Assembly (NCBI GenBank): GCA_024277475.1
Contig: JAJRVC010000187.1
Coordinates: forward strand, 1-13,281
Direction of reading: 5' to 3'
DNA length: 13,281 nucleotides
Origin: Deltaproteobacteria bacterium
GTDB lineage: Bacteria; Desulfobacterota; Desulfobacteria; Desulfobacterales; JAFDCJ01
The notes beneath the pieces are model-generated. The model did no database searches. It was not told where the DNA came from and saw only the letters and a program-made list of their open reading frames with translations. Positions within the stretch are counted from its first letter, which is position 1, and each line of letters opens with the position of its first letter. Positions 1 to 13,281 of the stretch are shown here, in pieces. A program made the translations under genes and the position numbers.

Positions 1-975
1 GATGTTGTTCAGCGGGTTGTTCAACTCGTGGGCTACTCCGGCTGTGAGTGTTCCCACCGCCCGCATCTTGTGGGACTGGATAAGTACGGCCTCGCGGTTT
101 TCCAGCTCCTGGATCATGTGGTTGAATGCCAGGGCCAATTCGGTGAATTCATCACGGTAGATGCGGGCCGGCATGATCGGGGTATAGTCCCCCGAGGCGA
201 TGCGTTTGGCGTAAGCTGAAAAGCGGTCAATGGTTCTGAGGATGTGCGTACCCAGGAAAAAAGCATGAATCCCCAAAAAAATCAGCAAAAAGATTAACGA
301 GTAGATGGTAATCTGGCGCGAGTGGGAGATGGCGTCTGTCAGCGATTTTTTCTCCCGCCTCGTCAGGTCCTGGCCGTAGGCCAGTAACTGGTGACCGTAT
401 TTTCGCAGCTGCGGTTCAATTTCATTTTTGAGCCGCTGATATTCAGCGCTCTTTTTTCCTCTCAGTTCGATATTTTCCAGCCGCTGCAACAAGCTTTCAT
501 ATTCTTTGATGTTTTGCAGGACCTTCCTGCTTCCGCTTTCTCCCAATACTTTCGCGATCTCTTCTGTGTTGCGATTAAGCAGGTCGCTGGCCCGCAAACC
601 GTTTTCGACCGCATCTTTCAAATGGGTCCCGTAAAGAAAATAGTTTTTTTCAAAACGACGAGTCTGGTCGATCTCCACCACGTACTCATTGACGATCTCG
701 AGAAACCGCAGCCGATTTTCCACGGAATACATGTTGACTACCAGTGCCACGGAAATTCCCAGAACGAATAAGAAAATCAGGGAAAACCCCAGGTAGATCT
801 GCAGGTGCAAACTGATACGGGGCCGTGCCAGCAACGCCCGGTGGGCTTCCTCCGCGGCTTTAATACGCTCATAGCCGCCCTCCACCTTGCGGTCTTGACC
901 TGCAGCCTGCTCATTGTCGTCTGCCGTTCGTCGGGAATTGGCTGCATCGGCCGGGATGTTACCAGTTTTATTCAA
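1..975 (-). CDS. Membrane sensor histidine kinase, 3' part beyond window
   Basis: This is the N-terminal 325 residues of a sensor kinase; its catalytic ATPase domain lies beyond the left edge. In order there is a charged cytoplasmic leader of about 55 residues, TM1 (about 61-82), a periplasmic helical region (about 86-222), TM2 (about 226-245), a HAMP-like linker (246-290) and a dimerisation helix with the H-box AGVAHELNNPLNNI, phospho-acceptor His316. The sensor carries RRFEKNYFLY, matching [10 protein letters not shown] in the second kinase of this window, so both probably have the same four-helix or HBM-like sensor type. No ATG occurs before TM1. The start is taken as TTG at 973-975, which has GGAGG five bases upstream and overlaps the end of the preceding receiver gene by 8 bases, implying translational coupling. 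The likely role is autophosphorylation and transfer to the neighbouring receiver. The ligand is unknown. Confidence 0.9.
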   Translation of the reverse strand, partial: MNKTGNIPADAANSRRTADDNEQAAGQDRKVEGGYERIKAAEEAHRALLARPRISLHLQIYLGFSLIFLFVLGISVALVVNMYSVENRLRFLEIVNEYVVEIDQTRRFEKNYFLYGTHLKDAVENGLRASDLLNRNTEEIAKVLGESGSRKVLQNIKEYESLLQRLENIELRGKKSAEYQRLKNEIEPQLRKYGHQLLAYGQDLTRREKKSLTDAISHSRQITIYSLIFLLIFLGIHAFFLGTHILRTIDRFSAYAKRIASGDYTPIMPARIYRDEFTELALAFNHMIQELENREAVLIQSHKMRAVGTLTAGVAHELNNPLNNI

Positions 976-1378
976 CGTCGCCTCCGGTTTCAAAGTCAAC
1001 GGACAGGCCCAGGGTTTTGGCAGCCCTGGCGATGACGATTCTTAACTCATCAGGTTTGAAGGGCTTGGCAATGAAATCAAATGCCCCCTTTTCCATAGCT
1101 TTTTTAGCCAAGGACATCATGGTGTAACCGGTAATCATGATCACTTTGGTGCGCAGTGACTTTTGATGGACATGCTCCAGTACTTCGATTCCATCCACTT
1201 CATCCATGCGGACATCCGTGACGACGATATCGAATTTTTTTTGACCGATACGTTCCAGGGCCTCGCGGGGATCTTCAAAGACCTCCACTTCACAACCGAT
1301 CTTGGTCAGTGCCGGTCTTAACCGTTTACCCACAATGGGCTCATCATCGAGCAGTAGAACCTCCAAACGTCCAGACAT
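968..1378 (-). CDS. Receiver-only response regulator (copy 1)
   Basis: A 136-residue stand-alone CheY-like receiver with no DNA-binding or enzymatic output domain. Visible receiver residues are the acidic pair Asp11-Asp12, phospho-acceptor Asp55 (IVVTDVRMD), Thr83 (MITGY) and Lys105 (AKPFKP). Residues after about 120 form only a short tail. The reading frame stays open 48 codons further upstream, but the ATG at 1376-1378 is chosen: AAAGGAGG precedes it at good spacing, it gives a normal receiver N-terminus, and the extension would run through the preceding gene. It shares the signature LLDDEPIVGKRL with the other two receivers here. Its stop overlaps the start of the downstream kinase by 8 bases, so that kinase is the obvious partner. 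It may act as a phosphorelay intermediate or phosphate sink, or by protein-protein contact. Confidence 0.95.
   Translation of the reverse strand: MSGRLEVLLLDDEPIVGKRLRPALTKIGCEVEVFEDPREALERIGQKKFDIVVTDVRMDEVDGIEVLEHVHQKSLRTKVIMITGYTMMSLAKKAMEKGAFDFIAKPFKPDELRIVIARAAKTLGLSVDFETGGDVE
981..985 (-). promoter_or_regulatory. Shine-Dalgarno GGAGG deciding a TTG start
   Basis: GGAGG on the minus strand stands five bases before TTG at 973-975. It lies inside the last codons of the receiver gene and fixes the start of the left-edge histidine kinase, for which no upstream ATG is available. Confidence 0.75.
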
Positions 1379-1427
1379 TCCTGCCTCCTTTAATTCTATG
1401 TTGACACGACAGGCTTTTCCAACGCTT

Positions 1428-1811
1428 CTAGGCGGAATTACGCCGGGCCCTTTTCCGGGCCTTTTTAACAGCCGTCCGGATCTCTCCAATACGAAACGGT
1501 TTGGTAATAAAGTCATAGGCACCCTTGATCAAGGCTTCGCGGGCGCTTTCCAGGGTCCCGTAGCCGGTGATCACAATGACTTCACTGCCGGGGCATTTTT
1601 CTTTTACCTTTTCCAGGAATCCCATGCCATCGACACCTTCCATTTTCAAATCGGTAATAAAAACGTGAAAGCAGGTTTCGTCCAGTCGTTTCAGCGCACT
1701 GTCACTGTCAGTAAACACTTCAACGCTGTAACCGTCATCTTCCAGTTCCGGTTTGAGGCGGTCACCCACAATGGGCTCGTCATCTAAAATACAAACGGTG
1801 GTCTTTTCCAT
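1428..1811 (-). CDS. Receiver-only response regulator (copy 2)
   Basis: A 127-residue single receiver domain. Key residues are Asp10-Asp11, phospho-acceptor Asp54 (FITDLKMEG), Thr82 (VITGYG) and Lys104 (TKPF). The C-terminus ends in a strongly basic tail, KKARKRARRNSA, which the other two copies lack. Such a tail might contact nucleic acid or an acidic partner, but no DNA-binding fold is visible. The start ATG has a GGAAGGA ribosome site formed by the last codons of the PEP-synthase-like gene, whose stop lies only two bases upstream, so the two are very probably translated together. The next receiver gene follows after 49 bases. Two consecutive receivers before one kinase suggest either a branched relay or a duplicated receiver under divergence. 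Confidence 0.95.
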   Translation of the reverse strand: MEKTTVCILDDEPIVGDRLKPELEDDGYSVEVFTDSDSALKRLDETCFHVFITDLKMEGVDGMGFLEKVKEKCPGSEVIVITGYGTLESAREALIKGAYDFITKPFRIGEIRTAVKKARKRARRNSA

Positions 1812-1813
1812 TT

Positions 1814-4399
1814 TTATCCTTCCTTATAATTGCTGGGTTGGTCCTTTTCAGCCGGCCCGGCCTGATTTATAAATTTTTCAAGATACCGTTCAATATCGGC
1901 ATCAGTTTTCAACAATACATCCAGCTGTCGTGTAAAGCCGATTAACCTGCCGATCAGATAAAGATTACGGCTGATCTGTTTGTCCGTTAAATCTATGGCG
2001 CGTGCATTTACCAGGTCCCCGTTTACCTTTACTTTAAAGCCGGCCTTTTCCAGTATGGTTTGCAACAGTGCCGCTCTTCTGGAGCGCCGGGTGATGTCGG
2101 TTACCCCACCGGCAAATCGAAAAGAAATATAATTGCTTTGCGGCTTGGGCCCCACCGCGGCTTCTACCACTGTAAAATGATACCCCAGCGGCAGACTTAA
2201 ATTGACGTAATCGGCGCCGATTACTCCCAGGTTGACTCCCGGCAGGTTATTTCCCAGGACTTCTGAACTCTGGGTTCTGGTGACACTGGACATCATCCCT
2301 TTAAAGTCCAGCGATATGGGGTCCATGTTCCAGGTGCCGGGGGAACTCAAGCCGGCCCAGATTGTCTGCATTGGGACGGAAGTGATCTGATCAGGGGCGA
2401 CATGGGTTTGCTGGCCGGCTTCCGGGGCAATTCCTCCGCCGAGATCGATCAGGATAAGATCAAGGGGAATCTCCGATTTCAGACACTTGCCGCCGCGTTT
2501 AAGAAAAACCCGCGGGTTGGATCCGGTCTGCAGCAACGCTCGAAATGCTTTTTCATGTACGAAACGCATGATGTCATGAAATGTTCGGCACCCGTTAGGG
2601 GTAAAGTCGGGCGCATTGGGATCCGTCAGGTAGAGGGGAGCGATTTTTTTCAGCAATCTGCGCAATACCTGAAATTCATGAGTAATTTCAAAAACAGGCT
2701 CTTCCAGCAGTTGGTGATGCACCAGTTCCTCGATACGGTCTTCATAAATAATGTTACGTTCAGCGTCTACCGTGATCAGTTGATCCTGCTTGAATACCCG
2801 GGTGGCGGTTTCAGTTCCTACGATGGTCGGCACCTTAAATTCCCGGGCTACGGTGGCCATATGTCCGGTGGTAGTGCCGATGTCGGTTATGATGGCGCTG
2901 GCCCGGGGGATGATCTCCGCCAGCCTGGGCGGCGCATAGCGTGAAACCAGAACGGCTCCGGTTGGAAATCCGCCCAGATCATCGTTGTCGGTGACGATCC
3001 GGACGGGTCCGGCACCGATGCCCCGGTAGGCGATCATCCCCTTTTCTTTTAACAGGATACGGTGTTGCTTTATAACTTCGCTGAGTTCGGGGCGCTGCAG
3101 GCGCTTAGTGGACTGCATTCTAAGCGGCCGGGCCTGCAATATCCACAGCCGCCCCCGGTCATCCAGGCTCCACTCCACATCCATGGGTTTCTTGAAAAAC
3201 CGTTCCAGGATCAGGCCCGCCTCTGTGATTAAGACCGTTTCTTGGGGCAACAGGCAGGCCTTGTTGCGGAGTTCCTCCGGCACCTCACGTGCCGGACCGG
3301 TTTTCAGAGGCGCCAGCATCCATTTCTTTGAACCAATTTCCTGATGTGTAACCGCATGAGGTGAATTGCGTGAAACATAGAAAGTGTCCACGGCAGCCTG
3401 CCCTTCCGCCACAACCCTGCCCAGCCCCCAGTTTCCGCTCAGGATGCATTCCGGCCGATCCGGGTTGTTAGGGTCAAGGGTATACAAAACTCCCGCCACC
3501 CGGCTGAGCACCATGGTCTGGTACAAAACCGGCATGGCCATCTCCATTTGAAAAAGATTCATTTTCAGGCGATAGGCCAGACCGGCCGGATTGTAAAGAC
3601 TCGCCAGCACTTTTTTAAAGGCCGACAACAGTTCACCGAAACGGACATTTAAGAAAGAATCATGAAGCCCGGCAAAACTCAGCTCACCGTCTTCGCCCAC
3701 GGCGCTGCTGCGAACCGAGAAGTAGCACCCCTCGGTTTTTCCATCACAGGTTTTATTTGCCGCCTGGAGGATTTCACGCCGGATGTTGGGCGGTATGTCC
3801 CCTCCCAGGATCATGAGCCGGATGGCAGTGGCAACTGATTCAACGGTTTTCTCTTCTTTTTTATAGGCTTCGATTAAAGGCGCAATCTTGTCGAAAAGAT
3901 TGTTATAGGCCAAATAATCCCGAAAGCAGCCGATGGCCGCCACGAAGCCGCCTGGAAAATCTATTTTCGGCAGGTTGATCATTTTGGACAGGCTATAGGC
4001 TTTGCAACCGACCGTATCCTCCATACCCTCATCGATTTCATGAAAATAATAGACCCGTCGGGCCTCACGGATAGCGATTTGCCCCGACAGTTCGATCTCC
4101 AGTTCTTTGGCCAGTTTTTCTATGACATCGTAGAGTATCAGAAACTGGTTGTTGGTTATAAAATTCAAATCATAGGCATTGGCCAGCACCAAATCCTTGA
4201 GTTTGCGCGCACTGTCGGACAGGTATTTGCGATCAAAGACAAAATCACCCCCCATCTTGCCGTCCATATCGGCAATCAACTCCATGGCAGCGTCGTTTTT
4301 TTTAAGGATATTCTGGAAGCGTTTAAACAACTCTGCAAAAGGGATCTGTTCGCGGCCCTTACCGCCAAAAATTTTTTTTATGAGTTGAACCGTTTGCAT
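1814..4399 (-). CDS. PEP-synthase-like protein lacking the PEP-binding barrel
   Basis: An 861-residue protein related to phosphoenolpyruvate synthase and pyruvate phosphate dikinase. Residues about 1-120 are a helical N-terminal region of no recognised family. Residues about 125-430 form the ATP-grasp PEP/pyruvate-binding domain, with YFSVRSSAVGEDGELSFAG (226-244) and WILQARPL (419-426). Residues about 455-555 are the swivelling phosphohistidine domain, with the conserved histidine at 513 in TTTGHMATVARE. After that, a canonical synthase would carry a TIM barrel that binds PEP; here residues 570-850 show none of its motifs and are a different, unrecognised domain. Conversion of pyruvate to PEP is therefore doubtful; ATP-dependent phosphorylation of His513 remains plausible. 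The ATG follows the previous stop by 17 bases and has no clear Shine-Dalgarno, so coupling is likely. A receiver gene follows two bases after the stop. Confidence 0.88.
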   Translation of the reverse strand: MQTVQLIKKIFGGKGREQIPFAELFKRFQNILKKNDAAMELIADMDGKMGGDFVFDRKYLSDSARKLKDLVLANAYDLNFITNNQFLILYDVIEKLAKELEIELSGQIAIREARRVYYFHEIDEGMEDTVGCKAYSLSKMINLPKIDFPGGFVAAIGCFRDYLAYNNLFDKIAPLIEAYKKEEKTVESVATAIRLMILGGDIPPNIRREILQAANKTCDGKTEGCYFSVRSSAVGEDGELSFAGLHDSFLNVRFGELLSAFKKVLASLYNPAGLAYRLKMNLFQMEMAMPVLYQTMVLSRVAGVLYTLDPNNPDRPECILSGNWGLGRVVAEGQAAVDTFYVSRNSPHAVTHQEIGSKKWMLAPLKTGPAREVPEELRNKACLLPQETVLITEAGLILERFFKKPMDVEWSLDDRGRLWILQARPLRMQSTKRLQRPELSEVIKQHRILLKEKGMIAYRGIGAGPVRIVTDNDDLGGFPTGAVLVSRYAPPRLAEIIPRASAIITDIGTTTGHMATVAREFKVPTIVGTETATRVFKQDQLITVDAERNIIYEDRIEELVHHQLLEEPVFEITHEFQVLRRLLKKIAPLYLTDPNAPDFTPNGCRTFHDIMRFVHEKAFRALLQTGSNPRVFLKRGGKCLKSEIPLDLILIDLGGGIAPEAGQQTHVAPDQITSVPMQTIWAGLSSPGTWNMDPISLDFKGMMSSVTRTQSSEVLGNNLPGVNLGVIGADYVNLSLPLGYHFTVVEAAVGPKPQSNYISFRFAGGVTDITRRSRRAALLQTILEKAGFKVKVNGDLVNARAIDLTDKQISRNLYLIGRLIGFTRQLDVLLKTDADIERYLEKFINQAGPAEKDQPSNYKEG

Positions 4400-4416
4400 C
4401 TTGTATAATGCTCAAA

Positions 4417-5181
4417 TCAATGGGCCTCTGAGCGCCCGAAAAACAGTCCCATGACGGCTCCGACGACCAGCGCAATTACAACACACAGTATACCATAGAT
4501 GAGTTCGTTGTTGTATGCCAGTTCGTGAATGCTCCTGATGGCTCCCACCTCCTCCACCCGGAAAGGATGAACCGACCGGCTTAATATCCGGTTTTGCTCC
4601 AGTATCGTTGTGGAAATCCGGTACTCACCGGGAACTGTAGCCGGAGGAAAGTGAAAGGTGGTCGCGAAAGTTTTGCTCTTTTGGCTTTTCGGTGTGTATT
4701 GGATCGCATCTTCCTGCTGGACATACAGGTACTCGGAACGTTTCAGTTTAATAAATTGATCAAATATCATTTCCCGGTCGAGATTTTCAGGGCGAATGGC
4801 AATGATTTGCCTCAGATGCCGGATCCCAACTCCCAGAGATGGTAACTTTGGCCCCCATTTTTGAGCATTCGGCAAAAGCAACGCGTAGAGGAACGGTGCC
4901 TTTTCCAATTCCACTTTACCACGGTTCATCCAGAACGGTCCGACCCGGCCCTTGATATTGAATTTTGCATCTTTTTGCGGCCCGATAACTTCAATTATAA
5001 TGTCAGCGCCGGCCGGCAGCGACCCGGAAAGCGTTATATCCTGGCCGGCAAAAAAAGTTCCGATTCCCAGCTGTTCCGGCATAATTTTCAACTCGGCGTT
5101 TTGAGAGGTCTGGGCGCTGGGGACACCCATAATGACCATGATAAAAAACCACCCTATTATTTTTATCCCTTGGTTCAGCAT
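4417..5181 (-). CDS. TIGR02186 / PF09608-type membrane-anchored protein
   Basis: A 254-residue protein with an N-terminal signal peptide or anchor (hydrophobic 7-20, then PSAQTS), a mostly beta-rich extracytoplasmic region (about 28-210) and one C-terminal membrane helix (about 226-248, ending GLFFGRSEAH). It contains GRVGPFWMNRGKVELEKAPF, resembling the conserved tryptophan region of the TIGR02186 family as I remember it. That family is of unknown biochemical function and is commonly encoded beside TauE/SafE-type permeases, as it is here. It probably acts as a periplasm-facing partner of the permease. The start has a strong GGAGGTGA formed by the last codons of the permease gene, whose stop is three bases upstream, so the two products are likely made in fixed ratio. 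Family assignment is from memory of sequence character and context, not from a search. Confidence 0.8.
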   Translation of the reverse strand: MLNQGIKIIGWFFIMVIMGVPSAQTSQNAELKIMPEQLGIGTFFAGQDITLSGSLPAGADIIIEVIGPQKDAKFNIKGRVGPFWMNRGKVELEKAPFLYALLLPNAQKWGPKLPSLGVGIRHLRQIIAIRPENLDREMIFDQFIKLKRSEYLYVQQEDAIQYTPKSQKSKTFATTFHFPPATVPGEYRISTTILEQNRILSRSVHPFRVEEVGAIRSIHELAYNNELIYGILCVVIALVVGAVMGLFFGRSEAH

Positions 5182-5184
5182 GGA

Positions 5185-6111
5185 TTAGTCACCTCCGTAG
5201 TAGGACAGCAGAAAGTGGGGATGCAGCAAAAGGCCTACCAACATTTTTACCATAACAATGAGAACAATCGATGCCAGAAATATTTTCAGTTGATCGCCCT
5301 TCAGCCGCCGGCTCAATTTCACTCCGACCTGGGCTCCGATAGTGGAACCCACCAGCAAAAGAAGGGCCAGGGCAAAGTCGACGGTGCGGTTGGAGTAGGC
5401 CTGCATGATGGTCACATTCACGCAGGTAAACAGAATTTGAAACAGACTGGTCCCCACCACGACGTGCATCGGCATCCGGAGCAGATAAACCATAATGGGC
5501 ACCATGATAAAACCACCGCCGACACCCATGATGGCAGCCAGGATGCCCACAAACCCGCCGAGAACAAGCGGGACAACGGGTGACAGCACAATTCCCGACC
5601 GGTCAAAGCGTGTCTGATAAGGAAGGCGGCCGATCAGTCTGGCATAAGCGGTCTGCTTTTGTGCTGCCGGGGCCGTCTCCTTTTGTTTCACCGTGCGAAG
5701 GCTTTGCAGACTTTCCATAAACATGTAACTGCCCACAACACCGAGCATCAACACGTAAGTGATCTGGATCAGAAAGTCGGCATTGCCGAGCTGACGCAAA
5801 ACTTTGATGACCTGAACGCCCCCCGTGCCTCCCAGCACACCGCCGATGAGCAGATAGGTGCCCATTTTGAAATCAACATTTCCCAAGCGGTAATGGGCAT
5901 AAGTGCCCGAAGCGGACGCTGCCACGATCTGGTTGGAATCGGAAGCGGCTGCTACCGTGGGCGGAATTCCAATCATGATGAGCAAAGGGGTCATCAGAAA
6001 ACCGCCGCCGACCCCGAAAAGGCCGGACAGCAGTCCAACGAGAAACCCCAGGCCGATGATCACCGGCAAAAGTACGCTGTGCTGTGCGATCGGCAAATAG
6101 ACGTGCCACAT
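5185..6111 (-). CDS. TSUP-family (TauE/SafE-type) anion permease, copy 1
   Basis: A 308-residue polytopic inner-membrane protein with about eight hydrophobic segments in two homologous halves. Each half opens with the family signature: SGLFGVGGGFLMTPLL (29-44) and AAIMGVGGGFIMVPIM (192-207). A charged cytoplasmic loop (about 137-172) joins the halves. Characterised TSUP proteins move sulfite, thiosulfate, sulfolactate, sulfoacetate or related small anions; the substrate here is unknown. The start is ATG at 6109-6111, with AAAGGAG five bases upstream. An in-frame GTG two codons earlier overlaps that ribosome site and is rejected. It is followed after three bases by the TIGR02186-type gene and preceded by a histidine kinase gene 57 bases upstream, so its expression and perhaps activity are tied to the two-component module. 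Confidence 0.92.
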   Translation of the reverse strand: MWHVYLPIAQHSVLLPVIIGLGFLVGLLSGLFGVGGGFLMTPLLIMIGIPPTVAAASDSNQIVAASASGTYAHYRLGNVDFKMGTYLLIGGVLGGTGGVQVIKVLRQLGNADFLIQITYVLMLGVVGSYMFMESLQSLRTVKQKETAPAAQKQTAYARLIGRLPYQTRFDRSGIVLSPVVPLVLGGFVGILAAIMGVGGGFIMVPIMVYLLRMPMHVVVGTSLFQILFTCVNVTIMQAYSNRTVDFALALLLLVGSTIGAQVGVKLSRRLKGDQLKIFLASIVLIVMVKMLVGLLLHPHFLLSYYGGD

Positions 6112-6116
6112 ATCCA

Positions 6117-6123
6117 CTCCTTT
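6117..6123 (-). promoter_or_regulatory. Shine-Dalgarno AAAGGAG fixing the permease start
   Basis: AAAGGAG on the minus strand precedes the ATG at 6109-6111 by five bases. Its last G is also the first base of an in-frame GTG (6115-6117), so the GTG cannot use this site. The ATG is therefore preferred. Confidence 0.7.
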
Positions 6124-6168
6124 CTCATCTGACTCTGCAATCTGCTATAATTATAACCTTGAGGATAT

Positions 6169-7602
6169 CTACTCATGACGGCTCTTTTCATGGACCGGGA
6201 GGACAACGGTAAAGGTTGTCCCGCTGCCCGGTATGCTTTTCACTGAAATCCGGCCGCCATGTTTTTTAATAATTCCGTAACTTACCGACAGCCCCAGACC
6301 GGTGCCCTTGCCCACATCCTTGGTGGTAAAAAACGGATCGAAGATGTGGGGCAAAATATCTTTTGCGATACCCGATCCGGTGTCTTTGACTTGTACCTTG
6401 ATCTTGCCGTTATCTTCGAGCTGCGCCTGAATAGTCAGATCCCCGCCGTCTTCCATGGCATGCACGGCATTGGTGATCAGATTTAAAAAAACCTGTTGCA
6501 GACCCTGGTGGTTGCCGGTTATGCGGGGAAGATTATCGTCAATTGCATCATGCAACGTCACATGGGACAATTTGATATGATTATCGGCGATGCGCAGGGT
6601 TTCCCGCAACAGGACGGCCAGGTCGAATTCCTTGTGAACCGATGTTTGCGCTCGGGAAAACTCAAGCAGGTTCTTGACAATTTCGCTGGCCCGTATGGCC
6701 TGTTTAAGAATGTCATTGGTCAACTGCGCCTGTCTTTTCTCGGTTACTTTACGGTTGCTGGAAAGAACATCAGCGGTTAAAACAATGTTGTTGATCGGGT
6801 TGTTCAATTCATGGGCGATACCGGATACCAGGGTCCCTATGGAGGCAACTTTACGGGAGTGGATGATCTGTTCTTCCCGGGATTCCAGCTCAAGTGCCAT
6901 GCGGTTAAAAGCGAGTACCATATGATTCACCGGCCGCTGATTTCTTGCGGCATAGGAAATCGGGCTAAAATCGCCGCGGGCCACTTTTTCCATTGCCTTT
7001 TCAATCAAACCGAAGGGCTGGACAACGTTTGAGATGATGATTTTGGCCCCGATCAGAAACAAAAGCAGCATGGCACCCATAAAGATAAGCGGCCATTGTA
7101 GTGCATTTTTAGCCGCCCGGGCGACCCGCTGCCGCTGTACCCTTAAAAGCGTATCGGCTGCATCGACCACATCTTTCCCCGCCGTTCTGAGTTTTGCCTC
7201 CACGCGTTCGTTGACGGTTAAAGATAGGGACTCTTTGTAAAAATTCTCGAATTCTCCGTATACCCGCAGTGTTTTCCCTAATTGGGCAATATCGGATTCA
7301 AGAGATGATTTCTGAAATTGCACCGAAGCTTTTGAAAACAATCCGATTGCCTGCTCATAGTAAAAACGGCTGGAGGCGCCACTGTCCATGTCGTGGTAGA
7401 GCAAATAATTTTTTTCATATCTTCGGACTTCAAGAACCGTATTGTATAAATCTTCTGCGAGTTCGAAATTCAACAACCGCTGGTTGAGTTTGGTAATCTC
7501 AAAATAAATGACAGGAATATTCAACAAAAAGATGGCAATGCCGAGATAAATGAAAAGTCTGAGTTTTAGCTGCAAGGTAATAGATGACATCAATCGACTC
7601 AT
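6169..7602 (-). CDS. Membrane sensor histidine kinase, complete
   Basis: A complete 477-residue sensor kinase. It has TM1 (about 16-36), a periplasmic helical sensor (about 38-168) with [10 protein letters not shown] near its start, TM2 (about 170-192), a HAMP linker (about 193-245), a HisKA domain with [10 protein letters not shown] and phospho-acceptor His264, and an HATPase_c domain with N-box [11 protein letters not shown] (Asn374, Asn378), DTGSG (407-411), FDPFFTTK (421-428) and GKGTGLGLS (431-439). All catalytic motifs are intact. The EKNY-type motif after TM1 resembles helical-bundle sensors of the 4HB/HBM/CHASE3 class, which bind small molecules such as organic acids; this is inference. 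No reporter or output domain follows, so the phosphate must go to a separate receiver, most simply the one encoded just upstream. The ATG overlaps the stop of a tiny upstream frame as ATGA and has only a weak ribosome site of its own. An in-frame stop just upstream rules out a longer form. Confidence 0.95.
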
Positions 7603-7718
7603 AATCGATTCTTTTTATATTTTACAAGGTTGAGGCACTCAGGACACAGAGGTCTTGCTTCCTTATTGGCTCTGAATCCGGCTTCAGATAAATTTCGCCA
7701 AGGTGGTTGAATCACCAT
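7599..7718 (-). CDS. Possible 39-residue CxxC microprotein
   Basis: A short frame of 39 residues lies in the 141-base gap between a receiver gene and its kinase. Its C-terminal half reads [20 protein letters not shown], a single CxxC followed by basic residues, resembling half a zinc ribbon. Its TGA stop overlaps the kinase ATG as ATGA, the classical coupling arrangement, and the kinase lacks a strong ribosome site of its own. Against it, the ATG has no evident Shine-Dalgarno, and two cysteines alone would not complete a zinc site unless it dimerises. It is not a recognised family. The alternative is an untranslated spacer with a chance open frame. Confidence 0.3.
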   Translation of the reverse strand: MVIQPPWRNLSEAGFRANKEARPLCPECLNLVKYKKNRL

Positions 7719-7743
7719 CGGTAAAAAGCTTTCAGCCCCGGGA

Positions 7744-8142
7744 TCAATCGCCGGCGGGAGACTTTTGGTCTTCCTGTTGCAAAGCTTCCACTGCCTTGGC
7801 GATGGCCTGTCGCATCTCTTTGAGCTTAAACGGTTTGACAATAAAATCAAAGGCTCCCTTGGTCAGTGATTCCCGGGCCACTTCCAGGGTGGCGTAACCG
7901 GTTATCATGATGACCTTGGTGCGTCCGCTTTTCTCGCGGACCAGTTCAAGAATTTCAATACCGTCCATATCGTCCATGCGAATGTCAGTGACCACGATAT
8001 CAAAAACCCGGCCTTCGATGCGTGCGACGGCCTGAATCGGGTTAATAAATGTTTCGACACGGTGGCCTTCTTTTTCCAGTGCGGTTTTGAGCCGTTGGCC
8101 CACGATGGGTTCATCGTCCAGGATTAAAATTTCCAGTGACAT
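7744..8142 (-). CDS. Receiver-only response regulator (copy 3)
   Basis: A 132-residue stand-alone CheY-like receiver. Key residues are Asp9-Asp10, phospho-acceptor Asp53 (IVVTDIRMDDMDG), Thr81 (MITGYA) and Lys103 (VKPFKL). A short polar tail (121-132) is the only addition, and there is no output domain. It is closest to copy 1: both have DIVVTD, RMD, DGIE, TKVIMITGY and GAFDF in register, so they arose by duplication. The start ATG has AAGGAGA at good spacing. The gene sits 28 bases after the second TSUP permease and 141 bases before the complete kinase, the expected partner. Confidence 0.95.
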   Translation of the reverse strand: MSLEILILDDEPIVGQRLKTALEKEGHRVETFINPIQAVARIEGRVFDIVVTDIRMDDMDGIEILELVREKSGRTKVIMITGYATLEVARESLTKGAFDFIVKPFKLKEMRQAIAKAVEALQQEDQKSPAGD

Positions 8143-8170
8143 TTTTATCTCCTTTTACGAGTATAAGACA

Positions 8171-9274
8171 TCAAACTGTCTGAGTGGACACGGGTTTGAC
8201 CACCCTCAGACTTTTTTGAATTCCCCTTCTTTGCCGATAGGCGCGAATGACATGGTAGAGGATCAACAGGGTGCCGGTGATTCCGCTGGCAAACAGAAAA
8301 AACTTGCTGATCAGGTTAAAATACCTGTCCCAGTTCGGATCGATTGAAAGATAACCCAGCTGGCGCAGGTACATGGGAATGGCAATGCCCCGGCTGAGCA
8401 CACACAGTATGATGATCACGCTGGTCACCAGGCGAATGTATCTCTCGTTGACCACCTTGACCCCGTAAACTCCCAGGTAAATTCCCAGCAACGAGCCCAG
8501 GTACAGCAACATGGTCAGGCGAATATCCACAAATCCCTGGAAGGCATAGCTCAGGGCGCCGTAGGCCCCCATGAACATGGCCAGATAAAGCTCGGTTCCC
8601 GTGGCCACCGCCGTGGGTACACCGAAAACATAAATCATGGCCGGAACCCCGATAAATCCACCAACACCGATGGTACCAGCCAGATATCCCGTGGCCACCC
8701 CCACCGGCGCCAGGATCCATACGCTTACTTTCGTATCGGCGACTTTGAAATAGATCATGGGTGGCAAATTAAAGCGCGCCAGGAAGTTGGCGATTTTTTG
8801 TGAGGGACCGGATCCTTCTTCCCCGTCCCCCGAGGGCCGCAGTACATCGCGCAGCATGGACAGGGCCACAACCAGGAGGATGCAGACAAAAACCAGGCTG
8901 ATATAGAGGTTGGCCCCGGCGCCCTTGGCCGCTCCGTGGCCGGCGCCGCCCTTGAAAAGAAAGCTGTTGATCCAGACCGCCAGCTGAATCCCCAGAACAG
9001 CGGTTATCAGCACACAGACAGCCAGTCGTTTGTCCACATTGCCGGCCTCGCCATGCTTGCGGGAGCCCACCATGGCCTTGCCGAATTTGTGGGTAATATT
9101 GCTGGCTACCGCTACGACCCCCTCGACGCCCAGATTCATCATACCCGGGGTCATGAAAAAAGCCCCGCCGCTGCCGATAAAACCACTTAACACCCCACCG
9201 ATAAATCCCAGCATCACGACCTGCAGCGCGGTGCCAAGATCGATTTGAATAAAATTCACTAGAAAATGGTGCAT
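8171..9274 (-). CDS. TSUP-family (TauE/SafE-type) anion permease, copy 2
   Basis: A 367-residue polytopic membrane protein of the TSUP superfamily, distinct from the other permease here. The half-motifs are SGFIGSGGAFFMTPGMMNLG (30-49) and AGTIGVGGFIGVPAMIYVFG (199-218), the second with one glycine fewer than the usual GVGGGF. It is about 60 residues longer than copy 1: a glycine/alanine-rich segment (109-120) lies before a membrane helix, a hydrophilic loop (about 146-182) joins the halves, and an extra C-terminal membrane helix (about 322-344) is followed by a basic tail. The substrate is unknown, but a sulfur oxyanion or organic sulfonate is typical for the family. GGAGG precedes the ATG by five bases. 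The 66-base gap upstream shows no convincing promoter, so it probably belongs to the long operon. Longer TSUP proteins of this kind are, as I recall, common in sulfate reducers. Confidence 0.9.
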   Translation of the reverse strand: MHHFLVNFIQIDLGTALQVVMLGFIGGVLSGFIGSGGAFFMTPGMMNLGVEGVVAVASNITHKFGKAMVGSRKHGEAGNVDKRLAVCVLITAVLGIQLAVWINSFLFKGGAGHGAAKGAGANLYISLVFVCILLVVALSMLRDVLRPSGDGEEGSGPSQKIANFLARFNLPPMIYFKVADTKVSVWILAPVGVATGYLAGTIGVGGFIGVPAMIYVFGVPTAVATGTELYLAMFMGAYGALSYAFQGFVDIRLTMLLYLGSLLGIYLGVYGVKVVNERYIRLVTSVIIILCVLSRGIAIPMYLRQLGYLSIDPNWDRYFNLISKFFLFASGITGTLLILYHVIRAYRQRRGIQKSLRVVKPVSTQTV

Positions 9275-9340
9275 GCTATCCTCCGTTGCAGGGACATTGC
9301 CCCGATTGGAATATTAAAACGTTCAGTACCTTAAAAGTCA

Positions 9341-10864
9341 TTAATCGATATCGATCAGCTTCAGAAGCAGGCCGGTAACCGTGCTGTATGTGTAAGCCAC
9401 CAGGGGAACAAACAATGCCACGGTAATAGCGCCTACCCATTTCCATTTGACATGGAGTTCGCCGCCCAAAAAGTTTAGGATCGGATTCTGGAAATGAAAC
9501 ACCAATGCATAGAGGCAGACCAGCGCCGCCGCATAAAGCAGGGCCTTGAGGGCTTGCTTTTTCCCGAACATAAAACGGGACTGCAGCTCATCGACGGTAA
9601 TGACGGCCGCCTTGAGCCGATCACGAATGCTCAGCCCCAGCTCCCGGGTCTGGCGTTTGCGGGTTTCAGCCCCTTTATCCAGAAAAAGATCGCCGAGGAT
9701 CACCAGGGAATAGTGGCTGTTTTCTTTAGCCGCCTCGATAATTTCGCTGGTGCCCCCGTATACCGTAATCCCTCCGGCAGAACGGCCGAGGGCCACCAGT
9801 TCTTCCTGGGTCGCAGCCAATCCACCGTCGTCTGCCAACGGTGCTTCGGCCTCGTCGTCTTCAACACCGCCGGTATACACCTTTTGGTCCGCTGGTTGCA
9901 ATCGGGGTTCATCGTCGGTGTGTGCAACCGCCTGACCGGCATCGGCGGTAGCCTTGTGAGGAACCAGGCGCAGCAGCTCCACGGCCGCCCCCCAGCGTTG
10001 GGCCAATCGCGTAATTTGTTTAAAACTTTCAGCCTTGGGATCAAAGGTCTCCTGAATCCAGAGAAGGTTGGTTTCGGCCATGGTGCACAGGTTTTCCCGG
10101 CAGCCCTCCAAGTCCTGGAGCACCTCGGAGATAGACTGGGCGGCGGCCTCCTGGCGCGGCATGTAGGTGACGGTCACCACGCCTCCCACGGCCCGCACCT
10201 CCAGGTCCAACCCACGGGTATGTTCATTTTCTGCCAGGCGCAAATGGGCCCGGGCGCCCAGGTACAGATCCTCCAGTCGCTTTGTACCGGCGGGAGTCGG
10301 CCGAAAGTCGGGCATTTCGGCGGTGTCGCACAGCAGCACGGACGCGTTGGCGAGGCTCATGTTCTGCAGGTTTAAAAATATGTCATATTGCCCCGGATCC
10401 TTCGCATCCTGCCGGTGTACGAAACGGACCCATTTTTCAATATCTTCATCGAGCTGATCAACATATTGCGCGGCCTTTTCCGGCGACAGACGCAGGTCTC
10501 GAACCACGTTGTCAATACGCATCTGCCGTGGAACCCCCAGGCCCACCCGCAGCCGATGGGACACGCCCGGCAAAAGCAGGTGACCGGCCCGGCCATAATA
10601 AATCAGGTTACCTTCCGTCGCATTTTCATAAAGTCTAGCGGTCACAAAGGCCAGATAAAGCTCCTTTTCCCGGGCCAGTTTTTCCGGAATGACCGGCGAT
10701 TTGACGATGGAGGTCTCCAGCCGGCTCAGCTTGATCCCCTGATCGTGTGCTTGATCCACCAGTTGCTCACGGCTGAACACCGGCCAACCGGTTTTACGCT
10801 CCAGCTCTTGGGCCAACTCCCGGCCGACACCGTGGGGGGAGCTGGAAATTAAAACTATCGGCAT
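9341..10864 (-). CDS. Cytidylate-kinase-like / BON-like / Usp-like fusion with two membrane helices
   Basis: A 507-residue multidomain protein. Residues about 1-190 resemble the cytidylate-kinase-like family (PF13189): an N-terminal strand and degenerate P-loop SSPHGVGRELA (8-18), and later YYGRAGHLLL (89-98). Residues about 197-260 look like a BON domain (LEVRAVGGVVTVTYMPRQEA, 221-240). Residues about 275-430 have an alpha/beta pattern like a nucleotide-binding universal stress domain (GGITVYGG, YSLVILGDLF, AAVITV), interrupted by an acidic low-complexity stretch (about 303-350). Two membrane helices close the protein (about 438-458 and 474-497). Cytidylate kinase activity is not assured because the loop lacks the first glycine of the P-loop. 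It may be a membrane-attached nucleotide sensor. GGTGG lies before the ATG. It follows the small stress-protein gene by 20 bases. Domain calls beyond the first are inference from pattern. Confidence 0.82.
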   Translation of the reverse strand: MPIVLISSSPHGVGRELAQELERKTGWPVFSREQLVDQAHDQGIKLSRLETSIVKSPVIPEKLAREKELYLAFVTARLYENATEGNLIYYGRAGHLLLPGVSHRLRVGLGVPRQMRIDNVVRDLRLSPEKAAQYVDQLDEDIEKWVRFVHRQDAKDPGQYDIFLNLQNMSLANASVLLCDTAEMPDFRPTPAGTKRLEDLYLGARAHLRLAENEHTRGLDLEVRAVGGVVTVTYMPRQEAAAQSISEVLQDLEGCRENLCTMAETNLLWIQETFDPKAESFKQITRLAQRWGAAVELLRLVPHKATADAGQAVAHTDDEPRLQPADQKVYTGGVEDDEAEAPLADDGGLAATQEELVALGRSAGGITVYGGTSEIIEAAKENSHYSLVILGDLFLDKGAETRKRQTRELGLSIRDRLKAAVITVDELQSRFMFGKKQALKALLYAAALVCLYALVFHFQNPILNFLGGELHVKWKWVGAITVALFVPLVAYTYSTVTGLLLKLIDID

Positions 10865-10884
10865 ATTGAACCACCCTTTCCCTT

Positions 10885-11280
10885 CTATAGGTTGTCGATG
10901 TTAGCTTTTCCCCTAACCTGAATGATCTGAGTGGAAACCCGCGGTATGATTTGGCGCAGGATGCCCTTCACGTGGCCTTCATCAGCACTGACCACGATGA
11001 GATCGATGAGTTCACTTTCTACCAGGCTGATGATTTCTTCCTCAAACCCATCTTCCCCAATGTGGTAGGAGACCTGCAGGCCTTCCTCACGGGCACCGTG
11101 GACGATATCCATCAGAACCTCCTCAACCCAGCTGTCGATCCGATGAGGATTGCCGAGCTGCCTGGAGAGAAGAATAAAAACTTTGGCCTGAATTCTTTCC
11201 GCCAGGGCCAGGGCATGGTAAAGTGCCTTGAGGTCTTTTTTTCCCGGATCTATGGGGACTAGAATTTTTTTTCGTGTCAC
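10885..11280 (-). CDS. Universal stress protein (UspA-like), single domain
   Basis: A 131-residue single-domain universal stress protein beginning with the family strand TRKKILVPIDPGKK, with the second core segment ELIDLIVVSADEG followed by GILRQIIPRVSTQIIQVRG. The ATP-binding Usp signature G-2X-G-9X-G(S/T) is only partly matched (GHVKG, then nine residues, then ST), so nucleotide binding is uncertain. The start is taken as GTG at 11278-11280, behind AAGGTGGAG. A TTG 23 codons upstream is rejected because it falls inside the predicted sigma-54 promoter and upstream of the expected transcript start. This is the first gene after that promoter and heads the operon; the cytidylate-kinase-like gene follows 20 bases later. 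It probably acts as a cytoplasmic stress or energy-responsive modulator. Confidence 0.85.
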   Translation of the reverse strand: MTRKKILVPIDPGKKDLKALYHALALAERIQAKVFILLSRQLGNPHRIDSWVEEVLMDIVHGAREEGLQVSYHIGEDGFEEEIISLVESELIDLIVVSADEGHVKGILRQIIPRVSTQIIQVRGKANIDNL

Positions 11281-11289
11281 CGCAGTCCA

Positions 11290-11298
11290 CTCCACCTT
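11290..11298 (-). promoter_or_regulatory. Ribosome site for the UspA-like gene
   Basis: AAGGTGGAG on the minus strand ends nine bases before the GTG at 11278-11280. Spacing is at the long end but acceptable, and it supports the shorter N-terminus. Confidence 0.5.
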
Positions 11299-11332
11299 TA
11301 GAAATTTCGGATAATATTTTGCTTTCTCCTTA

Positions 11333-11348
11333 ATCAAAATTTGTGCCA
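11333..11348 (-). promoter_or_regulatory. Sigma-54 (-24/-12) promoter for the operon
   Basis: The minus strand reads TGGCAC, five bases, then TTGAT. This matches the RpoN consensus TGGCAC-N5-TTGCW at all six -24 positions and at TTG, with exact spacing; the one departure is A for C in the -12 GC. The predicted transcript start is near 11322, giving a leader of about 42 bases before the UspA-like GTG. A sigma-54 activator is encoded immediately upstream. Confidence 0.72.
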
Positions 11349-11414
11349 ATTATAATATTAGTTTTAATTTTAGTCAGTTATAAGTCGACGGCCTCAATCG
11401 AGGATCCTGAAATT

Positions 11415-11429
11415 GTTTCAATTTGGAAC
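11415..11429. promoter_or_regulatory. Dyad site 1, likely activator or operator site
   Basis: GTTTCAATTTGGAAC is an imperfect dyad: seven-base arms around a central T (11422) with one mismatch. It is close to a second dyad centred exactly 80 bases further upstream. Its centre is about 100 bases upstream of the predicted sigma-54 transcript start, a typical distance for enhancer-binding proteins. Confidence 0.5.
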
Positions 11430-11445
11430 GATAACAATACTAACT

Positions 11446-11474
11446 ATTTTGTTGTGCTAATTTTAATGTATCAA
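11446..11474 (-). promoter_or_regulatory. Weak sigma-70-like promoter candidate
   Basis: The minus strand has TTGATA, a 17-base spacer and CAAAAT: five of six -35 matches and four of six -10 matches. It sits between the two dyads. In AT-rich DNA this can arise by chance, so it is only a candidate for basal transcription of the operon. Confidence 0.25.
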
Positions 11475-11494
11475 ACCAATTAGTTAACAATTTT

Positions 11495-11510
11495 GTTTCA
11501 AATTGAAAAC
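11495..11510. promoter_or_regulatory. Dyad site 2, likely activator or operator site
   Basis: GTTTCAAATTGAAAAC contains a perfect dyad, TTTCAA-A-TTGAAA, centred at 11502. With dyad site 1 it shares TGTTTCAA, then TTG, then AA in register. Its centre is about 180 bases upstream of the predicted sigma-54 transcript start. Confidence 0.5.
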
Positions 11511-11602
11511 GGAGTATTTACAGACAGCGAGGGCACAAGGAATGGGATCGGTTGGGTGTAAATCCGGATTTCGTAAATAGATAAAGCGTAGCGTCATCAA
11601 TA

Positions 11603-11644
11603 TTCGAAGTTCGACGTTGGGCGTTCGATGTTCGACGTTCAATC
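11603..11644. repeat. Degenerate 7-base tandem repeat (TTCGAYG-like)
   Basis: Six consecutive heptads read TTCGAAG, TTCGACG, TTGGGCG, TTCGATG, TTCGACG and TTCAATC. Similar TTCGACG/TTCGATG strings recur, as I recall, between genes of some Desulfobacterota genomes. The function is unknown; it may be a slippage-prone or dispersed intergenic element. Confidence 0.6.
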
Positions 11645-11683
11645 AATTCGCTGTTCCGGCCAGGCGGTGTTTCATGCGAACCC

Positions 11684-11697
11684 GGCTGCCGGCAGCC
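11684..11697. repeat. Perfect 14-base palindrome
   Basis: GGCTGCCGGCAGCC is a perfect loop-less palindrome, GC-rich inside an AT-rich region. It could be a protein-binding site or the remnant of a terminator stem. It is not followed by a T-run on either strand at terminator distance. Confidence 0.5.
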
Positions 11698-11751
11698 AAA
11701 GCGCCCCGTTTCATCAGAAAAAAAAATTATATTTTTGTAATAAATGATGAG

Positions 11752-11763
11752 GTTTCACACGAG
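11752..11763. repeat. 12-base direct repeat, copy A
   Basis: GTTTCACACGAG occurs here and identically at 11897-11908, 145 bases away in the same orientation. Flanking bases differ, so the shared unit is only the 12-mer. Confidence 0.5.
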
Positions 11764-11771
11764 CGGCGCCT

Positions 11772-11791
11772 CTGGCCAAAAAAACGGCCAG
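11772..11791. repeat. Small inverted repeat with A-rich loop
   Basis: CTGGCC and GGCCAG flank an eight-base loop of seven As and a C. The stem is six pairs. No T-run follows the stem on either strand, so an intrinsic terminator is not supported. Confidence 0.4.
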
Positions 11792-11896
11792 TCTGATCAA
11801 AAAAGAAACTCTGAAAAAGTGAATATCGAATGACGAATAATATGAACTATAAAGTCAAACCCTTAGCAGCCGCACAAGCCAATACAGCTTAATGTA

Positions 11897-11908
11897 GTTT
11901 CACACGAG
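11897..11908. repeat. 12-base direct repeat, copy B
   Basis: This is the second identical GTTTCACACGAG, about 40 bases downstream of the sigma-54 activator stop in the direction of transcription. Together with copy A it brackets the inverted repeat at 11772-11791. Confidence 0.5.
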
Positions 11909-11949
11909 GATTAAGGACAAAGAAGGCAGTAATTATCCGGCTAACGGCA

Positions 11950-13281
11950 TCAGTCAAGACCCAGGCGTTTCATTTTGCGCCAAAGGGTCGTACGGGGTAT
12001 TTTCAGAATCTCAGCAGCGGATGCTTTGCGGCCACCGGTTTTAATCAGAACCTGTTGGATATATTCTTTTTCCTTTTCTGCCAGCGTGAGCCAGTGGCCG
12101 GATTCCAGGCTGCTGATGGAAAGCTGTTGCAGGTCACCGGGAAGATCCTGCGGCCCGACGGCCGTCCGATCCGTCAGGGCCACGGCCCGTTCGATAATGT
12201 TTTCAAGTTCCCGCACATTACCCGGAAAAGGGTATTGCAATAAAATTTCTAAAGCCTCCCGCTCAACCTCGGATACCGCTTTGCCGAACTGCCGGCTATA
12301 TTTGTTTAAAAAATGACGGATCAGCAATGCTATGTCATCTTTTCGGTCCCGCAACGGTGGTAGACCGATCAGAACTACGTTGAGCCGGTAGAAGAGATCC
12401 TCGCGGAACTGCCCTTTTTCCACTGCCCTCTTTAGATCCTGGTTGCCGGCGGCAATCAGGCGCACATCCAGCGGAATCGGTTTAATACCGCCCACCCGGA
12501 TCAGGCTGCGTTCCTGGACAAAACGCAGCAGTTTGACCTGCATGCTGGGGGGCATAGCGCCGATTTCGTCCAGAAAAATTGTTCCCCTATGGGCGGCTTC
12601 CAGCAGGCCGATTTTGGTGTCAACGGCTCCCGTAAAAGCACCTTTCTCATGGCCGAAAAGCTCATTGGCAATCAATTCTTCAGTAAATCCGCCGCAATTA
12701 AAACAGATAAACGGATTTTCCCTGCGTATCCCGAGAAAATGGAGGGCACGGGCGACCAGTTCCTTGCCGGTGCCGCTCTCCCCCTGTATGAGGACATTGC
12801 AGTTCAGGGAGCACACTTTTTTTACCAGACCGAGTACTTGCTGTATTGCCGGACTATGGCCGATAAGGTACTGTTGGCGTGATTGGGAAAAAAGAGCCTT
12901 TTTCAGCCGCTCCTTTTCCCGAGTCAGACTCACCTTCTCCAGGGCATGTGCGGCCAAAGACCGTAGTTCAGCCATTTTAAGTGGTTTGGCAAGGTAGTGA
13001 AAAGCGCCGGCGTGGATGGCTTCAACTGCCGTATCTACCGAGCCGTAACCCGTCATGACGATAACTTCGGTCTGGGGCTGGCGGTTTTTAATCTCTTTTA
13101 AGACATCCAGCCCGCTGATGCCCGGCAACCTGAGATCGCATAAAACAAGGTCAAAAAAAACCGACCGCATTCTTTTGGAGGCGGTTTCTCCGTCACCGAA
13201 AGTTTCAATGTCGTAACGATTTGGCCCCAAACCCCGCCGGATTGCCCGGCAGGCAATCGGCTCATCATCGATGATCGCCAC
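11950..13281 (-). CDS. Sigma-54-dependent NtrC-family response regulator, 5' end beyond window
   Basis: 443 residues are visible; only the first few are missing, since the first visible codons (VAIIDDEP) are already the first receiver strand. The receiver (about 1-118) has Asp5-Asp6, phospho-acceptor Asp49 (LVLCDLRLPG), Thr77 (MTGYG) and Lys99 (AKPLK). The AAA+ domain (about 138-370) has Walker A GESGTGKE (167-174), the sigma-54 contact loop GAFTGA (214-219), Walker B IFLDEIG (235-241), FREDLFYRLNV (292-302) and NVRELENIIERA (355-366). A Fis-type helix-turn-helix closes it (about 415-442, SAAEILKIPRTTLWRKMKRL). All residues needed for activation are present. It resembles AtoC/ZraR-type regulators, though the exact orthologue is unclear. 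It is the only protein in the window with a DNA-binding output and lies directly upstream of the sigma-54 promoter, making it the prime candidate activator. Confidence 0.95.
   Translation of the reverse strand: MAIIDDEPIACRAIRRGLGPNRYDIETFGDGETASKRMRSVFFDLVLCDLRLPGISGLDVLKEIKNRQPQTEVIVMTGYGSVDTAVEAIHAGAFHYLAKPLKMAELRSLAAHALEKVSLTREKERLKKALFSQSRQQYLIGHSPAIQQVLGLVKKVCSLNCNVLIQGESGTGKELVARALHFLGIRRENPFICFNCGGFTEELIANELFGHEKGAFTGAVDTKIGLLEAAHRGTIFLDEIGAMPPSMQVKLLRFVQERSLIRVGGIKPIPLDVRLIAAGNQDLKRAVEKGQFREDLFYRLNVVLIGLPPLRDRKDDIALLIRHFLNKYSRQFGKAVSEVEREALEILLQYPFPGNVRELENIIERAVALTDRTAVGPQDLPGDLQQLSISSLESGHWLTLAEKEKEYIQQVLIKTGGRKASAAEILKIPRTTLWRKMKRLGLD

Follow-up and report, generated by a model that had tools for sequence, protein, structure and literature searches.

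A candidate sigma-54 promoter with paired enhancer dyads beside an NtrC-family regulator gene in a Desulfobacterales contig

The regulator gene, the candidate promoter region and the predicted operon

The window, the whole 13,281-nt stretch of DNA that was analysed, carries a series of minus-strand genes in the order activator, a gap of ~670 bp, universal stress protein (USP), cytidylate-kinase-like protein (CMK), TauE, response regulator, kinase, a second TauE, Alph_Pro_TM, PPDK-like protein, regulators and kinase. The features discussed below are:

11953..13281, minus strand: NtrC-family response regulator (receiver, AAA+, Fis-type HTH); its start lies beyond the window and the gene is open at the window end
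12625-12642, minus strand: GAFTGA of the activator
11974-11994, minus strand: RTTLWRK of the activator
11950-11952, minus strand: activator stop codon
11494..11510, centre 11502, no strand assigned: distal dyad, predicted activator site, kept in relatives
11414..11430, centre 11422, no strand assigned: proximal dyad, predicted activator site, kept in relatives
11349..11413, minus strand: AT-rich spacer from proximal dyad to box
11333..11348, minus strand: sigma-54 -24/-12 element TGGCAC-N5-TTGAT
10885..11280, minus strand: USP gene, 131 aa, GTG start, first behind the promoter
9341..10864, minus strand: cytidylate-kinase-like protein (PF13189), 507 aa, predicted operon member
8171..9274, minus strand: TauE/SafE (TSUP) transporter, predicted operon member
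7744..8142, minus strand: single-domain response regulator, predicted operon member
6169..7602, minus strand: HAMP histidine kinase, predicted operon member
5185..6117, minus strand: second TauE/SafE transporter, start of the type-B module
4417..5181, minus strand: Alph_Pro_TM membrane protein (PF09608)
1814..4399, minus strand: PPDK_N/PEP-utilising enzyme-like protein

The activator gene lies upstream of the USP gene on the same strand, ~670 bp from its stop codon to USP. Its product scored above the cut-offs of PF00072, PF00158 and PF02954, the domain set of a two-component EBP, and contains GAFTGA and the Walker A/B motifs GESGTGKE and FLDEIG. An earlier reading made from the DNA letters alone (the sequence-only reading) had proposed an NtrC-family Fis-type activator directly upstream of the operon, and the receiver, AAA+ and Fis-type HTH domains and the GAFTGA found at 11953-13281 bear this out. 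Among the best 25 of 112 families, no named NCBIfam EBP equivalog (NtrC, AtoC, ZraR and others) reached its cut-off, and the protein is therefore not filed under any of these names.

The perfect TGGCAC, N5 spacing and TTGAT described in that reading before the UspA-like gene were found as an exact match at 11333-11348 on the minus strand. This is the sole match without mismatches in the window (0.006 expected from base composition); at up to 2 mismatches the window has 4 boxes versus 4.33 expected, and at this level the box does not stand out by itself. TGGCAC-N5-TTG has the GG of -24 and the G of -13. The -12 element, TTGAT, lacks the C at -12 that is usual, not invariable, in sigma-54 promoters. 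The USP start is likely GTG at 11280 (131 aa, P0001), preceded by a plausible Shine-Dalgarno sequence, AAAGGTGGAG, identified by eye, rather than TTG 11349, where the program-made list of ORFs starts the gene. Thus, the box lies 5' of the gene as had been claimed, with the start itself moved to GTG 11280, and we infer a transcript start of the USP operon near 11322.

Upstream of the box, both of the similar dyads noted before were recovered, with centres at 11422 and 11502, exactly 80 bp apart. The proximal dyad (TGTTTCAATTTGGAACG) and the distal dyad (TGTTTCAAATTGAAAAC) each match TGTTTCA-N3-TGAAACA at 12/14 positions, and the proximal centre lies 74 bp upstream of the T of TGGCAC. When the whole window was scanned, no other site scored at least 11/14, and the best-two dyad score of the 560-bp upstream region was matched by 0/300 dinucleotide shuffles.

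The region between the activator stop and the distal dyad also contains repeats. Two 17-nt direct repeats (ATGAGGTTTCACACGAG / ATGTAGTTTCACACGAG) lie 145 bp apart at 11747-11763 and 11892-11908. A dispersed repeat of the GAACGTCGAACATCGAAC type at 11574-11656, in an extra stretch that is missing in relatives, has many copies (82-94% identity) on contigs of four genomes (G012, G249, G256 and G285); some copies form inverted pairs ~100-150 bp apart, like a small mobile or REP-type element.

By gene content, the relatives fall into two types. Type A loci carry, as far as their DNA reaches, kinase, EBP, promoter, USP, CMK, TauE367 and regulator, with an EBP 63-73% identical to that of the window; type B loci carry kinase and EBP, promoter, USP, TauE310 and, where seen, Alph_Pro_TM and PPDK, with an EBP at 52-53% identity. 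One locus (L003) has a type-A EBP and USP, but its CMK-like genes are only distant ones. In the window, modules A and B are joined head to tail downstream of a single promoter (1814-11280); module B is without its own USP and dyads, and no second dyad pair for it was found in the window. Terminator-like matches between 4300 and 11950 were about as frequent as chance predicts (11 versus 9.9 expected), which fits one long transcript over A and B but does not prove it.

Recurrence of the layout among relatives

A contig scan with USP yielded 7 loci, and an order-wide search gave matches in 12/389 genomes; after removal of L008-L012, which repeat L001-L005, 16 relatives with 26-45% USP identity were compared. 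Closer relatives (60-84% USP identity) were seen as proteins only, and the contig of the nearest genome found (G012, CMK 85%) ends 39 bases before CMK. Two dyads scoring at least 11/14 were present in 15/15 relatives with enough upstream sequence (0/300 shuffles each); L005, at a contig end, showed one site of 10/14, reached in 19/300 shuffles. Upstream regions were scored with a sigma-54 consensus, and the top match lay 69-83 bp beyond the proximal dyad in 17/17 loci including the window: at 70-74 bp in 14/17, and at 69, 83 and 82 bp in L005, L006 and L007. Dyad centres were 79-83 bp apart in 12/16 loci (window included), 90 in L014, 41 in L006 and L007, and 22 in L013.

A search with CMK matched 25/389 genomes, 17 with at least 49.8% identity and 8 with at most 41.4%. 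Contig ends cut two loci of the first group (L109, L117), and all 15 that could be evaluated showed the two dyads, with a box 70-74 bp away, although in L120 a second box at 160 bp scores as high as the one at 74 bp. Twelve of the 15 share genomes with the USP-found set and 3 are new. In L114 and L115 the positions place the dyads 123 bp apart, wider than the automatic pairing allowed, and the box follows after another 73 bp. No USP gene was detected in L114, L115 and L121, where the CMK-like gene comes immediately behind the promoter module; L114 has ~217 extra bp between box and CMK. The C at -12 is missing in 15/17 CMK-type loci (14 of the first-set loci plus L114, L115 and L121). An rpoN gene (PF04552) was found in 19/19 relative genomes asked.

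Beyond the window, loci with the box, both dyads and a neighbouring activator gene were seen among Desulfobacterales MAGs, in one genome of a different order (G003), and in Desulforhabdus and Desulfovibrionaceae. No relative was found among viral contigs, and within the order of G003 the search found 0/85 at E<=1e-25, a cut that the known G003 match itself just missed. Conservation of box and dyads in related loci, named beforehand as a point on which the proposal could fail, was thus looked for and found in several groups. Comparison shows that, in many related genomes of sulfate reducers, the dyads and the predicted -24/-12 element are found together next to the gene of an orthologous NtrC-family response regulator.

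Several relatives also carry an IHF-like element in the AT-rich spacer. Summed over 17 loci its score was 124 (shuffle mean 115.4; 2/500 shuffles as high), and the window's own match is poor (6 of 9). We tentatively place an IHF site between proximal dyad and box, from the element of the relatives.

Proposed site choice by the activator and its sisters

Which protein reads the dyads? The EBP gene adjoins them, with the same helix, in all 18 relatives aligned, and the recognition helix is PRT[TS]LWR in 19/19 cognate EBPs (window included) as well as in L114, L115 and L121. The nearest other EBPs taken from two genomes (G485 and G486) have DRVSLWR, HRSTLHK or SKSLLQY at this position.

In 16 genomes, TGTTTCA-N3-TGAAACA with at most 1 mismatch occurred 43 times, versus 4 for a reversed control: 13 at USP promoters, 1 within a USP gene and 29 at other places. 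A second dyad of at least 11/14 within 150 bp was absent at all 29 of these isolated sites. Thus, the paired layout appears to mark the USP operon, and at this site strength a wider regulon was rejected. For two isolated dyads (L068, L071), a sigma-54 match of weak to moderate score (11-12) lies 71-83 bp away. With a loose pair pattern, matches arose in 133/389 genomes, mostly in seemingly coding or chance places; among 30 loci drawn from it, 7 had a pair scoring at least 11 at 70-95 bp, four of them at USP/TauE loci (L083, L087, L093, L096) and three not (L079, L080, L092). In L093 and L096 the box lies at 234 and 209 bp, respectively.

With the window activator as query (E<=1e-135), matches were obtained in 53/288 Desulfovibrionaceae genomes, and 52 were taken (G486 was already in the first set). 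All 52 regulators carry PRTTLWR. A TTTCA pair lay near 40/52 of these orthologous activators (6.25-8.4 kb examined), whereas 60 permuted half-sites averaged 0.07 and never exceeded 1 of 52 loci; the other 12/52 loci, with the same helix, had no TTTCA pair at threshold, and TTGCA pairs were reached in 12/52. Since the loci are related, these counts are not independent events. A strong sigma-54 box accompanied the pair in 40/40 loci: in 22 a box scoring at least 12 stood at 72-84 bp, and in 18, with dyads 62-65 bp apart, it stood at 240-277 bp. All 40 boxes end in TTGCT, in contrast with the 15/17 CMK-type loci without the C, although the score used rewards C and the contrast is therefore not selection-free. 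Desulfovibrio sigma-54 elements are given as tGGcacg and tTGCt in PMC4641369.

The geometry varies among loci. The 80-bp spacing proved typical of Desulfobacterales loci, but 22, 34-35, 41-42, 62-65, 84-85, 90 and 123 bp occur elsewhere; the short dyad-to-box distance, kept at 69-83 bp in the 17 first-set loci, is not universal. A strict helical-phase rule, in which 22, 41, 82 and 123 bp and a similar pair of loci at 80/90 would be about whole turns, was dropped after spacings of 34-35 and 62-65 bp, and a single fixed dyad-to-box distance was dropped in view of 209-277 bp in some loci.

The CMK loci of low identity (at most 41.4%) had no TTTCA pairs (0/8). Instead, six of the eight (L126, L128, L129, L131, L132, L133) carry paired TGTTGCA-N3-TGCAACA dyads at a spacing of 86-90 bp, and their sigma-54 box stands 72-87 bp away from the proximal one; neither kind of pair was seen in L125 and L130. 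The TTGCA pair was reached in 0/300 shuffles in all six loci. Because the two motifs differ by one base per half-site, shuffles alone do not separate them (TTTCA also gave 0/300 in L128, and TTGCA 0/300 in 4/5 TTTCA loci tested), but scores do in the six loci (22-25 versus 18-21). Beside the TTGCA dyads, the sister EBPs of L126, L128, L129, L132 and L133 have the helix [DN]R[VAS]SL[YW]R; the EBP of L131 is not in view. Two DRVSLWR paralogues (L024 and L025, the latter near a contig end) have neither dyad at 11/14 in the flanks examined, which speaks against a simple rule. Upstream of CMK, L128, L132 and L133 have a further, third site at 21-22 bp from the distal TTGCA dyad.

On balance we lean towards a switched code in Desulfobacterota USP/TSUP promoters of the same layout: PRTTLWR would read TGTTTCA-N3-TGAAACA, [DN]R[VAS]SL[YW]R would read TGTTGCA-N3-TGCAACA, and CMK-type promoters would keep their unusual -12 (TTG[A/T], 15/17). 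This reading draws on 5 sister EBPs, which may go back to a single evolutionary event.

Proposed control of the operon and its meaning

How would the operon be switched on? We propose, at a probability of about 0.85 and from sequence comparison, that the dyads and the box form an enhancer and a sigma-54 promoter, and that the neighbouring regulator, when phosphorylated, binds both dyads and drives the USP/kinase-like/TSUP-transporter operon. One dimer would bind each dyad through the PRTTLWR helix, and the bound regulator would assemble its AAA+ ring. DNA looping, possibly aided by an IHF-like bend, would then bring it into contact with sigma-54 polymerase at 11333-11348, and transcription from near 11322 would proceed through USP and, by read-through, the close-packed genes behind it. 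The sequence-only reading had proposed such control of the whole operon, and the recurrence of box, dyads and adjacent activator gene in relatives supports it.

Four other explanations were weighed. The dyads could be enhancers of this sigma-54 promoter for a different EBP encoded elsewhere: EBPs number in the dozens in related genomes (two of these gave 45 and 41 matches at E<=1e-60), and the D. vulgaris paralogues DVU0539 and DVU0946 have a common site, according to PMC3333781. We consider this improbable, as the EBP gene adjoining the dyads has the same helix in 18/18 aligned relatives, and where the helix differs, the site differs. Slightly less probable still is the alternative offered by the sequence-only reading itself, that the dyads are operators on a sigma-70-like promoter (CTGACT-17-TATAAT, 11349-11377) and the -24/-12 likeness is incidental. 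This promoter matches at 10/12, but such matches occur near chance (3 versus 1.9 expected), and its CTGACT falls where relatives have an IHF-like YTGATA. In addition, judged by eye among 14 aligned loci, TATAAT abuts the box in the window only, whereas the -24/-12 box recurs; we rejected this reading on these grounds.

A reading of the box as 5' USP coding sequence (MAQILI...) that is conserved at the protein level is very unlikely. The frame is open to 11349 and MAQ[IF]L[IF] extensions occur in 4/19 sequences (P0002, P0003, P0005, P0096), but a conserved box read in frame would give such extensions anyway; it was rejected because most homologues are called from a later codon (129-138 aa) and the box stands before CMK in three loci without a detected USP gene. 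Chance resemblance in an AT-rich intergenic region, which would suit the chance-level count of the box alone at 2 mismatches, is close to negligible given the shuffle and permutation controls and the recurring layout.

The enhancer and sigma-54 promoter arrangement that we favour is a well-known kind of switch, and the element is not new as a kind, a point on which the sequence-only reading needs correcting. The system is probably related to regulons mapped in D. vulgaris Hildenborough, where, according to PMC4641369 and PMC3333781, DVU0118 controls DVU0123-DVU0121 (transmembrane transport) and DVU0539/DVU0946 control DVU0542-0545 and other operons. As is proposed for the window, a two-component EBP lies beside a sigma-54 operon, which contains USP homologues and transporters in one case (DVU0542-0545) and transmembrane transport genes in the other (DVU0123-0121). 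Desulfovibrionaceae also include orthologues of the window activator that have TTTCA dyads nearby; the window differs in adding a CMK-like gene and fusing two modules. We infer that its regulator may be an orthologue of DVU0118 or of DVU0539/DVU0946. A published D. vulgaris promoter string had 0 matches in the 288 Desulfovibrionaceae genomes searched.

Two further systems invite comparison. Myxococcus xanthus NmpR is likewise an NtrC-like response regulator with dyad-symmetric paired enhancer sites, sigma-54 promoters and a USP target, but its site is GCGCA-N5-TGCGC with a preferred gap of 14-15 nt from one site to the next, and its regulon comprises several operons (PMC11841059). LurR of the D. 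vulgaris por operon is a neighbouring two-component EBP that has several sites upstream, and the -12 of the predicted sigma-54 promoter is TTGTT rather than TTGC; LurR uses a different 16-bp site at a lactate operon (PMC6456213). Among the papers listed by text searches (15 of 574 in one listing), which do not reach logos in figures, none was seen to name the TGTTTCA-N3-TGAAACA site.

According to PMC10102598, the D. vulgaris cluster DVU0539-DVU0545 responds to molybdate; DVU0542 and DVU0545 are universal-stress-protein homologues, DVU0543 is a PSE-family transporter, and a molybdate phenotype is described. By analogy, the similar make-up of this cluster suggests where the signal of the window operon might be sought. 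More broadly, activator, site and promoter would together form a regulatory rule for USP, TSUP and PEP-synthase-like operons in several Desulfobacterota groups. Of the new leads, the TTTCA/TTGCA switch with helix change is the most interesting: the pair offers a test of site choice by Fis-type HTHs of NtrC proteins and, if the switched code is true, would be a natural one-base-per-half-site specificity switch within one NtrC-type lineage.
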